From contig JAFZDY010000046.1 of the NCBI GenBank assembly GCA_017560945.1, forward strand, positions 1-64,000: a DNA stretch of 64,000 nt, in the 5' to 3' direction. Below are positions 1 through 64,000 of this stretch, in pieces (position 1 is the first letter of the stretch; every line of letters starts with the position of its first letter). Made by a program: the position numbers and the translations under genes. The notes under the pieces are model-generated. The model was not told the DNA's origin. It worked only from the letters and a program-made list of their open reading frames with translations, and did not search any database. The DNA is from Bacteroidaceae bacterium. GTDB lineage: Bacteria; Bacteroidota; Bacteroidia; Bacteroidales; Bacteroidaceae.

Positions 1-55
1 GTTAAGCCCGACCACGCCGATGGTACTGCTAAGGTGGGAGAGTAGGTAGCTGCCG
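1..55 (+). rRNA. rrf: 5S ribosomal RNA, 3' end (partial)
   Basis: The window opens inside a 5S rRNA. The visible part carries the conserved GTTAAGCCC, CGCCGATGGTACTGC and GGGAGAGTAGGT segments that form the 3' half of bacterial 5S rRNA. The 5' part lies outside the window. A strong terminator follows about 10 bases later, so this is the end of an rrn operon. Confidence 0.9.
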
Positions 56-65
56 TTTTTAATGA

Positions 66-105
66 GAGAGGCTCGTTTCAGAAATGAAACGGGTCTCTTT
101 TTTTT
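66..105 (+). terminator. rrn operon terminator
   Basis: A GC-containing hairpin (GAGAGGCTCGTTTC paired with GAAACGGGTCTC, short loop) is followed by a run of eight or more T. It lies directly after the 5S rRNA and is an intrinsic terminator for the ribosomal operon. Confidence 0.85.
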
Positions 106-479
106 GTGTGTTAGATACTATCAGAGCCAGAGCACTGACAAGCCTTCTTTCTGTCCCTTCTTCTTCCCTTTGGCACAAGGGAGCGGATTGGAATGGTGTA
201 GTTGAATGAGAATGAAGATCGCTTGAGTGATGAACGAAAATATATGATGTTAGACGAATTAGATTCTTAAGCGGTTCCAATGACTTCAGGTGATAGGATA
301 AGGATTCTATGGCTTTAAGAATCGCCTCTTATGAGGGAAAGATCACATTGGAATACAAATCTCTTTTTTAGATTACTCTATCTTCTTAAGAAATGTTAAA
401 TAAGCAACATTTCTTTTGACTCGTCCCTAAGGGTATGTATTAACTTTGCCATGAATTTCGAAATCAAACAAAAAATCAC
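106..479. other. intergenic region without a gene
   Basis: These roughly 370 bases between the rrn terminator and the MerR gene contain no convincing reading frame. Only the last 90 bases show structure: an inverted repeat at 388-415 and a Bacteroidetes-type promoter at 415-448. I see nothing recognisable in the rest. Confidence 0.6.
388..448 (+). promoter_or_regulatory. promoter with adjoining inverted repeat, upstream of merR-like gene
   Basis: A perfect 10-bp inverted repeat, AAGAAATGTT/AACATTTCTT with an 8-nt spacer (388-397 and 406-415), abuts a TTTG -33 box (415-418). A TAACTTTG -7 box follows at 441-448 after 22 nt. The promoter fits the Bacteroidetes consensus. The inverted repeat may be an operator or a weak terminator; I cannot tell which. 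Confidence 0.5.
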
Positions 480-485
480 GTGATT

Positions 486-1316
486 ATGAGAGAAAAAACA
501 AAGTTAAAAATCGGAGAGTTCTCACAGATGATGCAAGTGACAGTGAAGACCCTGCGCCATTATGAACAAAAAGGATTGCTACTTCCGTGCGAAGTGGACG
601 AGTGGACAGGTTACCGCTACTACAGTATCGAGCAGATGCAACGGCTCAATATCATACGCCAATTGCAAAGTCTCGGTTTCTCGCTTGACGAAATCAAGGA
701 GTTGTACGAAGAAGGAGCACACGCCCCAAGTATCGAACAACTAAACGATAAGATAGAGAAAACGGAGCGACAGCTACAATTATTAGTGGCACGACGCAGT
801 CAGTTGGTCAATTGGGTGAATGCTCACAAAAAAAATAAAACAATGGATAAATATAAATTCAGTATTCAATCTTTGCCTGAAATTATCGTGGCAAGCCATC
901 GCGAAGTGATTCCTAATTATGCCGCTCTTGGTCCTTTATGTGTCAATAAAATAGGTCCCGAAATGCAACGTCTCGGCTGCAAATGTAAGCTTCCTGGTTA
1001 TTGCTTTACTATTGAGCACAATACGGAATATCGTCCCACGGATATTGATATTGAGTATTGTGAACAGGTAGAAGAGATGGGTGCCGATAGTGCTATTATA
1101 CAATTTAAACGCTTTGCAGAAGTATCTAAGGCTCTTTGTATGAAACATGTAGGTCCTTACGAACGTTTCCATGAATCGTTCACTGAAGCTTTTGCCTATA
1201 TGGAGGAACAAGGTTACAAGATTGCAGGTCATTTACGTACTTCTTATATTGATGGAGCATGGAATCAAGAAGATCCAGAGAAATGGGTGTCTGTCATTCA
1301 GGTTCCAATAGAATAA
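486..1316 (+). CDS. MerR-family transcriptional regulator with GyrI-like effector-binding domain
   Basis: The N-terminal ~75 residues are a MerR winged helix-turn-helix (KIGEFSQMMQVTVKTLRHYEQKG, then GYRYYS). A dimerisation coiled coil follows at about residues 75-115, then a GyrI/BmrR-like ligand-binding domain to the C-terminus. Such proteins usually bind small hydrophobic molecules and activate efflux genes by remodelling promoter DNA. No efflux gene is adjacent, so the target is unknown. I placed the start at the ATG at 486; a GTG two codons upstream (480) is also possible. It appears monocistronic, with a promoter at 415-448 and a terminator at 1323-1361. Confidence 0.85.
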   Translation: MREKTKLKIGEFSQMMQVTVKTLRHYEQKGLLLPCEVDEWTGYRYYSIEQMQRLNIIRQLQSLGFSLDEIKELYEEGAHAPSIEQLNDKIEKTERQLQLLVARRSQLVNWVNAHKKNKTMDKYKFSIQSLPEIIVASHREVIPNYAALGPLCVNKIGPEMQRLGCKCKLPGYCFTIEHNTEYRPTDIDIEYCEQVEEMGADSAIIQFKRFAEVSKALCMKHVGPYERFHESFTEAFAYMEEQGYKIAGHLRTSYIDGAWNQEDPEKWVSVIQVPIE

Positions 1317-1322
1317 AATGAG

Positions 1323-1361
1323 AAGAATAGTGGCGACCACTTAAAAGTCGTCACTATTCTT
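1323..1361 (+). terminator. terminator after merR-like gene
   Basis: A 15-bp stem (AAGAATAGTGGCGAC/GTCGTCACTATTCTT, one wobble pair, 9-nt loop) starts 6 bases after the stop codon. The downstream T content is modest. Confidence 0.65.
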
Positions 1362-1438
1362 GTATTCTTATATTGCTCTATACACTAAAATCTTTGATTT
1401 AACGTTTATATAGTTGTTCTTATTTAAGTTAACGAACT

Positions 1439-2596
1439 ATGCAGTGGGTAGAAAGAATTAAGCATATAAAAATTGTATTGGTAGTGATGGCGGTAGCTAT
1501 CGCTTTGTTGTCGTTGGGTGTCTCGCATTATTTGGTGCGTGATTTATCGCGTGAGGAAGAACAAAAGATGGAGGTTTGGGCTGAAGCAATGCGCACTTTG
1601 AACGAGGCTACAGAAGATACAGATTTAAATTTAGTACTTACTGTAATTAATGGAAATAATACGATTCCCGTTGTTGTGTTGGATCGGAAAGGAGAGGTAC
1701 AAACATTTCGTAATGTAAAGATTCCAACAGAAGTTGATACTTTGTTTTTTTTGAAAGAGTTAGCTTCTGATATGTATAGAGCAAAAGAACCAATTCGTAT
1801 TGTGTTAGATGAAAGTGATGTTGACGATTATATAGAAATATATTATGATGAGTCATTGCTATTGAAACGTTTGGCTTCATACCCTTATGTACAATTGGGA
1901 GTTGTGCTAATATTTGTAATTGTTGCGATTTTTGCATTATTAAGTTCAAAAAAGGCAGAACAGAATAAGGTTTGGGTTGGACTTTCAAAAGAAACTGCGC
2001 ATCAATTAGGAACTCCTATATCATCTTTAATGGCTTGGACTGAGATTCTCAGAGATAAGTATGCGGCAGATGAGTTAATTCCAGAAATGAGTAAAGATGT
2101 AAGTCGTCTTCAGGTGATTGCTGATCGTTTCTCAAAAATCGGGTCAATGCCAGAACCTAAAGAAGTGTCTTTAAATGAGGTGTTGGAACACGTAGTAGAT
2201 TATATTGAACGTCGCACTTCGAACAAAGTTAAGTTTGTTAGAGATATCCCATCGGACGAGATCTTAGTGAAAATAAATTCATCGTTGTTTGAATGGGTGA
2301 TAGAGAACTTATGTAAAAATGCTATCGATGCAATGGATGGCAAAGGAGTTATAAAACTTCGCGTACAGGATACAGAAAAGAAGGTGTTGATTGATGTAGA
2401 GGATACAGGAAAGGGTATCTCAAAATCTCATTATAAATCAGTCTTTACACCAGGATTCACTACAAAAAAACGAGGTTGGGGGCTTGGACTTTCATTAGCC
2501 AAGCGAATCGTGGAAGAATACCACAAGGGACGTATATTTGTGAAGACTTCGGAGATTAATAAGGGCACAATATTCAGAATAGAACTGAAAAAATAA
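1439..2596 (+). CDS. orphan membrane sensor histidine kinase
   Basis: The protein has two membrane helices, at about residues 10-32 and 145-165, enclosing a ~110-residue extracytoplasmic sensor. The cytoplasmic kinase has the phospho-acceptor box ETAHQLGTP (His near residue 188), the N box ENLCKNAIDAM, the G1 box DTGKGIS and the G2 box GWGLGLSLAKR. The HQLGTP form of the H box is common in Bacteroidetes kinases. No response regulator lies nearby, so the partner and signal cannot be inferred. The next gene starts 145 bases downstream and has its own promoter. Confidence 0.88.
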   Translation: MQWVERIKHIKIVLVVMAVAIALLSLGVSHYLVRDLSREEEQKMEVWAEAMRTLNEATEDTDLNLVLTVINGNNTIPVVVLDRKGEVQTFRNVKIPTEVDTLFFLKELASDMYRAKEPIRIVLDESDVDDYIEIYYDESLLLKRLASYPYVQLGVVLIFVIVAIFALLSSKKAEQNKVWVGLSKETAHQLGTPISSLMAWTEILRDKYAADELIPEMSKDVSRLQVIADRFSKIGSMPEPKEVSLNEVLEHVVDYIERRTSNKVKFVRDIPSDEILVKINSSLFEWVIENLCKNAIDAMDGKGVIKLRVQDTEKKVLIDVEDTGKGISKSHYKSVFTPGFTTKKRGWGLGLSLAKRIVEEYHKGRIFVKTSEINKGTIFRIELKK

Positions 2597-2622
2597 GAGT
2601 AATGGTGAATTACTGATACTTT

Positions 2623-2656
2623 TTTGCTTGAAAACGAATAATTATTTGTATCTTTG
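2623..2656 (+). promoter_or_regulatory. promoter of the yceD-rpmF-fabH-era-der cluster
   Basis: TTTG at 2623-2626 and TATCTTTG at 2649-2656 match the -33 and -7 boxes of the Bacteroidetes primary sigma factor, with a 22-nt spacer. The yceD start lies 85 bases downstream. Confidence 0.6.
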
Positions 2657-2741
2657 TCGCCCGAATTGAAGAGTGTCGCTTGTCGCATTCTAAATTCTAA
2701 GTATTTTGGTTTGATTTTGTACTCTATTTTAGTAGAACAGA

Positions 2742-3317
2742 ATGGCTAAGTTTGGAAAGTATAAGATAGATTTGAAGGGAATGCAAGTGCCCACCATGCG
2801 GTTGGAGTATGAACTAGATAATCAATTCTTTGCGGATATTGATTCGCCTGAGGTTGGTCGTGGACATGCTCGTGTCTCTTTAGATATAAAGAAATTGGCA
2901 GCAGGTAATGCTTTCGAGTTAAATTTTGCCATTGAAGGTACGGTCGTGATTCAGTGTGATCGTTGTTTGGATGATATGGATCAATGTATTGCTGTATCGG
3001 ATAAACTGTTGGTTAAAATGGGTACGGAATATGCTGAAGATGGAGACTGGGTTATCATCCCTGAAGAAGAAGGTGAGATAAATGTCGCCTGGTTTATTTA
3101 TGAATTTATAGTGTTGGGCATCCCTATGAAGCATGTGCATGCTCCAGGAAAATGCAACAAGACTATGGCTGGAAAATTGAATAAACATTTGCGAGTTTTT
3201 GCAGATGAAGAAGATATAGCGGGAGTGGAGATGGAAGAATACGAAGACCTGGAAAGTACTTCACAGATTTCAGATCCTCGCTGGAATGAATTAAAAAAAA
3301 TATTAGATAATAATTAA
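2742..3317 (+). CDS. yceD: DUF177 (YceD) family protein
   Basis: This 191-residue acidic protein carries the DUF177 core with a CDRC pair near residue 73 (VIQCDRCLDDMD), typical of the YceD family. YceD sits directly upstream of rpmF in most bacteria and is linked to 23S rRNA accumulation. Here it precedes rpmF by 12 bases, so the two are almost certainly co-transcribed. The biochemical role of the family is not settled. Confidence 0.88.
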   Translation: MAKFGKYKIDLKGMQVPTMRLEYELDNQFFADIDSPEVGRGHARVSLDIKKLAAGNAFELNFAIEGTVVIQCDRCLDDMDQCIAVSDKLLVKMGTEYAEDGDWVIIPEEEGEINVAWFIYEFIVLGIPMKHVHAPGKCNKTMAGKLNKHLRVFADEEDIAGVEMEEYEDLESTSQISDPRWNELKKILDNN

Positions 3318-3329
3318 CATTAAAAAGAA

Positions 3330-3515
3330 ATGGCACATCCTAAAAGAAGACAATCAAAGACTAGAACTGCCAAGAGAAGAACTCACGACAAGGCAGTAGC
3401 TCCTACACTGGCAATTTGCCCCAACTGTGGAGAATTTTATGTTTACCACACTGTATGTTCTGCTTGCGGATACTACAGAGGCAAGTTGGCCATCGAGAAA
3501 GAAGCTGCAGTTTAA
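3330..3515 (+). CDS. rpmF: 50S ribosomal protein L32
   Basis: A 61-residue basic protein beginning MAHPKRRQSKTRTAKRRTHDK, with the CPNC and CSAC cysteine pairs of the zinc-binding L32 form. It is a late-assembling large-subunit protein. The yceD-rpmF-fabH order is the standard arrangement. A hairpin with a T run (3534-3569) lies between it and fabH. Confidence 0.97.
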   Translation: MAHPKRRQSKTRTAKRRTHDKAVAPTLAICPNCGEFYVYHTVCSACGYYRGKLAIEKEAAV

Positions 3516-3533
3516 TTACCGTAGCGTAGAATA

Positions 3534-3569
3534 TAGCCAGAGAGTTTTATGCTCTCCGGCTACTTTTTT
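3534..3569 (+). terminator. hairpin between rpmF and fabH
   Basis: TAGCCAGAGAG pairs with CTCTCCGGCTA across a short loop and is followed by CTTTTTT. It looks like an intrinsic terminator and may set the ratio of rpmF to fabH transcripts, since fabH starts only 20 bases later. Confidence 0.65.
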
Positions 3570-3589
3570 GTATAAACGGAACGTTTTTA

Positions 3590-4597
3590 ATGAATAAAAT
3601 AAATGCGGTAATCACAGGCGTCGGAGGATATGTTCCTGAATATGTATTAACTAATGAGGAGTTGTCTCGTATGGTTGATACTAGCGACGAATGGATTATG
3701 ACCCGAATAGGAGTAAAAGAGCGTCGAATTCTAAATGAAGAAGGATTAGGAACCTCGTATATGGCTCGTAAGGCTGCTAAGCAGTTGATGCAACGTACGC
3801 AAGTGAATCCTGACGAAATTGATTTAGTTGTTGTTGCTACTACTACTCCAGATTACCCTTTTCCTTCGACGGCATCAATACTTTGTGATAAGTTAGGATT
3901 GAAAAATGCCTTTGCTTTCGACTTAAAGGGTGCATGTTGCGGATTTATGTATGCACTGGAAACGGTAGCTTCTATGATTGTTTCAGGTCGTTATCGAAAA
4001 GCTATTGTGGTTGGTGCGGATAAAATGTCATCAATGGTTGATTATTCTGATCGTGCAACCTGTCCTATTTTTGGTGATGGTGCAGGAGCTGTATTATTGG
4101 AAGCAACAACTGAAGAGTACGGAGTGATGGATGCGATTCTTCGTACAGATGGTAAAGGGTTACCTTTCTTGCATATGAAAGCAGGAGGCTCTGTGTGTCA
4201 GGCTTCCTATTTTACTGTTGATAATAAGATGCACTACTTGTATCAGGAAGGTCGTACAGTATTTAAGTATGCAGTATCGAATATGTCTGCTGTTACTACA
4301 GAATTAGCCGAACGTAATGGATTGACCAAAGATAATATCAATTGGGTTGTTCCCCACCAAGCAAATATGCGTATCATTGATGCTGTAGCACAACGTTTGG
4401 AAGTACCAATGGATAAAGTCATGGTGAATATCCAACGTTATGGAAACACTAGCGGTGCTACATTGCCTTTGTGCTTGTGGGATTATGAAAGTCAATTGAA
4501 GAAAGGAGATAATATTATAATTACAGCTTTTGGAGCTGGTTTTACCTACGGAGCAGTGTTTGTGAAGTGGGGATACGATGGCTCTGAGCGTAAGTGA
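3590..4597 (+). CDS. fabH: beta-ketoacyl-ACP synthase III
   Basis: FabH condenses acetyl-CoA with malonyl-ACP to start type II fatty-acid synthesis. The 335-residue protein has the thiolase fold with the catalytic Cys near residue 115 ([14 protein letters not shown]), the active-site His in VVPHQANMR and the Asn in RYGNTSGAT. The length is normal. It lies between rpmF and era as in related genomes; a 115-bp spacer with inverted repeats separates it from era. Confidence 0.96.
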
Positions 4598-4605
4598 GTA
4601 TACAT

Positions 4606-4695
4606 AACGAGTAACAACTGCGAATTACGAGTGACAGATATATGAAATAATTGATACCGCATAGGTTACTCGTAGTTTGTAGTTTGTTACTCGTT
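4606..4695. repeat. imperfect palindromic spacer between fabH and era
   Basis: AACGAGTAACAA at 4606-4617 is exactly inverted as TTGTTACTCGTT at 4684-4695. A second, related pair (TTACGAGTGA and TTACTCGTAG) is nested inside. The motif CGAGTRAC occurs twice at 20-nt spacing in the left arm. There is no GC-rich stem or clear T run, so it resembles an interspersed repeat more than a terminator. Confidence 0.6.
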
Positions 4696-4712
4696 GTTAT
4701 TTTTAAGAAGTT

Positions 4713-5594
4713 ATGCATAAAGCAGGATTTGTAAACATTGTGGGTAATCCTAATGTGGGTAAGTCCACGTTAATGAACCTTTTGGTTGGTGAACGTATTT
4801 CTATTGCTACATTTAAGGCGCAGACTACACGTCATCGTATTATGGGTATTCTGAATACGGAGGATACGCAGATCGTGTTTTCTGACACTCCTGGGGTCTT
4901 GAAACCCAACTATAAACTTCAGGAGTCTATGTTGAACTTTTCTGAGTCGGCTTTGACGGATGCAGATGTGTTGCTGTATGTCACAGATGTGGTAGAGAAG
5001 CCTGATAAGAATAGCGACTTCCTTGAGAAGGTTCGTCGGATGCAAGTTCCTGTTTTGTTGTTAGTGAATAAAATTGACCTTTCCAATCAAGCAGATCTTG
5101 CTACATTGGTTGAAGAGTGGCACGAATCGATTCCTCAAGCAGAGATTATCCCTATTTCTGCTGTTAATAAGTTTAATGTGGATGTTGTGTTACGTCGTGT
5201 TCGTGAGTTATTGCCCGATTCGCCTCCTTATTTTGGAAAGGATCAATGGACAGATAAACCTGCTCGTTTCTTTGTGACAGAAATTATTCGCGAAAAGATT
5301 CTGCTTTACTATGATAAGGAAATACCTTATAGTTGTGAGGTCGTGGTAGAACAGTTTAAGGAAGATGCAAAAAGTATACATATCAATGCGGTAATATATG
5401 TAGAACGCGATTCTCAGAAGGGTATTATCATAGGTAAAGAAGGTCGTGCGTTAAAGAAAGTTGCTACAGAGGCACGTCGTTCGTTAGAGAAATTCTTTGG
5501 GAAAAACATCTATTTGGAAACTTTTGTTAAAGTGGATAAGGATTGGCGTAATTCAGAACGTGAATTGCGTAACTTTGGTTATAATTTGGAATAG
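4713..5594 (+). CDS. era: GTPase Era
   Basis: Era is an essential GTPase that binds the 3' end of 16S rRNA during small-subunit maturation. The sequence shows G1 GNPNVGKS (about residues 11-18), the switch region TTRHR, G3 DTPG, G4 NKID and a C-terminal KH domain with GIIIGKEGRALKK. Length 293 is typical. Its paralogue der follows 61 bases downstream on the same strand. Confidence 0.97.
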   Translation: MHKAGFVNIVGNPNVGKSTLMNLLVGERISIATFKAQTTRHRIMGILNTEDTQIVFSDTPGVLKPNYKLQESMLNFSESALTDADVLLYVTDVVEKPDKNSDFLEKVRRMQVPVLLLVNKIDLSNQADLATLVEEWHESIPQAEIIPISAVNKFNVDVVLRRVRELLPDSPPYFGKDQWTDKPARFFVTEIIREKILLYYDKEIPYSCEVVVEQFKEDAKSIHINAVIYVERDSQKGIIIGKEGRALKKVATEARRSLEKFFGKNIYLETFVKVDKDWRNSERELRNFGYNLE

Positions 5595-5655
5595 TTGGAA
5601 AATAATAAGATACAGGCTGGGAAGTCTGTTTTGAAAGAAAAAAAGAACTGTATTT

Positions 5656-6969
5656 ATGGGAAATTTAGTAGCAATCGTAGGACGTCCTAATGTCGGAAAA
5701 TCGACCTTGTTCAATCGTCTGACTAAAACTCGTCAGGCCATAGTGAATGAGGAGGCAGGAACTACACGAGATCGTCAGTATGGTAAAGTTGAATGGATAG
5801 GACAGGAGTTCTCAATCGTTGATACTGGCGGTTGGGTTGTTAATTCTGATGATATTTTTGAGGAAGAAATCCGTAAGCAAGTGATGTTGGCCATAGAGGA
5901 GGCTGATGTAGTGTTATTTGTGGTGGATGTGCAGAATGGAGTGACCGATCTTGATGAACAGGTTGCAGGTATTCTTCGTCGTTCAAAAGTGCCTGTAATT
6001 ATGGTGGCAAATAAAACGGATAATAATGATTTAATATATACATCTGCAGAATTTTATTCTTTGGGATTGGGTGATCCTTTTTGTATCTCGGCTATCAGTG
6101 GTAGTGGTACGGGTGACTTGTTAGATCTTATACTTACTAAATTTCAGAAGAAGGTAGAGGAAATTGTAGATGAGGACATTCCCCGTTTTGCAGTGGTAGG
6201 TCGTCCGAATGCAGGTAAATCATCTATTATTAATGCTTTTATTGGAGAGGACCGTAATATTGTAACCGAGATTGCTGGTACAACTCGTGATAGTATTTAT
6301 ACTCGTTACGATAAGTTTGGATTTGACTTCTATCTGGTTGATACTGCAGGTATTCGAAAGAAGAACAAAGTAACCGAAGATCTCGAGTTTTATTCGGTTA
6401 TGCGTTCCATTCGTTCCATTGAAAATTCTGATGTTTGTATCCTTATGCTTGATGCTACGCGTGGTATTGAGGGACAGGATTTGAACATTTTCTCCCTTAT
6501 TCAACGAAATCAGAAAGGACTTGTAGTGGTAGTTAATAAGTGGGATCTTGTGGAGAATAAGAGCGATAAAGTAATGCGAGAATTTGAAAATGCCATTCGT
6601 GAACGTTTTGCTCCTTTCGTGGATTTTCCTATCATATTTGCTTCTGCGCTTACTAAACAACGCATCTTTAAGGTGCTTGAGTGTGCAAAAGAGGTCTTTC
6701 AGAACCGTACGGCTCGCATTTCTACTGCTCGTCTTAACGAAGAGATGTTGCCTCTCATTGAAGCATATCCACCCCCCTCAATCAAGGGAAAGTATATCAA
6801 GATTAAGTATTGTACACAATTGCCGAATACGCGTGTGCCTTCATTTGTTTATTTTGCTAATCTTCCGCAGTATGTCAAAGAACCTTACAAGCGTTTCCTT
6901 GAGAATAAAATGCGTGAGAAGTGGAATCTTACGGGTACTCCTATCAATATTTATATTCGTCAAAAGTAA
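5656..6969 (+). CDS. der: ribosome biogenesis GTPase Der (EngA)
   Basis: Der carries two tandem GTPase domains, with P-loops GRPNVGKS (about residues 9-16) and GRPNAGKS (about 183-190), and NKTD and NKWD G4 motifs. A C-terminal KH-like domain follows. It acts in 50S subunit assembly. At 437 residues it has the usual length. A strong bidirectional terminator follows at 6983-7028. Confidence 0.97.
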
Positions 6970-6982
6970 TATTAAACAATAT

Positions 6983-7028
6983 AGAATAGGCTGCACAAAT
7001 ATAGTATGTGCAGCCTATTCTGTTTTTA
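6983..7028. terminator. bidirectional terminator between der and the ECF sigma gene
   Basis: A perfect 15-bp stem (AGAATAGGCTGCACA/TGTGCAGCCTATTCT, 9-nt loop) followed by GTTTTT lies between convergent genes and can serve both. Confidence 0.85.
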
Positions 7029-7051
7029 TGACGGTGAGTAGGATTATTGTT

Positions 7052-7555
7052 TCATCTGAAATCCTTCAATTCCATTTGTAAACGTTGGCGGGTGAAAAAT
7101 ATTCGACTTTTTACAGTTCCTAAGGGGAGATCAAGTTTCTCTGCAATTTCTCTATATTTGAATCCTGATACGTGCATGGAGAATGGGATGCGATATTCTT
7201 TGGGCAACCTATTGACTGCACGATGTATTTCTTTGAGGTCATAAGCGGCTTCTGTACTATCAAATGCCATATCTTTTGATTGGTTAATGTGATACAAATT
7301 GTCTGTGTGATCGATAAAAGTTTGGTCGCGCACTTGCTTGCGATAGTTGTTTATAAATATATTACGCATTATAGTGTACATCCAACCACGAAAATTAGTG
7401 TCTGGTTCAAATTTCTCTTCGTTGTCCAACGCCTTAAGTGAGGTTTCTTGCAATAGATCATTGGCTTCTTCAGGGTCAGAAGTCAATTTGTAAGCAAAAC
7501 GCAGCAATTCGTCTTGAATAGCCAACAACTCAGTTTTAAAATCTAATGTAGTCAT
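7052..7555 (-). CDS. ECF-type RNA polymerase sigma factor
   Basis: This 167-residue protein has a sigma70 region 2 (LLQETSLKALDN, then FRGWMYTIMRNIFINNYRK) and a region 4 helix-turn-helix (YREIAEKLDLPLGTVKSRIFFTRQRLQ), with nothing else. It is a small extracytoplasmic-function sigma factor. No anti-sigma gene is adjacent, and a strong terminator separates it from pfkA upstream, so it is probably transcribed alone. Its regulon cannot be inferred from here. Confidence 0.9.
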   Translation of the reverse strand: MTTLDFKTELLAIQDELLRFAYKLTSDPEEANDLLQETSLKALDNEEKFEPDTNFRGWMYTIMRNIFINNYRKQVRDQTFIDHTDNLYHINQSKDMAFDSTEAAYDLKEIHRAVNRLPKEYRIPFSMHVSGFKYREIAEKLDLPLGTVKSRIFFTRQRLQMELKDFR

Positions 7556-7651
7556 ACATATTAATTGTTTATAGGTGAGAAATAATAATATCTCGTTTTC
7601 GAGTGCAATATTACTGCTTCTTCACTGGCACTTAGAGGAATTTTTGTGATA

Positions 7652-7694
7652 AAAAGGGGGTAAAAATCGTTTTTGTCGATTTTTACCCCCTTTT
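7652..7694 (-). terminator. terminator of the porQ-cmk-ispH-pfkA cluster
   Basis: An 18-bp perfect stem, AAAAGGGGGTAAAAATCG and its complement with a 7-nt loop, lies 80 bases past the pfkA stop and reads into a T run on the minus strand. It also isolates the downstream sigma gene. Confidence 0.85.
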
Positions 7695-7773
7695 GTGATT
7701 ATTTTTGGGATGTTTTTCCCTCTTCTTGGATTGAAAGTATCGTGAAAATGTATATTACATGAATTCTTTAATA

Positions 7774-8754
7774 TTAAATGGAGAGCGAATTCAGTACATT
7801 TACAAGTTCTTTTTTTATCGGCTTGTCGTTTTTGATGGCTTTTGTGAAAGGCACGTACACGATTTCGTCATGTTCAATACCAATCATTACATTGCGCTGT
7901 CCTTCCATTAGGGCATCTATGCTGGCGGTGCCCATTCGACTGGCTATGATACGATCGTGAGCTGTCGGTCGTCCTCCGCGTTGCAAATGTCCAAGGATGG
8001 ATACTCTTACATCGTATTGCGGATATTCCTTTTTTACGCGTTCAGCCAATGCCATTGCGCCACCAGTGATTTCGCTTTCGGCAACGAGTACGATACTACT
8101 ATTTTTTGATTTGCGAAAACCATTTTTAATGAACTCCGCTAATTGGTCAACTTCTGTACTAAATTCAGGGATAATTGCTGCTTCTGCTCCTGCGGCAATG
8201 GCTCCGTTTAAGGCTAGAAAACCTGCATCCCGTCCCATTACTTCTACGAAGAACAAGCGTTCGTGAGAGGTTGCTGTGTCGCGGATTTTATCTACGGCAT
8301 CAAGGATAGTGTTTAGTGCTGTATCATACCCAATGGTTGTGTCAGTGCCATAGAGGTCATTGTCTATGGTGCCTGGTAAACCAATACAAGGGATATCGTA
8401 TTCTTGCGCAAAGATGCGAGCTCCAGTGAGTGAACCATCACCTCCGATTACTACAAGCGCATCGATTTCCTCTTTCTTCATGTTCTCGTAGGCAATTGCA
8501 CGCCCTTCGGGAGTGGTGAACTCTTTGCAACGAGCCGTTTTGAGAATGGTTCCTCCTTGGTGGATTATATTGCTTACATTTTGAGTTTTGAATTCAAGGA
8601 TTTCTCCAGTGACGAGTCCTTTGTATCCACGATAGATACCTTTTACTCTTAATCCATTATAGATGGCTGCTCGTGTGACGGCACGGATGGCGGCATTCAT
8701 TCCGGGGGCATCTCCTCCTGATGTGAGTATGCCTATACATTTGATGGTTGCCAT
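7774..8754 (-). CDS. pfkA: ATP-dependent 6-phosphofructokinase
   Basis: PfkA phosphorylates fructose 6-phosphate in glycolysis. The 326-residue protein has the N-terminal [18 protein letters not shown], the ATP-site GGDGS ([12 protein letters not shown]), the catalytic TIDND and the substrate-binding MGRDAGFLA. The GGDGS form is that of ATP-dependent rather than pyrophosphate-dependent enzymes. It is the last gene of the minus-strand cluster, 26 bases after ispH. Confidence 0.96.
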
Positions 8755-8780
8755 AATTTGTATTTTCTTTTATTGGTAAG

Positions 8781-9659
8781 TCAACTATTCTTTTCTTGAA
8801 ATTTTTCTTCTATAGCCTTTTTACAAGCCTCCATTAACCATTTTGGGGTAGAGGTGGCTCCACAGATTCCTACACTTTGAACTTCATGCAGAAGGTTGAA
8901 GTCGATTTCGCTTGCATCTTCTATCAAGTGAGAGTTTGGATTCACTTGGCAACATTCGTTGAACAGGATTTTTCCGTTCGAACTCTTTTTCCCGCTGACA
9001 AAGAAAATGAGGTCGTGTGCGTTGGCAAATGTGCGGATGTTGGGCATACGATTGGCCACTTGGCGACAAATGGTGTCGTAGTAATTAAACGACGCATCTG
9101 GAGATATGTGTTCTTTTATGTATTCGACAATCTGCCAAAACTCGTCGAGCGACTTGGTCGTTTGCGAATAGAGGCGGATGTCTTTCGAGAAGTCAAGCGA
9201 CTTGGCCGCTTGTAGATTCTCTATCACGATGGCTTTCCCCTCTGTCTGTCCCACAAGTCCGAGCACTTCTGCATGTCCTGCTTTTCCGAAGATAACAATC
9301 TGCTTGTCAGACTTGTTCTTTAAATCGTACTCCTGCTTGATTCGCTTTTGCAAACGAAGAACCACAGGACAAGTGGCATCGATTATTTCGATGTTGTTTA
9401 TGCGAGCCGTCTCATATGTTTCAGGAGGTTCTCCATGTGCTCGAAGCAAAACCTTTACATCGTGTAATTGCTTGAATTCCTCGTGATTGATTGTGATGAG
9501 TCCCAATTCCTTCAGTCGGTCACACTCTTTGCCATTGTGCACAATGTCGCCTAAACAATAGAGTGGAGTTCCTTTGTGCAATTCTTCCTCTGCCTTTTGA
9601 ATGGCGGTCGTCACACCAAAACAGAATCCTGAGCCATTGTCTATTTCAACGCGTATCAT
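8781..9659 (-). CDS. ispH: 4-hydroxy-3-methylbut-2-enyl diphosphate reductase
   Basis: IspH performs the last step of the MEP isoprenoid pathway with a [4Fe-4S] cluster. The three cluster cysteines are visible in [15 protein letters not shown] and DTICRQV, and the C-terminal GATSTPKWL motif is present. I chose the ATG at 9659, giving [13 protein letters not shown]: it overlaps the cmk stop as ATGA, which suggests translational coupling. A longer frame to 9695 only runs into cmk. The dxr gene of the same pathway lies at 18344. Confidence 0.95.
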
Positions 9660-10348
9660 GCTTGAGTTGCTTTGTGATATTGTTCGATGAGCCAAGTCTT
9701 TTGCTCGACTATAGTCAAGTGACTATTGTCCAACAAGAGGGCGTCTTCTGCACGGCGCAAGGGGCTGACAGCTCGTGTCTCGTCGATGTGGTCGCGCTCC
9801 TTTACATTTGCCAATATTTCATCGAAGTTGGCATTCTCGCCTTTTTCCTGCAACTCTTTGTATCGGCGTTCGGCTCGTATTTCGGCCGATGCGGTTACAA
9901 AGATTTTCAATTCAGCATCGGGGAAAACGGTTGTACCAATGTCGCGTCCGTCCATAACTATGCCTTTGGCTTGTCCCATTTCCTGTTGCAGGGCTACAAG
10001 GGCGGTGCGTACAAAGTCGATGGCGGCGATGATGCTTACTCGTGAGGAAACTTCCATTGTGCGAATGCGATCCTCTACATCTGTGCCATTGAGTTGCGTG
10101 CGCGGACGTCCAGTTGATGGGTCAAGGGTGAATGAAATGTGAATGTGGTCAATCTCTTCCTTCAGTTTGTCATTGTCAATCTCTTTGCCATTGAAAAGTC
10201 CTTTTTCGATGCAATAGAGGGTGACGGCGCGATACATAGCACCGCTATCAATGTAGATATAGCCGATTTCGCGAGCAAGATCCTTTGCCATGGTGCTTTT
10301 TCCGCATGACGAGTAACCGTCGATGGCAATTGTTATTTTCTTCGTCAT
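9656..10348 (-). CDS. cmk: cytidylate kinase
   Basis: Cmk phosphorylates CMP and dCMP. The 230-residue protein has the P-loop [15 protein letters not shown] at the N-terminus, the [14 protein letters not shown] nucleotide-binding segment and an ERRYKEL lid motif. It overlaps ispH by 4 nt (ATGA). The porQ-cmk-ispH-pfkA order is shared by many Bacteroidales. Confidence 0.95.
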
Positions 10349-10423
10349 ATATACCTTATTATATTATAATGTATGAGTTTTTTTGTTTATTCTTAGCTCT
10401 TTCATTGGAGGGGGAGTTTTGTG

Positions 10424-11398
10424 TCAAAGTCCCATGCTGAAGTTCAGTATCAAGGACGATGCGGCGGTGTGATAGTTGGCATATGCCGCTCCTATCTTTA
10501 CACGCTTTAGTTGAAGTCCGCCACCCAGTGTGGCACCTGTCCATTTGCTTCCTCCGTCGACCTTCAATTCATTACCTCGTTTGCAATTGTATCCAGCGGC
10601 TATGTAGAAGCGTTCGCTCGGCGCTATTTCTATTCCCATTATCACATGGTTGAATAATATTTCTTTAAATTTTGCATCCTCCCCACTTGGGTTGTAATAA
10701 GATGATTCCCAATGTGTCAAATCGTCCAGTGTGACAGATAATCGTATAGGAGCATGAGCCAATTTCTTTGACAATCCCACTTGCATGTTCAAGGGGAGTT
10801 TCTCATGCTCTTCGTCGAAGGTCTTTACTTGTCCGCCCAAGTTCCTTATGGTGAGTGAGGCAGAGAGCTCCTTCTCCTCGTGGAAGTAGTTGAGTCCAAG
10901 GTCTATTCCTATTGCCGAAGAGGTGTATTCAGCATAAGTCCCTTGGATGAACTTGGCCGTTACTCCACCGCTCCATCGTTCGCTTAGCAGGTAACTATAG
11001 GTGCCCATGAAGGACATGTCCTTTGCTGGAAGTTCGCCTAACTCGTTGTTGTTGACATCGGTTTCTGTGATGCTTCCGTAATCGAGATATTGTATGGCTG
11101 CTGCCCATGTCGAACGCTCTCCAAATTGACGCGCAAAGGCAGCACTGGCCACTTTGCTATCCTTGATATACGAAGTGAAACCTAAGTTTAGTGTCCTATC
11201 CGACACATTGCACAAGAGTGCAGGGTTGTGGAAGGATAGGGTTAGGTCATCGGCAATGGTAGTAATGTTTTCGCCTCCCAATGCGGCTGCGTGAGCCGAG
11301 TGGGGGAGGCGCAGAAAGGGAAATACGGTGTTGCCGTCCTGTCCCATACTCGCGCCAGCCAAAGTCATTAGCAGGGTAAATATCCAGTATCTTTTCAT
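10424..11398 (-). CDS. porQ: PorQ-like outer-membrane beta-barrel protein
   Basis: From the ATG at 11398 the 324-residue product begins MKRYWIFTLLMTLAGASMGQ, a signal peptide. It continues with a PorV/PorQ-type barrel: FPFLRLPHSAHAAALGGENIT, the repeated FHNPALL, and alternating hydrophobic strands to the end. PorQ is an accessory protein of the type IX secretion system. In many Bacteroidales it is found beside cmk, as here. No other type IX gene is in the window, so its function in this organism is unproven. Spacing to cmk is 75 bases. Confidence 0.75.
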   Translation of the reverse strand: MKRYWIFTLLMTLAGASMGQDGNTVFPFLRLPHSAHAAALGGENITTIADDLTLSFHNPALLCNVSDRTLNLGFTSYIKDSKVASAAFARQFGERSTWAAAIQYLDYGSITETDVNNNELGELPAKDMSFMGTYSYLLSERWSGGVTAKFIQGTYAEYTSSAIGIDLGLNYFHEEKELSASLTIRNLGGQVKTFDEEHEKLPLNMQVGLSKKLAHAPIRLSVTLDDLTHWESSYYNPSGEDAKFKEILFNHVIMGIEIAPSERFYIAAGYNCKRGNELKVDGGSKWTGATLGGGLQLKRVKIGAAYANYHTAASSLILNFSMGL

Positions 11399-11792
11399 AA
11401 TTTGCGTAGCAAAGGTAATCAAACCTTATTATATATGAAAACTTGCTCCCTCTTTTTTTATTGTGTCCCCCTGTTTTTCTTCTTTCACGAAGAAATATCC
11501 TTCATCAAGTGGGTAAGGTTGATTTCTTCATCTCATGAGGGAATATTTTCCCTTGCCTATGAATTTTTTCTCCCCCGTTGGGAAAAAAGTTTTTTCAGGT
11601 AGGGGAAAATTTCATTTGTTTTTAACCCCATTTAATAGCCTCGAAGGATTAAAAAACTTAAAAAACGATATAGATTGAAAAAAAAATGACGCAAGTGTGA
11701 CAATAAATGAAAAATATGTGCTACTTTTGCCCAAAGATTGAAAAACTGTGTATTCGGAATATTCAAAAAAACAAAAAAAATAAATAAAAACT
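11399..11792. other. divergent intergenic region between porQ and tonB
   Basis: No gene is visible in these 394 bases. A minus-strand TACCTTTG -7 box (11410-11417) lies just upstream of porQ. A plus-strand TACTTTTG -7 box (11722-11729) lies 64 bases before tonB. Neither has a clear TTTG at the right distance. The middle is A/T rich with short self-complementary runs. Confidence 0.5.
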
Positions 11793-12479
11793 ATGGAAGT
11801 TAAAAAAGCTCCTGTTGCCGATTTGGAAGGCAAAAAGACCACCGGTTTGTTGGTGGGTTTCATCTTCATCCTTGGATTGATGTTCGTGGCTTTTGAGTGG
11901 ACACGTCATGAGATTGAAGAAACTGGTGAAATCTTTACTGTGGCAATGATTAATTTTGAAGAGGAAGTCATTCCTATCACCATGCAAGAAAAGCCCGTGG
12001 CTCCCGTGCCTGTAGAGGCTAAGGCGATTGCCGAGACTATCGAGATCGTAGAAGACGATGCTGAAATCGAGGAAACTATCATTCAGTCTGATGAAGATAT
12101 GGGTGAGGTGATTGAGATTCAGAACATCGAGAACGTAGTGGTAGAAGAGCCTGAAAAGGAAGAAGAAATCTTCCAGGTAGTAGAGGCTATGCCCGAGTTC
12201 CCCGGTGGTACACAAGAGTTGATGAAGTGGCTTCAGAAGAATATCAAGTATCCCGCTATCTCTCAGGAGAACGGTATTCAGGGTCGTGTAATCGTTCAGT
12301 TCGTGGTTAACAAGGACGGTTCTATCGTTGATCCCGAGGTTATCCGTAGTGTTGACCCCTACTTGGACAAGGAAGCCCTCCGTGTAGTTAACGCCATGCC
12401 TAAGTGGAAGCCAGGTGAACAGCGTGGTAAGGCTGTACGCGTTAAGTTTACATTGCCCATCCAGTTCCGTCTTAACTAA
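11793..12479 (+). CDS. tonB: TonB-family energy transducer
   Basis: TonB couples the inner-membrane proton motive force to outer-membrane receptors. The 228-residue protein has one membrane helix near the N-terminus (TGLLVGFIFILGLMFVAF), an acidic Glu/Val-rich periplasmic linker, and a TonB C-terminal domain (PEFPGGTQELMKWLQKNI, then GRVIVQFVVNKDGSI and MPKWKPG). The PGG...YP pattern is typical of Bacteroidetes TonB proteins. A terminator follows. The exbB-exbD partners lie 2.3 kb downstream. Confidence 0.9.
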   Translation: MEVKKAPVADLEGKKTTGLLVGFIFILGLMFVAFEWTRHEIEETGEIFTVAMINFEEEVIPITMQEKPVAPVPVEAKAIAETIEIVEDDAEIEETIIQSDEDMGEVIEIQNIENVVVEEPEKEEEIFQVVEAMPEFPGGTQELMKWLQKNIKYPAISQENGIQGRVIVQFVVNKDGSIVDPEVIRSVDPYLDKEALRVVNAMPKWKPGEQRGKAVRVKFTLPIQFRLN

Positions 12480-12523
12480 GTCGGCTGGTAACATTTGAAG
12501 AAAGTGAAACAATTATAGAAAGA

Positions 12524-12552
12524 AGAGGTTGCCTGCGAGCAATCTCTTTTTT
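12524..12552 (+). terminator. terminator after tonB
   Basis: AGAGGTTGC pairs with GCAATCTCT across a 6-nt loop and is followed by six T. It ends two bases before the start codon of the next gene. Confidence 0.75.
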
Positions 12553-12554
12553 CG

Positions 12555-13550
12555 ATGAAACTTCTCGATTTTATGATGTATAACGCATCACAACTTCAGA
12601 CTAAAATCAACGAGTACATTGCTACGCTTGACTATAAACGTCCACCCGTAGGATTGTATGAACCAGTGGAATATACGCTCGCACTTGGTGGCAAGCGCAT
12701 ACGCCCTGTGTTGATGCTGATGGCCTATAATATGTATAAGGAAGAGGTGGAGGCTATTCTCCCTTCTGCTGTGGCTATCGAGACGTATCACAACTATACT
12801 CTTCTCCACGATGACCTCATGGATAAGGCCGACTTACGCCGTGGTAACCCTACTGTGCACAAGAAGTGGGATGAGAATACAGCCATCCTCTCGGGTGATA
12901 CCATGTTGGTGTTGGCGTACAAGATGATGTGTCAGTGTGATGGAAAGTATTTGAAGGCGGTGATGGATATCTTCAACGAAACTGCGTTGGAGATAGGCGA
13001 AGGTCAACAATTCGATATGGAGTTCGAGACACGCAACAACGTAACCGAGAAAGAATATTTGGAGATGATTCGCCTGAAGACCTCCGTGCTATTGGCCGCC
13101 AGTTTGCAGATTGGTGCCGTGCAAGCAGGTGCGTCGGACGAGGATGCTCGTAACCTGTATGACTTTGGCCTTCAGTTAGGATTGGCCTTCCAATTACAGG
13201 ACGATTATCTCGACGTATATGGCGACCCTGTAGTGTTTGGCAAACGAGTGGGAGGCGACATCTTATGCAACAAGAAGACCTATATGCTCATCAATGCTTT
13301 TCAACTTGCCGATGAAGCGCAACGTGCTGAACTCGAGCGTTGGATTGCTGCCGAGGATTACAATCCTGAGGAAAAGGTGAGCGCGGTGACTGCTCTTTAC
13401 GATGCCATCGGTATCAAGGAACTTTGTCATCGAAAAATAGAATCATATTTCCATGCGGCAGAGGCCTGCTTGGATAAAGTGACCGTAGATAACGGACGCA
13501 AACAGGTACTTCGCAACTTTGCCCTTTCATTGATGGGGCGTAAGGTGTAA
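12555..13550 (+). CDS. polyprenyl diphosphate synthase
   Basis: A trans-isoprenyl diphosphate synthase of 331 residues. It has the first aspartate-rich motif HDDLMDKADLRRG, the second QDDYLDVYG, the GGKRIRP substrate loop and KTYMLI. The residues just before the first DDxxD are bulky (TLLHDD), but the product chain length (C15 to C40) cannot be read safely. It uses the DMAPP/IPP made by the ispH and dxr pathway. The start is 3 bases past the tonB terminator. Confidence 0.9.
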   Translation: MKLLDFMMYNASQLQTKINEYIATLDYKRPPVGLYEPVEYTLALGGKRIRPVLMLMAYNMYKEEVEAILPSAVAIETYHNYTLLHDDLMDKADLRRGNPTVHKKWDENTAILSGDTMLVLAYKMMCQCDGKYLKAVMDIFNETALEIGEGQQFDMEFETRNNVTEKEYLEMIRLKTSVLLAASLQIGAVQAGASDEDARNLYDFGLQLGLAFQLQDDYLDVYGDPVVFGKRVGGDILCNKKTYMLINAFQLADEAQRAELERWIAAEDYNPEEKVSAVTALYDAIGIKELCHRKIESYFHAAEACLDKVTVDNGRKQVLRNFALSLMGRKV

Positions 13551-13585
13551 GTCCTGCGACAAGTGAGTAGAGGAAGTAGTATACC

Positions 13586-14365
13586 ATGCAGATAGTCGAT
13601 ACTCATTCACACCTCTTCACTGAAGAGTTTTCCGATGATCTCTCAGAGGTGATTGAGCGTGCACGTCAAGCTGGTGTCAGTCGCATTTATATGCCAAACA
13701 TCGATGCTTCAACGATAGAGTCACTCATGTGTGTTTGTAGAGCCTATGAAGGTTATTGTTTCCCTATGTTAGGGTTACATCCTACATCTGTAGGTGAAGG
13801 CTTTCAGGCAGAGTTGGATCTGCTTAAACCCTTGCTCGACAAACCCGAACATCCTTTCGTGGCAATTGGAGAAGTTGGTCTTGATCTCTATTGGGACAAA
13901 ACCTTCAGGCGTGAGCAAGAAGAGGCACTTCGACAACAGATTGCTTGGGCTTTAGAGTACGATCTTCCGTTGGTGATTCATTGCCGCGAGGCGTTTGATG
14001 AACTCTACAATGTGATGTGCGATTATCGCCACACTTCACTTCGAGGAATCTTTCATAGCTTCACCGGTACTACAGAAGATACTTGTCGGTTGCTTTCGTT
14101 TGAAGGATTCATGTTAGGGATAAACGGAGTGCTCACTTTCAAGAAATCTACCCTGCCGGGAGTGTTGACGAATGTCCCACTTGAACGGTTGGTGTTAGAG
14201 ACTGATTCACCCTACTTGGCGCCAGTACCCTATAGGGGAAAACGCAACGAAAGTGCTTACATCCAATATACGTTGGCTCACCTTGCCTCGGTGTACGGCC
14301 TTAGTGTGGAAGAGGTGGCAACTATAACGACAAATAATGCCAAAAAGGTGTTCGAAAAAGGGTGA
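13586..14365 (+). CDS. tatD: TatD-family metal-dependent hydrolase
   Basis: A 259-residue TIM-barrel nuclease of the TatD family. It shows DTHSHLF at the N-terminus, LGLHPT, the GEVGLDLYWDKTFRREQE signature, the H in VIHCREAF, FHSFTG and the C-terminal LETDSPYLAP metal site. Family members are 3'-5' DNA/RNA exonucleases or D-aminoacyl-tRNA deacylases. It follows the prenyl synthase after 35 bases and is probably co-transcribed. Confidence 0.92.
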   Translation: MQIVDTHSHLFTEEFSDDLSEVIERARQAGVSRIYMPNIDASTIESLMCVCRAYEGYCFPMLGLHPTSVGEGFQAELDLLKPLLDKPEHPFVAIGEVGLDLYWDKTFRREQEEALRQQIAWALEYDLPLVIHCREAFDELYNVMCDYRHTSLRGIFHSFTGTTEDTCRLLSFEGFMLGINGVLTFKKSTLPGVLTNVPLERLVLETDSPYLAPVPYRGKRNESAYIQYTLAHLASVYGLSVEEVATITTNNAKKVFEKG

Positions 14366-14542
14366 AACAGGTCAAAAAAAGGCTTGAAAAAATTAAAATA
14401 TATTAATTTTAGCCTTTTCGTAAAATTAAATTGGAAAGAAAGGTGGGTAAGCCGAATAAAAAGAATACATTTGTAGCTGAAAAACTCGGTAAACTCGAAA
14501 AGGGATGAGAAAAGGGACGTTTGTCGCCCCAAAAAGGTAGAA

Positions 14543-14630
14543 GGAGAGATGCTCGAGTGGTTGAAGAGGCACGCCTGGAAAGCGTGTATACGCCAAAAGC
14601 GTATCGGGGGTTCGAATCCCCCTCTCTCCG
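14543..14630 (+). tRNA. tRNA-Ser (anticodon GGA)
   Basis: An 88-nt class II tRNA. The acceptor stem GGAGAGA pairs with TCTCTCC (14623-14629) and the discriminator is G. The anticodon stem CACGC/GCGTG encloses CTGGAAA with anticodon GGA at 14577-14579. A long variable arm and the T loop TTCGAAT are present. The 3' CCA is not encoded. A TACATTTG -7-like box lies at 14466-14473. Confidence 0.95.
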
Positions 14631-14736
14631 CAGGTGAAATGCCGCGACAAAACAAAAAACGAAAACAAAAAAATAAAAAAGAGAGAAATAACAATAAACT
14701 TAATAATTATTTAATCCTAAAAAATTTAAAGACACA

Positions 14737-15555
14737 ATGAAAAAGTTATTTGCAATTGTTGCAGTGATGGGAATGATGACCTTCGGTCTTACCCAGTCAG
14801 TAATGGCTCAGGAAGAAGCTGCTGCTTCTACTGAAGTTGTAGATTCTGTTGCTGTTGATTCAGCAGCTGTTGAAGAGGCTCCCGTAGCAGAAGAGGCTCC
14901 TATCGTGGAAGAAGTTAAAGGAAGTTTCCACAAGGATATCAAGACTAAGTTCATCGAAGGTGATGCAAGCTTCATGTCATTGGTTGCTATTGCGTTGGTA
15001 ATTGGTTTGGCTTTCTGTATCGAGCGTATCATCTACTTGAGCCTTGCAGAAGTTAACACTAAGAAGTTGATGGCTAAGATTGAGGCTGCTCTTGCTAACG
15101 GTGACGTTGAAGGCGCTAAGACAGTATGCCGTAACACTCGCGGTCCTGTTGCTTCTATCTGCTACCAAGGTTTGATGCGTATCGAAGAAGGTGTTGACGT
15201 TGTTGAGCGTTCAGTAGTTTCTTACGGTGGTGTTCAGTCAGCTTACCTTGAAAAGGGTTGCTCTTGGATTACATTGTTCATCGCGATGTCTCCTTCACTC
15301 GGATTCTTGGGTACTGTGATCGGTATGGTGCAGGCGTTCGACGCTATCGAGGCTGCAGGTGATATCTCTCCGACAGTTGTTGCTGGTGGTATGAAGGTGG
15401 CTTTGATTACTACTATCTTCGGTATCGTAGCTGCTTTGGTTCTCCAGGTATTCTATAACTATATCCTTTCTAAGATTGAGGCTTTGACTGCTGATATGGA
15501 AGATTCTTCTATCACTCTCCTCGACCTCATCATGAAGTACAACTTGAAGAAGTAA
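14737..15555 (+). CDS. exbB: ExbB/TolQ/MotA-family proton channel protein
   Basis: The protein starts with a signal-like segment (MKKLFAIVAVMGMMTFGLTQSVMAQ) and an Ala/Val/Glu linker to about residue 65. The ExbB core follows: one helix near 83-105, then the paired helices at about 185-245 (SPSLGFLGTVIGMVQAFDAI and MKVALITTIFGIVAALVLQVF). ExbB forms the proton channel with ExbD that energises TonB. The Ala/Glu-rich N-terminal extension is common in Bacteroidetes. It heads a four-gene operon. Confidence 0.92.
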   Translation: MKKLFAIVAVMGMMTFGLTQSVMAQEEAAASTEVVDSVAVDSAAVEEAPVAEEAPIVEEVKGSFHKDIKTKFIEGDASFMSLVAIALVIGLAFCIERIIYLSLAEVNTKKLMAKIEAALANGDVEGAKTVCRNTRGPVASICYQGLMRIEEGVDVVERSVVSYGGVQSAYLEKGCSWITLFIAMSPSLGFLGTVIGMVQAFDAIEAAGDISPTVVAGGMKVALITTIFGIVAALVLQVFYNYILSKIEALTADMEDSSITLLDLIMKYNLKK

Positions 15556-15578
15556 GAAACCCTCCAAAAATATTTTAA

Positions 15579-16058
15579 GTGATGAAAGCACATAGAGTAT
15601 CATTTTTTGTATTTATAGCCTTGATTATCGCTACTCTTGTAGTCTTCGGACTTTTCTACGGAGTAGGTTATGATAATCCTGTGGGTAAGTACAATGCTCC
15701 TGAGCACACTGGCACATTGATTGTGTTCATGTATGCTATGGCAGGCATCTGTATTTTGGCTACAGTTCTTGGAGCTTTGGGTAATGTTATTTCATCTTTT
15801 GGTGGTCCTAAGGGTGTTAATATTACTGGTGTACCTAACACTGCGATATCTATTGTATCAATTTTGATCTTTGTTGGTGTATTGGTTGGTTCATGGGTTA
15901 TGGCTTCTGACGAAGCATTGAGATTGCCCAATGGTGATTTCTTTACCGATGCTACCTTGTTAAAGATCTCTGATATGTTCGTATATTCACTCTACGCCTT
16001 GGTTGCTATAGCTTCTTTGGCATTGGTTGTGAACTTGTCAGGTATCTTCAAAAAATAA
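15579..16058 (+). CDS. four-helix membrane protein in the exb operon, function unknown
   Basis: 159 residues with about four hydrophobic helices: near residues 7-27, 48-70, 88-110 and 132-155. I do not recognise a named domain. It lies 23 bases after exbB and 31 bases before the first exbD, so it is very probably part of the same energy-transducing complex or its assembly. Small membrane proteins in this position recur in Bacteroidales. Confidence 0.8.
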   Translation: MMKAHRVSFFVFIALIIATLVVFGLFYGVGYDNPVGKYNAPEHTGTLIVFMYAMAGICILATVLGALGNVISSFGGPKGVNITGVPNTAISIVSILIFVGVLVGSWVMASDEALRLPNGDFFTDATLLKISDMFVYSLYALVAIASLALVVNLSGIFKK

Positions 16059-16089
16059 TTCAAGAACCTATTAAATTAGTATAAGAATA

Positions 16090-16671
16090 ATGGGAAAAAG
16101 ATCAGTGCCGGAACTGAACTCAAGTTCAACCGCTGACATCTCTTTCATATTGCTTATCTTCTTCCTTACCACTACTTCAATGGATACGGACAGAGGTTTG
16201 GCACGTCGTTTGCCTCCTCCTCCCGAAGATCACTTGGAGCAAGAAGATACTAAGGTGAAGGAACGCAATGTGCTTCAGGTAAGAATCAATGCCATGGATG
16301 AATTGATGCTTGGTAGTGAAATTGCCGATGTAAGCCAGATTAGAGAGATAGCGAAGGAGTTCATTGACAATCCGGAAAACTTGCCTAACTTGCCCGATAA
16401 GACTGCTCGTGATATCGACTTCTTCGGTACAGTATATATTACCGATAAGCACGTTATTTCTTTGCAGAGCGACCGTGGTACAAGTTATTCAAAGTATTTC
16501 GAAGTACAGAATGAATTGGTTGCTGCATACAATGAATTGCGCGATGAGTTGTCTCGTCGTAAGTTCGGAAAGCCTTATCTTGAATTGCCTGAGGAACAAC
16601 AAGTGGCAGTTCGTTCATACTATCCGATGAAGATTTCAGAGGCAGAACCTAAGAATTATGGAACACGCTAA
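16090..16671 (+). CDS. exbD: ExbD/TolR-family protein (first copy)
   Basis: 193 residues. The N-terminus (VPELNSSSTADISFILLIFFLTTTSMD) contains the single membrane helix with the conserved channel Asp. A periplasmic domain carries the inserted segment common in Bacteroidetes ExbD. It partners ExbB. The second, shorter copy begins 14 bases after its stop. Confidence 0.9.
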   Translation: MGKRSVPELNSSSTADISFILLIFFLTTTSMDTDRGLARRLPPPPEDHLEQEDTKVKERNVLQVRINAMDELMLGSEIADVSQIREIAKEFIDNPENLPNLPDKTARDIDFFGTVYITDKHVISLQSDRGTSYSKYFEVQNELVAAYNELRDELSRRKFGKPYLELPEEQQVAVRSYYPMKISEAEPKNYGTR

Positions 16672-16685
16672 ATTTTAGTACAGTT

Positions 16686-17150
16686 ATGAGTAAATTTGGA
16701 AAAGGAGAAAAAAGAGGAATGCCGGCGTTGAATACGTCATCATTGCCTGACTTGATCTTCACCATCTTGTTCTTCTTCATGATTGTTACTACAATGCGTG
16801 AAGTTACTTTGATGGTAGAGTTCAAAGTTCCTAAGGGAACAGAAATTGAGAAGATGACCAAGAAATCACTCGTGTCATACATCTACGTGGGTAAGCCTAC
16901 TCGCGAATGGCGTCCTCGAGTTGGTTCAGGTACTCAAATTCAGTTGAACGATAAGTTTGCCAGCCTCTACGAGGTGCAGGATTATGTTTACCAGGAGCGT
17001 GAAGCTATGAAGGAGATTGATAAGCCCTTCATGAAGGTTTCCTTGAAGGTAGACAGAGATACTCGAATGGGTATTGTTACTGACATCAAGCAGGAGTTGC
17101 GTAAAGCATGGGCCTTGAATATCAACTATTCTGCGGATAATCGCAACTAA
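16686..17150 (+). CDS. exbD: ExbD/TolR-family protein (second copy)
   Basis: 154 residues with the same N-terminal plan as its neighbour (MPALNTSSLPDLIFTILFFFMIVTTMRE), including the helix Asp. The periplasmic part is shorter. Two unequal ExbD copies after one ExbB suggest a hetero-ExbD motor or a specialised TonB system. A strong terminator at 17172-17207 ends the operon. Confidence 0.9.
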   Translation: MSKFGKGEKRGMPALNTSSLPDLIFTILFFFMIVTTMREVTLMVEFKVPKGTEIEKMTKKSLVSYIYVGKPTREWRPRVGSGTQIQLNDKFASLYEVQDYVYQEREAMKEIDKPFMKVSLKVDRDTRMGIVTDIKQELRKAWALNINYSADNRN

Positions 17151-17171
17151 TAGTTTGGTTATAAATCATCC

Positions 17172-17207
17172 AGAAGGGGATATGTTCTTTGGAGCATATC
17201 CCCTTCT
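17172..17207 (+). terminator. exb operon terminator
   Basis: AGAAGGGGATATG pairs perfectly with CATATCCCCTTCT across a 10-nt loop, 21 bases past the second exbD stop; a TCTTT run follows. Confidence 0.8.
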
Positions 17208-17415
17208 TCTTTATGAATTTGTATGTATATATGATGTATGGATATTTTTGGTTTTATGCTACTCCTATTTTTTGCCTAACAGATGATTTTAAGTTTTGCT
17301 GAGTATTAAGAATATATTTTCGTCAGAAAACAACTCTTTATCCGTTAAATTGCATAAATAAATGCCGCTTTTTTAATCTTATTTGTGTACTTTTGCACAA
17401 CTATATCTACTACGC

Positions 17416-18288
17416 ATGGCAAAGAAACGGAAAAGAAAATATTGGTGGCGAAACTTTAAGTTTAAGTACAAACTGACCATTATCAATGAGAATACTTTGG
17501 AAGAAGTTTTCTCGTTGTACGTATCAAAGTTAAATGGTTTTTCAGTATTGTTTTCAGTATTGTTGCTGCTGTTTTTTGTTACCTCATTGTTGATGGTATA
17601 CACACCTCTGCGGAATTATTTGCCCGGATATATGAGCAATGAATTGCGTTCAACTATTGTCGCTAATGCTTTGCGTGTAGATTCATTGGAGTTGATTGCA
17701 GAACAACAACATCGTTACGTGACCAATATTCAGGATTTGTTGGCAGGTCGAGTGGTTCTTGATTCAGTAAACACAATGACTGATATTGATTCTTTGCGCG
17801 AGATGCCTATTGATATGCTTGAAGATGCTTCTGAGCGCGAAATGCAGTTCCGTATGCAATATGAGGAAGAAGAGCGTTACAACTTGACTGGTGTGCGATT
17901 AGGAAATCCTGATATTGCGAGTTTGAACTTCCATCGTCCTACCCGAGGAATACTTTCTTCGGTGTTCGATGTGGAAAAACAACATTACGGAGTTGATATT
18001 GCTGCTACACCCAATTCCAGTGTGTTAGCAACGTTGGATGGTACCGTTCTTTGGTGTGGATATACGATGGATGCAGGTTATGTGATAACTCTGCAACACA
18101 AGAAAGGCTTGGTTTCCGTCTATAAGCATTGTGGAACTTTGTTGAAGGAACAGGGTCAGTCCGTTAGAGCAGGCGAGGCCATTGGTCTGGTTGGAAAGAA
18201 GGGAGTACACATCGCAGGTCCTCATTTGCATTTCGAACTATGGAATAATGGCGAGGCTTTGAATCCTGAAAAATACATAGTGTTCTAA
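17416..18288 (+). CDS. M23-family (LytM) peptidase, membrane anchored
   Basis: I used the ATG at 17416 (MAKKRKRKYWWRN). The 290-residue protein has a basic N-terminus, one membrane helix near residues 43-65 and a C-terminal LytM domain with HYGVDIAA, GYVITLQHKKGLVSVYKH and HLHFELW. These zinc endopeptidases cut peptidoglycan cross-bridges or act as activators of other hydrolases. The HYGVD motif retains His and Asp ligands, so it is probably active. A TACTTTTG -7-like box lies at 17388-17395. dxr follows after 55 bases. Confidence 0.88.
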   Translation: MAKKRKRKYWWRNFKFKYKLTIINENTLEEVFSLYVSKLNGFSVLFSVLLLLFFVTSLLMVYTPLRNYLPGYMSNELRSTIVANALRVDSLELIAEQQHRYVTNIQDLLAGRVVLDSVNTMTDIDSLREMPIDMLEDASEREMQFRMQYEEEERYNLTGVRLGNPDIASLNFHRPTRGILSSVFDVEKQHYGVDIAATPNSSVLATLDGTVLWCGYTMDAGYVITLQHKKGLVSVYKHCGTLLKEQGQSVRAGEAIGLVGKKGVHIAGPHLHFELWNNGEALNPEKYIVF

Positions 18289-18343
18289 AGGAACACCCAC
18301 CACGTAATGAACTGAAATAATAGAGAAAAAGAAAATAATATAT

Positions 18344-19507
18344 ATGGAAGAGATAAAGAAGAAACGCATTGCTATCCTTGGCTCTACAGGTTCTATCGGA
18401 ACCCAAGCATTGGAGGTGATTGCCGAACATCCTGATATGTACGAGGCATACGCTCTGACAGCCAATAACAGAGTAGATTTGCTTATCGAGCAGGCACGTC
18501 GTTTCATGCCCGATGCTGTGGTGATTGCCAATGAAGCCAAGTATCCTCAGCTGAAGGAGGCGTTGGCTGACCTCCCTATTAAGGTTTATGCAGGAGCAGA
18601 TGCTCTTTGCGAGGTTGCTGAAGCAGGTCCTGTAGATATGGTGTTGGCTGCTATGGTTGGTTATGCAGGACTCCGTCCTACTATGCGTGCCATTCAGGCA
18701 GGCAAACCCATTGCCCTTGCCAACAAGGAGACACTTGTCGTTGCTGGTGAACTCATCAACGCATTGGCACTGGAGCACCGTGTTCCTATTTTGCCTGTTG
18801 ATTCTGAACATTCGGCTATTTTTCAATGTTTGGCAGGAGAGATGGATAATCCCATCGAGAAAATCTTGCTCACCGCTTCAGGTGGTCCTTTCTTGAAATA
18901 TAGTTTGGATGAGTTGGCTCACGTAACCAAGGCGCAGGCATTGAAACATCCCAATTGGGACATGGGTGCCAAGATTACCATTGACTCTGCCACCATGATG
19001 AACAAAGGTTTCGAGGTCATCGAGGCCAAGTGGCTCTTTGGTGTCACCCCTGAGCAGATTCAGGTTCTTGTACATCCTCAGTCTGTCATCCATTCCATGG
19101 TGCAGTTCGAGGATGGTGCAGTGAAGGCTCAACTTGGTGTTCCCGATATGCGTTTGCCCATACAGTATGCCTTCTCCTATCCATTCCGAGTGAAGGCTTC
19201 GTTTGACCGAATCGACTTTACACAGTGTACCAACCTTACTTTTGAGCAGCCCGATACCACTCGTTTCCGTTGCCTGGCTTTTGCTTACGAGGCTCTGCAT
19301 CGTGGTGGAAATATGGCTTGTATTGTCAATGCTGCCAATGAGGTGGTCAATGCCGCATTCTTGAAGGATCAGATTTCCTTCCTGAGAATGAGCGAGGTGA
19401 TAGAGCAAACTATGCAGCGTGTTTCGTTCATTGCCAAACCTACCTACGAGGATTATGTGGCTACCGATGCCGAAGCACGTCGGATAGCTCATGAGATGTT
19501 GAAGTAA
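18344..19507 (+). CDS. dxr: 1-deoxy-D-xylulose 5-phosphate reductoisomerase
   Basis: Dxr makes 2-C-methyl-D-erythritol 4-phosphate in the MEP pathway using NADPH. Visible are the nucleotide site GSTGSIGTQALEV, ANKETLVVAGE, the metal/substrate motif PVDSEHSAIFQCL, the SGGPF loop and NKGFEVIEAKWLF. Length 387 is normal. It lies between the M23 peptidase and rseP, 31 bases from rseP, as in many genomes. Confidence 0.97.
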   Translation: MEEIKKKRIAILGSTGSIGTQALEVIAEHPDMYEAYALTANNRVDLLIEQARRFMPDAVVIANEAKYPQLKEALADLPIKVYAGADALCEVAEAGPVDMVLAAMVGYAGLRPTMRAIQAGKPIALANKETLVVAGELINALALEHRVPILPVDSEHSAIFQCLAGEMDNPIEKILLTASGGPFLKYSLDELAHVTKAQALKHPNWDMGAKITIDSATMMNKGFEVIEAKWLFGVTPEQIQVLVHPQSVIHSMVQFEDGAVKAQLGVPDMRLPIQYAFSYPFRVKASFDRIDFTQCTNLTFEQPDTTRFRCLAFAYEALHRGGNMACIVNAANEVVNAAFLKDQISFLRMSEVIEQTMQRVSFIAKPTYEDYVATDAEARRIAHEMLK

Positions 19508-19538
19508 TAACAAATAAAAATATAAAAGCGATACGATA

Positions 19539-20897
19539 GTGGAAACATTTTTGATTAGGGCCTTGCAGTTAATCATGTCATTGGCTTTTTTGGTCATCAT
19601 TCATGAAGGAGGCCATTTCCTTTTTGCAAAATTATTCAAAGTACGTGTAACAAAATTCTATCTGTTTTTTGATCCTTGGTTCTCGTTGTTTAAGTGGAAA
19701 CCAAAGAATAGCGAGACCGAGTATGGTATCGGTTGGGTACCCCTTGGTGGTTATGTACAGATTGCCGGTATGGTGGACGAGACACAAAATAGTGAAGATC
19801 TCAACCATCCCGTAGAACCTTGGGAATTCCGTGCCAAGCCAGCTTGGCAGCGTTTGCTCATCATGGTGGGTGGTGTAGTGGTCAACTTTGTGGCGGCTCT
19901 TTTTATCTACTCCATGTTGATGTTCACTTGGGGCGATAGTTACATCTCTGTTCCCGAATTGAAGAACGGTATGAAGTTCAGCCAACAGGCCAAAGATATG
20001 GGTTTCCGCGATGGAGATATACTGTTGCGTACCAATGAAACAGAGTTTGATGTATATGGAGCCGATATGCTACGTGCCATTGCTGATGCCGAGACGGTGA
20101 CAGTACTTCGTCATGGTCAAGAGGTTACCGTTTCTATTCCCGAAGAGTTTGGTCTCTTGAACATGAATCAGGGTGGAGTTCCTTTTGTGGACATCCTCAT
20201 TCCGCCTGTGGTCGATAGTGTAGTGGCTGAAACACCCGCAGCTCAAGCAGGTTTGCAGAAGGGCGATAAGTTCCTGGCATTCAATGGTCGTCCCGTCAAT
20301 TCATACAACGAGTTTACGGAGTGTGTGGCTGCCTTACGTGCCAAGTCCGATTCCATTACTCTTCCTGAGAAGGTGGAGGCACTTCGCAATGTCGATTTCA
20401 TTGTAGCCCGTGCAGCAGGTGGTCAGGATACGTTGACCATACAGTTGACCCCCGACTTTAAACTTGGCTTCACTGCTGACAAAGGTTACGAGCCCACTCA
20501 TCTTACCTATAGCTTCTGGGAGTCTTTCCCTGCTGGCACTGCATACGGTATGAATGTATTGAAGGGATATGTAGACGATTTAAAATACGTCTTTACGAAG
20601 GAAGGTGCAGCTACCCTTGGTGGATTTGGTACCATCGGAAGCATTTTCCCCGCTACATGGGATTGGTATCTTTTCTGGAAGATGACAGCTTTCCTCAGCA
20701 TCATTCTTGCATTCATGAACATCTTGCCCATTCCTGCATTGGATGGTGGACATGTACTCTTCCTTCTTTACGAAATCATAGCTCGTCGCAAGCCCAGTGA
20801 TAAGTTTATGGAGCGTGCGCAGATGGTAGGTATGATTCTACTCTTCGGCTTGATGATTTTTGCTAATTTCAATGATATTGTAAGATTCTTGTTCTAA
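19539..20897 (+). CDS. rseP: RIP metalloprotease RseP (site-2 protease)
   Basis: An intramembrane zinc protease that cleaves membrane-bound substrates such as anti-sigma factors. The first helix carries HEGGH (IIHEGGHFLFAK, about residues 25-29). One or two PDZ domains follow, and the C-terminal LDGGH motif (PIPALDGGHVLF) supplies the third ligand. The frame starts with GTG at 19539. The ECF sigma/anti-sigma operon at 32-34 kb is a conceivable client, but nothing here shows it. Confidence 0.93.
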   Translation: METFLIRALQLIMSLAFLVIIHEGGHFLFAKLFKVRVTKFYLFFDPWFSLFKWKPKNSETEYGIGWVPLGGYVQIAGMVDETQNSEDLNHPVEPWEFRAKPAWQRLLIMVGGVVVNFVAALFIYSMLMFTWGDSYISVPELKNGMKFSQQAKDMGFRDGDILLRTNETEFDVYGADMLRAIADAETVTVLRHGQEVTVSIPEEFGLLNMNQGGVPFVDILIPPVVDSVVAETPAAQAGLQKGDKFLAFNGRPVNSYNEFTECVAALRAKSDSITLPEKVEALRNVDFIVARAAGGQDTLTIQLTPDFKLGFTADKGYEPTHLTYSFWESFPAGTAYGMNVLKGYVDDLKYVFTKEGAATLGGFGTIGSIFPATWDWYLFWKMTAFLSIILAFMNILPIPALDGGHVLFLLYEIIARRKPSDKFMERAQMVGMILLFGLMIFANFNDIVRFLF

Positions 20898-20922
20898 GAA
20901 CAGGTCTTCTGGAATAGATTTT

Positions 20923-20979
20923 AGGCACGGATTACACGGATTCATTTTTATATGCCGCGTAATCCGTGCCTTTGTTTTT
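20923..20979 (+). repeat. family A palindrome (copy 1) and probable rseP terminator
   Basis: AGGCACGGATTAC (20923-20935) is exactly inverted as GTAATCCGTGCCT (20959-20971) and is followed by TTGTTTTTTT. The same sequence recurs at 50754-50830 and 52946-53008, so it is an interspersed element that also works as a terminator here. Confidence 0.8.
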
Positions 20980-21022
20980 TTAGATATACTTAGTTGTCAA
21001 AGTAAGATAGCTCCTATGGCAG

Positions 21023-21067
21023 AGTAATATATACTTCTATGGGCAATGAAGTATATATTACTTTTTT
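21023..21067 (+). terminator. perfect AT-rich hairpin with T run
   Basis: AGTAATATATACTTC (21023-21037) and GAAGTATATATTACT (21048-21062) form a 15-bp stem with a 10-nt loop, followed by TTTTTT. There is no gene directly upstream. It may be a spare terminator or the remnant of an inserted element. Confidence 0.6.
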
Positions 21068-21304
21068 CAACGGTTCAAATCGCTGGAAGATTACTAATCT
21101 TATGCCCGTAAGAACGTTATCTTTCGGCTTGAAGAATGCAATCTTATAACGCTAATCAAACTATGTTTCGATGAGTTCTGCGAAAAAGTGAAATTCTTGA
21201 TGATTTATCTTCTATAATTCACAATAAATCATTATCTTTGCTTCGCTTCCCCCATGTAGAGACTGATAGTTATTTTTACCTTACATATCTTAACCAGGCG
21301 AACG

Positions 21305-22798
21305 ATGATTACTGGAGAAATTAAGAATCGCATAGACTCTATTTGGGATGCCTTTTGGACAGGAGGCATCACCAATTCCATCACCATATTGGAACAGATG
21401 ACCTACTTGTTCTTCATGAAGATGCTCGACGATGCACAGAAGACCAAGGAGGCGAATGCCAACATCATGGGTGTGGCGGTGAAAGACCCTACATTCAAAG
21501 AGGGTATGTGGCACAATCCTGATACTGACAGAGATATACCATACGAATCCTTGCGATGGAGCGTGTTCAAGAACAAGGATGCCGAGGAGATGTATCGCCT
21601 TATCAGCAACGATGCCTTTTCCTTCATCAAGAACTTGAATGAGGGTAAGGAGTCATCCTATAGCCGCTTCATGGCCAATGCTACGTTCCTCGTCCAGAAT
21701 CCCCGTACACTCACCCGTATAGTGGATGGTATTGACGGATTGGACATGAACAATCGCGATGCTATGGGCGATGTGTACGAGTATGTACTTGGCAAGATGG
21801 CTGCATCGGGTAACAACGGACAGTTCCGTACCCCACGTCACATCATCAGAATGATGGTGGAACTGATGCAACCCACCTTGCAGGACATCGTTTGCGACCC
21901 TGCTATGGGAAGTGCAGGTTTTATAGTCGAGAGTGCCAAGTATGTGCAGGAGCATTACAAGTCGGAGCTACTGAAAAGGGGTAATGCAGAACACTATAAA
22001 AATGGCTTACTCCATGGTTTTGATACCGACTCAACTATGCTCCGTATCGGTGCCATGAATCTGATGCTTCACGGTGTGGACAATCCCGATGTGGAGTACA
22101 AGGACAGTCTTTCTACCGACAACACCGATGAGAACAAATATACACTGTGCCTCGCTAATCCTCCCTTTGCAGGAAGTCTCGACTACGATGCCGTGAGCAA
22201 GTCATTGCTTGCCATCACCAAGACAAAGAAGACCGAATTGCTCTTCATGGCATTGTTCGTAAGAATGCTTCAGTTGGGTGGCAGATGTGCATCGATTGTC
22301 CCCGATGGAGTCCTCTTCGGAACAAGTACAGGACACATGGCCATCCGCAAGGAGATAGTGGATAACCAACGTTTGCAAGCCGTTATCTCCATGCCTTCAG
22401 GCGTGTTCAAACCATACGCGGGCGTGTCTACCGCCATCCTCATTTTCACTAAGACAAATGCAGGAGGAACCGATAAGGTGTGGTTCTACGACATGAAGGC
22501 AGATGGATTCTCACTCGATGACAAGCGTAACCCTATTGCCGATAACGATATACCCGACATTGTAGCACGTTTCCACAATCTTGAAGCCGAAGCAGAGCGC
22601 ACTCGTAAAGATAAGTCATTCCTTGTGCCTGTGGAAGAGATTCGCGAAAAGGGATATGACCTCTCCATCAATAAGTACAAGGAGATTGAGCGCGAGCAGG
22701 TGGTGTACGAAGCCTCTGATGTGATTCTTTGCCGCATTTCAGCCTTGGAAGAAGAGATAGTGGCTGCATTAACTGATTTCCGAACAAAGTTTATGTAA
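21305..22798 (+). CDS. hsdM: type I restriction-modification system, DNA methyltransferase subunit
   Basis: HsdM methylates adenine N6 in the complex target. The 497-residue protein starts with the HsdM N-terminal helical domain (IKNRIDSIWDAFWTGGITNSITILEQMTYLFFMKMLDD). The SAM motif follows (CDPAMGSAGFIVES), then the catalytic NPPF near residue 285 (LANPPFAGSLDYD) and SIVPDGVLFG. Complete and apparently functional. It is the first gene of the hsd locus; a small membrane protein gene starts 3 bases after it. Confidence 0.96.
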   Translation: MITGEIKNRIDSIWDAFWTGGITNSITILEQMTYLFFMKMLDDAQKTKEANANIMGVAVKDPTFKEGMWHNPDTDRDIPYESLRWSVFKNKDAEEMYRLISNDAFSFIKNLNEGKESSYSRFMANATFLVQNPRTLTRIVDGIDGLDMNNRDAMGDVYEYVLGKMAASGNNGQFRTPRHIIRMMVELMQPTLQDIVCDPAMGSAGFIVESAKYVQEHYKSELLKRGNAEHYKNGLLHGFDTDSTMLRIGAMNLMLHGVDNPDVEYKDSLSTDNTDENKYTLCLANPPFAGSLDYDAVSKSLLAITKTKKTELLFMALFVRMLQLGGRCASIVPDGVLFGTSTGHMAIRKEIVDNQRLQAVISMPSGVFKPYAGVSTAILIFTKTNAGGTDKVWFYDMKADGFSLDDKRNPIADNDIPDIVARFHNLEAEAERTRKDKSFLVPVEEIREKGYDLSINKYKEIEREQVVYEASDVILCRISALEEEIVAALTDFRTKFM

Positions 22799-22801
22799 TC
22801 T

Positions 22802-23473
22802 ATGGATTACGAAAGCAAGATATTATTGAATAGACTTATCGAGGCTGTTGGTAGTACCGATGGTTGGACAATTGCTTTGGCAATAATAAATACGATTGTT
22901 GTCATTGTAATTGCTTTTATGCAAATTCGTATTCAAAGACTGCAAACAAAGATGCAAGAACGCCAAACAGAAGCACAAGAATATGAACTTTACCGAAAGT
23001 TGGCATGTGTCATAAAAGAAATACACTTCGAATCAAAATTTGTAATATTTGACGTTTTTCGGTATTTGATAAATAGAACTCCAATTTTACCCGATAATAA
23101 TCATTGGAGAGTGAAAGTGAAGAAATATATTGATTTAAATCGGCAACTTGAAAACTGTGAAATTGATTTAGAATTGAAATTCTCTAAAAGTCTTATAGAT
23201 ATTGATGCTTATAAATGGGTGTTAATGTCTATGAGTTGCTTCTCAAGTTTTTTTGAGAAATTGTTACTTGAAAATAAGGTTGCGAAAAGAGATTTTGGGA
23301 TGCTGACAATTAAAAAACCTTATATTGATTCTGTAAAGAAAATAGCCATACAAATATCAGAGGAATATCAAAGCCAATTTGTTCATTATCTAACAGATTT
23401 CCTATATGCTAATGATGGTATAAACGAAGAAGAAACAATGAAAAAGATAAAACAACGTTGCACAATAGATTAA
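22802..23473 (+). CDS. membrane protein of unknown function inside the hsd operon
   Basis: 223 residues. A single hydrophobic helix lies near residues 20-40 (WTIALAIINTIVVIVIAFM), followed by a coiled-coil-like stretch (IQRLQTKMQERQTEAQEYEL) and a soluble helical C-terminal domain. I recognise no family. The gene is visibly more A/T rich than hsdM. It fits between hsdM (3-nt gap) and hsdS (4-nt gap), so it is co-translated with the restriction system. A defence accessory role is possible but unproven. Confidence 0.8.
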   Translation: MDYESKILLNRLIEAVGSTDGWTIALAIINTIVVIVIAFMQIRIQRLQTKMQERQTEAQEYELYRKLACVIKEIHFESKFVIFDVFRYLINRTPILPDNNHWRVKVKKYIDLNRQLENCEIDLELKFSKSLIDIDAYKWVLMSMSCFSSFFEKLLLENKVAKRDFGMLTIKKPYIDSVKKIAIQISEEYQSQFVHYLTDFLYANDGINEEETMKKIKQRCTID

Positions 23474-23477
23474 GACT

Positions 23478-24587
23478 ATGAAACAAGGTTGGGAAATTAA
23501 GAAATTGGGGGAGGTTTGTGAGGTTATAGGAGGAAGTACTCCTAAAACTAACGAAGAATCTTATTGGGGTGGTGAACATTTTTGGATTTCTCCTGCAGAG
23601 TTAGATGGCTCGAAGTACGTATACTCAACATCAAGAACAATAACTGATGAAGGTGTAAGAAGTGCTCATTTGCAGATGCTTCCTATTGGAACAGTATTAT
23701 TGTCATCTCGTGCACCCATCGGCAAAGTTGCAATAACAAAAGTTCCAATGTATTGTAATCAAGGTTTTAAGAATCTTATTTGCAAGAATGAAGTAATAAA
23801 TGAATATGTATATTGGTTCTTGTCGCATAGTACCAACTATCTTAATTCACTTGGCACAGGTGCAACCTTCAAAGAAATCTCCAAGAAAGTTGTCGAACAA
23901 GTTTCTATCCCCGTCCCCCCTCTCCCCGAACAAGAAAAGATTGTAGCCGAGTTAGATTGTCTTAGTGGAATCATTGAGAAGAAGAAACAGCAGTTGAAGG
24001 AACTCGATGCGTTGGCTCAATCTATCTTCTATGAGATGTTCGGAGACCCCGTAACCAATGAAAAGGGATGGGAGGTGAAGAAATTGGGAGAGGTTGCATC
24101 TGATATCTTTGCAGGAGGAGATAAACCTAAAGATATTTCTGATGTGCAAACAGAAGAATATGCATATCCTGTTTACGCTAATGGTGATGGAGAAAAAGGA
24201 CTTTTGGGGTACTCTAGAAAATACAGAGTAGCAAGCAAAGCGGTTACTATTGGTGCTCGAGGAGCGTCTATAGGAAATTGCCGAATTTGCAATGAAAGAT
24301 TTACACCAGTTGTAAGATTGATAACAATCGTTCCTGGTGAAGATTTAGATATCATTTTTTTATATCATTCTGCCCTAAAGATGGAATTCGATATCAATGG
24401 GGCAGGACAAGCTCAATTGACTATACCAAATGTTGTGAGCAAGTGTATTATCCTTCCTCCTCTCCCTCTTCAACAAACCTTTGCCTCCAAGATAGAAGCC
24501 ATCGAGAAGCAAAAGGAACTTATCAAGCAATCGATAAATGAAGTGGAGACACTGTTCAATAGCCGAATGCAGGAGTATTTTGGATAG
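23478..24587 (+). CDS. hsdS: type I restriction-modification system, specificity subunit
   Basis: HsdS gives the complex its DNA target. The 369-residue protein has two target-recognition domains in tandem. Each begins with the same motif (WEIKKLGEVCEVIGG and WEVKKLGEVASDIFAGG) and ends with a conserved helix: PLPEQEKIVAELDCLSGIIEKKKQQLKELD and PLPLQQTFASKIEAIEKQKELIKQS. The target halves would be recognised separately. The gene is followed directly by a family D repeat, then by the inserted four-helix-bundle gene. Confidence 0.95.
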   Translation: MKQGWEIKKLGEVCEVIGGSTPKTNEESYWGGEHFWISPAELDGSKYVYSTSRTITDEGVRSAHLQMLPIGTVLLSSRAPIGKVAITKVPMYCNQGFKNLICKNEVINEYVYWFLSHSTNYLNSLGTGATFKEISKKVVEQVSIPVPPLPEQEKIVAELDCLSGIIEKKKQQLKELDALAQSIFYEMFGDPVTNEKGWEVKKLGEVASDIFAGGDKPKDISDVQTEEYAYPVYANGDGEKGLLGYSRKYRVASKAVTIGARGASIGNCRICNERFTPVVRLITIVPGEDLDIIFLYHSALKMEFDINGAGQAQLTIPNVVSKCIILPPLPLQQTFASKIEAIEKQKELIKQSINEVETLFNSRMQEYFG

Positions 24588-24590
24588 CTC

Positions 24591-24643
24591 TCTAAAGTCT
24601 GTAATGTCTTTAAGGACTTTAAGGACATTAGGGACTTTAACGA
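24591..24643. repeat. family D repeat, copy 1 (9-nt period)
   Basis: Starting 4 bases after the hsdS stop, the unit CTTTAAGGA repeats with a 9-nt period (CTTTAAGGA, CTTTAAGGA, CATTAGGGA, CTTTAACGA). TAATGTC at the left is inverted as GACATTA. It is the left flank of the four-helix-bundle gene. Confidence 0.8.
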
Positions 24644-24706
24644 CAAACGAAGATAATGACAATAACCAATACTAATAATAACCACTAACCATAAACACTG
24701 ACGGTC

Positions 24707-25261
24707 ATGAGTGAGGAACTGATACCACATAGAGGTAACTACAAGAAGTTATTGAGCTACCAGAAGACGGATGTCATCTTTCAATTGACTTACTATTTTT
24801 GCCATACCTATCTGCAGCGGGGCGACCGTACGGTGGATCAGATGGTGCAGGCAGCTCGCTCGGGTAAACAAAATATAGTGGAGGGGTGCATGGCATCGGG
24901 CACTTCGGCCAAGACCGAACTGAAACTGCTCAATGTCGCCAAGGCAAGTCTGCACGAACTCTGCGAAGACTATGAGGACTACCTGAAAACTCGTGGTCAC
25001 CGACAATGGGAAGAGGACTCGGTGGAGTTGACGGCCATGCGCAACCTTGGGCGCACACACCACGATGGTGAGTACTTCATGGGCTTGGCGCAAACTCGTC
25101 CACCCGAAACCATAGCCAACATGGCCATAGTGCTGCTGAAGCAGGCCGACTATCTGTTGCACAAGCAGATACAACGCTTGTCCGACGACTTTGTGAAAGA
25201 GGGCGGCTTCAGTGAGCGGATGATGAGAGTAAGGAAAGAGTATAGGAATAATGGAAAATAA
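24707..25261 (+). CDS. four-helix-bundle protein (23S rRNA intervening-sequence family, with suffix domain)
   Basis: 184 residues, mostly helical. Family signatures are YQKTDVIFQLTYYFC, the DQMVQAARSGKQNIVEGCMASGTS segment (matching the R-S-N-I-E-G core of the S23/IVS family) and a C-terminal tail. Relatives are encoded in 23S rRNA intervening sequences, and the Avd protein of diversity-generating retroelements has the same fold. Biochemical function is unknown. It interrupts the hsd operon between hsdS and hsdR and is flanked by inverted copies of the family D repeat, which suggests that gene and repeats arrived together. Confidence 0.85.
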   Translation: MSEELIPHRGNYKKLLSYQKTDVIFQLTYYFCHTYLQRGDRTVDQMVQAARSGKQNIVEGCMASGTSAKTELKLLNVAKASLHELCEDYEDYLKTRGHRQWEEDSVELTAMRNLGRTHHDGEYFMGLAQTRPPETIANMAIVLLKQADYLLHKQIQRLSDDFVKEGGFSERMMRVRKEYRNNGK

Positions 25262-25262
25262 G

Positions 25263-25321
25263 GAGTTTAAAGTTTTTAAAGTCTTTAAAGTCTTTAAGGT
25301 CTTTAGGGGCTTTAGGGACTG
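25263..25321. repeat. family D repeat, copy 2 (inverted)
   Basis: GTCTTTAAA/GTCTTTAAG units with a 9-nt period begin 2 bases after the stop of the four-helix-bundle gene. As GACTTTAAAG on the other strand, this copy is inverted relative to copies 1 and 3. Confidence 0.8.
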
Positions 25322-25340
25322 TTATTTAAAATAAACGACA

Positions 25341-28300
25341 ATGAGGAATTTTGATTACCTAAAAGAGTTGGGATTGACTGATCTTTACCGCTTCTGTGTT
25401 GCCGCAGAAGAACAACAGGTGTGCAATCCCGACATCAGTGCCATCAATGCCCGAAGAGCATTGGAGTATCTGGTGCGTTCGCTCTATCGGATGAAGAACA
25501 TCGAGGTGTCGGAGCGTACATCGCTCTTTGAATTGGTGGATGGTGAAGCCTTCAAGCAGTTCATCAGCGATGATAAGGTGATGATGGCGGTGCACTATGT
25601 ACGCAAGGTGGGTAACTTGGGTGCTCATGCAGCTGAGGTGAGCAAGAAGGAGTCGTTCTTCTGCCTGCTCAACATCTACAATGTGGTGGCAGCCATACTC
25701 CTCAAACTCAAGGTGGTCAAAAGCATTCAACCCTTTGACCGAAACCTGATACCGACGACTATAGAGGGACCTGTGATGGTGTCCACGAAAGTGTCTGCCA
25801 TCGTTCCCACAGAACAAATAACAGAGGTAGCCGATAAGGTGGCTGTAGAGTCAAAGGCTCCCGTGGAGGTATTGCCCACCGACATCTCGGAGGCTGAGAC
25901 ACGCAGACTATACATTGACCTGATGTTGCGCGAAGCAGGGTGGCAGATACTCGACACCGAAGGACTGGTACAACCCTCGAAGGCTTGCATAGAGGTAGAG
26001 TTGCAGGGGATGCCCAACGCGCATAAGGTAGGCTATGCCGACTATGTATTGTTCGGTAGCAATGGTAAGCCCCTTGCGGTAGTAGAAGCCAAGCGTACAT
26101 CGGTATCACCTGTCAAGGGTAAGCATCAAGCCGAACTGTATGCCGATTGCCTGGAGGCACGCTATGGTGTGCGTCCGGTGATATACTATACCAATGGATT
26201 TGACACGCGCATCATCGATGGATTGGGTTATCCTCCTCGCAGACTTTATAGTTTCCACACAGAGGATGACTTGGAACGCATGATACAGAAGCGTGGACGG
26301 AAGGATATAACCGACTTTACCATCAACGATAACATTACTGACCGTTACTATCAGAAAACGGCTATCAAGGCGGTGTGTGAACACTATAACACAAAGCATC
26401 GGAAAGGTTTGCTGGTGATGGCCACAGGTACGGGTAAGACTCGCGTGGCTATATCATTGGTAGATGTATTGAAGCGCAACGACTGGGTGAAGAATGTACT
26501 CTTCCTTGCCGATAGAACATCACTTGTGAAACAGGCGCACAAGAACTTTGTGAAGCTGATGCCCAATGAGACGACTACGGTGTTCAATGAGAGTGACGAG
26601 CGGGACATGAATGCTCGCATCACCTTCTCTACGTACCAGACAATGATTAACTTCATTGATACGGATGAAAAACCGTTCTCTGTAGGACGGTTTGACTTGA
26701 TCATCATTGATGAAGCACACCGAAGCATTTTTGGTAAGTACGGAGCCATCTTCAACTACTTCGATTCAATGTTGATAGGATTGACAGCAACCCCACGTGA
26801 TGAGGTGGACAAGAGCACCTATGACATATTTGAAATGGAGCAGGGTTCACCGAACTATGCTTATGAGTTGCCTGATGCCGTGGCCGATGGATACCTTGTG
26901 AACTACGTGGGTTACAAGCGTGGCACGATGATACTCAAAGAGGGAATCAAATACAATAACCTCAGCGAAGAGGAGCGCGAGCAGCTGGAGAAAATTTGGG
27001 AGTATGAGGAGGGTAAAAATGATAAGGTCTTTAAAGACTCTAAAGACTTTAAGGACTTTAAAGATTTTGGTGACTTTGGTGATTATCCGATGATGGCGGC
27101 TGAGGATCCTGTGCCCTATAACAAAGCCAAGTATGTGCGCGACATCAACAACAGTGAGATATTCAGTTACATCTACAATATAGGTACCATTGATGCGGTA
27201 CTGCAAGACTTAATGGAAAATGGGTTGAAGGTGCAAAGTGGTGAACGCATCGGTAAGAGCATTGTGTTTGCCTATAACCATCGACATGCAGAACTGATAG
27301 TAGAGCGTTTCAATGTGCTGTATCCTGAATATGGTTCGGGGTTCTGTGTATTGATAGATAACTATGTCACCTATGCTCAGGACTTGATTGACAAGTTCGA
27401 GAAACGCGATGCCGACCCGCAGATAGCCGTGTCGGTAGATATGCTTGACACGGGTATCGATGTACCTGATATACTGAACCTTGTATTCTTCAAGCCTGTG
27501 AAGAGTAAGATTAAGTTCATGCAGATGATAGGACGTGGTACACGCCTCTCGCTGGGATTGTTCGGCAATGAGGACAAGAAGGAGTTCTACATCTTCGACT
27601 GGTGCTGCAATTTTGACTACTTTGAGAAGAACCCCAATGGTAAGGAGGCGCGCACCACCCAATCGTTGACTGAACGACTCTTCTGCTTGCGTGCTGATAT
27701 GGCATTCCATCTCCAACATCAGAAGTACCAAGAGGATGAGTTTGCAAAGAAACTCCACGATGACATCAAGGTATTGTTAAAGGAACAGGTAATGATGCTA
27801 TCGGATAGCCATATCTCCGTTCGTGCCAAGTGGGAACAGGTCAGTCACTTCAAGGAAGAGGGTGCATGGGTGTATATATCGGAGTTGGATACGCAGACAT
27901 TGAAGAATGATATATCACCTCTAATCTCCAAAAATACACAGGATGAGAACGCTAAGAAGTTTGATGTATTGATGCTGGCAATTGAACTTTCTTTACTTGA
28001 TGAGGAAGCAAGAGCAGGCAAGGCGATACAGAATGTTCAAATTGTGGCAGAGAAGTTGCAGCAGAAAGCATCCATTCCACAGATTCAGGCAAAGATGGGA
28101 ACCATCAAGGAGGTGTTGAATCCTGTATATTGGGAAAACATGTCTTTGCCATGGTTGGAGAAAATACGCGAAGATGTAAGAGAGTTGACCAAGTTCCTGC
28201 TTGGAGATAAGAATCAATGGTTCATCATTGATATTGAAGATGTGGTAACATATGATGGTACGAGTGAAGGAATTGTTACTCGCGTCACCTACAAGCAGAA

Positions 28301-28754
28301 GATAATGGACTTCCTTGCAGAGAATCGTAACCTTCCTGTATTGGATAAAATATACTCAATGAAGCAGTTGACGAATGCTGATGTGAGGGAACTTGAACAC
28401 ATCCTATGGGAAGAACTTGGCAATAAGGAGGACTACGATAGATACACCAAAGGGATGCTTTGTGGAGCCAATGTGGCTGTCTTCATTCGTTCAATCATAG
28501 GTGTAAACAGGAAGGAGGCTATCGAACGATTCAGTACATTCCTGTCAGGTGCACAACTCAATGCTGAGCAGGAGGAGTTCCTTACAACCATCATAACCTA
28601 TGTGTGTGAGAATGGTGACATTACCAAGGATATAGTGGTGAATGAAGCACCGTTCGATGAGAAGTTGACGGTATTCAGCACCTATATGTTGCCTTTGGCT
28701 AAGTATATTGATACACTCCATAATGTAGTCAATCCAGGGAATGCTACGGCATAA
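25341..28754 (+). CDS. hsdR: type I restriction endonuclease, motor/nuclease subunit
   Basis: 1137 residues. An N-terminal DUF4145-like helical domain (about 1-125) precedes the HsdR nuclease domain, with GYADYVLFG and the VEAKRTS catalytic motif near 250. The superfamily 2 translocase has Walker A MATGTGKTRVA (about 360), DEAH (about 454), LTATPRDE and the QMIGRGTRLS motif VI. A C-terminal domain contacts HsdM. HsdR cuts unmodified DNA after ATP-driven translocation. Residues 562-581 are a Lys-Asp-Phe repeat encoded by an inserted family D repeat; the frame stays open, so the enzyme may still work. Confidence 0.94.
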   Translation: MRNFDYLKELGLTDLYRFCVAAEEQQVCNPDISAINARRALEYLVRSLYRMKNIEVSERTSLFELVDGEAFKQFISDDKVMMAVHYVRKVGNLGAHAAEVSKKESFFCLLNIYNVVAAILLKLKVVKSIQPFDRNLIPTTIEGPVMVSTKVSAIVPTEQITEVADKVAVESKAPVEVLPTDISEAETRRLYIDLMLREAGWQILDTEGLVQPSKACIEVELQGMPNAHKVGYADYVLFGSNGKPLAVVEAKRTSVSPVKGKHQAELYADCLEARYGVRPVIYYTNGFDTRIIDGLGYPPRRLYSFHTEDDLERMIQKRGRKDITDFTINDNITDRYYQKTAIKAVCEHYNTKHRKGLLVMATGTGKTRVAISLVDVLKRNDWVKNVLFLADRTSLVKQAHKNFVKLMPNETTTVFNESDERDMNARITFSTYQTMINFIDTDEKPFSVGRFDLIIIDEAHRSIFGKYGAIFNYFDSMLIGLTATPRDEVDKSTYDIFEMEQGSPNYAYELPDAVADGYLVNYVGYKRGTMILKEGIKYNNLSEEEREQLEKIWEYEEGKNDKVFKDSKDFKDFKDFGDFGDYPMMAAEDPVPYNKAKYVRDINNSEIFSYIYNIGTIDAVLQDLMENGLKVQSGERIGKSIVFAYNHRHAELIVERFNVLYPEYGSGFCVLIDNYVTYAQDLIDKFEKRDADPQIAVSVDMLDTGIDVPDILNLVFFKPVKSKIKFMQMIGRGTRLSLGLFGNEDKKEFYIFDWCCNFDYFEKNPNGKEARTTQSLTERLFCLRADMAFHLQHQKYQEDEFAKKLHDDIKVLLKEQVMMLSDSHISVRAKWEQVSHFKEEGAWVYISELDTQTLKNDISPLISKNTQDENAKKFDVLMLAIELSLLDEEARAGKAIQNVQIVAEKLQQKASIPQIQAKMGTIKEVLNPVYWENMSLPWLEKIREDVRELTKFLLGDKNQWFIIDIEDVVTYDGTSEGIVTRVTYKQKIMDFLAENRNLPVLDKIYSMKQLTNADVRELEHILWEELGNKEDYDRYTKGMLCGANVAVFIRSIIGVNRKEAIERFSTFLSGAQLNAEQEEFLTTIITYVCENGDITKDIVVNEAPFDEKLTVFSTYMLPLAKYIDTLHNVVNPGNATA
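27024..27083. repeat. family D repeat, copy 3, in frame inside hsdR
   Basis: GACTTTAAG-type units with a 9-nt period, same orientation as copy 1. Because 9 is a multiple of 3 the repeat reads as KDFKDFKDF without a stop. It sits between the ATPase core motifs, in the stretch after KGNDKV-like linker residues (about residue 562). Confidence 0.85.
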
Positions 28755-28815
28755 AGGGAGAGACCATACATTAGGTTATGAGGATTGTTTATTTTTTTAC
28801 ATATATATCCAAAGG

Positions 28816-28864
28816 ACGGAGATCTTAAGATAAATGGCAAAGTATCTTAAGATAAATGCTCCGT
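28816..28864. repeat. 22-nt-period palindrome array F1
   Basis: The palindrome ATCTTAAGAT occurs at 28822-28831 and again at 28844-28853, exactly 22 nt apart. ACGGAG (28816-28821) and CTCCGT (28859-28864) close it as an outer inverted repeat. It lies between the hsdR and folA stops, which converge here. Confidence 0.75.
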
Positions 28865-28868
28865 GAAC

Positions 28869-29357
28869 TTATATTCTCTCGTAATCCACAAAAGAGTAGG
28901 GGAAATGGTGCTTCTCGTCAGTGGAATGGGAGTCGCGGCTGACCTCTCGCCATACACTGGGGTCGATAGGGGGGAAGAAGGCATCGGCTTCGAGGGGGGT
29001 ATCTTCCACATGAGTTACTACCAAGCGGTCGGCAAGGGGCATGGCTTGCTGATATACGGTGCTTCCACCAATGATGTAGACGTCTTCGTTGGGACGGCAA
29101 CTTGCCAGGGCTTCTTCAAGGGTACAGTAGTGGTCGGCTCCTTCGAAATGAGCATCGGTTTGGCGAGACAGTACTACATTGCGACGGTTGGGCAATGCTC
29201 CCTTGGGAAAAGATTCGAAGGTACGACGTCCCATGATGATGGTGTGTCCGGTGGTAAGCTGCTTGAAGCGCTTCAAGTCGTTTGGCAACCAATAGAGTAG
29301 TTTGTTCTCAAATCCGATGGCACTGTTCTGTGCTATACATACAATGATGGAAATCAT
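28869..29357 (-). CDS. folA: dihydrofolate reductase
   Basis: FolA reduces dihydrofolate with NADPH. The 162-residue protein shows the N-terminal ISIIVCIAQNSAIGFENKLLYWLPNDLKRFK, the GHTIIMGRRTFES loop and the C-terminal IIGGSTVYQQAMPLADRLVVTHVE. It lies downstream of thyA on the same strand; ThyA oxidises the folate that FolA regenerates. Repeat arrays F1 and F2 flank it on both sides. Confidence 0.95.
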   Translation of the reverse strand: MISIIVCIAQNSAIGFENKLLYWLPNDLKRFKQLTTGHTIIMGRRTFESFPKGALPNRRNVVLSRQTDAHFEGADHYCTLEEALASCRPNEDVYIIGGSTVYQQAMPLADRLVVTHVEDTPLEADAFFPPIDPSVWREVSRDSHSTDEKHHFPYSFVDYERI

Positions 29358-29429
29358 GGGTAACTGTTTGTTCTTAATGAAAATTAGTGAGGGGTGGCAA
29401 TAGTCTCTTCAGGGGATAGTGAAGTGTGG

Positions 29430-29523
29430 CTAAATATCTCTTAAGCGAAACTCCAGTATCTCTTAAGCGATACTTCAGTAACTCTTAAACGATACTTTGG
29501 TAACTCTTAAGAGATATTTAGTC
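29430..29523. repeat. 22-nt-period palindrome array F2
   Basis: CTCTTAA occurs at 29438, 29460, 29482 and 29504: four units at an exact 22-nt period. The second unit is itself palindromic (AGTATC...GATACT around CTTAAG). The outer ends CTAAATATCTCTTAAG and CTTAAGAGATATTTAG are perfect inverted complements. It fills the thyA-folA gap. Confidence 0.85.
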
Positions 29524-29539
29524 GTTGTAAAGCGATGTT

Positions 29540-30337
29540 TTATACCGACACTTTTCCTTTGATGTGTGGATGAGGGTCGTAGTTCTCGAGTTGGAAATCT
29601 TCGTATTTGAAGCTGAAGATGTCCTTTACATCTGGATTGATGCGCATGGTGGGCAGGGGACGAGGGTCGCGGGTGAGTTGCAGCTTCACCTGTTCGAGAT
29701 GATCCATGTAGATGTGTGTATCACCCAATGTGTGGACGAAGTCTCCGGCTTTAAGTCCTGTCACCTGTGCCATCATCTGTAACAACAGGGCGTAGGAGGC
29801 TATGTTGAAGGGAACACCCAGGAAACTGTCTGCACTGCGTTGGTAGAGTTGCAGACTGAGGCGACCATCGGCTACATAGAATTGGAAGAATGCGTGGCAG
29901 GGGGGGAGGTTCATGTTGCCCAAGTCGGCTACATTCCAAGCACTTACGATGATGCGGCGTGAGTTGGGGTTGTTCTTGATAGTTTCTACTGCCTCCTTGA
30001 TTTGGTCGATGTGGCCACCTTTGTAGTCGGGCCACGAACGCCACTGGTAACCATAGATGTGGCCTAAGTCGCCTGTCTCGGGATTGGCCCATTCGTTCCA
30101 GATGCGTACACCGTTTTCTTGAAGATATTTCACATTCGTGTCACCTTGGAGGAACCATAGCAGTTCGTGGATGATGGACTTCAGGTGTAGTTTTTTTGTG
30201 GTCAACAGGGGAAAACCTTCTTCCAGGTTGAAGCGCATTTGATGACCGAAAACACTAATGATACCGGTGCCGGTACGGTCGTCCTTGCGGACACCTTCTT
30301 TCAGAATGCGGTCGAGCAAATCAAGATATTGTTTCAT
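29540..30337 (-). CDS. thyA: thymidylate synthase
   Basis: ThyA makes dTMP from dUMP using methylene-tetrahydrofolate. From the ATG at 30337 the product is [15 protein letters not shown] and so on, 265 residues, the normal size; the frame continues upstream but only through the divergent promoter region. Motifs are RTGTG, the catalytic Cys in [32 protein letters not shown] and the C-terminal [13 protein letters not shown]. folA follows after array F2. Confidence 0.96.
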
Positions 30338-30357
30338 GTGAATGATTCTTTTATTGT

Positions 30358-30400
30358 TTTGTGCTGCAAAGGTACACTTTTTCTTTATCTTTGCAACAAA
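30358..30400. promoter_or_regulatory. overlapping divergent promoters of thyA and the rRNA methyltransferase
   Basis: On the plus strand TTTG (30358-30361) and TATCTTTG (30386-30393) precede the methyltransferase. On the minus strand TTTG (30400-30397) and TACCTTTG (30374-30367) precede thyA with a 22-nt spacer. The two core promoters interleave, so polymerase binding in one direction should exclude the other. Confidence 0.6.
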
Positions 30401-30421
30401 TTTAAGTTTGAATAAATAAAT

Positions 30422-31903
30422 ATGATTCAATTGCCAGTAGATTTTACGGAAAATATGTGCCGTTTGTTGGGCGAAGAGGAGTATAATGCATTGGCTGAGG
30501 CCCTGCAGGGTGAGTCGCCTGTGAGTGTGCGCGTGAATCCGTGGAAGTGGGGTGAGTGTAAGGATTCGGTCGCTGTGAATGAACCTATTCCATGGGCCAG
30601 TGGTGCTATGTATTTGAGCGAACGTCAGCCTTTTACTTTTGATCCCCTGTTTCATGCAGGTTGCTATTATGTGCAGGAGGCTTCATCGATGTTTGTCCAG
30701 CATGTGTTGCATCACTATGTACCCTGCGCTTGCAGGATGCTCGACTTGTGTGCGGCTCCTGGAGGAAAATCTACATTGGCTCGTACGGCTTTGCCCGAGG
30801 GAAGTTTGTTGGTGTCGAATGAAATTATTCGTACTCGTGCCCAAGTGTTGGCCGAAAATATGGTAAAATGGGGGCATCCGGATGTGGTGGTCACTCAGAG
30901 TGCTCCAGCAGATTTTACTCCGTTGACCCATTTCTTTGACGTGATTTTGGCAGATGTCCCTTGCTCGGGTGAGGGCATGTTCCGCAAAGATGCCGAGTCT
31001 GTGGAGGAGTGGAGCATGGCTAATGTGGATATCTGTTGGCAACGACAGCGCAGCATAGTATCCGATGTGTGGGATTGTCTGAAACCTGGCGGATTGTTCA
31101 TTTACAGTACTTGTACCTACAATGCGTGGGAAGATGAGGAGAACATCCGTTGGATGGTACAACACTTTGGAGCAGAACCTCTTCAAGTGCCCATCGAAAA
31201 GGAGTGGGGCATTCGGGGAGACATGACTGGAAAAGGGAACGATTTGCCAGTGTATCGTTTCTTGCCTTCTCATGTAAAAGGTGAGGGCTTCTTCCTGGCG
31301 GTAATGCGTAAGCCTATAGGGGATGCCAGCGAGGATGAACGGGCGTTTGTCGCAGAGCCGACGACAGAAATTCATGAAAATAATCCTAAACGGCAAAAAA
31401 AAGGAAAGGATTCAAAGGGTAAAGATGCGAAAGGGATGACTCCCTCGTACGATGCGTGTCGCCAATGGTTGTCGGATGCCGAGGAATTTGTATGGAGTGT
31501 GACGGACGATACCGTATCGGCCGTTCCTGTGCAATGGAGTGGTGTGGTAGATTTGTTGAAAAAACATTTGGTAGTACTGCATACCGGTGTATCTGTGGCT
31601 TCATTGAAGGGTAAAGACTGGATTCCTCATCATTCTTTGGCCATGAGCCTAAGGTTACGACAGTCGGCTTTCCCCTGTGCAGAGGTGGATTATGATACTG
31701 CTATAGCCTACTTACGCCATGAAGCAGTCACGCTGGACATGTCCGTATCTCGTGGTTATGTATTGCTTACTTATCAGGGAATACCATTGGGCTTTGTAAA
31801 GAATATAGGCAACAGAGCCAACAACCTTTATCCTGTAGAATGGCGTATCCGTAGTGGCTATTTACCCGAAAAGATTCCTGTCATATTGCATTGTGTAAAG
31901 TGA
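30422..31903 (+). CDS. rsmF: RsmF/NOL1/NOP2/Sun-family rRNA cytosine-C5 methyltransferase
   Basis: A 493-residue SAM-dependent RNA m5C methyltransferase. The SAM site is [11 protein letters not shown], and the two catalytic cysteines are in [14 protein letters not shown] and [14 protein letters not shown] Lys-rich linker near residues 325-340 leads to a C-terminal PUA-like domain as in RsmF, which methylates 16S rRNA. Which nucleotide this enzyme modifies is not shown by the sequence. Confidence 0.88.
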
Positions 31904-32155
31904 GATGGGAGAGGAGGTTCAAAGTTCAAGATTCAATTTCTATAGTGGGGGCTCGTCCGATGATGATTACCGTAGGATAGGTGTCAAAAATAAAATCTGT
32001 GCCTATAAAACGGAGGTGTGAATTATGACACACTTTCTATTCAATGAATAAATTTTTATAGGACATAAATAAAAAAAGAAAGGCTATCTTCACAGACAGC
32101 CTTTCTAAATCGTTGAAATTAAATAAAACTTCAACAGCAATCATCATATAAAAAA
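31904..32155. other. convergent spacer after rsmF
   Basis: No gene is visible. It contains a short GTTCAAAGTTCAAGATTCAA stretch (31918-31937), similar to the GATTCAA repeats at 61.2 and 63.8 kb. A loose inverted repeat follows (GCCTATAAAA near 31999 and TTTTTATAGG near 32053), then the minus-strand terminator at 32071-32106. Confidence 0.5.
32071..32106 (-). terminator. terminator of the ECF sigma operon
   Basis: AGAAAGGCT (32077-32085) pairs with AGCCTTTCT (32098-32106). On the minus strand it runs into seven T, just after the last gene of the sigma operon. Confidence 0.8.
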
Positions 32156-32596
32156 TTATTTTCCTTTTCTCTTTTCGTTGATACCCTTCAACATTTCTCG
32201 ATAGAAACGTGATTCGGCTTCTTGTACAGCGAAAATCTTTTTATACGACAATACCTCGTGGTATTGGGGTAAATATGATTTTTCTAACTCGTCAGCCTGA
32301 ATACGCAATTTGGCTGTTTCTTCCAAAAGACGTTGATATTCAGCTTCGCTTAATTCTTTACCGAGTGATTCTCTGCGCAATTTCCACATTTGATTGTTCA
32401 ACTCGGTCTTTTTCTTCTGACATTCGTTGTAGATAGGGAAGAATGCTGCGGCTTCTTTTTCTGTAAGTTGTGCTTGCTGAGTTATGAACTCTTGATATCC
32501 CTTTCTAAACTCTTCAGAGTTTCTCTTAGTGGTTTGTGCGAAAACTGCAGTTCCCATGAGCAAGGCAACAAGCCACACAGTCATTCGTTGTTTCAT
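32156..32596 (-). CDS. exported Spy/CpxP-like helical protein
   Basis: 146 residues with a signal peptide (MKRMTVWLVALLMGTAVFAQ-like start) and a charged, all-helical mature part rich in Glu, Lys and Gln (EKEAAAFFPIYNECQKKKTELNNQMWKL). This composition resembles periplasmic Spy/CpxP-type chaperones or stress sensors. It is the last gene of the sigma-anti-sigma operon, 49 bases after the preceding gene, consistent with an envelope-stress regulon that responds to its own product. The family assignment is by resemblance. Confidence 0.75.
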   Translation of the reverse strand: MKQRMTVWLVALLMGTAVFAQTTKRNSEEFRKGYQEFITQQAQLTEKEAAAFFPIYNECQKKKTELNNQMWKLRRESLGKELSEAEYQRLLEETAKLRIQADELEKSYLPQYHEVLSYKKIFAVQEAESRFYREMLKGINEKRKGK

Positions 32597-32645
32597 TATT
32601 CCTCCTTTTTTCCTTTACTCGGTTGTGTGATCCTTTATAGCTTCT

Positions 32646-33050
32646 TTATTCTATCTCCGACAAGTATTGGTAGAGTGAATAGTTGTCCATCATAGTATAT
32701 TCGACCATGGAGGCAAGTTCTTCGTCACTCATCTGCTCAAAATCGGCCCAACTGAATTCTAAAGCTGCGAGATTATCTGAATTTATAGTATTGTTGGTCA
32801 TGTGATCGCCCAAAACTACGCGTACACACATAATCATTCCGATGAACATAGCAGCCATATAGAGCAATGGCTTAACGCGCTGCCACATGGTAACCACGGG
32901 TGCAGCATCATCCTCAGCGGTATAATTCTCGGTGGGGAGTTGGGTCATTATATTACGGGCGAAATCCTCAAAATACCCCTCGGGTACTATGAAAGGATTT
33001 CCCTTTCCGCATTTTCTGATAATCTCTTGTTCTTCTTTCATTTCAGTCAT
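32646..33050 (-). CDS. single-pass membrane protein, probable anti-sigma factor
   Basis: 134 residues: a ~75-residue cytoplasmic part (RKCGKGNPFIVPEGYFEDFARNIMTQLP), one membrane helix near 77-95 (LLYMAAMFIGMIMCVRVVL) and a short outer tail. The N-terminal NPFxVPEGYF motif is widespread in Bacteroidetes proteins encoded beside ECF sigma genes. Size, topology and position 41 bases after the sigma gene point to an anti-sigma factor, although no zinc-binding motif is visible. Confidence 0.72.
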   Translation of the reverse strand: MTEMKEEQEIIRKCGKGNPFIVPEGYFEDFARNIMTQLPTENYTAEDDAAPVVTMWQRVKPLLYMAAMFIGMIMCVRVVLGDHMTNNTINSDNLAALEFSWADFEQMSDEELASMVEYTMMDNYSLYQYLSEIE

Positions 33051-33091
33051 TTTCTTTCGTTGTTGTTTTGACGTGATTTTTCGTGTAAGGT

Positions 33092-33661
33092 TTAAAGATA
33101 ATCCTCTAAAAATGTGCTTATTTTTGTTACAGCCAGGTGATACGAGGCTTTTAATGCTCCTACGCTGGTGTCCAATAGTTTGGACATCTCTTCGTATTTC
33201 ATTTCCTCGAAATATTTCAAGTTGAAGACTAATCGTTGCTTGTCAGGTAATGTCTGGATGGCTTCTTGTAGAAGTTTTTGAGCATCGTCTCCATTGAACC
33301 ATGTGTCTCCTTCTAAATGATCGGCTATGGAACCTTCGGGTGAATCGATGTCTACTGTCTGATTTCGTTCATGGGAAAGGAAGGTGAGTGTCTCGTTCAA
33401 CGCAATACGGTACAACCAAGTAGAGAGTCGAGAATCTCCACGGAAATTGTCTATATTGCTCCATGCTTTGATGAACGTATTCTGCAGCAGGTCGTTAGTA
33501 TCATCATGTGACAATACCATACGGCGTATCTGCCAATACAGTTGTTCGCTATATTGTCGCACCACACGTTCAAATGCCTTGTCGCGAGTTTCGCTACATT
33601 GCAATTGCATTATGAGGCTTGCTTCATCAATGGCTTTTGTCTTGTTTTCCCGTTCGCTCAT
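33092..33661 (-). CDS. ECF-type RNA polymerase sigma factor (RpoE-like)
   Basis: 189 residues with sigma region 2 (DDTNDLLQNTFIKAWSNIDNFRGDSRLSTWLYRIALNETLTFL) and region 4 (LPDKQRLVFNLKYFEEMKYEEMSKLLDTSVGALKASYHLAVTKI). It heads an operon with a probable membrane anti-sigma and a Spy-like periplasmic protein, the layout of an envelope-stress circuit. RseP-type proteolysis (gene at 19539) could release it, by analogy with sigma E. Confidence 0.92.
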   Translation of the reverse strand: MSERENKTKAIDEASLIMQLQCSETRDKAFERVVRQYSEQLYWQIRRMVLSHDDTNDLLQNTFIKAWSNIDNFRGDSRLSTWLYRIALNETLTFLSHERNQTVDIDSPEGSIADHLEGDTWFNGDDAQKLLQEAIQTLPDKQRLVFNLKYFEEMKYEEMSKLLDTSVGALKASYHLAVTKISTFLEDYL

Positions 33662-33691
33662 TTGTGTTATGGCTTGGATAAAGTTTAAAGT

Positions 33692-34624
33692 TTAATTGAA
33701 AGAGTTGCTTTTTATGCTTACGCACAAGTTCTCTTTTGCTAATAGTGTGTTTGGGAATACATCCTTGGCTTCTTTTAAAAGGATGCTTTCGTCTTCGTAT
33801 CTGGCACTGAAGTGTCCGATAAGCAATTGCTTGACCTCTGCTTCCTTGGCCAGTGTGGCAGCCTGTTGGGCTGTAGTATGATAGGTTTCACGTGCGCGCG
33901 CCTTGTTGTCATTGTTGAAGGTGGCTTCGTGAAAAAGTAGGTCGACATTTTTTAATATAGGTATGTTCTCGGGCAGATAAGTCGTATCCGAACAATAAGC
34001 ATACTTACGCGGAGGGGCTGAGGGGGTGGTGAGTCTGTGGTGTGGGATAATTTCTCCCTGGGGGGTGACGTAATCGCCCCCATTCTTGATGCGATTCAGT
34101 TCGTATGTGGGAACTTGGTAGAAGTCTATCATATCGCGGATGATGTGGTCGGGAGTCTGTTTTTCAGTAAATAGGAAACCACAACATGGTATGCGGTGTT
34201 TCAAGGGAATGGTACTCACTGTTACAGAACGGTCCTCGTATACGATTTCATGTTGTTCGCCTGAGAAGGCATGAAATTCTACAGCGAAGTCTATTCCGTG
34301 ACAGAAATAGTCGAGCCAGGGACGCATCAACTGTTCCAACTCCTTGTGTGCATAGATGTGTAGAGTGGCAGTACGTCCCAAGAGTGCAAAAGTGGAGATG
34401 AGTCCGATGAGTCCAAAACAATGGTCGCCGTGTAAGTGGCTGATGAAGATGTGGTTCAGTCGGCTGAATTTCAGTCGTGAGCGTCGCAACTGAATTTGTG
34501 ACCCTTCTCCACAATCAACCATAAACAACTTCTCCCGAATGTTAATCACTTGGGAAGTCGGGAAATGGCGTGTAGTGGGCAATGCTGAACCGCAACCTAA
34601 GATGTGGACTTCAAACTTTTCCAT
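33692..34624 (-). CDS. rnz: ribonuclease Z
   Basis: RNase Z trims tRNA 3' ends. From the ATG at 34624 (MEKFEVHILGCGSALPTTRHFPTSQ) the 310-residue protein has the metallo-beta-lactamase motif FISHLHGDHCFGL, the PLKHRIPCCGFLF region, CSDTTY and the C-terminal HFSARY. The longer frame to 34684 would run into the rpsA terminator and is rejected. The only tRNA gene in this window lacks an encoded CCA, a substrate class for which RNase Z is needed. Confidence 0.95.
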   Translation of the reverse strand: MEKFEVHILGCGSALPTTRHFPTSQVINIREKLFMVDCGEGSQIQLRRSRLKFSRLNHIFISHLHGDHCFGLIGLISTFALLGRTATLHIYAHKELEQLMRPWLDYFCHGIDFAVEFHAFSGEQHEIVYEDRSVTVSTIPLKHRIPCCGFLFTEKQTPDHIIRDMIDFYQVPTYELNRIKNGGDYVTPQGEIIPHHRLTTPSAPPRKYAYCSDTTYLPENIPILKNVDLLFHEATFNNDNKARARETYHTTAQQAATLAKEAEVKQLLIGHFSARYEDESILLKEAKDVFPNTLLAKENLCVSIKSNSFN

Positions 34625-34656
34625 GTTAGTACTCAATGATCTCGTGTCGTATAGAA

Positions 34657-34691
34657 AAGGCCGATGAAAATATAATCTTCTCATCGGCCTT
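34657..34691 (-). terminator. rpsA terminator
   Basis: AAGGCCGATGA and TCATCGGCCTT form an 11-bp stem with a 13-nt loop; on the minus strand it is followed by CCTTTTCT. It separates rpsA from rnz. Confidence 0.75.
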
Positions 34692-34759
34692 CAGGACGTT
34701 ATGAAAGTTTCACTTGTTGTAGCACGTAGCCGTTAGGCTCGTTGTCTACTGAGGTGAAA

Positions 34760-36559
34760 TTACTTTCCTTTTTCCAACTGCTCTTTCAATGCTGCCAAAG
34801 CATCGATGTCACCAAGAGTGGTAGAGGCAGCCTGGTTCTGGATAACCGGAGCTTCTTCCTTTTCCTTCTTGTTGTTCTTCTTAGCAGCAGCTGCAGCCTT
34901 CTTTTCAGCCTTAGCTTCAGCCTTAGCTACATCTTCGAAGATGCGGCTGTGTGAGAGGATGATACGCTTAGCTTCCTTGTTGAACTCGATTACCTTGAAC
35001 TCGAGTTTCTCATCGAGCTGAGCCTGAGCTCCGTCTTCCTTAACGAGGTGCTTGGGAGTAGCGAAACCTTCTACACCGTAAGGCAATGAGATAACTGCAC
35101 CCTTGTCGAGCATTTCGATGATAGTACCTTCGTGGATTGAGTCAACTGTGAATACTGTTTCGAATACATCCCAAGGATTCTCTTCCAACTGCTTGTGACC
35201 GAGGCTCAAACGACGATTTTCCTTGTCGATTTCGAGAACCTGAACGTCGATGTCTGCACCAATCTGAGTGAATTCAGAAGGATGCTTAACCTTCTTAGTC
35301 CAAGAGAGGTCAGAGATGTGGATGAGGCCGTCAACACCTTCTTCGATTTCTACAAATACACCGAAGTTAGTGAAGTTGCGAACCTTAGCAGTGTGCTTGC
35401 TACCTACGGGATACTTCTCTTCGATAGCTTCCCATGGATCCTGCTTCAACTGCTTGATACCGAGAGACATCTTGCGTTCGTCGCGGTCCAAAGTCAAGAT
35501 AACAGCTTCTACAGTGTCACCCACCTTCATGAAGTCTTGAGCGCTGCGCAAGTGCTGGCTCCATGACATTTCTGATACGTGGATAAGACCTTCTACGCCC
35601 GGAGCAATTTCGATGAATGCACCGTAGTCAGCCATAACGACAACCTTACCCTGTACCTTGTCACCAACTGCCAAGTTTGCATCCAATGCATCCCAAGGAT
35701 GGGGAGTCAATTGCTTCAAGCCGAGAGCAATGCGCTTCTTCTCATCATCAAAGTCGAGGATAACAACGTTAATCTTCTGGTCGAGCTCAACCACTTCCTT
35801 CGGATCGCTAACGCGGCCCCAAGAGAGGTCAGTGATGTGAATCAAACCATCTACGCCACCCAAGTCGATGAATACACCATAGGTAGTGATGTTCTTAACT
35901 GTACCTTCGAGTACTTGTCCCTTTTCAAGTTTACCGATGATTTCTTTCTTCTGTTGTTCGAGTTCTTCTTCGATAAGAGCCTTGTGAGATACCACAACGT
36001 TCTTGAACTCTTGATTGATCTTAACGATCTTGAACTCCATTGTCTTTTCAACGAATACGTCGTAGTCGCGGATGGGCTTAACGTCGATCTGTGAACCGGG
36101 CAAGAATGCCTCGATACCGAATACGTCTACAATCATACCACCCTTAGTGCGGCACTTAACGTAACCCTTAACAATTTCTTCGTTCTCCAAAGCAGCGTTA
36201 ACGCGATCCCAAGAGCGTGCAGCGCGTGCCTTCTTGTGTGAAAGGATCAACTGTCCCTTCTTGTCTTCCTGATTCTCGATGTATACTTCTACAGTGTCAC
36301 CGATTGCCAACTCGGGGTTGTAACGGAACTCGCTCAGGGGAATGATACCATCTGACTTGTAACCGATGTTAACAACAACCTCGCGCTTGTTCATTGAAAT
36401 AACCTTACCGTCAACAACTTCATTGTTGTTTACGTTGTTGAGAGTGCCATCATAGGCTTTCTCCAACTCTTCCTTGCTGAGATCTGTCTCAGCAGCGCCG
36501 TTTTCGTATGCATCCCAATTGAAATCTTCTACGGGAGCAACATTTTTAAATTTTTCCAT
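34760..36559 (-). CDS. rpsA: 30S ribosomal protein S1
   Basis: 599 residues containing a run of S1 RNA-binding domains. Repeated signatures are GGVDGLIHITDLSWGRVSDP, APGVEGLIHVSEMSW and EEGVDGLIHISDLSWTK, each followed by KRIALGLKQL-type linkers. About six domains fit the length. The Lys/Ala/Glu-rich C-terminus is low complexity. S1 binds mRNA leaders and is thought to matter in Bacteroidetes, where Shine-Dalgarno sites are weak. A consensus promoter lies at 36628-36658. Confidence 0.95.
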   Translation of the reverse strand: MEKFKNVAPVEDFNWDAYENGAAETDLSKEELEKAYDGTLNNVNNNEVVDGKVISMNKREVVVNIGYKSDGIIPLSEFRYNPELAIGDTVEVYIENQEDKKGQLILSHKKARAARSWDRVNAALENEEIVKGYVKCRTKGGMIVDVFGIEAFLPGSQIDVKPIRDYDVFVEKTMEFKIVKINQEFKNVVVSHKALIEEELEQQKKEIIGKLEKGQVLEGTVKNITTYGVFIDLGGVDGLIHITDLSWGRVSDPKEVVELDQKINVVILDFDDEKKRIALGLKQLTPHPWDALDANLAVGDKVQGKVVVMADYGAFIEIAPGVEGLIHVSEMSWSQHLRSAQDFMKVGDTVEAVILTLDRDERKMSLGIKQLKQDPWEAIEEKYPVGSKHTAKVRNFTNFGVFVEIEEGVDGLIHISDLSWTKKVKHPSEFTQIGADIDVQVLEIDKENRRLSLGHKQLEENPWDVFETVFTVDSIHEGTIIEMLDKGAVISLPYGVEGFATPKHLVKEDGAQAQLDEKLEFKVIEFNKEAKRIILSHSRIFEDVAKAEAKAEKKAAAAAKKNNKKEKEEAPVIQNQAASTTLGDIDALAALKEQLEKGK

Positions 36560-36627
36560 TAATAAATAAGTGTTTAATTTTTAGTTAATTACGTTAGACT
36601 TTATGTTGACTAAACTTAAATCGGCTG

Positions 36628-36658
36628 CAAAGGTACTATTTTTTCTTTGATTGGCAAA
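36628..36658 (-). promoter_or_regulatory. rpsA promoter
   Basis: On the minus strand TTTG (36658-36655), a 19-nt spacer and TACCTTTG (36635-36628) match the Bacteroidetes -33/-7 consensus, 70 bases before the rpsA start. Confidence 0.75.
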
Positions 36659-36717
36659 CAAAAATGAGTTAAAATGCTTGATATTTATATGGTTTAGAGG
36701 AACGATGGTCAAAAAGA

Positions 36718-36749
36718 AAGGAGGAAGGGGTGTGCACCTCTTCCTCCTT
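36718..36749 (-). terminator. terminator after the MFS transporter gene
   Basis: AAGGAGGAAGGGGTG and CACCTCTTCCTCCTT form a 15-bp stem with a two-base loop; on the minus strand a CTTTCTTTTTG run follows. Confidence 0.75.
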
Positions 36750-36834
36750 ATTGTTATATCCCTTAATGAATACTTTTTACTCCCGCGTTTGGGAAAAATA
36801 TTGGGTATGTATGCGGAAAATAAGGGACGTGTAA

Positions 36835-38463
36835 TTATCGTACTACGATAGGCTTGTACTTGGGTACGAGCGTCTTCATAATGAACCATGCAATCAAGTA
36901 GGCTACTGCACAGATGCAGAATACAATCATATAGCCAGCTTGTGCCCCGGAGAAGAACATAGCTTCCATAGGCGCTTGTACGATTTCGCCACCACATTCT
37001 ACTACCTTTTGTACAAGAATGCTAGGATCACACCCTGGCTCAAATGTATCTTTAGCCAATTCAAAAGCTTTCGTTACATTGTCCCTGTTCAAGACTTCCT
37101 TTATCACTTCTGTATTTCCATCTACGATCTTTGTGTATGTAAATAAACCTGCTGAATAGTCAAACAACCAACCGGCTCCCTTGTTAATGAGAAATGAACC
37201 GATGCCTCCGGCCATACCTCCGATACCGGTAATGGTGGCAATAGCACTCTTCGGGAACATGTCACCGATGGTTGAGAAAAGGTTGGCACTCCAAGCCTGG
37301 TGTCCGGCACCGGCAAGACCAATGATAATAGCAGCCCACCATACCCAATGACTACCTGCCCACTGAGCCAATAATGCAGGAAGAGGAAGGAAGGCGAAAA
37401 TAAGCATAGCTTTCATACGCCCAGCATAGGGATTCATACCTTGTCTCTCCACGAAGAGCTTAGGCAAATAGCCTCCATAAAGAGAAAGGACTGTAACTAT
37501 TGCATAAAGCAGAATAATCAACCAAATTCCTGTAGAACTGGATGAAGCATATCCATACTGTTCAGAGAAATAGGCTGGTGCCCAGAACAAATAGAACCAC
37601 CAGACACCGTCGGTGAAGAATTTACCTACGGCAAAGGCCCATGTCTGCTTGAACTTGAAGCACTCCAAGAATGAGAGCTTACGCTCTGTTCCGTCTGCAG
37701 CTGGAGCGGGTTCGTCGTCCTTGTCTTGCTCGATGTATGCCAATTCTGCTTTGTTGACATACTTGCTTTCTTGTGGTTTGCTATAGAGGAAGATCCAGAA
37801 GAACATCCATACGAAGCCCAAAGCACCAATGATGATGAAGGCCATTTCCCAACCTCCACCAATACCTTTATTCTTGAAATATTGTGCTAACAAGGGGATT
37901 GTAGCGGGGGCTGCAAGGGCGCCTACTGAGGCTCCGGCATTGAATACCGAGGTAGCAAAGGCACGATCCTTCTTGGGGAAATATTCGGCAGTGGTCTTGA
38001 TGGCAGCAGGGAAGTTACCAGCCTCACCAAGGGCTAGAATAAAACGGGCTGCGATAAAGAACCATACGCTTACAGTAGCGATAGACACGGCAATAGTGCC
38101 TGTAGCTGCCATCATTTCAGTTACAGAACTTAAGCCCTCAACTTGCATAGTTGCCCATCCGCAAGCGGCGTGTAAACAGGCACCAGCACTCCATACGCCG
38201 ATGGCCCAAAGGAAACCCTTCTTGGTTCCCATCCAGTCAACGAAGCGACCGGCGAAGAGCATGCAGATGGCATATAGCAATGAAAACCATGCCGTAATGT
38301 CACCATAATGTTCATTCGTCCAGTGAAACTCCGGAGCGATAAAGTCTTTCCAGGTAAGCGAAAGTACCTGACGGTCCATGTAGTTGACCGTTGTGGCGAC
38401 GAACAGCAGAGCGCACATCACCCATCTGAAATTAGTCTTTTTGTAGTTTTGATTGATGCTCAT
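36835..38463 (-). CDS. major facilitator superfamily transporter (hexuronate/anion-cation symporter type)
   Basis: 542 residues with about twelve membrane helices. The N-terminal NFRWVMCALLFVATTVNYMDRQVLSLTW and the LALGEAGNFPAAIKTTAEYFPKKDRAFATSVFNAG motif are typical of the anion:cation symporter (ExuT/GudP) group, whose members import hexuronates, glucarate or related acids. A long loop precedes the last helix. No catabolic genes are adjacent, so the substrate is uncertain. Confidence 0.85.
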   Translation of the reverse strand: MSINQNYKKTNFRWVMCALLFVATTVNYMDRQVLSLTWKDFIAPEFHWTNEHYGDITAWFSLLYAICMLFAGRFVDWMGTKKGFLWAIGVWSAGACLHAACGWATMQVEGLSSVTEMMAATGTIAVSIATVSVWFFIAARFILALGEAGNFPAAIKTTAEYFPKKDRAFATSVFNAGASVGALAAPATIPLLAQYFKNKGIGGGWEMAFIIIGALGFVWMFFWIFLYSKPQESKYVNKAELAYIEQDKDDEPAPAADGTERKLSFLECFKFKQTWAFAVGKFFTDGVWWFYLFWAPAYFSEQYGYASSSSTGIWLIILLYAIVTVLSLYGGYLPKLFVERQGMNPYAGRMKAMLIFAFLPLPALLAQWAGSHWVWWAAIIIGLAGAGHQAWSANLFSTIGDMFPKSAIATITGIGGMAGGIGSFLINKGAGWLFDYSAGLFTYTKIVDGNTEVIKEVLNRDNVTKAFELAKDTFEPGCDPSILVQKVVECGGEIVQAPMEAMFFSGAQAGYMIVFCICAVAYLIAWFIMKTLVPKYKPIVVR

Positions 38464-38500
38464 ATGAACGTTAAGTTGATTAGTTAATATATTTGGTGGC

Positions 38501-38531
38501 CAAAGGTACGGCCTTTTTCTCGCATAAACAA
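38501..38531 (-). promoter_or_regulatory. promoter of the MFS transporter gene
   Basis: TTG (38531-38529), a 20-nt spacer and TACCTTTG (38508-38501) on the minus strand, 38 bases from the start codon. Confidence 0.65.
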
Positions 38532-38567
38532 GATTTTGTTATGAATTTGTGTATACCTAATGGGTTA

Positions 38568-38939
38568 TCAGTCTCGTTTGGCTTCTATACGTACACCTGC
38601 AGCGGGTATGTCTGCCCCCATTGGAGGATTTTGTTTCATTACTTCTACTTTCAAAAACTCTATGGTGGGAAAGTCTTTGAAAAGACGTTGGACGATGCGT
38701 CCAGCTACGTGCTCGAGCAGGGCTGAGGGGAAAGACATCTCTTCTTTTACTACCTGATGAATGTCGGCATAGCTGATAGTCCCATCGAGTTGGTCGGTGA
38801 GAATAGCTTTGGTGAAATGTACAGTAGCTTCGACTGAAACAATGAACTGCGCGCCCACAAGACGCTCTTGTGGCATCACACCATGATAGGCGTGAAACTT
38901 CATTTGTGGGAGTAGTATGGTGGAGGTGGTGATAGTCAT
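38568..38939 (-). CDS. folB: dihydroneopterin aldolase
   Basis: 123 residues of the tunnelling-fold FolB family: MKFHAYHGVMPQERLVGAQFIVSVEATV, ISYADIHQVVKEEM and the C-terminal VEVMKQNPPMGADIPAAGVRIEA with the catalytic Lys. It makes 6-hydroxymethyl-dihydropterin for folate synthesis, whose later users folA and thyA lie 9 kb away. It appears to be transcribed separately from DUF456. Confidence 0.93.
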   Translation of the reverse strand: MTITTSTILLPQMKFHAYHGVMPQERLVGAQFIVSVEATVHFTKAILTDQLDGTISYADIHQVVKEEMSFPSALLEHVAGRIVQRLFKDFPTIEFLKVEVMKQNPPMGADIPAAGVRIEAKRD

Positions 38940-39015
38940 TGATTACACTTTATAATAATTATATCCATTTGATCATGGTGATTCTCTGTGGATAGAATTT
39001 CCTTGAGGAGGTGGC

Positions 39016-39492
39016 TCAGATTAGCTCACGGATGAAGACCCAGATGAAATAACCACATACGACAAACTTTAACACTGTGCCCAAAAGGAAGCCGATGAGT
39101 GAACCGATACCAGATTTCAAGGCTTGTGTATTGTCTGCTCCATCTTTAGTGGCGCCTAAGAATGCGCCCACGAATGGACCTATGATGATACCCCATGGGA
39201 GGAATAGTATGCCAACAAGTGTACCTATCAGTGTACCACGATTGGCCCATTTGCCACCACCCCCCGTATATTTGGTTCCCAACATCGGAATGAAATAGTC
39301 TAATACCTGCACTACTATTACCACCACTAATCCCACCACCAGTTCAGAAGTGGTTAGCTGAGCGCGTTGGGTCATATGTAATAGAATGAGACCGACATAT
39401 GCTACGGGTGGACCAGGAAGCATGGGGATGATGCAACCTGCAAGTCCTGCGATGAGGCAAAATATGCCTGTTGTGATGAGTATAATATCCAT
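39016..39492 (-). CDS. DUF456 family membrane protein
   Basis: 158 residues with several glycine-rich hydrophobic helices (GIFCLIAGLAGCIIPMLPGPPVAYVGLILLH, then GTLIGTLVGILFLPWGIIIGPFVGAFLGA). The LPGPP and GPFVGAxLGE-like motifs identify DUF456. Function is unknown. It has its own consensus promoter and lies 76 bases upstream of folB. Confidence 0.88.
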   Translation of the reverse strand: MDIILITTGIFCLIAGLAGCIIPMLPGPPVAYVGLILLHMTQRAQLTTSELVVGLVVVIVVQVLDYFIPMLGTKYTGGGGKWANRGTLIGTLVGILFLPWGIIIGPFVGAFLGATKDGADNTQALKSGIGSLIGFLLGTVLKFVVCGYFIWVFIRELI

Positions 39493-39520
39493 AAATCTGA
39501 ATTTCCTGTTCTTAAGGGTG

Positions 39521-39551
39521 CAAAGGTAGTAATTTATTCGAAATATGCCAA
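39521..39551 (-). promoter_or_regulatory. promoter of the DUF456 gene
   Basis: TTG (39551-39549), a 20-nt spacer and TACCTTTG (39528-39521) on the minus strand, 28 bases before the start codon. Confidence 0.7.
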
Positions 39552-39652
39552 TTTTTTTGTTTCGATGTGACTATTGCCTTTTTGAATACGTGGCTTTTAC
39601 ACTTTTTTATGTGTATACGCATATATCTTTCCCAATAGATAAGGGCTGGGGG

Positions 39653-41935
39653 CTATTGAGCTATTCTTACTGTTATGGAAAAGTCTCTGGGTCTTCCCGC
39701 TTGACTGAAATCGCGTCCCATACTGTGGAAACGGAAGGTTTCGAATTGTTTGTTTGTAAGATTTCGTACTCCCATATCCACTTCTATCTGTGGAAAGTGC
39801 AGTGTTACTCCTGCGTGTAGTTGACCATAGTAGGGTTGGTAGATATCGTTTGCTTCGGTCCACCAAATACGACCGGCACCTTGGTAATCACCCCTTAGTG
39901 TGATGAGTTCACATTTTAATAGTTGGTTGGAGAATCCTATTGTGTAACGTGCGCCTACTCCCACGGTGTGTTCGGGAGCAAAGGGAACGTGATACCCTGT
40001 ATAGTCGGTACGAGTGCCATCATTAGAAGTGCCAGCATCGTAATGTGTGAAGGTGGCATGAGTGTACCCATAAGAGAAATTTGCAATTAAGTGCTCGGTA
40101 GGATGTGCTTGTACTGAAAGTTCACTTCCCATACTGCGGGCACGTCCTGCATTGACAAGTATACGTCCCAACCCGTTTTGGGTAAAACGGCTCACTTGCT
40201 GGTTGTGTGTGTGGATGAGAAAGAGGGCCGCATCGGTACGTACGGCTCCATCAAGCAAATTTAAGTGGGTGCCCACTTCATAATTGAGGCTCCACTCGGG
40301 TTCGTAGTTTATCTGTTCTCTTACTTGCTCGCGCGACAGTTCCGATGAGCGGAAACTTTGCTGAATTATCTCGCTGAACATTTGTGTGTTATATCCTCCC
40401 GAACGTAATCCTTTGGTTACCGAGGCATAGATGCGTCCATTTTTTATAGTGTGGCTTACGGCAAAGCGGGGTAGTAGGTGTACTTGATGCTTGTGGAACT
40501 TACCTGTGTAGTTTACAGTCATCTGTCCAGGTTGGTTCACTAATCCCATACCACTGAACTGTGTATGGATGGTGGTGTGTGTGTCGTAGTCTATGGCCTG
40601 TCGTTCATAGTCGAGGCGAAGTCCTGCTGTAAGTGTCAATCCTGAGGTTATGTGTATGTCGCTTTGGTGAAATAGTGCCATGCTTCTCGTTGGAGTTTGG
40701 AATAGACCAGGTATGTGCATTTGTTCGTCTGTAAGTTGTACCTTTATATCAGTGTTCTTCATACCTTCGTCCATAGCTTGTTGTATCATGGCTATACCAT
40801 CGGCGTAGAAGTCCACTGGTGCATTGGCTTGAATCCATTGTATCATCCCACTGAGACCAGTTACCCATTGCCATTGTTGGTGGGTTGGACTTTTCATGGT
40901 TAGTTCTTGCGAAAGAGTGTGTATGTACTGTTGTTGACGTAATGTGAATATGTCGTCGGCAAGGAAATCTTGGTCAATGCGCATATCATCAGTTATCCAT
41001 TGGTAACCTGTTACGCTACTGAGTGTGTATGCTTGGGTTGTCCACTGGATGTGGGTAGCTGCATTGAGCATATCGCGTTGGTAACTATGGGGACGATTGT
41101 TTGATATGTAGCCTTTCAAGTAATCGTATTTTCCATTGTCCTTCTCTACAGGACCATTGTAGCGATAAGCATACCCACCTTCGTCGGTGTGGTCGAATCC
41201 CAAGGTAAAATCGGTACGTAACCGCTCGTCGGGGAAGTAGAGCAGTCTTAAGTTTATACCCCCACTATGTTTGGGGTCTACCCATTGTTGAGTAGTGTGG
41301 TTGAGGTACAAACCTCGAGCCTCGCGGAGGTAGGCTCCGGTCGATAGACCGAGTCGTTCACTCAATCTTTGTCTGTGAGTAACTCCGATGTGTGCACTCA
41401 TATCTGCGGTGGCTCCACTGAAGGATATTTCAGTACCAGGTGAACGTAGGGGTGAGCGGGTGTGAAGCATTACTAATCCGCCCATGGTATTGCGTCCGTA
41501 AAGTGTACCTTGTGGACCACGTAATACATCGGCACGTTCTACATCAATGAATTGAAAATCAAAGGCAGACTTGTCTGGGTAGGGCACATTGTCCACATAT
41601 AACCCTACGGCAGGGGTGTTGATACGGGAACCTATACCTCTGATGTATATGGCCGAGGTGAGGCTGCTTCCATAGTCGGGAATAAAAAGGTTGGGAGTGA
41701 GGCCAGTGAGTGCTTTTATAGAGTGTACATTATGTTCCTTCAGAACTTTGGCTCCCACGAGCGTCGCAGCAAGGGGTTGCTGTTGTAAGGGGATATGACT
41801 CTTGGGTTGCGATACTATGGTGATGGTTTCTATATCTACAACTTTTAAACTATCAGACTCAGTAGCATGCAATGACAGAATGCCCGCCGAGGCGAGCATT
41901 CCCGTTAGTAACAATATGTGTATATGTTTAGGCAT
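39653..41935 (-). CDS. TonB-dependent outer-membrane receptor
   Basis: 760 residues: signal peptide (ILLLTGMLASAGILSLHA), TonB-box-like VDIETITIVSQ, a plug domain (PLAATLVGAKVLKEH, IYIRGIGSRINTPAVGLYVDNVPY, DVLRGPQGTLYGRNTMGG) and a 22-strand barrel ending in RDFSITVRIAQ. There is no SusC-type carboxypeptidase-like N-terminal domain, so it resembles siderophore, cobalamin or metal receptors more than SusC. It is the second gene of an operon with a calycin-like lipoprotein, 8 bases apart. The ligand is unknown. Confidence 0.92.
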   Translation of the reverse strand: MPKHIHILLLTGMLASAGILSLHATESDSLKVVDIETITIVSQPKSHIPLQQQPLAATLVGAKVLKEHNVHSIKALTGLTPNLFIPDYGSSLTSAIYIRGIGSRINTPAVGLYVDNVPYPDKSAFDFQFIDVERADVLRGPQGTLYGRNTMGGLVMLHTRSPLRSPGTEISFSGATADMSAHIGVTHRQRLSERLGLSTGAYLREARGLYLNHTTQQWVDPKHSGGINLRLLYFPDERLRTDFTLGFDHTDEGGYAYRYNGPVEKDNGKYDYLKGYISNNRPHSYQRDMLNAATHIQWTTQAYTLSSVTGYQWITDDMRIDQDFLADDIFTLRQQQYIHTLSQELTMKSPTHQQWQWVTGLSGMIQWIQANAPVDFYADGIAMIQQAMDEGMKNTDIKVQLTDEQMHIPGLFQTPTRSMALFHQSDIHITSGLTLTAGLRLDYERQAIDYDTHTTIHTQFSGMGLVNQPGQMTVNYTGKFHKHQVHLLPRFAVSHTIKNGRIYASVTKGLRSGGYNTQMFSEIIQQSFRSSELSREQVREQINYEPEWSLNYEVGTHLNLLDGAVRTDAALFLIHTHNQQVSRFTQNGLGRILVNAGRARSMGSELSVQAHPTEHLIANFSYGYTHATFTHYDAGTSNDGTRTDYTGYHVPFAPEHTVGVGARYTIGFSNQLLKCELITLRGDYQGAGRIWWTEANDIYQPYYGQLHAGVTLHFPQIEVDMGVRNLTNKQFETFRFHSMGRDFSQAGRPRDFSITVRIAQ

Positions 41936-41943
41936 GCAGTGTG

Positions 41944-42474
41944 TCAGTTGGCAATTCCCTCATAGGATAATGTAAACTTCAGTGTCATGGCTGGACTTAC
42001 AGCCAGGTGGATGTTCAAGGTGAGGTTGGCTTCTCGTTGTTCACCATTGATGTTCCCCTCCACAATGAGTGTGGCGGGATATCCTTGACCTGCTTTGTAG
42101 AGGCTATCGGTACACTCACCACTGATGGCTACTCCCTCGGTGGTGGTGATGGCCCTCACGGGTACAATGTGAAAATCGCCGTAATGCATACCAGTGTGAT
42201 CGGTCCAGTCGTGATATGTCAGTGTCAATTGTCCTAACGAATCCTTTTCGAGAGTTATTGCTTGGTTGTAAGTGGTGTCGATGCGCATACTCATATTACG
42301 GCTTTCGAGGTCAGTAAGTGTGGTTCCCAAGTACGTTGCTTCAACCCATCCGTCAGGGCCTAATATCGGGTCAATGGTAAACGTAGGTTCATTCTCGTCG
42401 TTGCCACAAGTAATAAAAGTAAGACTTGTGCATAGTGCTATCAGCACCAGATAAAAGTGGTTCATTCTTTTCAT
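41944..42474 (-). CDS. exported calycin-like lipoprotein
   Basis: 176 residues with a lipoprotein signal (LVLIALCTSLTFITC, Cys near residue 23, then GNDENEP) and a mature beta-rich domain like the calycin-like proteins of Bacteroidales. It directly precedes the TonB receptor with an 8-nt gap and shares its promoter. The pair may act as a surface or periplasmic ligand-binding partner plus receptor, but no ligand can be named. Confidence 0.78.
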   Translation of the reverse strand: MKRMNHFYLVLIALCTSLTFITCGNDENEPTFTIDPILGPDGWVEATYLGTTLTDLESRNMSMRIDTTYNQAITLEKDSLGQLTLTYHDWTDHTGMHYGDFHIVPVRAITTTEGVAISGECTDSLYKAGQGYPATLIVEGNINGEQREANLTLNIHLAVSPAMTLKFTLSYEGIAN

Positions 42475-42536
42475 CTCTCAGTTTTATTTTCTTCTAATAT
42501 AAATTTGGTGTATTTCCCCCTCATTTTTTTCGTTTG

Positions 42537-42567
42537 CAAAGGTACGGTTGTTCCTTAGTATGGGCAA
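42537..42567 (-). promoter_or_regulatory. promoter of the lipoprotein-receptor operon
   Basis: TTG (42567-42565), a 20-nt spacer and TACCTTTG (42544-42537) on the minus strand, 63 bases before the lipoprotein start. Confidence 0.7.
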
Positions 42568-42639
42568 TCCTAATTTGTGAGGAAAAAGGGTGAGATTGCG
42601 TGCTCGATACTGGCGGTAACAAGAAAAAAGTGGGGGAAG

Positions 42640-42671
42640 TTTGTTCTTTCCAAATGATTTGCATATCTTTG
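42640..42671 (+). promoter_or_regulatory. manA promoter
   Basis: TTTG (42640-42643), a 20-nt spacer and TATCTTTG (42664-42671): an almost perfect consensus promoter 45 bases before manA. Confidence 0.78.
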
Positions 42672-42715
42672 CCCTTGGAAAGTGACACCTTTGAATGCTT
42701 CTCCGTTATTGATAT

Positions 42716-43771
42716 ATGGAACTGACCGAATTGTATCCTCTGCTATTTCATCCTAACTTGCACCCTGTGGTGTGGGGAGGTGGTCGATTGAAACCATGGA
42801 AGAATCTGCCCGCTGATGACGAACCCATCGGTGAATCGTGGGAGGTGAGTGTGGTTCCCTCGGCCAGTAGTGTCATTGCCAATGGAAAGTGGGAGGGTAC
42901 TCCGTTAAATCGTCTCATAGAAGCTTATCCTGAGGCAATCTTGGGTGAGAGTGTGGCACGCCAGTATGGAAATCAATTGCCGTTGTTGGTGAAGTTTATT
43001 GATGCTGACAAAGACTTGAGCATACAGGTTCACCCCGATGATGACATGGCGCAGCGCGAGCATGGCAAATGGGGAAAGAGCGAGATGTGGTACGTCATTG
43101 ATGCACGTCCAGGTGCTTATTTGTATGCGGGCTTCAAGGAACGTATCACTCCCTATGAGTACAAGCGCAGGGTAGAGGATGGAAGCATTACCGATGTGTT
43201 GGCTCGTCACGAGGTAAAGGCGGGAGACGTGTTCTATCTTCCTGCCGGTCGTGTACACGCCATCTGTGGAGGCATTTTGTTGGCAGAGGTACAACAGAGT
43301 AGCGATGTCACTTATCGCATCTTTGATTACAATCGACCGGGTATGGACGGACATCCTCGCGAGTTGCATACCGAGTTGGCAGCCAAGGCTCTTGACTATA
43401 CAGTGGAGAGTGAGTATAGAACCCTCTATACCCCCCGTGAGAATGGGGCAAGCCTTGTGGTAGATACCCCCTTCTTTACTGTACGCATCAATGAGGTAGA
43501 TGCACCCATGCATCGTGACCTCATCAAGTACGACTCCTTTATCATATCCATGTGTATGCAAGGCAGTTGTCGCATACGCTTGCGCGAATCGGGTAAGGAG
43601 ATAAACCTCAAGGCAGGACATACCTGCCTCATTCCTGCAGCAGTGGCCGACTATGACATTATACCCGACTCATCCACAGGCTTTTGTCGTATCCTCGATG
43701 CATTCATCGATCGTAAGGATCGAAGTCTGTTACGCTCTTTCACTCGTTTTCTTCATCTTACCAGAAAGTAA
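42716..43771 (+). CDS. manA: mannose-6-phosphate isomerase, type I
   Basis: The enzyme interconverts mannose 6-phosphate and fructose 6-phosphate. The cupin barrel shows PVVWGGGRLKPW, SWEVS, the zinc-site LSIQVHPDDDMAQREHGKWGKSEMWYV, FYLPAGRVHAI and the Glu in GILLAEVQQSSDVTYRIFDY. Length 351 is slightly above the usual ~320 for Bacteroidales enzymes. It stands alone with its own promoter. Confidence 0.93.
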   Translation: MELTELYPLLFHPNLHPVVWGGGRLKPWKNLPADDEPIGESWEVSVVPSASSVIANGKWEGTPLNRLIEAYPEAILGESVARQYGNQLPLLVKFIDADKDLSIQVHPDDDMAQREHGKWGKSEMWYVIDARPGAYLYAGFKERITPYEYKRRVEDGSITDVLARHEVKAGDVFYLPAGRVHAICGGILLAEVQQSSDVTYRIFDYNRPGMDGHPRELHTELAAKALDYTVESEYRTLYTPRENGASLVVDTPFFTVRINEVDAPMHRDLIKYDSFIISMCMQGSCRIRLRESGKEINLKAGHTCLIPAAVADYDIIPDSSTGFCRILDAFIDRKDRSLLRSFTRFLHLTRK

Positions 43772-43906
43772 CCGTCGTCCTTTCGAGGAATTTCTCTTTC
43801 CTTACCAATATAGAGAATGTGTGCAAGAAGATACATTTCATATCCCAAATATTTTTGTAAACCTGACATTTTTTTCTTGTTAACCTGAAAAAACATTTCT
43901 TCCTGC

Positions 43907-43937
43907 TTGTGTGTTTGGTAGAAAACCACTACTTTTG
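43907..43937 (+). promoter_or_regulatory. promoter of the 192-residue hypothetical gene
   Basis: TTG (43907-43909), a 20-nt spacer and TACTTTTG (43930-43937). The start codon lies 68 bases downstream. Confidence 0.65.
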
Positions 43938-44005
43938 CCGGCGAATCGCTTTTGTGGTGGAAAGTGATTCTTTTACCATCTTTTTTGTATTAATATATAC
44001 CAACT

Positions 44006-44584
44006 ATGAATTTATACGTTCGTTTTTTTGACTACGAAGCGTTAGTCCCGGATGGAGACGGCGTTTTGGATTTTTTGTCTACCATCCCGCAAATACGCAT
44101 GGACAGTATTTCGGAGAAGAAGTTATCCAAGTTCTTGGAAGGAGATTCTCGTTATCCCTTCAAGGGTAAGGTGGATGACCGTAACTATTATCTCGTTATT
44201 AAGACTGAGGAAGAGACCCTTGAGGCTTTTCAAAAAGCGCAGGAAGAAATCAATCGTCATCCAGTGGGAACCCTGAAGAATACAACTCGTGAGGTAGAAA
44301 TCCCTCGATTTGAATCGCGCGAAAGTCAACTCAACATGGTACACTATGGGTGGTACGAGGCAGGCATCATGTTCAAACGCGCAATGCCTGGTGATGAGAC
44401 ACGAAAGTTTCAGTATGTAGACACTCGTTTCCGTGTAAGGTTGAAGGCTAAGAGCGGACAAGATTGTTACAATCGCATAGTCGAGCACTTGAAAGCACGT
44501 CCCGAAGTAGATGGTCGAAGCCAATTTCCCTCAGTAAAGGGAAAGAATTTTGAGTTCGAATTCTTGGAAGAGATAGAAGTGTAA
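44006..44584 (+). CDS. conserved hypothetical cytoplasmic protein
   Basis: 192 residues, no signal peptide or membrane helix, mixed alpha/beta, starting MNLYVRFFDYEALVPDGDGVLDFL and ending in an acidic tail (FEFEFLEEIEV). I do not recognise a characterised family. It has a consensus promoter and a hairpin after the stop, so it is probably a monocistronic, well-expressed gene. Confidence 0.82.
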   Translation: MNLYVRFFDYEALVPDGDGVLDFLSTIPQIRMDSISEKKLSKFLEGDSRYPFKGKVDDRNYYLVIKTEEETLEAFQKAQEEINRHPVGTLKNTTREVEIPRFESRESQLNMVHYGWYEAGIMFKRAMPGDETRKFQYVDTRFRVRLKAKSGQDCYNRIVEHLKARPEVDGRSQFPSVKGKNFEFEFLEEIEV

Positions 44585-44590
44585 TAAAAT

Positions 44591-44616
44591 AAAGGAGGTG
44601 TATCAACACCTCCTTT
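44591..44616. terminator. convergent hairpin
   Basis: AAAGGAGGTGT and ACACCTCCTTT form an 11-bp stem with a 4-nt loop, 7 bases past the stop codon. The T run is weak on the plus strand. It lies between convergent genes. Confidence 0.6.
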
Positions 44617-44671
44617 GATTTATCCTATTTAATTGGGGGGGAGAATATTCAATGTGTCAATCTGCTTCTTT

Positions 44672-45421
44672 CTAATTGAGGACATATTCAACCTCCTTGA
44701 ATCCATAAGTTGACATTTCTCCCTGTGGATTTTCCAATACCAAATGACCGTCAGATTCTACACGACGTATACGGGCTTCAAACTCTTCTCCACCTGGTAT
44801 GCGGAACTTATGGAAGCCTACACGACGGAACAGGGCCTTGTGGTATAGGTCAACCAAATCACGAGTGTCGCCCTTCTTAATCTGTTCGTAATAACCGACG
44901 AAGCGTTGCATTATTTTTCGTAGGACAGTCAGTGACTCTGTTGCATGTCCTGTTATTTGCCATACACTTACAGGGTTGGGTGCATCACTGAGAAATTGTT
45001 CTTGATTCAGGTTTAGTCCTACTCCGATGATACATTGTTCCAACTTCTTGCCAGTCAGGTCATTTTCGATGAGTATGCCTCCCAGTTTTTTCTTGTTCCA
45101 ATATATATCGTTGGGCCATTTGATACGTGGGTGAGGCGAACGTACATAGTCGTAAAGTACCTCCTTGATACTTAAAGCAATGGCTTGTGAGAGAATGAAT
45201 TGCTGTTGTGCTTCCAAAAATGTGGGGCGTAGTCGTATGCTGAATGTGAGATTTTTGCCAGGTTCGCTTTCCCAGGAATTTCCTCGTTGACCACGTCCGG
45301 CAGTTTGATTTTTTGCTACGGCTACTACTATTTCCTTCTTTACCTCTTCATCAGGCAAGTTGCGCAGGTAACTGTTAGTAGAGTCCACTTCCTTGAGGGT
45401 GATAATCTGCACTTCGTCCAT
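44672..45421 (-). CDS. birA: biotin--[acetyl-CoA-carboxylase] ligase
   Basis: Attaches biotin to carboxylases. The catalytic domain shows EVDSTNSYL, the biotinyl-AMP loop AGRGQRGNSWESEPGKNLTFS, KWPNDIYWNKKKLGGILIEN and GVGLNLNQ. There is no N-terminal helix-turn-helix, so it is a monofunctional ligase, not a repressor. I prefer the ATG at 45421 (MDEVQIITLKEVDST); an upstream ATG at 45472 would add 17 residues (KKKKHPLHGHG) that look unlike the family. yraN lies upstream in the same operon. Confidence 0.9.
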   Translation of the reverse strand: MDEVQIITLKEVDSTNSYLRNLPDEEVKKEIVVAVAKNQTAGRGQRGNSWESEPGKNLTFSIRLRPTFLEAQQQFILSQAIALSIKEVLYDYVRSPHPRIKWPNDIYWNKKKLGGILIENDLTGKKLEQCIIGVGLNLNQEQFLSDAPNPVSVWQITGHATESLTVLRKIMQRFVGYYEQIKKGDTRDLVDLYHKALFRRVGFHKFRIPGGEEFEARIRRVESDGHLVLENPQGEMSTYGFKEVEYVLN

Positions 45422-45524
45422 GTTGGCACCACCGTAACCATGTCCGTGCAATGGGTGTTTCTTCTTTTTCATGCGCTTGTCTATTTAAAGGTTTATATTC
45501 TTGATAATTATGTTGCTAAGAATA

Positions 45525-45893
45525 TTATCTCCACAATGGTGGGAGAAAGGCATCTGGTATATGTTCGATATCGTAGGGTGGTTCTGTACCTACAACTGTA
45601 ACAATGTCAAATCTAATGGGAAGATCTATGGCATACTTGCGAATATACGCATCTGTAGATGAGAGGATGTGACGAATTTTTTGTTCGTTGACTGCATCTT
45701 CAGGCTTTCCGTAGTCGGTATTGCGTCTTGTTTTCACTTCCACAATGACCACCTCTTCACCATCACGTGCTACGATGTCAAGCTCTTTTTTGCCCCATCG
45801 CCAGTTACGGTGCATGATGAAATAGCCTTTCCTTTCCAGATATTGGGTAGCTTCATCTTCGCCTCTTTTCCCTAATTTGTAGTGCTCACTCAT
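45525..45893 (-). CDS. yraN: YraN (UPF0102) family endonuclease-like protein
   Basis: 122 residues with the restriction-endonuclease-like core: KRGEDEATQYLERKGYFIMHRNWRWGKKELDIVARDGEEVVIVEVKTR. The E-x-D...E-V-K pattern is the Holliday-junction-resolvase-like active site. Family function is unproven. It has its own promoter and leads birA. Confidence 0.9.
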   Translation of the reverse strand: MSEHYKLGKRGEDEATQYLERKGYFIMHRNWRWGKKELDIVARDGEEVVIVEVKTRRNTDYGKPEDAVNEQKIRHILSSTDAYIRKYAIDLPIRFDIVTVVGTEPPYDIEHIPDAFLPPLWR

Positions 45894-45914
45894 AGCCTAA
45901 CTATAGAATAAACG

Positions 45915-45965
45915 CAAAAATAAGAACTTTTTTCTTGTAATTCAACTTTATTAGCATTATTTTTG
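45915..45965. promoter_or_regulatory. divergent promoters for yraN-birA and the RHH-tadA pair
   Basis: Minus strand: TTG (45945-45943), a 20-nt spacer and TATTTTTG (45922-45915) for yraN. Plus strand: TTG (45935-45937), a 20-nt spacer and TATTTTTG (45958-45965) for the small gene at 45974. The two overlap. Confidence 0.65.
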
Positions 45966-45973
45966 CAAATGAT

Positions 45974-46210
45974 ATGAGAAAGAGTGGAAAAAAACGGGTA
46001 ATGGTGTCTCCTTCAGAACCTAAACGCCATCAACGAATGGTCTGTTTAGTAAGCGAAGAGGAGGCTCAGATTGTGGATAATTATCTGAAGAAATACAAAA
46101 TTACTAATAAAGGACGTTGGATGCGTGAGACTCTCCTTTCCTTTATTCATCGTAATATGATGGAAGAGGATTATCCAACCCTTTTTAATGAACATGAGAT
46201 GCGAAGATGA
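45974..46210 (+). CDS. small basic protein, ribbon-helix-helix-like, coupled to tadA
   Basis: 78 residues, Lys/Arg-rich N-terminus then RMVCLVSEEEAQIVDNYLKKYKITNKGRWMRETLLSFIHRNM. One strand followed by two helices ending in RxxRE suggests a ribbon-helix-helix-like fold, hence possible DNA binding. The stop overlaps the tadA start as ATGA, so the two are translationally coupled. The leader is only 8 nt from the -7 box. Function unknown. Confidence 0.78.
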   Translation: MRKSGKKRVMVSPSEPKRHQRMVCLVSEEEAQIVDNYLKKYKITNKGRWMRETLLSFIHRNMMEEDYPTLFNEHEMRR

Positions 46211-46638
46211 CCGATATTCAATATATGCAGATGGCTTTGCGCGAAGCGCAGAATGCATTTGATGAAGGTGAAGTGCCCGTAGGTGCTATAGTTGTTTGTC
46301 AGGGACGTGTGATAGCTCGCGCACATAACTTGACAGAAACATTAAATGACGTGACAGCACATGCTGAAATGCAGGCTATCACCGCTGCTGCCAATTCTTT
46401 GGGAGGAAAATATTTGACGGATTGTACCCTTTATGTTACCGTGGAACCTTGTGTGATGTGTGCCGGTGCTATTGCTTGGGCACAGGTTAGTCGCGTGGTC
46501 TTCGGCGCGGCTGATGACAAGCGAGGATATCGTCGTTATGCACCCGATGCATTGCATCCCAAGACTGTGGTTGAACACGGTTTATTAGCTGATGAGGCTG
46601 CAGAGTTGATGAAGACCTTCTTTAAACAAAAAAGATAA
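46207..46638 (+). CDS. tadA: tRNA-specific adenosine deaminase
   Basis: TadA converts the wobble A34 of tRNA-Arg(ACG) to inosine. The 143-residue cytidine-deaminase-fold protein has the zinc motifs HAEMQAI (catalytic Glu) and PCVMCAGAI, preceded by DEGEVPVGAIVV. Length is typical. It is coupled to the small gene upstream and ended by a strong terminator. Confidence 0.95.
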   Translation: MTDIQYMQMALREAQNAFDEGEVPVGAIVVCQGRVIARAHNLTETLNDVTAHAEMQAITAAANSLGGKYLTDCTLYVTVEPCVMCAGAIAWAQVSRVVFGAADDKRGYRRYAPDALHPKTVVEHGLLADEAAELMKTFFKQKR

Positions 46639-46670
46639 GGGGTCCCGTGCGGAACCCCTTATTTTTTTTT
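46636..46670. terminator. tadA terminator
   Basis: TAAGGGGTCCC pairs with GGAACCCCTTA and is followed by nine T; the stem overlaps the tadA stop codon. Confidence 0.85.
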
Positions 46671-46708
46671 GTTGTAGTGGAATTGTATCCATTTCAATTC
46701 ATCTATGA

Positions 46709-47212
46709 TTATTTGACTTTCCAAATTTTCAAGCAGATGGAACCGTCATTACTTCCTGTACTTGGTTGGCAGACAAAAATTGCATTGTTAAGCCATGCAT
46801 ATTTACTGTCTTGCGGAGCTTCGAATTGCGGAGTTGTGCGGAAATAGAATTGCGGTCTTCCATCCTTGTCTGTACCTGTACATATAAGACCTTTGTTGCG
46901 AATGTGGATGTTTACTCCATCATCAGTACGGATACTATAGATCGCTTCTATCTCTGTGCGGCCAGTGGCTTGATCCTGCAACTGATAATCAGCACCACCG
47001 GGAAGAACGACACCTTTCATCTCAGGACCTTCAAATGTTCCTCCCACAATGGGGATGATAAAACGATTACCATGTGATGTCTGTCCTACCTGGTAAGCTC
47101 CTTCACACTTTACTTTCAGTTCTACCACATACTCCAATTGGGGAGCATCGTTCTGTGCTACCATCATCATGGTAAATGCACCAAAGAACAGGGCTGTTAA
47201 TAATCTCTTCAT
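46709..47212 (-). CDS. exported DUF3237 family protein
   Basis: 167 residues: signal peptide (LLTALFFGAFTMMMVAQ) then a DUF3237 beta-barrel with GGTFEGPEMKGVVLPGGADYQL and the paired strands EIEAIYSIRTDDGVNIHIRNKG and PQFYFRTTPQFEAP. DUF3237 proteins are of unknown function. The signal peptide suggests a periplasmic form. It lies 64 bases downstream of the zinc peptidase gene and may be co-transcribed. Confidence 0.85.
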   Translation of the reverse strand: MKRLLTALFFGAFTMMMVAQNDAPQLEYVVELKVKCEGAYQVGQTSHGNRFIIPIVGGTFEGPEMKGVVLPGGADYQLQDQATGRTEIEAIYSIRTDDGVNIHIRNKGLICTGTDKDGRPQFYFRTTPQFEAPQDSKYAWLNNAIFVCQPSTGSNDGSICLKIWKVK

Positions 47213-47276
47213 AATCTGATAATTTTAAATGAGTTATACAAATGATTGCTATCTGTTTTGCTTGAGAATAATGTGT

Positions 47277-47957
47277 TTAGTCTTTGCGTCCCATATATAT
47301 CATTACATAATATATAAGGGTTGCCAATGAACTCAATGCGGCTACTACGTAAGTGTATGCGGCAGACTTGAGTGCGTCACGTGCTTGAGTCTGATTTCGT
47401 GAGGTGGTAATTCCTGCTCGGTTAAGCCAGACAAGAGCACGACGGCTTGCATCAATCTCCACGGGAAGAGTGATAAAACTGAACAAGGTGGTGGTGGCAA
47501 AAAGAATGATGCCTGCTAATAATATCTGCGGAAAACTTTGAATCAACAAAATGCCTGCCATTAATATCCATGGTACCCAACGAGAAGCGGCTGATACCAC
47601 GGGTACAAGGTTTGAACGCATCTTCAGCGGGGCATAGGCTACGGCATGTTGAACCGCGTGACCACATTCGTGTGCGGCTACGGCAGCAGCGGCTACGCTA
47701 TCGCTCAGATATACTCCTTCGCTCAAGTTTACGGTCTTGTTTGTAGGATTGTAGTGATCGGTCAATTGACCTGGAGTACTGATAACACGTACATCGTAGA
47801 TGCCATTGTCATGCAACATCTTTTCGGCAACTTCACGACCTGTCATTCCGTTTCCAAGGGGAATACGCGAGTATTTCTTGAATTTATTGTTCAGGTTTGC
47901 TTGTACAAGATAGCTGGCAATTGCTATCGCGATGAATAAAATCCAATAACTTGACAT
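47277..47957 (-). CDS. membrane zinc metallopeptidase (YugP/Zn_peptidase_2 family)
   Basis: 226 residues with helices at the N-terminus (WILFIAIAIASYLVQ) and in the C-terminal half. The HECGH zinc motif lies in AAVAAHECGHAVQHA near residue 95, preceded by GRxVAEKMLHDNGI and NLSEGVYL. This fits the YugP-type neutral zinc peptidases; substrates are unknown. A TACTTTTG -7-like box lies at 48020-48027 on the minus strand. Confidence 0.88.
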   Translation of the reverse strand: MSSYWILFIAIAIASYLVQANLNNKFKKYSRIPLGNGMTGREVAEKMLHDNGIYDVRVISTPGQLTDHYNPTNKTVNLSEGVYLSDSVAAAAVAAHECGHAVQHAVAYAPLKMRSNLVPVVSAASRWVPWILMAGILLIQSFPQILLAGIILFATTTLFSFITLPVEIDASRRALVWLNRAGITTSRNQTQARDALKSAAYTYVVAALSSLATLIYYVMIYMGRKD

Positions 47958-48030
47958 AGTTCTCTTCTTTACTTTTAATAATGAATGTTCGTTTACCTAT
48001 TTATGAACAATAGTTGTGCCAAAAGTAGCA

Positions 48031-48066
48031 AAAAACGGCGAATGAAGCATATCATTCGCCGTTTTT
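48031..48066. terminator. terminator between purA and the zinc peptidase
   Basis: AAAAACGGCGAATGA and TCATTCGCCGTTTTT form a 15-bp stem with a 6-nt loop and A/T tails on both sides; it likely ends the purA transcript on the minus strand. Confidence 0.75.
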
Positions 48067-48212
48067 TTGTCATATTATAACATTCGTTATTGTTCTTAAG
48101 GGAAGTTCTATAAATTAATTATCAAGCTAATTTTATAGGACCTTTCTCAAGACTGACAAAAAGTCAGCAATGATCCCCAATCTCTATTTACTTGTCACAC
48201 GTCACACGTCGC

Positions 48213-49487
48213 TTACTCCTCAGTGTAGCGTACGATGGTTTGTGCGCGGTCGGGACCTATAGAGATAATCTTGATAGGAGTCTCCAACTCTTCTTCCAAG
48301 AACGATACGTAAGCATTGAATTCTTCGGGGAACTCAGCCTCGTCGGTCATACGAGTCATGTCGGTCTTCCATCCGGGCAACTCTACGTAGATGGGTTCTA
48401 CACCCTCTGTGATGTCGTAGGGGAAGTAATCGATTTCTTCGCCATTTACCTTATAGGCTACGCATGCTTTGATGGTTTCGAATTGGTCGAGTACGTCGCT
48501 CTTCATCATGATGAGCTGAGTGACACCGTTTACCATGATAGAGTACTTCAACGCTACGAGGTCAATCCATCCGCAACGGCGTTCGCGACCTGTTACTGCT
48601 CCGTACTCGTGTCCGAGGTCGCGGATGAGTTTTCCTGTCTCGTCGAACAATTCGGTGGGGAAAGGACCGCTACCTACTCGGGTGCAGTATGCTTTCATGA
48701 TACCAAATACATTTCCTATCTTGTTAGGGCCGATACCGAGTCCTGAACATGCACCGGCGCAGATGGTGTTCGATGATGTTACGAAGGGGTATGAACCAAA
48801 GTCTACATCGAGCAAGGTTCCCTGTGCACCTTCGCAAAGTACGCTTTTACCTTCCTTTAAAAGGTTGTTGATTTCGTGTTCGCTATCTACCAAGTGGAAA
48901 CTACGCAAGTATTCTACACCAGCGAGGAAGTCTTTCTCCATCTCGGTGATGTCATAGGTGTAGTTGAGGTTTTTCAGAATGGCTTCGTGGCGAGCCTTGG
49001 CATTGCCATAGATCTCCTCGAATCGGGGAGAGAGGATGTCGCCTACGCGCACACCTGTACGGCTAATCTTATCGGTGTAAGTCGGGCCGATACCCTTACC
49101 TGTTGTGCCTACTTTTGCATCACCCTTAGCCGCCTCATAAGCTGCATCCAACACGCGGTGAGTGGGCAGGATGAGGTGAGCCTTCTTGGAAATGTGCAAA
49201 CGCTCTTTCAACGGATGGCCCGATGCTTCAAGAGCCTCGGCTTCGCCTTTGAACAAAGCGGGATCGAGTACCACACCGTTTCCGATGATGTTTACCTTGT
49301 CACCTTGGAAAATACCTGAAGGAATGGAGCGAAGTACATATTTCTGTCCTTCAAACTCAAGTGTGTGTCCGGCATTGGGACCGCCTTGGAAACGGGCTAC
49401 CACGTCGTAGTTGGGGGTCAATACATCCACCACTTTTCCTTTACCTTCGTCGCCCCATTGGAGGCCTAACAAAACATCTACTTTCAT
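48213..49487 (-). CDS. purA: adenylosuccinate synthetase
   Basis: PurA makes adenylosuccinate from IMP, aspartate and GTP. The 424-residue protein has QWGDEGKGKVVD, PNAGHTL, GTTGKGIGPTYTDK, EGAQGTLLDVDFGSYPFVTSSNT and the C-terminal base-recognition region (ISIGPDRAQTI). It follows the fur-type regulator after 25 bases on the same strand. Confidence 0.97.
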   Translation of the reverse strand: MKVDVLLGLQWGDEGKGKVVDVLTPNYDVVARFQGGPNAGHTLEFEGQKYVLRSIPSGIFQGDKVNIIGNGVVLDPALFKGEAEALEASGHPLKERLHISKKAHLILPTHRVLDAAYEAAKGDAKVGTTGKGIGPTYTDKISRTGVRVGDILSPRFEEIYGNAKARHEAILKNLNYTYDITEMEKDFLAGVEYLRSFHLVDSEHEINNLLKEGKSVLCEGAQGTLLDVDFGSYPFVTSSNTICAGACSGLGIGPNKIGNVFGIMKAYCTRVGSGPFPTELFDETGKLIRDLGHEYGAVTGRERRCGWIDLVALKYSIMVNGVTQLIMMKSDVLDQFETIKACVAYKVNGEEIDYFPYDITEGVEPIYVELPGWKTDMTRMTDEAEFPEEFNAYVSFLEEELETPIKIISIGPDRAQTIVRYTEE

Positions 49488-49512
49488 GTTTTCTTTAAAA
49501 TAAATATATGTG

Positions 49513-49989
49513 TTATTTGTTTTTATTCAGTTGCTTACGCTTTTTCGCATTGATGCACTTGCGACATGTACCATATATGTACAACGAGTAGTGCGACATT
49601 TGGAAACGCTTCATGGGTGAACTTGCTATTGCGAGTTGCAACTCATCGTTTTGTAACTCGGTCACCTGTCCACATTCTGTACAGATGAGGTGGTGATGAG
49701 TATCCATCTTGTAACTTCGCTCGTATTGCGAGGAGTTGCCGAACTGGTGTTTGATGACAAGTTTGGCATCGAGCAACAACTCTATAGTGTTATATAGGGT
49801 GGCTCGGCTCACGCGGAAATGCTCCTCGTTGAGCAATTGGTCGTGAAGAGTTTCCATGTCAAAGTGTCCCTTGATGGAGTAGATAGCATCGAGTATAGCA
49901 TACCGTTCGGAAGTCTTACGATGTCCGTTAGTACAAAGATATTCGGTAAATATCTGTTTTACAGTATCTTTAATGTTTTCTTTCTCCAT
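49513..49989 (-). CDS. fur: Fur/PerR-family transcriptional regulator
   Basis: 158 residues with the Fur winged helix (TSERYAILDAIYSIKGHFDMETLHDQLL, VSRATLYNTIELLLDAKLV) and the metal-binding domain (THHHLICTECGQVTEL, then CRKCINAKK). Two CxxC pairs bind structural zinc. The iron and peroxide branches cannot be separated safely. It is upstream of purA in a likely operon. A TAACTTTG -7-like box lies at 50008-50015. Confidence 0.9.
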   Translation of the reverse strand: MEKENIKDTVKQIFTEYLCTNGHRKTSERYAILDAIYSIKGHFDMETLHDQLLNEEHFRVSRATLYNTIELLLDAKLVIKHQFGNSSQYERSYKMDTHHHLICTECGQVTELQNDELQLAIASSPMKRFQMSHYSLYIYGTCRKCINAKKRKQLNKNK

Positions 49990-50070
49990 ATTTCACTCTA
50001 ACGCGAACAAAGTTAATCCTTTTTGGTGGAATAGGAAAGGTTTTTGGTAAGAAAAATCTTCTTTTGGGTG

Positions 50071-50739
50071 TTATTCAGCAATTTCATCCTTCAGTTGCTG
50101 ATAAATGCCTTGCAAATACTTGTCCTCACAATGAGCCAGGGATGATGTGGCTTTAAGCGTTGCTTGAGCCTGGCTTTTCCCCAATCGGATGTACATGCGT
50201 ACGGCGGTGAGGGCAGCTTGCGCAGGTCGATAGTTCTCTTTCGAATCGGTAAGGGTGGCCGTTGCCTGATCAAGAAACTCATTTTCGGCACGTTCGTTCA
50301 GATATCCTCCTCGCATAAAGAGTCGGGCAATGGTCAGATAACCACACACCTGGAAGTATTCACGCTCGTCTGCCATCCATTGAAAGGCCTTGGTAGATGC
50401 GTATGGTAAGTGTTGGAAGAGGTTCATGCAAGTCACCTCGGCCAGTTCGGGTTGGTGGATGTCCTCCACCCAAATATCGGCAATCTCGGGAAGAAATGTC
50501 TCGACGGGTTGGAGCATGGTGGCCAGTATCTTGCATTCGCGTATATTCTCTTTCCATAATTCCCCTGCGAGGGAATGATTTTTTTCGTACCTGAGAGAAA
50601 TTTCTTTCAGACGGGGGAGTTCAATGCCGAAATTTAACTTGTAATTCAAGCCCTTTTCGCGCATACTTTGCGAAGCCACTCCGTTCATGAAGAGGCGAAA
50701 TTGAGCCTTGATTTCTTTGATGGTTTCGTGAGTGGTCAT
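50071..50739 (-). CDS. DNA alkylation repair (AlkD-like) HEAT-repeat protein
   Basis: 222 residues, all helical, matching the AlkD-type family in its pattern: NFGIELPRLKEISLRYEKNHSLAGELW, IRECKILATMLQP, CMNLFQHLPY and EYFQVCGYLTIARLF. AlkD enzymes excise alkylated bases. Whether this shorter divergent member is catalytic is uncertain. A family A palindrome lies directly upstream of its start. Confidence 0.75.
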   Translation of the reverse strand: MTTHETIKEIKAQFRLFMNGVASQSMREKGLNYKLNFGIELPRLKEISLRYEKNHSLAGELWKENIRECKILATMLQPVETFLPEIADIWVEDIHQPELAEVTCMNLFQHLPYASTKAFQWMADEREYFQVCGYLTIARLFMRGGYLNERAENEFLDQATATLTDSKENYRPAQAALTAVRMYIRLGKSQAQATLKATSSLAHCEDKYLQGIYQQLKDEIAE

Positions 50740-50753
50740 ATTCTATATATTAT

Positions 50754-50830
50754 TTAGGCACGGATTACACGTATTAGCACGGCTTGATGTTTAGTCATAT
50801 TTCCGTGTCATCCGCGTAATCCGTGCCTAA
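50754..50830. repeat. family A palindrome, copy 2
   Basis: TTAGGCACGGATTAC (50754-50768) is exactly inverted as GTAATCCGTGCCTAA (50816-50830), with further short complementary segments (GCACGG, CCGTG) in the middle. It shares its arms with copies at 20923 and 52946. Confidence 0.85.
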
Positions 50831-50839
50831 TATAAGTCA

Positions 50840-52882
50840 TCAGTTACGATATGGCAAGTTTGCGTAATCCTTACTATAGCGGAGCATCTGCTCAGCATAG
50901 CCTTCGGTGTAGTCGATGGTTACATCGGTGATGTTTCCATTCTCGTCCTTCACTGCAGTATATACGGGGTTGATGAATCCCTTGTAAGGAGCCAGGTTGA
51001 GTTTCTTGTAACGCTCGAGGATTTCAGCGTGAAGAGTCGGGTCAATCTGAACGGCATACTTTTCAACCATCTCACGAGCTGCTTCGAAGTCACCTTCAGA
51101 CTTGATACGTTGAATCTCTGCCAAGAGTTGTCCGAAGAGGTCGCGCAACTTTTCGTAATCATTTACCTGTACGAAAGTTTCACCATCCTTCTTCACAAAC
51201 TCAACCACCTTGTCGGCAGCACCCTTCTCCAATGCCCAACGAGCCACGAGTGCACGGTTACGCATGTGGGCTTCTTCAATGACGTTGCCCAATTCGATGC
51301 GTACAAGTTGTGTCATCAAGCCATTCATCATGTAACTATAGTACTGAGCCTTGTAAGCCTCTTTGTTGGGGGTAAGACCCAATTCAACCAACTTGTCATC
51401 GGCCAAATAGTAGAGACCGAAGAGGTCGGCACGAGCCTCCTCGATGGTAGAACCATAAGCCTTCAATGCATCGGGGTCAACACCTGGGAGGAGTTTGCCC
51501 GAACCATGGCCAAGGCACTCGTGGAGGTCGGTGTGAAGGTCGCCTGTGAGGTCGCCATATTGCTCTAATAACTTGATTTCAGCAGGGCTGATAACAAACT
51601 CTTGTGAAAATCCGCTTCCACGTCCTGCCTTGTTATAAGCGTCGGTGAAGTTTCCGATAGTAACTGACTTTGAACCATGTACGCTACGAATCCAGTTTGA
51701 GTTGGGAAGATTGATACCGATAGCGGTAGCGGGGTAGAGGTCACCTCCGAGGATGGCACCAGTGATAACCTTCGCACTCACACCCTTCACCTCTTCCTTC
51801 TTGAAGCGGTCTTCTACGGGTGAGTTTGTCTCAAACCACTGGGCATTGTCGCTGATGGCCTCGGTGCGCTTGGTTGCTTCCATATCCTTGAAGTTTACGA
51901 TAGACTCCCAACTTGACTTCATACCCAATGGGTCGCCATAACTCTCGGTGAAGCAGTTTACGAAATCGATGCGTGAATCGAGGTCTTTTACCCATTCGAT
52001 GGCATATTCGTCAAAAGTCTTCAAGTCTCCATCGTTGTAGAATTGGATAAGTTTCTCGATTACGAGTCTTTGCTGATCGTTCTCGGCTACGGTCATAGCC
52101 TTTTCCAACCAATAAACTATCTTTTCGATGGCCTCGGTGTAGAGTCCTCCTATTTTCCATACTTTCTCCTGTACCTTGCCGTTCTCTTTTACCAAGCGGC
52201 TATTCATGCCATACATCACGGGTTGAGGATCGTTGGGATCCTTCATCTTTGCATAGAAGTCTTCGGCTTCCTCTTGTGTAACACCTTCGTAGTAGTTGCA
52301 TGCCGAGGTGAGGAGAAGATCTTCTCCGTCGGCTTGGTTTACGCGCTTAGGCATTACAGTGGGGTCGAAGATAACGGGGAAAATTTCGTCGCAAAGTTGG
52401 TCAACCGTCTGACCTTGTGCCAAGGGAAGTTTGCTCGCATCTACGGTCTTCAGTGCTGCACGGAAGAATTCGGGGGTGAAACCCGGGATGAACTTTTCGC
52501 AACCATAGTGGTGGTGGATACCATTAGAGAACCATACTCGCTTGAGGTAAGTCTCCATATTCACAAAGTTGGTGTCTGCTTTGTCACCTTTGAAGTCGGT
52601 GTATACGGTTTCCAACATCTTGCGGATGACGAGGTTGTACTTTCCGTTTTGATCAAAGAGAATGTCGCGTCCCTGAAGGGCAGCCTCTGAAAGGTAGTAA
52701 ACCAAAACTTTCTGTTGCAAAGTGAGGTCTTCGAAACCGTGAACTTTGTAACGCAACATTTGCAAGTCTGCAAATTGTTCGTTAGCATAGTCAAAGTCAT
52801 CAGCCACGGGTGCCGTAGGCTGTGTGCTGCATGCGGTAAACATGGTAGCCATCATTGTAAGTTTGATAAATTTGTTTTTCAT
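50840..52882 (-). CDS. dipeptidyl-peptidase III-like (M49) zinc lipoprotein
   Basis: 680 residues. The N-terminus (LTMMATMFTACSTQP) is a lipoprotein signal. The M49 zinc motif HEXXXH appears as HECLGHGSGKLLPG near residue 450, and the third ligand is in EEARADLFGLYYL. M49 enzymes remove dipeptides from peptide N-termini; the signal places this one in the periplasm or outer membrane. It is flanked by family A palindromes on both sides. Confidence 0.9.
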   Translation of the reverse strand: MKNKFIKLTMMATMFTACSTQPTAPVADDFDYANEQFADLQMLRYKVHGFEDLTLQQKVLVYYLSEAALQGRDILFDQNGKYNLVIRKMLETVYTDFKGDKADTNFVNMETYLKRVWFSNGIHHHYGCEKFIPGFTPEFFRAALKTVDASKLPLAQGQTVDQLCDEIFPVIFDPTVMPKRVNQADGEDLLLTSACNYYEGVTQEEAEDFYAKMKDPNDPQPVMYGMNSRLVKENGKVQEKVWKIGGLYTEAIEKIVYWLEKAMTVAENDQQRLVIEKLIQFYNDGDLKTFDEYAIEWVKDLDSRIDFVNCFTESYGDPLGMKSSWESIVNFKDMEATKRTEAISDNAQWFETNSPVEDRFKKEEVKGVSAKVITGAILGGDLYPATAIGINLPNSNWIRSVHGSKSVTIGNFTDAYNKAGRGSGFSQEFVISPAEIKLLEQYGDLTGDLHTDLHECLGHGSGKLLPGVDPDALKAYGSTIEEARADLFGLYYLADDKLVELGLTPNKEAYKAQYYSYMMNGLMTQLVRIELGNVIEEAHMRNRALVARWALEKGAADKVVEFVKKDGETFVQVNDYEKLRDLFGQLLAEIQRIKSEGDFEAAREMVEKYAVQIDPTLHAEILERYKKLNLAPYKGFINPVYTAVKDENGNITDVTIDYTEGYAEQMLRYSKDYANLPYRN

Positions 52883-52945
52883 TATGCTTGTTTTGTTTTG
52901 TAATATTTCTGAGTTCGAAAGGTGCTCTTAGCTCCCTTTTAAAGT

Positions 52946-53008
52946 CACGGATTACGCGGATTAACACAGATATTTATTGTTTAAAACCTATCCGTGTAAT
53001 CCGCGTAA
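52946..53008. repeat. family A palindrome, copy 3
   Basis: CACGGATTACGCGGATT on the left and AATCCGCGTAA on the right; an 11-bp perfect core (52952-52962 with 52998-53008) plus imperfect extension. It is a diverged copy, in the promoter region of the M49 peptidase gene. Confidence 0.75.
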
Positions 53009-53079
53009 CCAGTTCCTGGATGCGTGTGTTCAACCACATCTCAGGATGCTCTCTACCCAAGCGGTAACTTTGGTGAGGA

Positions 53080-53601
53080 TTATTTCTTGTTCTTCTTTGG
53101 AGGTCTTCCCACCTTCTTGGCAACTTTCTTTGCCTTGTCCTTTTTGTCGCTCTTTTCCAGATTTCTCTTTCTGTAACTATTGGGAGTTTCGCCCATGTTC
53201 TTGTAGAAAGCTGCATAGAAAGACTGGCGGTTGGCAAAACCTACCATGGCGCTGATTTCCTCCACGTTCTTCTCCTCGTAACGCTTGTCTGCCAAGTAGT
53301 GTGCGGCATCCTTTACACGATACTCGTTCAAGAGGCATGAATAGTTCATACCAAAACGTGAATTGATAACGGCTGAGAGGTAGCGTGTGTTGGTATTCAA
53401 CTCCTTCGCTAACTCTTTGGCTGAATAGTCAGGGTCTTTATACTTCTTCTGTATAACAATGATGTTGAGAATCTTGTCATACAATTCGTCGGCCAACTCG
53501 GCTCTGATCAAAGAACGATAAGCGGCTTCTTTCGGTTTACGGTCACGGATGTTGTAAGGTTTCTTTTTTTCAACCATTACTTCTTCATTTTTTGTTTCCA
53601 T
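53080..53601 (-). CDS. AraC-type helix-turn-helix regulator with AT-hook-like tail
   Basis: From the ATG at 53601 (METKNEEVMVEKKKPYNIRDRK) the product has 173 residues. The C-terminal half is an AraC HTH: YSAKELAKELNTNTRYLSAVIN, then ISAMVGFANRQSFYAAFYKNMGETPNSYRKR. It ends in a Lys-rich tail with GRPPKK, like an AT-hook. There is no ligand domain, so it resembles a small architectural or constitutive regulator. An ATG at 53652 would add 17 residues. Confidence 0.87.
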   Translation of the reverse strand: METKNEEVMVEKKKPYNIRDRKPKEAAYRSLIRAELADELYDKILNIIVIQKKYKDPDYSAKELAKELNTNTRYLSAVINSRFGMNYSCLLNEYRVKDAAHYLADKRYEEKNVEEISAMVGFANRQSFYAAFYKNMGETPNSYRKRNLEKSDKKDKAKKVAKKVGRPPKKNKK

Positions 53602-53783
53602 GTCACTTGTATTACGTTGTTTCTTGATGATTGCGTTTATTAGACTCCGCAAATATCTTTCATTTTTTTTACATGACCAAATAAAATGAGGAAAAAGGAA
53701 AGAAATTTCATAAGAAAACAGTCAAAACTTCTCAATGGGTGGGGAAAACTACCTAAAAAGTTATTTTCTGACTTCTTTTCTGA

Positions 53784-54854
53784 TCACTTGTTCTCATTTT
53801 TTTTAATGTATTCGACTATCCATTCACCGACCTCTTTTGTGCCATATTTAGCCCCGCCTTCCACTTGAATTTCGGGAGTGCGTACATTGGCATCGAGCGA
53901 TGCATCTACGGCCTTGCGGATGAGTGCTCCCTCTTCCTGAAGGTTGAAGTATTCGAAGAGCATTGCCACGGAGAGTACTTGGGCAAGTGGATTGGCGATG
54001 TTGAGTCCTTTGGCTTGTGGCCAACTACCATGAATGGGTTCGAATACGGGTGTACTTTCACCTGTGGAGGCAGAGGGCAGAAGTCCCATAGAGCCGCTGA
54101 TAACTGAACCTTCGTCGGTGAGGATGTCTCCAAAGGTGTTTTCCGTGACCATCACATCGAAGAATGTCGGCTCTTGAATCATGCGCATGGCGGCATTGTC
54201 CACATACATATAGTCGGTAGTTACCTCGGGATATTGGGGAGCCATCTCCTGTGCAATCTGTCTCCAAAGGCGCGATGAGGCGAGTACATTGGCCTTGTCC
54301 ACCACGGTGAGGTGTTTGCGACGCTTCATGGCATAGTCGAATCCTACGCGGAGGATGCGCTCTATCTCGGGACGGGTGTAGTAGTTGGTGTCGTAAGCCT
54401 TGTCGTTGTCCTGATATTTCTCTCCGAAATACATACCACCCGTGAGTTCGCGTATGCAGATGAAGTCGGCATCCTGCACCAATTCGGCGCGAAGGGGAGA
54501 CTTGTGAACAAGGCACTTGAATGTCTGCACGGGGCGTATGTTGGCAAAGAGGCCAAGTCTTTTACGCATAGCCAGCAAACCCTGCTCGGGGCGCACCTTG
54601 GCCGTGGGGTCGTTGTCAAACTTTGGGTCACCTACGGCTGAGAAGAGGACGGCATCCGATGCTTTACACACCTGATAAGTCTCTTCGGGGAAAGGGTCGC
54701 CCACTTCGTCGATGGCGTGTGCGCCACAGATGGCGTATTGGTAGGATACCTTGTGTCCGAATTTCTCGCATACGGCGGTCATTACATCCACACCTACGGC
54801 GGATATTTCGGGGCCGATACCGTCACCGGCCAACACTGCTATTTTCAAGTTCAT
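53784..54854 (-). CDS. leuB: 3-isopropylmalate dehydrogenase
   Basis: LeuB oxidises and decarboxylates 3-isopropylmalate in leucine synthesis. Visible are [12 protein letters not shown], the substrate-binding [42 protein letters not shown] and EPIHGSWPQ. Length 356 is typical. It is the last gene of the leu operon, separated from leuA2 by the F3 repeat array. Confidence 0.96.
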
Positions 54855-54903
54855 ATATTCTTTATTTTTATATGGTTTTAGTCTCTTTTTTAACGCTCAT
54901 TTT

Positions 54904-55029
54904 CTACTTGGTAAAGTGTCTTTCGCTACTTGGCCAACTACCTTCGGCTACTTGGCCAACTACCCGCGGCTACTTGGCCAACTGGCGACGGCTACTTGGC
55001 CAAGTAGAAAAAGGTACTTGGCCAAGCAG
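54904..55029. repeat. 22-nt-period palindrome array F3
   Basis: CTACTTGG starts a new unit at 54904, 54926, 54948, 54970 and 54992, with a sixth unit (TACTTGG) at 55015. The first four steps are exactly 22 nt. Unit 5 contains the perfect 16-nt palindrome CTACTTGGCCAAGTAG; the others keep TTGGCCAA and vary outside. The array fills the leuA2-leuB gap. Confidence 0.9.
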
Positions 55030-55042
55030 ATTTTTGCCCATC

Positions 55043-56623
55043 CTATTCTATCATATTCAGCATCTTGATGGTGGCCTTGATGGCTGCTTCCGTCTGGTCG
55101 GCATCGAGTCCTCGGGTGCGTAGGGTTTTCCCCTCGTGCTCCCATGTGATGACCGTTTGTACGAAGGCATCGGTGCGTCCGCCGGGTGGGATGGTGACGG
55201 CATAGTTGGTCAGCATGGGGAAGGTGCGACCCAGTGACTCCTTATATATCTTGCGCAAGGCACGCACGAAGGCATCGTATTGACCGTCTCCACTGGAGTT
55301 CTGCTCGTACTCCTCGCCATTGATTTCTATCTTCACCGTAGCCATGGGCTTGAGTCCGTATGCCAGGTTCACGAAGTAACTCTTCAACTTTACGCGGTCC
55401 TCCTGGATGTCGTGCTTCAGCACATCGCTTATAATATAGGGTAAGTCCTCCTGCGTCACGAGTTCCTTTTTGTCGCCCAATTCGATGATGCGCTCCGTCA
55501 CCTTCTTCATCGCCTCTTCCGAAAGTTCAAGTCCCAATGCCTCCAGATTCTTTCGGATGTTGGCTTTTCCGCTCGCCTTACCGAGGGCATATTCACGTTT
55601 GCGACCAAAGCGCTCGGGCAGAAGGTCGTTCTGGTAAAGGTTGTTTTTGTTGTCTCCATCGGCGTGTACACCAGCCACTTGGGTGAAGACATTTTCGCCA
55701 ATGATGGGTTTGTTGGCTGGTATGCTGATGCCCGAGTACGACTCCACGATGCGGCTCACCTCGTTCAATCGGCTTTCGTCGATGCTTGTGATGGCTTCGA
55801 AGTGGTCTTTCAAGATGGCTTGTACGCTGGATATAGGTGCATTTCCACATCGTTCGCCAAGGCCGTTCACCGAGGTGTGTATGCCCTGACAACCGCTCAG
55901 TACGGCGGCCAACACATTGCTGATGGCCAAGTCATAGTCGTTGTGTGCATGAAAGTCGAATCGTACATCGGGGTAGCGTTTCTTCATCTTGCGCATATAT
56001 CCGATGACCTGCAGGGGGTTGAGTACACCCAATGTATCGGGCAACATGAATCGGCAGATGGAGGTCTCCTTCAATGTGTCCATCATCTGGAAGACATATT
56101 CAGGTGAATCCTTCATGCCATTGCTCCAATCCTCCAAGTATAGGTTTACACTGATGCCCATCTCCTCGGCCATTTTCACCGTGTCGATAATACCAGTCAA
56201 GTGCTCCTCGGGTGTCTTTTTCAATTGATGAGTACAATGGCGTAACGAGCCTTTGGCAAGCAGGTTCACAACCTTTCCTCCGGCCTCCTTTATCCATCGT
56301 AGTGATTCTCCACCATCTACGAAACCGAGTACCTCCACACGGTCAAGCATGTCGCGTCGTGAGGCCCATTCGCATATCATCCTCACCGCCTCGAACTCGC
56401 CATCAGATACTCTGGCAGAGCCTACCTCCACACGGTCGACCTTCAACTCCTCCAACAATAGGCGAGCAATCATCAACTTCTCATGGGGGATAAAACTCAC
56501 TCCGCTCGTCTGTTCACCATCGCGCAGAGTGGTATCCATTATTTCGATGAAAGACCCACCCCGTCCCTCCCTGTGAGGGAGGGGGTAAGATGACATATCT
56601 GTATTATTTATATTTTTGTTCAT
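55043..56623 (-). CDS. second 2-isopropylmalate/citramalate synthase-type enzyme
   Basis: 526 residues: a HMGL-like catalytic barrel beginning [17 protein letters not shown], with RVEVGSARVSDGEF, HNDYDLAISN and VNGLGERCGNAP, and a C-terminal LeuA-type regulatory domain. Its closest pattern is the citramalate synthase/LeuA paralogue of Bacteroidales leu operons, so it may feed isoleucine synthesis. The substrate is not certain. The first ~25 residues from the ATG at 56623 include a family B repeat (SYPLPHREGRGG); a start at 56539 (MDTTLRDG) would exclude it. Confidence 0.88.
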   Translation of the reverse strand: MNKNINNTDMSSYPLPHREGRGGSFIEIMDTTLRDGEQTSGVSFIPHEKLMIARLLLEELKVDRVEVGSARVSDGEFEAVRMICEWASRRDMLDRVEVLGFVDGGESLRWIKEAGGKVVNLLAKGSLRHCTHQLKKTPEEHLTGIIDTVKMAEEMGISVNLYLEDWSNGMKDSPEYVFQMMDTLKETSICRFMLPDTLGVLNPLQVIGYMRKMKKRYPDVRFDFHAHNDYDLAISNVLAAVLSGCQGIHTSVNGLGERCGNAPISSVQAILKDHFEAITSIDESRLNEVSRIVESYSGISIPANKPIIGENVFTQVAGVHADGDNKNNLYQNDLLPERFGRKREYALGKASGKANIRKNLEALGLELSEEAMKKVTERIIELGDKKELVTQEDLPYIISDVLKHDIQEDRVKLKSYFVNLAYGLKPMATVKIEINGEEYEQNSSGDGQYDAFVRALRKIYKESLGRTFPMLTNYAVTIPPGGRTDAFVQTVITWEHEGKTLRTRGLDADQTEAAIKATIKMLNMIE

Positions 56624-56681
56624 TTGTAAATCGTGAGTATTTTTAATACCCTCCCTCACAGGGAGGGACGGGGTGGGTCTC
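56553..56681. repeat. family B inverted pair at the leuD/leuA2 junction
   Basis: GACCCACCCCGTCCCTCCCTG and its following hairpin (56553-56585) recur in inverted orientation at 56648-56681. Each copy holds the hairpin CCCTCCCT-GTG-AGGGAGGG. The arms match over about 31 bases and are 62 bases apart. One arm is in the leuA2 reading frame, the other in the leuD frame. Confidence 0.9.
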
Positions 56682-57287
56682 TTTTTCAAACTCTTCAATC
56701 TTCTCTTTACTTTCCAACAAGAAGTCAATGTCGTCGAGCGCATTCATCAAGCAATATTTCTTGTAATTGTTGATGTCGAAGTATTCGCTATGGCCAGTGG
56801 CGAGATTGGTTACCGTCTGAGCAGGAAGGTCCACCCTTACTTCGGCTTGTGGGTCAGCCTCTATGGTGTCGAACAATTCTTGTTGAAACTTCTCGCTCAC
56901 GATGACAGGAAGCACAAAGCAGTTGAGCAGATTATTGCGATGAATATCGGCAAACGAACTACTGATGACTACACGCACACCGTAGCCGGCAATGGCCCAT
57001 GCGGCATGTTCGCGACTCGAACCGCTACCCCAGTTCTGTCCACCTATGATGATTTCGTGTACACCTTGGCGCGGTGCTTCGCTATACTCCGCTTTGTTCA
57101 TCACAAAGTCTGCCACAGGTTTTCCCTCTGCATCGAAACGAAGGTCGTGCATGAATGCATCACCAAAGAATTGTGGGTCGCGTGTGGTACTGGCCAAATA
57201 ACGTGCAGGGATGATGAGGTCAGTATTACAATTGTCTATCCGAATGGGTAAACAAGTGGATTGTATGATGTTGAATTTCTGTTTCAT
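56643..57287 (-). CDS. leuD: 3-isopropylmalate dehydratase, small subunit
   Basis: LeuD with LeuC isomerises 2- to 3-isopropylmalate. From the ATG at 57287 (MKQKFNIIQSTCLPI) it has 214 residues: DNCNTDLIIPARYL, NWGSGSSREHAAWAIAGYGVRVVISSSFADIHRNN. The last ~15 residues (ETHPVPPCEGGY) are translated from a family B repeat and extend the usual ~200-residue protein. The longer frame to 57341 would translate a family C repeat and is rejected. Confidence 0.94.
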   Translation of the reverse strand: MKQKFNIIQSTCLPIRIDNCNTDLIIPARYLASTTRDPQFFGDAFMHDLRFDAEGKPVADFVMNKAEYSEAPRQGVHEIIIGGQNWGSGSSREHAAWAIAGYGVRVVISSSFADIHRNNLLNCFVLPVIVSEKFQQELFDTIEADPQAEVRVDLPAQTVTNLATGHSEYFDINNYKKYCLMNALDDIDFLLESKEKIEEFEKETHPVPPCEGGY

Positions 57288-57296
57288 AATGGAATA

Positions 57297-57459
57297 CCCC
57301 CTCTGTCCGTTGGGCATCTCCCCCTCTATGGGGAGAGCCATTCGGATGTTTGGAGGATTTAATTAATGAATTATTCTGTTTTATCGCTATTATCCGTTGA
57401 AGAAGACATCCCAGAGGTCTCCCCATAGAGGGGGAGATGCCCAACGGGCAGAGGGGGTC
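57297..57459. repeat. family C inverted pair without a gene
   Basis: Two head-to-head copies of the family C element (57297-57357 and 57404-57459). Each holds a GCCC-GTT-GGGC-type hairpin and a TCTCCCC/GGGGAGA hairpin. The pair is separated by about 46 bases and sits at the leuC/leuD junction, overlapping the leuC 3' end. Confidence 0.9.
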
Positions 57460-58903
57460 TGCTTATCACTCCCGTTACCGCACTTGCCGCCACCACGAGT
57501 GGACTTGCCAGGATGGTGCGTGCACCTGGTCCTTGACGACCTACGAAGTTTCGGTTGCTCGTTGAGATGGAGAGCTTACCAGCTGGCACCTTGTCGGGAT
57601 TCATGGCCAAACAGGATGAACATGAGGGCAGACGGAGTTCAAAACCTGCTTCTTCAAGTATCTTGTCAATACCCTCGTCGATAATCTGCTGGCGCACGAG
57701 CCACGAGCCTGGTACAAGCCATGCAACCACATTCGGAGCTTTCTTCTTTCCTTTTACCACTGAAGCAAAGGCACGGAAGTCCTCTATGCGTCCGTTGGTG
57801 CAAGCACCGAGAAAACAATAATCCACAGGGGTACCTTCTAATTTCTGCCCAGGCTTGAATTGCATGTAGTCAAGCATAGAAAGGAATTGGGTGCGGTCAG
57901 CTTCGTTCACCTCTTCCAATGTGGGGATGCACTCGTCGATGGCAATACCTGCCCCAGGATTGGTGCCATAGGTAATGCGCGGTGCAATGTCTTCTGCATA
58001 ATAGGTCACCTCTTTGTCGAATACGGCATCGGGGTCAGAGTAGAGCATCTTCCATTTTTCCACGGCCTTGTCCCATTCCTCACCTTTGGGAGCATATTCG
58101 CGTCCCTTCAGGTATTCAAATGTGGTCTCATCGGGGGCAATCAATCCTGCACGACTTCCCATCTCGATGCTGAGATTAGAGAGTGTCAGTCTTCCCTCCA
58201 TCGACATATTGCGCACGGTCGAACCTGAATATTCTACCGCATAACCCGTTGCTCCTGAAGTAGTCATCTGTGCCATGATGTAGAGTGCCACATCCTTGGC
58301 GGTAACTCCTTCAGCCAATGTGCCTTCTATGTTGATGCGCATAGTCTTTGGTTTGCTTTGCAAGATTGTTTGCGAGGCCAATACTTGCGCCACTTCACTT
58401 GTGCCAATACCCATTGCTATAGCACCTACGGCTCCATGAGTGGAGGTGTGCGAGTCGCCACACACGATGGTCATTCCTGGCAGAGATAGAGCCTTTTCGG
58501 GGCCTACTACATGGATAATGCCATTGTCCTTTGTACCCATGGCAAAGTGACGGATGCCAAACTCTGCGCAATTCTTCGCCAGTGTCTCCACCTGTTTTCG
58601 TCCTACTGGGTCGTCAATGCGTTCTTGCTGGTCACTCGGAGTGTTATGATCAGGCATTGCCACCACCTGTTCGGGGCGGAATACGCTAATTTTCTTGTCT
58701 CTTAACGTATCGAATGCTTGCGGAGTTGTCACCTCGTGACAATACAGACGATCGATGTAGAGTTGAGTAGGACCATCTTCCACGTTTTGTACTACGTGGG
58801 CAGACCATATTTTGTCGAATAAACAGACCCCCTCTGCCCGCAGGGCATCTCCCCCTCTATGGGGAGAACCATCCGGAGTTTTTATGTTCATTTCTTTATC
58901 CAT
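57371..58903 (-). CDS. leuC: 3-isopropylmalate dehydratase, large subunit
   Basis: LeuC is the [4Fe-4S] subunit of isopropylmalate isomerase. The core shows [48 protein letters not shown] and [18 protein letters not shown]. At 510 residues it exceeds the usual ~465. The first ~27 residues ([18 protein letters not shown]) and the last ~30 ([18 protein letters not shown]) are translated from family C repeats. Its ATG shares a base with the DUF559 stop (TAATG), so the two are coupled. Confidence 0.95.
58825..58883. repeat. family C repeat, left flank of the DUF559 gene
   Basis: Same orientation as the copy at 57297: CCCCCTCTGCCCGCAGGGC, then a TCTCCCC...GGGGAGA hairpin. It lies inside the leuC frame and forms an inverted pair with 59296-59343. 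Confidence 0.9.
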
Positions 58904-59271
58904 TACAATGCTGTTTTTATTGTTGTTATTACTTTCATTGTTTCATTTATAACTTCTTCATTGGTAAAACGCAATACACGAAAGCCAAAACGTTCAAGTT
59001 CTTCTGTCCTATAGACATCATATTCCATCTGAACCTCTGTAAAATGATATGCACCATCCACCTCTATAATAAGTTTCTTTTCCAAACATACAAAATCGGC
59101 AATGAAATCATAAATAATATGTTGCCGTTTAAACTTTACTCCAAATGTTTCTTCACGCAACTGTTGCCATAAGCATTTTTCCGCATGGGTTTGATTATTC
59201 CTGTTTTCGCGGGCAAATGTTTTTAATAAATCGTAGCGATCAGGACTGGCTGTCTGAAAATTACGTATCAT
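58903..59271 (-). CDS. DUF559 restriction-endonuclease-like protein
   Basis: 122 residues from the ATG at 59271. DUF559 proteins share the fold of Vsr mismatch endonuclease. Visible are [22 protein letters not shown], the active-site region [23 protein letters not shown] (Asp, then Glu-Val-Asp-Gly) and the C-terminal [10 protein letters not shown]. It sits between leuA and leuC, where related operons have no gene, and is bracketed by inverted family C repeats. Function unknown; a nuclease acting on the repeats is an inference. The frame to 59310 only adds repeat sequence. Confidence 0.88.
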
Positions 59272-59295
59272 ACTTACCGTTTTTGGATAATATCT

Positions 59296-59343
59296 GCATG
59301 GTCTCCCCATAGAGGGGGAGATGCCCTACGGGCAGAGAGGGTC
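59296..59343. repeat. family C repeat, right flank of the DUF559 gene
   Basis: Inverted copy: GGTCTCCCCATAGAGGGG, then GATGCCCTACGGGCAGAG. It begins one base past the leuA stop codon and pairs with the copy at 58825-58883. Confidence 0.9.
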
Positions 59344-59344
59344 T

Positions 59345-60838
59345 TCACTTAAACTTATTGATACAATCAATATATGCTTCTACGGAGGCGGCGATGATGT
59401 CCGTATTGGCGCCGAAACCATAGTAGATGTGGCCATCGTACTCTACTTGCATGTGCACCTTTCCCATGTCGTCCGAACCTTTGCTGATGGCTTGGATGGT
59501 AAACTCTTTCAATATCATGTGACGATCAATTATTTTCTTCAATGCCTTGATGGCCGCATCTACAGGGCCATTTCCGCTTGCGCAGGCTTCGAACTTTTCA
59601 CCACTGATATTGAGGCCAAGACTGGCTACAGATTGCACTCCCACACCGCTGGTGACTTGTAGGTAGTCCAACTTGATGCGATGATTTTCTGTACGATCGG
59701 CACCAGCCAGAAGCATGATATCATCGTCGTTGATGTCCTTTTTCTTGTCTGCTAATTTTAAGAATTCTTCGTACACTTTGTCGAGTTTTTCCTGCTCGAG
59801 ATTGATGCCGAGGGAGTGTAGGCGATTCTTCAAGGCCGCGCGTCCGCTTCGGGCGGTTAAGACGATGCTGTTGTCATCGATGCCGACATCCTTTGGGTCG
59901 ATGATTTCGTATGTCTGTACGTTCTTCAGCACTCCGTCTTGGTGGATACCGCTTGAGTGTGCAAAGGCATTGCGTCCGACAATAGCTTTGTTGGGTTGCA
60001 CGGGCATGTTCATCAGTGAACTTACCATACGGCTGGTGGGGTAGATTCTCTGCGTATTGATGTTAGTCTCAATGTCGATGTCCTTGTGACACTTGATGAT
60101 CATGGCTACCTCTTCGAGCGAAGTGTTTCCTGCCCGTTCACCTATGCCGTTGATGGTCACTTCCACTTGGCGTGCACCATTCAGGATGCCGCTCATGGTG
60201 TTTGCCGTGGCCATACCCAAGTCGTTGTGACAATGGGTGGAGATGATGGCATTATGAATGCCGTTCACGTGCTCCATCAGGTACTTTATCTTTGCACCAT
60301 ATTCGGCAGGTAAACAATATCCTGTTGTGTCTGGTATATTTACTACTGTGGCGCCTGCTTTGATGACGGCTTCGATGACGCGGGCCAAATACTCGTTGTC
60401 CGTTCGTCCAGCGTCTTCCGCATAAAACTCTACGTCCTCCACATAGCGCTTGGCATACTTTACGGCCGCTACGGCACGTTCAATAATTTCTTCGCGATTG
60501 GAGTTGAATTTGTACTTGATGTGTTCGTCGCTCGTGCCAATGCCAGTGTGTATGCGTTTGCGTTTGGCAAACTTCAGAGCTTCGGCAGCTATGTCGATGT
60601 CGCGCTCTACGGCGCGGGTCAGTGCGCAGATGGTGGGCCATGTGACGGCCTTCGATATCTCTATCACCGAATTGAAGTCGCCTGGGCTTGATACGGGAAA
60701 TCCTGCTTCTATCACATCCACTCCCAATAACTCCAGTTGCTTGGCCACTTGTATCTTTTCCACCGTGTTCAGTTGGCATCCTGGTACCTGTTCGCCATCG
60801 CGAAGTGTCGTGTCAAAAATGAATAATCTGTCGCTCAT
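59345..60838 (-). CDS. leuA: 2-isopropylmalate synthase
   Basis: LeuA commits carbon to leucine synthesis. From the ATG at 60838 ([22 protein letters not shown]) it has 497 residues. Motifs are [58 protein letters not shown] and the C-terminal LeuA regulatory domain. The frame running up to 60949 passes through the attenuator terminator and is rejected. It is the first gene of the leu operon, preceded by a leader-peptide attenuator. Confidence 0.95.
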
Positions 60839-60890
60839 TGTCTTAATTTTATTTTTCTTAGGTATGAAAAAAGTTTTTTCTCTGTAGGGT

Positions 60891-60932
60891 AAAAAAAGAA
60901 ACCTTTCACACGGGGAAGTGAGAAAGGTTTCT
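60891..60932 (-). terminator. leu operon attenuator terminator
   Basis: On the minus strand AGAAACCTTTC and GAAAGGTTTCT form an 11-bp stem followed by seven T, ending 53 bases before leuA. The loop contains CTCACTTCCC, complementary to GGGAAGTGAG within the leader peptide, so an alternative anti-terminator pairing exists. Confidence 0.85.
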
Positions 60933-60962
60933 TTTTTATGAATCTGCAATCATGCAACGGCT

Positions 60963-61052
60963 TCAATATACCACATAACACTCACTTCCCACCAGACTTC
61001 CCAGTAGAATAATAATAATGTTTAGTAGGTTAATGTTTAGCAGTTGTTTCAT
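60963..61052 (-). CDS. leuL: leu leader peptide (29 residues)
   Basis: A short frame starting ATG at 61052 and ending TGA at 60963. It begins MKQLLNINLLNIIIILLGS and contains seven Leu, five Ile and three Val out of 29 residues. The cluster of branched-chain codons ends just before a segment (60981-60990) that can pair with the terminator loop. This is the layout of a ribosome-mediated attenuator: stalling at Leu/Ile codons would favour the anti-terminator. It is too short for the usual gene cutoff. The function is inferred from layout. Confidence 0.8.
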   Translation of the reverse strand: MKQLLNINLLNIIIILLGSLVGSECYVVY

Positions 61053-61085
61053 GTCTTTTTCTTATGATTTACGATTAAAACGGTG

Positions 61086-61115
61086 CAAATGTAGGTATAA
61101 TTTTGATATTGCAAA
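61086..61115 (-). promoter_or_regulatory. leu operon promoter
   Basis: On the minus strand TTTG (61115-61112), an 18-nt spacer and TACATTTG (61093-61086). The spacer is short by one or two bases. Transcription would start about 30 bases before the leader peptide. Confidence 0.6.
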
Positions 61116-61457
61116 AGAAAAATGTCACTTTTTTCGTTAAAATGATGACATTTTATAATATTTTGATAAAATGGGTGGGTGAGTGACTAATGACTGGTGG
61201 CTTGTGACTATCAACTTCTTTGAACCTTGAATCTTGAATCTTGACTTGCGCAGCTTGATGAGCGATAGCGAACTAATTTTGAACCTTTCACTAATTCTCG
61301 TCACTCCTTTGAATCCTTAAAAATATCAAAACTTAATAAAGAATCGCGCGCGAAAGTTCATACGAGCGGAAAAAAGAATGTATATTTGCAACCTTTTTGA
61401 GAGATAGATTGTAGTAAAAGGAAAAATATTCGAAGAAAAACCAAATAGGAAATAAGC

Positions 61458-61817
61458 ATGAACGAAACAAAGAACTTAGTACAAAAGATAGTAGAAGGTA
61501 TTCAGGAGAAGAAGGGTAAGAACATCGTAGTGGCAGATTTGACATCTATTCACGAGACAATATGCAAGTATTTCGTTATTTGTCAGGGAAACTCTCCCTC
61601 GCACGTGAGTTCTATCGTAGACGAAGTGTGGGACTATGTGCGTGAGCATGAAGGTTCGAAACCCTCGGCCATTGATGGTCAAACAAATGCCCAGTGGGTG
61701 GCAATGGATTACTCAGACGTCATTGTGCACGTGTTCCTCCCCGAAGTGCGCGAGTTCTACAACTTGGAGCATTTGTGGGCTGATGCTAAATTGGAAAAGA
61801 TTGCAGATTTGGATTGA
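61458..61817 (+). CDS. rsfS: ribosomal silencing factor RsfS
   Basis: RsfS binds L14 and blocks subunit joining when nutrients are scarce. The 119-residue protein has the family core NIVVADLTSIHETICKYFVICQGNSPSHVSSI, DGQTNAQWVAMDYSDVIVHVFLPEVREFYNLEHLWADA. It lies 8 bases before ftsH, so the two are co-transcribed. Confidence 0.95.
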   Translation: MNETKNLVQKIVEGIQEKKGKNIVVADLTSIHETICKYFVICQGNSPSHVSSIVDEVWDYVREHEGSKPSAIDGQTNAQWVAMDYSDVIVHVFLPEVREFYNLEHLWADAKLEKIADLD

Positions 61818-61825
61818 ATTAGTAT

Positions 61826-63832
61826 ATGAGCGAAAACAACAATAGCAACATTCCCCAGCGGGGAAAAGGGGGTGGCAATGACCCGAAGATGCCGCCCGTG
61901 CCCAAGTTCAAGTTGAACTGGTTGTATATGATTATCGGTGTGGCCTTGATCGTCCTCTGGTGGAACGGAAAGGACGGCGGAGGCATGGTGAAGGAAGTAA
62001 CCTATGACCCTCAGTTCAAGCAATACATCAGCGATGGATACGCCAGCCGTGTGGTGGTGTACGATGACCGCACACTCAATATGTACCTCAAGCCCACCTG
62101 CGTGAAGGAGGTGTATGGCCCCGAGGCTGCCAAGATGGGACCTCATCCCTACGTGACCGTGCAATACGGCTCGGAGGAGAGCCTCGAGCAATTCCTCGAG
62201 AAGGAGAAGGCTGAAGGCCGTTTCGATGGCTCCATCGAATACGACAAGCACGAGGACTATTGGGGAGCCATCCTCGGAAGTCTGTTGCCCATCGTCTTCC
62301 TCGTCTTCATCTGGATATTTATCATGCGCCGCATGAGTGGTGGAGGTGGAGCTATGGGTCCTGGAGGCGTTTTCAATGTTGGAAAATCAAAAGCCAAGTT
62401 GGTGGACAAGGATCAAGCCAACCGCGTCACCTTCAAGGATGTGGCTGGACAGAAGGAAGCCAAGCAGGAAGTGGCCGAGATAGTTGAGTTCCTGAAGAAC
62501 CCTGGCAAGTTCACCGAGTTGGGAGGTAAGATTCCCAAGGGCGCATTGCTCGTAGGTCCTCCGGGTACGGGTAAGACATTGTTGGCCAAGGCTGTAGCAG
62601 GCGAGGCGGACGTACCGTTCTTCTCCCTCTCAGGATCCGACTTTGTGGAGATGTTCGTCGGCGTAGGAGCCAGTCGTGTGCGCGACCTCTTCCGTCAAGC
62701 CAAGGAAAAGTCACCCTGTATCATCTTCATCGACGAGATCGATGCCGTAGGTCGTGCCCGTGGTCATGGATCTGCTATGGGAGGTGGAAATGACGAACGC
62801 GAAAGCACTCTCAACCAACTCCTCACCGAGATGGACGGATTTGGCACTAACAGTGGCGTCATCATTCTGGCTGCTACAAACCGTGCCGATGTGTTGGACA
62901 AGGCCCTCTTGCGTGCAGGACGATTCGATCGACAGATACACGTTGACCTTCCCGACCTGAACGAGCGTAAGGAGGTGTTTGCCGTACACTTGAAGCCCGT
63001 GAAGGTGGACGACTCGGTGGATGTGGATATCCTTGCACGCCAGACACCAGGATTCAGTGGAGCCGACATCGCCAACGTGTGCAACGAGGCTGCCCTCATT
63101 GCGGCTCGTCACGACAAGAAAGCCGTGACCAAGCAGGACTTTCACGATGCCATCGACCGCATCATCGGAGGATTGGAGAAGAAGACCAAGGTGATGACCA
63201 ACGACGAGAAACGCACCATTGCCTTGCACGAAGCTGGTCACGCCACCCTCTCATGGTTCCTCGAATATGCCAACCCCCTCATCAAGGTTACCATCGTGCC
63301 ACGTGGCCGTGCGCTCGGTGCGGCATGGTATATGCCCGAGGAGCGTCAGATTACCACCAAGGAGCAGATGCTTGATGAGATGTGTGCCACCTTGGGCGGA
63401 CGTGCGGCAGAGGAACTCTTTGTCGGACGCATCTCAACTGGTGCTATGAACGACCTCGAACGAGTGACCAAGCAAGCCTATGGTATGATTGCCTATGCAG
63501 GTATGAGCGACCGCTTGCCCAACCTCTGTTACTATAACAACAATGAATATTCCTTCCAACGTCCCTACAGCGAGAGTACTGCTCAACTCATCGACGATGA
63601 GGTGAAGCGCATGGTGAACGACCAATATGCACGTGCCAAGCAACTCCTTGACGAGCATCGCGAAGGACACGCCGCCTTGGCCGACCTGTTGATGACTCGT
63701 GAAGTCATCTTCGCCGAGGATGTGGAAAAAATCTTTGGTAAGCGTCCTTGGACATCACGCTCTGAGGAGATAATGGCTGTAGAAGAAGCTCCGAATGAGA
63801 AGGCCGAGAAGGTGATTGAAGGAGAATTATAA
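61826..63832 (+). CDS. ftsH: ATP-dependent zinc metalloprotease FtsH
   Basis: FtsH degrades membrane and unstable soluble proteins. The 668-residue protein has two membrane helices (near residues 32-46 and 148-170) around a periplasmic domain, Walker A GPPGTGKT, Walker [11 protein letters not shown], the SRH segment and the zinc motif HEAGH ([13 protein letters not shown]). The Gly/Asn-rich N-terminus and acidic C-terminal tail are usual. The base composition is more GC-rich than upstream genes, probably high expression. Confidence 0.96.
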
Positions 63833-63835
63833 AGA

Positions 63836-63864
63836 TTCAAGGTTTAAGATTCAAGATTCAAGGA
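63836..63864. repeat. GATTCAA repeat (family E) before the IVS-type gene
   Basis: AAGATTCAAGGTTTAAGATTC and following GATTCAAG units occur between the ftsH stop and the last gene. Similar runs (TTGAATCTTGAATCTTGA) are at 61216-61236 and near 31918. Confidence 0.65.
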
Positions 63865-63902
63865 ATCGAGGGATATAGAACTTGTTGAGATAGTAAAGGC
63901 GA

Positions 63903-64000
63903 ATGGAGAAGGAACAGAAGTTTGAAGATTTGGAAATATTCAAAAAAGCGAGACGACTGTCGAAGGACATCTATTTGGTCACAAATAAGCAACCATTTGC
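63903..64000 (+). CDS. four-helix-bundle (23S rRNA IVS-family) protein, partial
   Basis: The window ends 32 codons into this gene. The visible start MEKEQKFEDLEIFKKARRLS is the typical N-terminus of the IVS four-helix-bundle family (FEDLE-hxKARxLxxxIY). The C-terminal part is outside the window. It follows ftsH after a GATTCAA repeat. It is a relative, not a copy, of the protein at 24707, and like it is next to repeats. Confidence 0.8.
   Translation, partial: MEKEQKFEDLEIFKKARRLSKDIYLVTNKQPF

Follow-up and report, generated by a model that had tools for sequence, protein, structure and literature searches.

In the REP/RAYT system the RAYT genes are low in copy number, as are the DUF559 genes described here. 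BoxC repeats, a second family of bacterial palindromes, were first noticed in E. coli in the 1990s. The cited part of a 2015 survey gives the “intrastrand triplex” layout of BoxC, PIT and TM repeats as C-stem, loop, G-stem, short linker and second G-stem, and reports that no mobility activity was ever detected near its E. coli triplex-repeat sites (PMC4666352). DUF559 (PF04480) itself appears in the cited parts of three further studies: YcjD detected Vsr in a profile study of 2005 (PMC1189080), a cyanobacterial DUF559 gene was assigned to the EDxHD homing-endonuclease family (PMC9403480), and a Caulobacter DUF559 protein, VsrA, was proposed as a mismatch-repair nuclease and linked to a cytosine methylase and the SOS response (PMC12907096). 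Among the matches listed in a search of open-licence PMC papers, none ties DUF559 or YcjD to these repeats.

The window analysed here is a stretch of 64,000 nucleotides (positions 1-64,000 of the forward strand of contig JAFZDY010000046.1) from the genome of a Bacteroidaceae bacterium (GCA_017560945.1; 2.35 Mb, 82% complete). It contains a leu cluster on the minus strand, four genes of which are leuA (60949-59345), leuC, leuD and a second IPMS-like gene, and a palindromic element is found in each of the three junctions between these four (Table 1). The initial annotation had placed a DUF559 gene between inverted two-hairpin repeats at the leuA-leuC junction, and this is borne out: the ORF matches the Pfam DUF559 family at E 2.8e-34, and the arms, 43 nt each with 434 nt between them, are 95% complementary. 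The ends of the unit read AGACC...GGTCT, and single-stranded DNA folding gives two hairpins in each arm (z -1.95 and -2.44). The gene length first given, 122 residues, is correct from an internal ATG at 59271, but the first ATG yields the longer protein of Table 1. Similarly, the unit does measure 520 bp (58825-59344) and does abut the leuA stop codon TGA (59345-59347), but its end had been placed one base off. The first leuC ATG (58903-58901) overlaps the DUF559 stop codon, and in the window the arm reads as an N-terminal extension of LeuC. A nearby gene-less inverted pair of the same repeat had also been noted; it is present between leuC and leuD, with arms that are 98% complementary. The third pair is of a different repeat, its arms being 100% complementary with 65 nt between them. 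The junction before leuB (54900-55030) has a tandem, partly palindromic repeat (CTACTTGGCCAA...) that is unlike those of the other three leu junctions. The arms were also considered as a known structured RNA, but there is no Rfam match in 55000-61500.

Table 1. Coordinates of the palindromic elements and associated features in the leu cluster of the window.
Feature	Position	Strand	Remarks
Arm 1 of DUF559 unit	58825..58867	+	Two hairpins; AGACC at outer end; inverted-repeat search and folding
DUF559 gene	58903..59310	-	135 aa; PD-(D/E)XK / Vsr-type nuclease family; Pfam match
Arm 2, inverted copy of arm 1	59302..59344	-	Abuts leuA stop codon
LeuC N-terminal extension encoded by DUF559 unit	58825..58903	-	ORF reading and congener comparison
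Gene-less inverted pair, repeat as in DUF559 unit, leuC-leuD junction	57296..57458	.	Arms 57296-57336 and 57418-57458; 81 nt between arms
Gene-less inverted pair, second repeat type (AGACCCACCCC...), leuD/next-gene junction	56552..56680	.	Arms 56552-56583 and 56649-56680; BoxC-like layout

A search of the 2.35-Mb genome with the main hairpin's 22-mer, tolerating up to 3 mismatches, gives 4 matches, all of them exact and all within the same 2-kb stretch of the window, compared with 1 match for the pattern read backwards. A pattern for the second repeat type has 12 exact matches as opposed to 0 for its reversed form. An inverted partner lies no further than about 130 nt away for six of these, and a seventh is partnered at a distance of 385 nt; the other five stand alone, two of them truncated by contig ends. 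The genome has one PF04480 match, and a profile search of the 82%-complete assembly for PF01797, the RAYT-type transposase, gave no match.

The leuA-leuC junction could be recovered in 13 congeners, a comparison that the initial annotation had called for. The DUF559 unit is absent from 11 of them, ten having short junctions and one (G109) a longer junction with other content, while the remaining two (G193, G201) have a DUF559 unit with a different arm type. Where the window reads AATAAAC/AGACCC...GGGTCT/TCACTTAAAC, close relatives read AATAAAC-TTTTCATTTTTTTG-TCACTTAAAC; the insertion replaces about 14 nt including the leuC start codon. No target-site duplication is visible between the window and these congeners, although the genomes are too diverged for a firm verdict. 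The same unit with the same arm type is found at leuA-leuC in seven other loci (L131-L135, L022, L068), where the DUF559 proteins are 67-83% identical, so the insertion is old and has been retained. The leu-site DUF559 gene is under purifying selection (mean pN/pS 0.17 over 28 pairs). One of these loci (L134) also has an inverted pair between leuC and leuD of the same kind as the gene-less pair of the window. At leuC-leuD in a relative, L131 (2290-2810), another small ORF is flanked by copies of a GTTAACTCC-type repeat facing both ways, and this may be a junction element of a second kind; we take the ORF to resemble a four-helix-bundle / 23S rRNA intervening-sequence protein.

A comparable arrangement is seen in another phylum: in Sinorhizobium sp. 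C101 a repeat dimer, DUF559 and a second repeat dimer separate a pair of genes that are immediate neighbours in Shinella. Sequence comparison of related genomes thus shows gene and arms as one unit, which a given gene junction either has or lacks. In S. meliloti (L280, 2900-4380) ISRm16, of the IS4 family, sits inside the right-hand repeat dimer of a DUF559 unit. On Deinococcus plasmids (L276, L338, L348) DUF559 is found at different junctions of the same hpa cluster, which suggests separate insertions. In E. coli the sapF-fabI interval contains either ycjD (L283, 1796-2149) or an efflux operon (L284, L285), depending on the strain; the operon upstream of fabI is named eef in the cited part of PMC12817139. 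Because this operon lies upstream of fabI in both ycjD-lacking strains compared, these are not clean empty sites, and E. coli was discarded as an example of an exact one.

A PF04480 match was obtained in 70 of the 201 family genomes sampled. Arms were scored as the best local alignment between the 350 bp upstream of a domain and the reverse complement of the 350 bp downstream, with a threshold of 14. This score was reached by 82 of 112 DUF559 domains as opposed to 2 of 356 identically arranged windows shifted by 1.3-1.9 kb. For the named genomes (80 loci, partly shared with the 112-domain set) it was reached by 66 of 81 scored domains, 2 of 83 having been excluded as too near a contig end, and by 13 of 1147 windows. 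The wider sample comprises the class of G203, with PF04480 in 124 of 247 genomes; here the figures were 16 of 21 domains and 0 of 130 windows on large contigs, and 17 of 31 domains in the 30 best-scoring loci (L287-L316), for which the control consists of two windows only. All loci were drawn from the best-scoring matches and are therefore non-random, and domains aligned over fewer than 80 residues (112-domain set) or 70 residues (named-genome and wider-sample sets) were excluded. Thus DUF559 genes elsewhere are enriched for flanking palindromes, one of the two points on which the initial annotation had said its reading should be judged. The class of G203 is probably Bacteroidia, since the RecG that brought this genome in is 79% identical to the RecG of Flavobacterium. 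A contig deposited as Limnohabitans (L173) has a RecG 79% identical to that of Flavobacterium, and the record is probably misnamed or contaminated.

After 18 of 193 elements of the 112-domain and named-genome sets had been removed as duplicates, matched inverted C-rich arms were found in 133 of 175 DUF559 elements from Bacteroidaceae and relatives, the other 42 scoring below 14. The arms vary between elements and agree within a pair. Their common theme is AGACCC(A/T/C)CCCC-nn-CCCCTCCC-loop-GGGAGGGG, and the commonest arm starts in the family are AGACCC and AGCCCC. Viral DUF559 homologues are more distant (29-50% identity), and an arm pair scoring at least 14 accompanies 4 of 46 of them (controls, 6 of 652), with 1 of 46 scoring at least 18. 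The association with arms is thus one of a subset of DUF559.

Read on the reverse strand, the arms follow the order C-stem, loop, G-stem, short linker, second G-stem. A simple test recognises this BoxC layout in 89 of 112 left arms and in 0.04% of shuffled arms. The 56552 pair of the window satisfies the test, whereas the arms of its DUF559 unit, with a small extra hairpin in the linker, fail it. Outside the Bacteroidota, 23 of the 38 plasmid-collection matches (Pseudomonadota, Cyanobacteriota, Deinococcota) were scanned with a BoxC motif that was written after the first 11 loci had been inspected; a BoxC-type repeat lies within 500 bp of DUF559 in 17 of the 23, E. coli ycjD included, with the motif in 10 of those first 11 and in 7 of the 12 later ones. 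The remaining 6 lack such a repeat, and the controls gave 5 of 46 for equal windows at locus ends and 1 of 46 for viral homologues. Ten of the 23 loci have an inverted pair scoring at least 25. Copy 9 in Table 1 of the 2015 survey is presumably, from its position, the one beside ycjD in MG1655. Three copies in that table, 9, 16 and 19, are identical in sequence to a repeat beside ycjD in E. coli KE47 (L260; PMC4666352). The exact E. coli TM consensus gave 0 matches in two Bacteroidota-like genomes, G203 and G204. The initial annotation had not seen that most arms share the BoxC/PIT layout known from other phyla, nor that the units are often translated together with host genes.

One arm pattern of the second type was searched in the 201 genomes, two or more copies being counted as positive. 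With kinship ignored, 29 of 61 genomes with full-length DUF559 were positive as opposed to 4 of 140 without (p 5e-14), 9 of the 70 genomes having been counted as negative for DUF559 on account of weak or partial matches only. The pattern is absent from 29 of the 61 genomes with DUF559. Conversely, three genomes without a DUF559 match (G151, G089, G145; 78-88% complete) have 10-38 pattern matches each, and six more have 1-3 each. The repeats had been expected to be equally common in genomes lacking DUF559 if the initial reading were wrong; this one pattern of the class is far commoner where the gene is present. Gene-less pairs and single repeats exist, and these genome comparisons show them more often in genomes with DUF559. 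Genomes with a Y1 (RAYT-type) transposase showed no association with the pattern over the same 201 genomes (14 of 71 vs 19 of 130, kinship ignored). Given this result and the lack of PF01797 in the genome of the window, RAYT/IS200 was rejected as the mover.

Most units lie upstream of a gene read in the same direction: the downstream gene is co-directional in 95 of 109 classified elements, 3 further elements being left unclassified in the read-through test. For 78 of these 95, the frame of the downstream gene has an ATG inside the element and is open through the arm, compared with 25 of 190 for the other two frames, and in 53 of the 78 there is no ATG within 25 codons outside the element. In the wider sample many DUF559 copies lie inside long frames, as do most of those in its 30 best-scoring loci. 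The named-genome and wider-sample loci include 39 frames of at least 1300 nt that carry DUF559; 16 were scanned for domains, and all 16 have host domains around DUF559. The host ORFs with in-frame DUF559 include LeuRS, IleRS, ValRS, MetH, RecG, RecJ, acetyl-CoA synthetase, PurL, HsdR and GH31, as well as UDP-GlcNAc 2-epimerase and poly(A) polymerase, for which the second host stretch is known by number only. The LeuRS of L287 aligns to the solved LeuRS 1h3n on both sides of the insert, and its editing domain contains an in-frame gene-less repeat pair at a site occupied by DUF559 in other genomes.

The assignment of the DUF559 fold rests on sequence matches and the literature. Every one of the 174-175 sequences that has a residue at the respective position shows E27, D55, E66 and H72 (as numbered in the 115-aa domain), and D81 is conserved too; by analogy, these residues may have a catalytic role. 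In a profile search of solved structures the best matches were 3hrl (E 2.7e-29), described as an endonuclease-like protein, and 3r3p (E 1.9e-6), described as a mobile intron protein, followed by PvuRts1I (E about 0.006). The presence of a mobile intron protein among the two leading structure matches is a further addition to the initial annotation; we take 3r3p to be I-Bth0305I, an EDxHD homing endonuclease. The E. coli gene ycjD is a DUF559 gene, the BL21 copy matching PF04480 at E 1.4e-49; a control run of the PF04480 profile on an E. coli genome gave no match despite this.

Arm sequence follows the protein lineage more than the host genome. For 112 elements with good arms (63 of the 175, with a pair score below 18 or arms beyond 260 nt, being outside this and the read-through test), the more alike two proteins from different genomes are, the more alike are their arms (Mantel rho 0.27, a value reached in 0 of 500 permutations). 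In genomes with several elements, the arm of the nearest foreign protein is more similar than those of the other elements of the same genome in 30 cases and less so in 4, each locus of the named-genome set being treated as a separate genome, though a few share one. The relationship persists after removal of pairs with tblastx-related flanks: at unrelated flanks, the 58 pairs with 70-80% protein identity average 0.66 in arm similarity and the 2 pairs above 80% average 0.94, compared with about 0.39 at 40-55%. As arms track the protein even at unrelated flanks, the unit appears to move whole between unrelated sites. Such movement seems to be slow, since 28 of the 30 pairs above 80% identity are at related flanks and few clades occur per host site. 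Likewise, nine of the eleven DUF559 copies of G261 were compared and are 31-57% identical apart from one tandem pair, so the copies within this genome are old. The tandem pair (L318) consists of two genes 95% identical and 561 bp apart, the sole near-identical pair among the nine. A recent burst of copies was looked for and not seen among these 9 of 11 copies or the 5 of 5 of G392.

The main rival mechanism, on grounds of protein kinship, is that DUF559 acts as a homing endonuclease whose spread is confined to empty allelic sites, with the arms serving as adaptors that keep host genes expressed and in frame. We consider it unlikely, although several observations point that way. Elements at least 80% identical are mostly at related flanks (28 pairs vs 2 at unrelated flanks), and the number of clades per host site is below that of random draws, 7 vs about 16 at the leuC site and 8 vs about 17 at argC, which we take as the name of one recurrent host site (this from a quick FastTree tree of about 115 columns, which is weak). 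The insertions are in conserved housekeeping genes at recurrent sites, and the profile match to 3r3p agrees with the EDxHD assignment of a DUF559 gene in the cited part of PMC9403480. However, several protein clades are still found at the same host sites, similar proteins with similar arms occur at unrelated sites, the repeat class is also found scattered in the form of singles and gene-less pairs, and the arms co-vary with the protein.

A second alternative, which we judge improbable, makes the palindromes the target, with DUF559 genes inserting into pre-existing inverted pairs that something else has spread. The gene-less pair in the LeuRS editing domain of L287, at a site that elsewhere holds DUF559, is what such a process might leave. 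It predicts, however, that arms should match the repeats of the host genome, whereas they follow the protein (the 30 cases vs 4); in addition, arms and gene are absent together from sites without the unit, and Y1 transposases, the one other candidate mover compared, show no association with the repeats. Least credible of all is that DUF559 is a cellular, Vsr-like mismatch-repair nuclease, as proposed for Caulobacter VsrA, and a passenger beside recombinogenic repeats: the connection of a DUF559 protein with both a cytosine methylase and the SOS response (cited part of PMC12907096) and the triplex repeats reported in unstable loci (cited part of PMC4666352) would suit this, but it leaves the matched inverted arms, the unit-wise presence and absence, and the in-frame insertion in unrelated genes unexplained.

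On balance, therefore, we favour the reading that the DUF559 unit is a small, low-copy autonomous mobile element, probably consisting of a Vsr/EDxHD-type nuclease gene bounded by inverted C-rich, BoxC-like palindromes. DUF559 as the mover of the repeat is the best explanation of the comparisons above. The enzyme might recognise the folded arm (hairpin or triplex), probably when single-stranded during replication, and nick at the unpaired outer tag, AGACC in the window; host replication and recombination would then copy the unit into a new gene junction or join it there. Non-autonomous derivatives moved in trans could account for the gene-less pairs and the single repeats. Dense operons may accommodate the units because neither arms nor gene interrupt the frame that is required, and the units would either donate a start codon to the downstream gene or sit in frame inside proteins. 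Weighing against this reading are the age of the copies within G261, the lack of a visible target-site duplication at leuA-leuC, the few moves to unrelated flanks, the mismatches between arm pattern and DUF559 in both directions among the 201 genomes, the elements scoring below 14, the failure of the window's own arms in the layout test, and the six loci outside the Bacteroidota that have no repeat nearby. The initial annotation had proposed that DUF559 spreads these palindromes as a counterpart to REP/RAYT: its architecture of singles, inverted pairs and a pair with a gene is confirmed, while cutting and moving by the enzyme are still a proposal.

A broader suggestion, plausible to us but not quite probable, is that BoxC/PIT triplex-palindrome repeats owe their mobility, in all the bacterial phyla concerned, to DUF559 nucleases dedicated to this task, YcjD included. 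Together they might form a class of translatable autonomous elements distinct from REP/RAYT, moving through folded C/G-rich palindromes and giving host genes start codons or riding in frame within essential enzymes. With a candidate enzyme, the origin of BoxC-type repeats becomes testable in laboratory E. coli. If the suggestion is true, there would be a second, unrelated palindrome-plus-enzyme solution beside REP/RAYT, and a role for part of DUF559, a widespread family of unknown function. It would also mean that mobile DNA can survive in operons and housekeeping enzymes by staying translatable, as a source of new protein termini and loops.

With MITEs and IS elements the DUF559 unit shares terminal inverted repeats. 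It differs from an intein, as no protein-splicing (Hint) domain is among the Pfam matches of the 16 in-frame host ORFs. Rickettsia palindromic elements (RPE) resemble it in being palindromic and in frame within protein-coding genes (cited part of PMC10969869), but they are about 150 bp and CGTC-tagged, and CGTC repeats seem to be without a dedicated transposase in the cited parts of PMC10969869 and PMC3733652. With the EDxHD/Vsr homing endonucleases such as I-Bth0305I there is profile kinship (3r3p), homology of the nuclease domain with conserved acidic and His residues, small size, and insertion in conserved host genes. In contrast to these, the DUF559 insert is bounded by palindromes, keeps the reading frame and has no splicing domain that could be seen. 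BoxC/PIT/TM repeats have the same stem layout as most arms and likewise occur as single copies and inverted pairs; they were described without a mobility gene, however, and the arms in Bacteroidota have another sequence than the E. coli consensus, those of the window's DUF559 unit having in addition the extra linker hairpin. The likeness to REP/RAYT extends to palindromes that stand alone, form inverted pairs or enclose an enzyme gene (here the singles and most pairs are of the second arm type), to a short unpaired tag beside the hairpin, and to repeats that are commoner where the enzyme gene is present. The gene, however, is PF04480 of PD-(D/E)XK/Vsr type rather than a Y1/HUH tyrosine transposase (PF01797), the unit in the window has AGACC instead of GTAG as its tag, and the palindromes are C-rich and mostly of triplex type, in units that are often translated with host genes. 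The DUF559 unit is thus REP/RAYT-like in architecture, but departs from that system in two of its defining features, the enzyme and the tag.
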